Assembly (NCBI GenBank): GCA_003648125.1
Contig: QMOE01000228.1
Coordinates: forward strand, 1-5,133
DNA: 5,133 nt
From: Chloroflexota bacterium
Lineage (GTDB): Bacteria; Chloroflexota; Anaerolineae; B4-G1
Direction: 5' to 3'
A model generated the notes under the pieces. It saw only the letters and a program-made list of their open reading frames with translations. It made no database searches and was not told the DNA's origin. This document shows positions 1 through 5,133 of the stretch, piece after piece. Each line of letters starts with the position of its first letter. Position 1 is the stretch's first letter. The position numbers and the translations under genes are program-made.

Positions 1-40
1 CTCTGCGTGCTCTGCGGTGAAAATCGTACGTACACCCGAA

Positions 41-109
41 CGCTTACGGCGAGGTTTCTATACCTCGCAGGGCCGGCGCGATATGGAAATCGCGGCTACG
101 ACCTAAGCG
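41..109. repeat. Cloverleaf-like palindromic repeat, copy A
   Basis: The outer arms CGCTTA (41-46) and TAAGCG (104-109) are perfectly complementary. Inside them are two hairpins: CGAGGT (50-55) with ACCTCG (62-67), loop ttctat; and CGCGAT (77-82) with ATCGCG (89-94), loop atggaa. Copy B at 193-247 has the same order of hairpins and nearly the same loops but a different, still complementary, outer stem. This suggests that structure rather than sequence is kept. It resembles REP-type elements, but no transposase is visible here. Confidence 0.6.
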
Positions 110-192
110 CCCCGAGATATTGAGATGATACAACGTGACCTACATTTTCGTCCTGGGTGGTGTGTGAGGTTATCCCCAAAAGTTGGGGCAGC

Positions 193-247
193 GTAGCCGA
201 GGTTTCCATACCTCGTGGGCAAGACGCGCTATGGAAAGCGCGGCTAC
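193..247. repeat. Cloverleaf-like palindromic repeat, copy B
   Basis: The outer stem GTAGCCG (193-199) with CGGCTAC (241-247) is a perfect 7 bp. The first inner hairpin is AGGT (200-203) with ACCT (210-213), loop ttccat. The second is GCGCT (226-230) with AGCGC (237-241), loop atggaa. The second loop is identical to copy A and the first differs by one base (ttccat against ttctat), while the stems differ with pairing kept. The second inner stem shares its last base with the outer stem, so the two may exclude each other at the junction. Confidence 0.65.
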
Positions 248-287
248 TGGGCATCTGCAAAGCAAGTTAGGGTAGTGGATCTTGCCT

Positions 288-361
288 GGAAACACGGGCG
301 TCCCCGCCCGCATGCGGCCAAGATGGCCGCGTTCCACGGCGCACAAGAAAATGCCGGACAC
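288..361. repeat. Double-hairpin repeat, copy 1
   Basis: The first hairpin is CGGGCG (295-300) with CGCCCG (305-310), loop TCCC. The second is GCGGCC (314-319) with GGCCGC (325-330), loop AAGAT. These are followed by a GTTCC..GGCGC..CAAGAAAATG tail. The same layout, with the same two loops and the same tail, recurs at 2087-2163. The second stem differs in sequence but is still complementary. No T-run follows the first hairpin here, so unlike copy 2 this copy does not form an obvious intrinsic terminator on the plus strand. It ends 18 bases before a -35 box. Confidence 0.7.
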
Positions 362-379
362 TCCTTGCGCCATACGCAG

Positions 380-408
380 TTGACATTTCGCCGATTGTAT
401 GGCATACT
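380..408 (+). promoter_or_regulatory. Sigma70-type promoter of tRNA-His (and probably hisS)
   Basis: A perfect -35 box TTGACA (380-385) is followed, after 17 bases, by CATACT (403-408), which matches the -10 consensus at four of six positions. Transcription would begin near 415, about 16 bases before the tRNA. I see no terminator between the tRNA and the hisS leader, so this promoter probably also drives hisS. Confidence 0.75.
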
Positions 409-430
409 ACGCCCCGTCTGAACGGTGCAT

Positions 431-504
431 GGTGGACGTAGCTCAATGGTTAGAGCTCTGGCCTGTGGAACCAGAGGTTGCGGGTTCAAGTCCCGTCGTC
501 CACC
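431..504 (+). tRNA. tRNA-His (anticodon GTG)
   Basis: All four arms fold. The acceptor is GTGGACG (432-438) with CGTCCAC (497-503). The D stem is GCTC (441-444) with GAGC (453-456). The anticodon stem is 458-462 with 470-474, anticodon GTG at 465-467. The T stem is GCGGG (480-484) with CCCGT (492-496), loop TTCAAGT. G at 431 and C at 504 form the G-1:C73 pair that is the identity element of bacterial tRNA-His, so the gene is given from 431. CCA is not encoded (CAG follows). The last anticodon-stem position pairs C462 with A470, a C-A mismatch (31-39). The tRNA lies about 250 bases upstream of hisS on the same strand, so tRNA and cognate synthetase are probably on one transcript. Confidence 0.96.
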
Positions 505-536
505 CAGGTTTGATCACCTCACACGAGTCGAAAACA

Positions 537-644
537 ATGTCCTGCAAGAACCCCTCCCCAATCTTTTCAATGGCTGGCATACAGCGGCGCAATCTGCGCT
601 CACATCATCATCACCATACCGGCCACGCGCGAAGGGGACTCTGA
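537..644 (+). CDS. Putative His-rich leader peptide of hisS attenuator
   Basis: This is a 35-codon ORF whose only notable feature is a run of five His codons (603-617: CAT, CAT, CAT, CAC, CAT), with a sixth His codon at 624-626, just before its TGA stop (642-644). Chance runs of five codons for the amino acid of the downstream synthetase are very unlikely. Ribosome stalling at such runs is the known sensor of his operon leaders in enteric bacteria. The product would have no function of its own; its translation would report the charging of tRNA-His. The start is uncertain. ATG at 537 has only a weak GAG nine bases upstream, and an in-frame ATG at 570 would give 24 codons without a clear Shine-Dalgarno. 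The His codons, the stop and the overlap with the antiterminator arm are the same for both starts. Confidence 0.75.
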   Translation: MSCKNPSPIFSMAGIQRRNLRSHHHHHTGHARRGL

Positions 645-719
645 CAGAACAGTCTTCCGCACCGTAACGAGAGTTGCCTCAAGCGTGGAATGATTTTACG
701 CATCCACGCTTTTTGTTTT
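603..719 (+). promoter_or_regulatory. Candidate histidine attenuator controlling hisS
   Basis: Two mutually exclusive folds can be drawn. Terminator: 681-689 with 703-711. Antiterminator: CCACGC (623-628) with GCGTGG (683-688), continued inward by G631-C680, AGG (633-635) with CCT (677-679), and GACTCT (637-642) with AGAGTT (670-675, one G-T pair). The antiterminator 5' arm begins 5 bases after the five-His run and reaches the leader stop codon. A ribosome stalled on the His codons would leave much of this arm free, allowing the antiterminator and hisS transcription. A ribosome that reaches the stop would cover the arm, so the terminator forms. The pairings are seen in the sequence; the switching behaviour is inferred by analogy with enteric trp and his attenuators. 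I see no T-box signature, so the tRNA is probably sensed through translation rather than directly. Confidence 0.75.
681..719 (+). terminator. Intrinsic terminator in the hisS leader (attenuator)
   Basis: AAGCGTGGA (681-689) and TCCACGCTT (703-711) form a perfect 9-bp stem with a 13-base loop. T710-T714 and, after one G, T716-T719 follow. It sits 33 bases before the hisS start codon. A strong terminator between a promoter and an essential gene only makes sense if it is conditional. Confidence 0.88.
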
Positions 720-752
720 GCAATGAATCCTGCCAACCCAGGAGGTACAGAT

Positions 753-2075
753 ATGGCGAAAAAAATAGCGCCCAAACTGCCGCGCGGAATGCGGGACATC
801 CTGCCGCAGAAAATGATCCAACGACAGTATGTCGTGAGGATCATCCAGGAAACATTTGAGGAGTTTGGCTTCGAGCCGCTGCAAACTCCAGCGGCCGAAC
901 TGGAAGAGACACTGAAGGGCAAGTACGGCCCCGACGCGGAGCGACTGATTTACGATGTCGGTCACAAAGGCGGAAAGGAGAGACTCGCCCTACGCTACGA
1001 CCTCTCGGTGCCTCTATGCCGTGTGATCGCCCAACACCCAGAGTTGACCAAGCCATTCAAGCGGTATCAGATTGCACCGGTTTGGCGGGCCGAGCGGCCA
1101 CAAAAGGGGCGCTATCGCGAGTTCTACCAGTGCGACGCCGACACCGTCGGCTCAGCCAGTATGTTGGCCGACGCCGAGATCATTAACGTCACCTGCAAAA
1201 TCCTGACCCGGCTGGGGTTCAAAAAGTTCGTGATAAACATCAATAACCGCAAGATCATCACCGGCATTGGTCAGTTCGCCGGCGTGCCAGACGAGTTGCT
1301 GGGAGGACTGTACCGCTCCATTGACAAGCTGGACAAGATCGGACTGGCAGGGGTCAGGGCAGAACTGGGCAAGACGCTGATCCCCGATGCAGTGATTGAG
1401 CGGATGATCGAGTTCCTGCAAATCGGCGGCAGCAACGAGGAAATCCTGACCCAACTGCGCGGGTGGCTGGCCGACTATCCCGACGCGCTCGCGGGCGTGA
1501 CCGAGTTGGAGGAAATGATTGGCTACCTGGAAGCGATGGGTGTCTCAGAAACGTACTACCAGATTGTGCCAGCGATGGTGCGCGGGTTAGAGTATTATAC
1601 CGGCCCTGTCTACGAGACGATAGTAAAAGAGCCTAAAATTGGCAGCATCACCGGCGGCGGGCGCTACGACGAACTGGTGGGGATGTTTTCCAACCGCAGT
1701 TACCCGGCCACCGGTGCCACCATCGGTATCGAGCGCATCATTGACGTGATGGAAGAGCTAGAGATGTTCCCGCCGGAGGTGGGAAAAACGGTCACTCAGG
1801 CATTGGTCACCCAGTTCAACCTGGATATGGTGGGCGAGTCGCTAAAGCTGGCTTGCGAGCTACGCCGGGAGGGATTGAACACCGAATTGTACTTTGAAAA
1901 CAAGCCGCTGGGCAAGCAAATTCGGTACGCGCTGAAAAAAGGTATCCCCTACGTCCTAGTCCTGGGACCGGACGAAGCGGCGACCGGACAAGTAGCAATC
2001 CGCAACCTGCAACTGGGGGAGCAAGAGACTGTCCCGCGCGATAAAGCCGCCGCTCGAATCAAAGCTTGGCAATAA
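753..2075 (+). CDS. hisS: Histidyl-tRNA synthetase (HisRS)
   Basis: This 440-residue class II synthetase charges tRNA-His with histidine in the cytoplasm. Visible signatures are the motif 2 region around residues 104-127 (RYQIAPVWRAERPQ, then GRYREFYQCD), the histidine-binding motif RGLEYYTG (277-284), the glycine-rich TGGGRYDELV (300-309) and motif 3 GATIGIERI (321-329). The C-terminal anticodon-binding domain spans about 347-440. Length is normal for a bacterial HisRS. The start is ATG at 753, because AGGAGG (740-745) lies 7 bases upstream and the protein then begins MAKKIAPKLPRGMRD, the usual HisRS opening. An in-frame ATG at 690 lies inside the leader terminator and is rejected. RGLEYYTG carries Glu where most bacterial enzymes have Asp (RGLDYYTG). 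The gene follows its own tRNA and a His-codon attenuator and ends in an intrinsic terminator, so it appears to be the only full-length protein gene of its transcript. Confidence 0.97.
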   Translation: MAKKIAPKLPRGMRDILPQKMIQRQYVVRIIQETFEEFGFEPLQTPAAELEETLKGKYGPDAERLIYDVGHKGGKERLALRYDLSVPLCRVIAQHPELTKPFKRYQIAPVWRAERPQKGRYREFYQCDADTVGSASMLADAEIINVTCKILTRLGFKKFVININNRKIITGIGQFAGVPDELLGGLYRSIDKLDKIGLAGVRAELGKTLIPDAVIERMIEFLQIGGSNEEILTQLRGWLADYPDALAGVTELEEMIGYLEAMGVSETYYQIVPAMVRGLEYYTGPVYETIVKEPKIGSITGGGRYDELVGMFSNRSYPATGATIGIERIIDVMEELEMFPPEVGKTVTQALVTQFNLDMVGESLKLACELRREGLNTELYFENKPLGKQIRYALKKGIPYVLVLGPDEAATGQVAIRNLQLGEQETVPRDKAAARIKAWQ

Positions 2076-2086
2076 GTTGGGTCATC

Positions 2087-2163
2087 GGAAAGCGGGCGTC
2101 CCCGCCCGCTTTTTCGCGGTCAAGATGACCGCGTTCCGTGGCGCGCAAGAAAATGACGCACAC
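2087..2163. repeat. Double-hairpin repeat, copy 2
   Basis: The first hairpin is AGCGGGCG (2091-2098) with CGCCCGCT (2103-2110), loop TCCC. The second is CGCGGTC (2115-2121) with GACCGCG (2127-2133), loop AAGAT. The same GTTCC..CAAGAAAATG tail as copy 1 (288-361) follows. Relative to copy 1 the second stem has changed on both sides, with pairing kept. The first hairpin doubles as the hisS terminator. The element ends 18 bases before the -35 box of the glycine-riboswitch operon, exactly as copy 1 ends 18 bases before the tRNA-His -35 box. Confidence 0.75.
2089..2114 (+). terminator. Intrinsic terminator of hisS
   Basis: An 8-bp GC-rich stem, AGCGGGCG (2091-2098) with CGCCCGCT (2103-2110), has a 4-base loop and is followed by a five-T run (2110-2114). 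It starts 14 bases after the hisS stop codon. It is the first hairpin of the dispersed double-hairpin repeat. Confidence 0.82.
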
Positions 2164-2181
2164 CCAGGCAGGTCGCGTTGA

Positions 2182-2210
2182 TTGACTTTTGCCCAGGCGT
2201 AGTGTAGAAT
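2182..2210 (+). promoter_or_regulatory. Sigma70-type promoter of the glycine-riboswitch operon
   Basis: TTGACT (2182-2187, five of six matches) and TAGAAT (2205-2210, five of six) are separated by 17 bases. Transcription would begin near 2217, a few bases before the first structured element of the riboswitch. Spacing to the upstream repeat and between the two boxes is identical to that of the tRNA-His promoter. Confidence 0.82.
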
Positions 2211-2220
2211 AAGAGCAAAT

Positions 2221-2425
2221 CGCATCACACCGCTATGGGATGCGGGGGAGAGGCCATTCAGTAACGGTCACCGAAGGGGCAAGTCGGCGCGAGAGCTGAG
2301 CGCGGCGGCGAAACTCTCAGGTCACAGGACTCTGCATCTCGGCGCCTCTGGAAAGTCACTATGACACCGAAGGGGCAAGGCCCGGTAATCACTCGGGAGG
2401 AATCTCTCAGGTTTGTAGACAGAGG
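2221..2425 (+). promoter_or_regulatory. Tandem glycine riboswitch
   Basis: Two aptamers are present, each with the core CACCGAAGGGGCAA (2269-2282 and 2365-2378) and the closing CTCTCAGG (2314-2321 and 2404-2411). Aptamer 1 has the 5' GGAGAG (2247-2252) and a P1 that can be drawn as 2237-2243 with 2334-2340. Its P3 region is long and GC-rich. Aptamer 2 has P1 CCTCTG (2345-2350) with CAGAGG (2420-2425), a 5' GGAAAG in place of GGAGAG, and a short P3 hairpin CCCG (2381-2384) with CGGG (2394-2397). A short linker joins them, as in the known cooperative tandem architecture. The final P1 shares two bases with the 5' arm of the following terminator, which makes that terminator the expression platform. 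It precedes serine/glycine enzymes, which fits the ligand. Whether glycine turns expression on or off cannot be decided firmly from the sequence. Confidence 0.95.
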
Positions 2426-2461
2426 GACACACAGCTAATCGTGCCTGTGTGTCCCTTTTTT
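2424..2461 (+). terminator. Riboswitch-controlled intrinsic terminator
   Basis: GGGACACACAG (2424-2434) pairs with CTGTGTGTCCC (2445-2455) over 11 bp, followed by six T (2456-2461). G2424 and G2425 are also the last bases of aptamer 2 P1, so glycine-stabilised P1 would take the base of the terminator stem. By analogy with gcvT-type switches this points weakly to glycine turning transcription on. The remaining 9 bp are strong, so the direction is uncertain. Confidence 0.88.
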
Positions 2462-2493
2462 GTTCAGTACATATCATCTATAGGAGGTCAACT

Positions 2494-3561
2494 GTGTACA
2501 AGAAACTTTTCATTCCAGGGCCGACTCACGTGCGAGACGAGATTCTACAGGCCCAGGCCGCGCCGATGATCGGCCATCGCGCCCCAGAGTACGCCGACCT
2601 GCAAGCGGAAGTAACTGTCAAGCTCCAGCAAATGCTCTACACGCAACAACGGGTCTATCTCTACGCCAGCTCCTCCACCGGCGCGATGGAAGGGTCAATC
2701 CGCCAGGCCTCGAACAAACGGATGCTCAACACCGTCTGCGGAGCCTTTTCCAAACGCTGGCATCAGATCACTGCCGCCAACGGCGTCCCCTGTGACAAGA
2801 TAGAGGTGCCGATGGGCCAGGCTATCACCCCGGAATTGGTGGACGAGGCGCTATCGCAGGGAGACTATGACGCCATCACCATTGTGATGAACGAGACCTC
2901 CACCGGCCTGATGAACCCAGTTCCAGAGATCGCCGCGCTCGTCCACGAGAAACATCCCGACGTGCTGATTCTGGTGGATGCGGTCAGTTGCATGGCCGGC
3001 GCCAAGATCGAGTTTGATGCCTGGGGATTAGACGTCTGCCTGGCCGGCGTGCAAAAATGCTTTGCCCTCCCACCTGGGCTGACGGTCTGCGCGGTGAGCG
3101 ACCGGGCGCGGGAGCGGGCGCTGCAAGTGCCCAACCGGGGCTATTATTTCTCATACGAGCAGATGGATAAAAAGTACGAAAAGCACCAGACCCCGGCCAC
3201 CCCGGCCATCAGCCTGATCCAGGCTCTAAACGTCCAGATGAGCGACATACTGGCCGAGGGACTGGAAAACCGTTGGAACCGGCACAATGAGATGGCCGCC
3301 TACGTCCAGGGGTGGGCACGCAAGTATTTTGCGCTCTACTCCGACGCAAAGTACCTCTCGCCCACCGTCACCAACATTGAAAACACGCGCGCCATCAGCG
3401 TCGCCGACATGAATAAGGAATTGGGCCAGCGAGGCGCAATGATCTCCAACGGCTATGGCGACCTGAAGGAAAAGTGCTTTCGCATCGCGCACATGGGTGA
3501 TCTGACCCTGGACGACCTCAAGTGGCTCACAGGACAGATCGAGGACATTTTAGGACTATAA
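2494..3561 (+). CDS. Class V aminotransferase, phosphoserine or alanine/serine-glyoxylate type
   Basis: This 355-residue PLP enzyme belongs to the fold-type I, class V aminotransferases. It shows the N-terminal IPGPT motif (7-11), the PLP-phosphate region SSSTGAMEG (59-67), NETSTG (133-138), the pyridine-binding Asp162 in VDAVSCMAG, the Schiff-base Lys188 in AGVQKCFALPPGL, the PATP motif (234-237) and the substrate-carboxylate Arg330 in FRIAHMG. Families of this shape include alanine- and serine-glyoxylate aminotransferases and the non-orthologous phosphoserine aminotransferase of several bacteria and archaea. The downstream phosphoglycerate dehydrogenase favours phosphoserine aminotransferase (3-phosphohydroxypyruvate plus glutamate), but glyoxylate activity cannot be excluded, so no symbol is given. 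The start is GTG at 2494: AGGAGG (2482-2487) lies 6 bases upstream and the protein begins at the conserved N-terminus. An in-frame GTG at 2449 lies inside the terminator and is rejected. Confidence 0.9.
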   Translation: MYKKLFIPGPTHVRDEILQAQAAPMIGHRAPEYADLQAEVTVKLQQMLYTQQRVYLYASSSTGAMEGSIRQASNKRMLNTVCGAFSKRWHQITAANGVPCDKIEVPMGQAITPELVDEALSQGDYDAITIVMNETSTGLMNPVPEIAALVHEKHPDVLILVDAVSCMAGAKIEFDAWGLDVCLAGVQKCFALPPGLTVCAVSDRARERALQVPNRGYYFSYEQMDKKYEKHQTPATPAISLIQALNVQMSDILAEGLENRWNRHNEMAAYVQGWARKYFALYSDAKYLSPTVTNIENTRAISVADMNKELGQRGAMISNGYGDLKEKCFRIAHMGDLTLDDLKWLTGQIEDILGL

Positions 3562-3562
3562 A

Positions 3563-3608
3563 GAGGCAAGAAGCAGGAGGCAAGAATCCCGCCTCTGCAT
3601 CTTGCATC
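3563..3608 (+). repeat. Imperfect hairpin between aminotransferase and serA
   Basis: CAAGA (3567-3571) pairs with TCTTG (3600-3604). Inside it GCA (3573-3575) pairs with TGC (3596-3598) and GAGGC (3577-3581) with GCCTC (3591-3595), with one bulged G. There is no T-run after it on the plus strand, so it is not an intrinsic terminator. It could affect mRNA processing or stability between the two cistrons, or be a worn repeat (GGCAAGAA / GGCAAGAA direct copies at 3565-3572 and 3579-3586). Confidence 0.5.
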
Positions 3609-3632
3609 CTGTAAAAACGGAGGTATAAACCA

Positions 3633-4541
3633 ATGAAACTGCTAATTTGTGACCCAACGGCCGCTACTGCAATCGCCGCGATGCGGGAGGCCGGGATCGA
3701 GGTGGACGTGAGAGACGACGTCACACCGGAGGACTTGGAGACAATCATTGCTGGCTATGACGCGATGGTCGTCCGCAGCCGCACCAAGGTGCGCGAACCG
3801 TTGATTGACAAGGCGACTAATCTAAAGCTGATCATTCGGGGCGGCGTCGGGCTGGATAACATTGACGTGAAATATGCTAAATCGAAGGGGGTCGAGGTGC
3901 GCAACACCCCCTCCGCCTCCTCCAACTCGGTGGCGGAACTGACTATTGGCTATCTGCTCGCGCTGGCCCGCCAGATTCCCCAGGCCACAGCTCGCAGAAA
4001 AGCCGGCCAGTGGGAGAAAAAAGCGTTCAGCAAGGGAAGCGAGATCGCGGGCAAGACGTTGGGGCTGGTCGGTTACGGGCGCATCGGGCGACTGGTGGCC
4101 CAAAAGACACTCGCGCTGGGAATGAGCGTGCTGGCCTATGACCCCTACGTCACAAAAGCAGAGGCAGGGGTCAAGTTGATGGCGTTGGACGAGATGCTGC
4201 CGCGCGCCGATTACATCTCGCTTCACGTGCCCCACATGCCAGAGACCCATCACATCATCGGCGCGGAGGCGTTCGAGAAGATGAAGGATGGCGCGCGCAT
4301 CATCAATTGCGGACGTGGCGGCACGCTGGACGAAGTGGCGTTGTACGAGGCCATCGTCAGCGGCAAGGTGGCCGGCGCGGCGCTGGACGTTTACGAGGAC
4401 GAAAAGGAAGAACGCGGAAAACGGCTGCTGGAACTGGATCAAGTGATCGGCTCTCCCCACATCGGTGCGGGGACAGTGGAAGCCAAGGCGCGCGTGGGAG
4501 AGGAAGTGGCCCAAATCGCCATCGAGGTTGCGAACCGCTAG
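3633..4541 (+). CDS. serA: D-3-phosphoglycerate dehydrogenase, short form without ACT domain
   Basis: This 302-residue D-2-hydroxyacid dehydrogenase would oxidise 3-phosphoglycerate to 3-phosphohydroxypyruvate with NAD+, the first step of serine synthesis in the cytoplasm. The N-terminal substrate half includes RGGVGLDNID (69-78). The Rossmann motif is GYGRIG (147-152), with the acidic end of the second strand at Asp170. The catalytic set is Arg228 (CGRGG), Glu257 (DVYEDE) and His276 (SPHIGA). Lys258 follows the Glu where a Pro is common. The protein ends directly after the catalytic domain, with no ASB or ACT regulatory domain, so allosteric serine feedback of the E. coli type is not expected. 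The start ATG at 3633 has GGAGG (3619-3623) nine bases upstream. It follows the aminotransferase by 71 bases and shares its riboswitch. Hydroxypyruvate/glyoxylate reductase is the main alternative. Confidence 0.88.
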   Translation: MKLLICDPTAATAIAAMREAGIEVDVRDDVTPEDLETIIAGYDAMVVRSRTKVREPLIDKATNLKLIIRGGVGLDNIDVKYAKSKGVEVRNTPSASSNSVAELTIGYLLALARQIPQATARRKAGQWEKKAFSKGSEIAGKTLGLVGYGRIGRLVAQKTLALGMSVLAYDPYVTKAEAGVKLMALDEMLPRADYISLHVPHMPETHHIIGAEAFEKMKDGARIINCGRGGTLDEVALYEAIVSGKVAGAALDVYEDEKEERGKRLLELDQVIGSPHIGAGTVEAKARVGEEVAQIAIEVANR

Positions 4542-4564
4542 GAACAGCGTTCTGGAGGTAGGGA

Positions 4565-4624
4565 ATGGATGTCAGTACTGCAACGACGGTAAAGGTCAGT
4601 GCCCAGCGGTTGTTCCCTGCTTGA
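4565..4624 (+). CDS. 19-codon ORF, probable detached N-terminus of the antitoxin-like gene
   Basis: GGAGG (4554-4558) lies 6 bases before this ATG, the best translation start in the area and only 23 bases after serA. The ORF reads MDVSTATTVKVSAQRLFPA and stops at TGA (4622-4624). The next ORF, starting with TTG at 4621, continues LSLDQVLAKLLLERA in the frame one base back. Joining the two would give a natural protein of about 103 residues. This suggests either loss of one base near 4616-4621 or stop-start coupling through the overlapping TTGA. I see no slippery heptamer for programmed -1 frameshifting. I do not recognise the family firmly. Confidence 0.5.
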   Translation: MDVSTATTVKVSAQRLFPA

Positions 4625-4875
4625 GCCTGGATCAGGTGTTGGCGAAACTGTTACTGGAACGGGCGCAAAAGAATCTGATCAAGTACCGCACAATGGCCCG
4701 TCAATTCAAAGCCAAATATGACCAGGATTTTGAGACCTTCCGCCATAAAGTCTTGCACTCCGAACCAACTTTCGAGGTAGAGCAGGACTATTTTGACTGG
4801 GAAATGGCCGTGACTGGCATCACTGATATGGAAAAGGAAATCCAGCGTTTGAAAAACCCGGACCAGCAAGCATGA
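4621..4875 (+). CDS. Small helical protein, putative antitoxin partner of the downstream ORF
   Basis: This 84-codon ORF (from TTG at 4621) is rich in charged residues and looks mostly helical. Segment 5-35 (VLAKLLLERAQKNLIKYRTMARQFK...) and segment 58-77 could form a long hairpin or coiled coil, with a conserved-looking acidic-aromatic stretch FEVEQDYFDWE (51-61). No DNA-binding motif, signal peptide or membrane segment is seen. Its stop overlaps the next start (ATGA, 4872-4875), so the two are translated as a pair, as in type II toxin-antitoxin modules. The TTG start has no good Shine-Dalgarno of its own. Translation may depend on the 19-codon ORF upstream, or the gene may be frameshifted. 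A partner role for a TumE-like protein is inferred from context only. Confidence 0.6.
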   Translation: MSLDQVLAKLLLERAQKNLIKYRTMARQFKAKYDQDFETFRHKVLHSEPTFEVEQDYFDWEMAVTGITDMEKEIQRLKNPDQQA

Positions 4876-5102
4876 ACGTGTCTCAACTGCTCTCGACCTT
4901 GTATCAAGAGGTCAAAAACCGGGCTTACATCAAGCAGATGGAGGTAAGTGACCAGAGCCAGACCTTGCTCAAAGCCCGGCTCTATATATCTCGTGAGCTT
5001 TTCGTGCAGATTTATCGCAACGACCGCTTTAACACCACAAATCTGGCCCTAATCTACCATAGGCAACGGATTTACGCGCGAGATCAACTAGACGGGACAT
5101 AG
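4872..5102 (+). CDS. DUF6516/TumE-like toxin-like protein, probably truncated by an amber codon
   Basis: This 76-codon ORF overlaps the preceding gene by four bases. The N-terminal 24 residues are helical. Residues 34-72 (KARLYISRELFVQIYRNDR, then TTNLALIY..QRIYARDQLDG) look like the alternating beta strands of DUF6516/TumE-type toxins, judged from memory of the family and not by a search. Such proteins are usually about 100-120 residues. Here the frame is closed by TAG at 5100-5102, and beyond it the same frame reads HRHTVAAPHL to the window end without another stop. TAG differs by one base from TGG, and a Trp before HRH would fit the family well. The gene is therefore best read as a nonsense-mutated pseudogene, unless the stop is real or suppressed. 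It has no strong ribosome binding site, as expected for a coupled second cistron. Confidence 0.65.
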   Translation: MNVSQLLSTLYQEVKNRAYIKQMEVSDQSQTLLKARLYISRELFVQIYRNDRFNTTNLALIYHRQRIYARDQLDGT

Positions 5103-5133
5103 CACCGTCACACAGTCGCTGCTCCCCATTTGC

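Follow-up and report, generated by a model that had tools for sequence, protein, structure and literature searches.

The window, by which we mean the whole stretch of 5,133 nucleotides that was analysed, carries on its forward strand a tRNA-His gene (GTG; positions 432..505) and, downstream of it, hisS (753..2075), which begins at ATG 753 and encodes a histidine--tRNA ligase of 440 aa. With 388.2 bits, the protein exceeds the NCBIfam cut-off for hisS (286.75 bits), and the Shine-Dalgarno sequence of the gene, GGAGG, lies at 741..745. On the 5' side of the tRNA gene we predict a sigma-70-like promoter (TTGACA-17-CATACT, 380..408), which is a consensus match only and the sole such match on the plus strand within positions 1-1200. 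An earlier note on this DNA had proposed a Chloroflexota origin, in agreement with the protein matches, one of which, at 86% identity, is named Chloroflexi.

The His-codon reading frame between tRNA-His and hisS

Between the two genes lies a short open reading frame that contains five His codons in a row (CAT CAT CAT CAC CAT, 603..617), a putative sensor, and a sixth His codon (CAC, 624..626), and that ends in TGA at 642-644. These features had been described correctly in the earlier note, and only the start requires amendment. From ATG 537-539 the frame (537..644) encodes 35 aa, MSCKNPSPIFSMAGIQRRNLRSHHHHHTGHARRGL, but it is open upstream as far as ATG 399, across the tRNA gene, which makes the start at 537 uncertain and a matter of choice. 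We prefer the second ATG (570..644), from which a peptide of 24 aa is encoded, MAGIQRRNLRSHHHHHTGHARRGL, because by eye its beginning resembles that of the leader at a related locus, L088 (MSGLQPFRR...). Neither ATG 537 nor ATG 570 is preceded by a Shine-Dalgarno sequence. Among 20,000 shuffled versions of the 174-nt spacer that kept its dinucleotide composition, a run of at least five His codons in any frame arose with a frequency of 0.00015, and neither strand of the window holds a second His run of this length.

The leader stop is followed, 36 nt downstream, by a predicted intrinsic terminator (681..720). In folding, it consists of a hairpin at 681-711, with a 9-bp stem, a bulge and 2 further pairs, and then TTTGTTTTG, a T-rich tail that extends to 720. 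A consensus terminator scan of positions 1-1200 returned nothing, probably owing to the loop limit of that scan. The spacer as a whole (506-752) folds no differently from its shuffles (z 0.06), and its overall structure is therefore no evidence. Two features by which an attenuator may be recognised, a short ORF with cognate codons and an intrinsic terminator before the structural gene, are present in the window, the terminator as a prediction.

Recurrence in the class and in control sets

A third such feature is the recurrence of the cognate codons in related genomes. For this comparison we used the class of genome L048 (Anaerolineales bacterium HSG24), which we took to be Anaerolineae, and found a hisS match in 371 of the 396 genomes drawn from it. 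The window and 116 relatives, chosen mainly by similarity among the matches listed, gave 117 hisS loci (the relatives being L003, L005, L006, L081-L153 and L178-L217, with L081-L084 from the same genomes as L001, L002, L004 and L048); these loci share ancestry, and the counts that follow overstate their independence. A strict terminator was present within 130 nt of hisS at 39 of the 117 loci, and upstream DNA was too short at 3. At 49 of the remaining 75, another gene ends within 130 nt upstream.

At each terminator locus we searched for an ORF whose end lies 10-65 nt upstream of the terminator, scored it by its His count per 9 codons, and repeated the search on 40 shuffles. At least two His codons were found at 25 of the 39 loci (shuffle mean 4.70) and at least three at 22 (shuffle mean 0.70, maximum 3). 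At least four were found at 14 loci, against a shuffle mean of 0.03, and at least five and at least six at 8 and 3 loci, respectively, with a shuffle mean of 0 in both cases. Cognate His codons thus recur in related genomes, at 22/39 loci by the measure of at least three per nine. Other residues reached at least four of nine less often (Ser at 7 loci; Ala, Leu and Asn at 1 each), and at five or more only Ser was found, at 2 loci. The Ser count may in part reflect the same CAT runs, since CAT read out of frame gives Ser and Ile codons. This terminator-anchored test supersedes a previous one over 300 nt that ignored the position of the terminator, in which at least four codons in 9 were His in 11 of 74 relatives, the shuffles giving 0.40. 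An argument from a preference for CAT over CAC was dropped, as the leaders do not differ from hisS in this respect (P=0.41).

Several controls gave little or nothing. At least four His per 9 codons were found in 1 of 71 regions lying 600-900 nt upstream and in 0 of 74 on the reverse strand. For the phylum, a draw of 121 genomes, 31 of them unexamined, supplied 90 hisS loci, 89 from genomes outside the class sample; a terminator was present at 4 of the 90, and a His leader preceded it at one (L302), possibly through transfer or as an independent case. In other phyla, mostly Bacteroidota, 8 of 73 hisS loci had a terminator and none of those 8 had a His leader. Within a single order of 20 genomes, no Phe-rich leader was found at 19 pheS loci (one of them truncated; best count 3/9) and no Trp leader at 8 trpE loci, and 14 ilvB loci gave a combined Ile/Leu/Val count of up to 5/9, which is not telling.

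Where a terminator but no tRNA-His gene precedes hisS, at least two His codons were found at 22 of 28 loci. At five of the six misses (L114, L137, L141, L153 and L192) an upstream ORF ends within 77 nt of hisS, which places the hairpin within a gene or next to one; at the sixth, L005, our script chose another hairpin, and a His-rich ORF precedes a second one. By removing L135 from the 25 loci with at least two His codons and adding L005, we arrived at a hand-picked set of 25 leader loci, in all of which the leader stop lies 23-54 nt from the terminator.

The picture is different where tRNA-His is present. The earlier note had expected that, if its idea was right, the His run, its frame and its distance to the terminator would be kept upstream of hisS in related genomes. 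Across the class the ORF and its spacing did recur; among the closest relatives compared, the leader was absent, and just 3 of the 13 tRNA-His-linked hisS loci (the window, L087 and L088) have one. Proteins of 80-87% identity to the window's HisRS are P0002-P0004 and P0006. The best full-length matches compared, L085 and L086 (65-66% over the whole protein), have neither terminator nor leader before hisS; L084 (69% across the best segment) carries a hairpin and a pair of tRNA-His genes but no leader; and at L168 (a 74% fragment) another gene ends 9 nt upstream. Eleven of the terminator loci have a tRNA-His gene, 3 with a leader and 8 with a strict terminator alone, and two further tRNA-His loci, L084 and L117, have no strict terminator in range and no leader.

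We also observed that tRNA-His, a hairpin and hisS follow one another, with no His leader found, at ten loci (L081, L084, L093, L100, L106, L113, L115, L116, L117 and L119), where co-transcription with partial readthrough is possible.

These tRNA-His-linked loci bear on an account that we consider unlikely, namely that the window's hairpin is merely the terminator of tRNA-His, that hisS is expressed by readthrough, and that the His run is due to chance or is a relic in this lineage. This account is favoured by the 10 of 13 linked loci that lack a leader, among which 8 have a strict terminator within range, and by the thermodynamic weakness of the window's switch, which is described below. Against it stand the rarity of a five-His run in the shuffled spacer and the two relatives L087 and L088, each of which combines an ORF rich in His (3 of 9 codons) with a CCACGC strand like that of the window.

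Predicted pairing between the leader and the terminator

Four strands on the forward strand of the window are relevant to a possible switch. The first (571..577) can pair with 619-625, which places the His codons in the loop; this hairpin is the best fold of 560-640, and its probability ranges from 0.02 to 0.86 in other pieces. The second, CCACGC (623..628), lies in the last codons of the leader and is a putative antiterminator strand, as it pairs with the third, GCGTGG (683..688), the core of the terminator 5' arm. The fourth, CCACGC (704..709), is the core of the 3' arm.

A segment of the leader can pair with the terminator 5' arm over 6-9 bp in the window and at L087, L088, L090, L094, L096, L098, L103, L118, L120 and L121, beginning 13-25 nt upstream of where the stop codon ends (52 nt in L088). 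In the G250 order such pairing is possible at 8 of 9 leader loci, the exception being L122. Over all 25 hand-picked loci, with misses counted, the combined P is 2e-5, with individual values above 0.4 at 11 of the 25. The 6-bp match of the window is by itself not significant (P=0.137). In an energy-based test of pairing, P was up to 0.05 at 9 of 38 loci and 0.15 in the window.

We then modelled folding with a ribosome, given a 13-nt edge, positioned either at the first His codon or at the stop. The mean modelled probability of the terminator was 0.66 for the former and 0.96 for the latter (Wilcoxon P=0.0002); part of this effect arises because a stalled ribosome leaves more RNA free. A full switch was seen at seven loci (L096, L123, L127, L128, L136, L138 and L139), where the terminator probability was 0.00-0.02 with the ribosome stalled and 0.91-0.99 with it at the stop, and where, L136 (fraction 0.13) apart, no shuffle out of 30 reached so low a value. 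Over the 25 loci together, stalled values did not differ significantly from those with shuffled spacers (P=0.07; shuffled mean 0.90).

The window itself shows no switch at equilibrium: the complete terminator has probabilities of 0.91 and 0.92 for the two ribosome positions (0.96-1.0 in a second run of the model). Before the 3' arm is made, the pairing of 623-628 with 683-688 has a probability of 1.0 when free RNA starts at 610-622; it cannot form once free RNA starts at 628, in which case the 5' arm pairs elsewhere in part (0.27-0.80). Given this model, antitermination in the window would therefore have to be kinetic.

The attenuator proposed in the earlier note thus fares unevenly. The His ORF, its position ahead of a terminator and its association with hisS are found again in relatives much more often than shuffles would give, and in the window the predicted antiterminator, of 6 bp, is beaten by the terminator at equilibrium. 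This weakness would also suit a route in which the leader senses His but acts by other means, for example Rho-dependent polarity, translational coupling or mRNA stability, so that the hairpin has only a share in the effect, as would L131, where a His-rich ORF is present and no terminator was found near hisS. We consider such a route quite improbable, as the terminator lies 23-54 nt after the leader stop at all of the hand-picked loci.

Our preferred reading, to which we assign a probability of roughly three in four, is that the charging of His-tRNA is sensed here by a ribosome-mediated transcription attenuator, which controls hisS. RNA polymerase would start before tRNA-His and transcribe that gene and then the leader. 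With charged His-tRNA plentiful, the leading ribosome would translate the His codons, reach the stop and cover 623-628, and the hairpin at 681-711 would end transcription, leaving mainly tRNA-His as the product. With charged His-tRNA scarce, the ribosome would stall early in the His run, leaving 623-628 free to pair with 683-688, and transcription would run on into hisS. At the level of the class, leader-peptide attenuation of hisS is well supported by comparison of sequences; the window's own copy likely works, a case weaker than that for the class.

The leader loci also suggest how such transcripts may begin. At 10 of the 25 (L090, L096, L098, L120, L121, L122, L123, L203, L211 and L215) a possible leader start has a -10-like box 8-11 nt upstream, these starts having been chosen by eye and the count having no shuffle background. 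With the box so close, transcription would begin at the start codon or close to it, and the leaders at these ten loci may be translated from leaderless or nearly leaderless RNA. Two architectures can be distinguished, one with a -10-like box near the leader start and the other with tRNA-His placed first; the window, L087 and L088 combine tRNA-His and leader.

Known regulators and a possible wider His regulon

T-box control of synthetase genes has in common with the proposed leader that it senses tRNA charging and acts by antitermination; the T-box RNA binds tRNA directly. That hisS is under T-box control here is a reading to which we give scarcely any credence. No match to RF00230 was obtained for the window (E up to 1) or for 10 hisS loci with a leader (gathering score), the latter being a weak test, as T-boxes before trpE in these bacteria miss that score too. 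Those trpE matches, obtained at 4 of 4 loci of one related order in a permissive scan (L349, L350, L352 and L353; E 1.5e-15 to 4.9e-19, below the Rfam gathering score), speak for T-boxes in the lineage, and 5 trpE loci had no T-box at the gathering score. In addition, the available part of PMC2494555 places T-boxes in Dehalococcoides, for the ile-tRNA ligase gene (ileS) and trp genes, and makes no mention of leader peptides in Chloroflexi.

The predicted control of a hisS paralogue by a leader in bacilli offers the nearest comparison. The earlier note knew of no description of the window's arrangement, but the accessible portion of PMC2965389 predicts a His leader peptide before hisS* (a paralogue of hisS) and before hisZ in bacilli. 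There, as here, a short His-codon ORF and a predicted premature terminator precede a hisS-family gene and hisZ. The two systems, which we liken by description, differ in phylum, in the place of the window's leader behind tRNA-His, and in the -10-like box so near the leader start at 10 of our 25 loci. The mechanism is therefore a known one, predicted earlier before the hisS paralogue of bacilli; what is new is the phylum and the place behind tRNA-His.

Other His leaders differ in the genes that they govern. The his operon leader of enterobacteria (RF00514) likewise has a His-codon leader, alternative hairpins and a terminator, as set out in the available text of PMC9413887, but it governs His biosynthesis, whereas the window's leader precedes a synthetase gene; no match to RF00514 was found in the window (E up to 1) or at 20 loci (gathering score). 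As far as its available text goes, the same paper also lists candidate His attenuators in the Bacillus cereus group, some Eubacteriales and Erysipelotrichales, with leader peptides that have three to five consecutive His codons just before the attenuator structures; these belong to Firmicutes and to histidine metabolism operons, and a term search of the main text found no mention of hisS. The available parts of PMC3766115 and PMC4833913 contain no account of hisS being attenuated by a leader in Chloroflexi, and a search of titles and the beginnings of abstracts, with subscription papers mostly outside its scope, found among the papers listed no report of leader-peptide attenuation in Chloroflexota.

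We also considered hisZ, whose candidates were the weaker hisS-like matches (25-29% identity) in the G250 order, plus L154. All five proteins scanned pass the TIGR00443 cut-off for hisZ. Among 14 loci examined, comprising L154 and 13 of the 16 listed in the G250 order (L160-L165, L169, L171 and L173-L177), an upstream ORF with at least three His per 9 codons was found at 13, the exception being L164. These leaders, which also favour the attenuator reading, are often of the form KHHHxxGVxR; downstream of them a GGGGTGA:TCACCCC hairpin and then a terminator are common, the two showing no overlap by eye. The trpE T-box matches described above come from the order in which leader peptides precede the his genes.

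A fuller picture can be drawn from these observations, which we hold tentatively, inclining slightly against it in its entirety. One transcript would carry the whole loop of His charging, namely tRNA-His, a leader that reads its charging, and the synthetase; tRNA-His would be produced regardless of termination at 681-711, and 3' processing of the tRNA would supply the 5' end of the leader RNA. The window would then be a special form of an Anaerolineae regulon in which hisS and hisZ are governed by leader peptides, many of these translated from leaderless or almost leaderless RNA, in a lineage that uses T-boxes for trpE.

If attenuation by the leader is correct, amino-acid leader-peptide control extends to Chloroflexota, and the order of tRNA, leader and synthetase forms a compact feedback unit. 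One lineage would then have a T-box for trpE and leader peptides for His genes, which would make the reason for the replacement of one sensor by another a testable question. Such leaders would also account for small ORFs that are easily missed.

Elsewhere in the window, positions 2235-2425 contain two matches to the glycine riboswitch aptamer (RF00504), 5' of aminotransferase-like and phosphoglycerate-dehydrogenase-like genes. There are also two pairs of imperfect direct repeats, at 50-99 and 198-247 (82%) and at 314-361 and 2116-2163 (85%), the members of the second pair preceding the tRNA-His unit and the glycine riboswitch, respectively.
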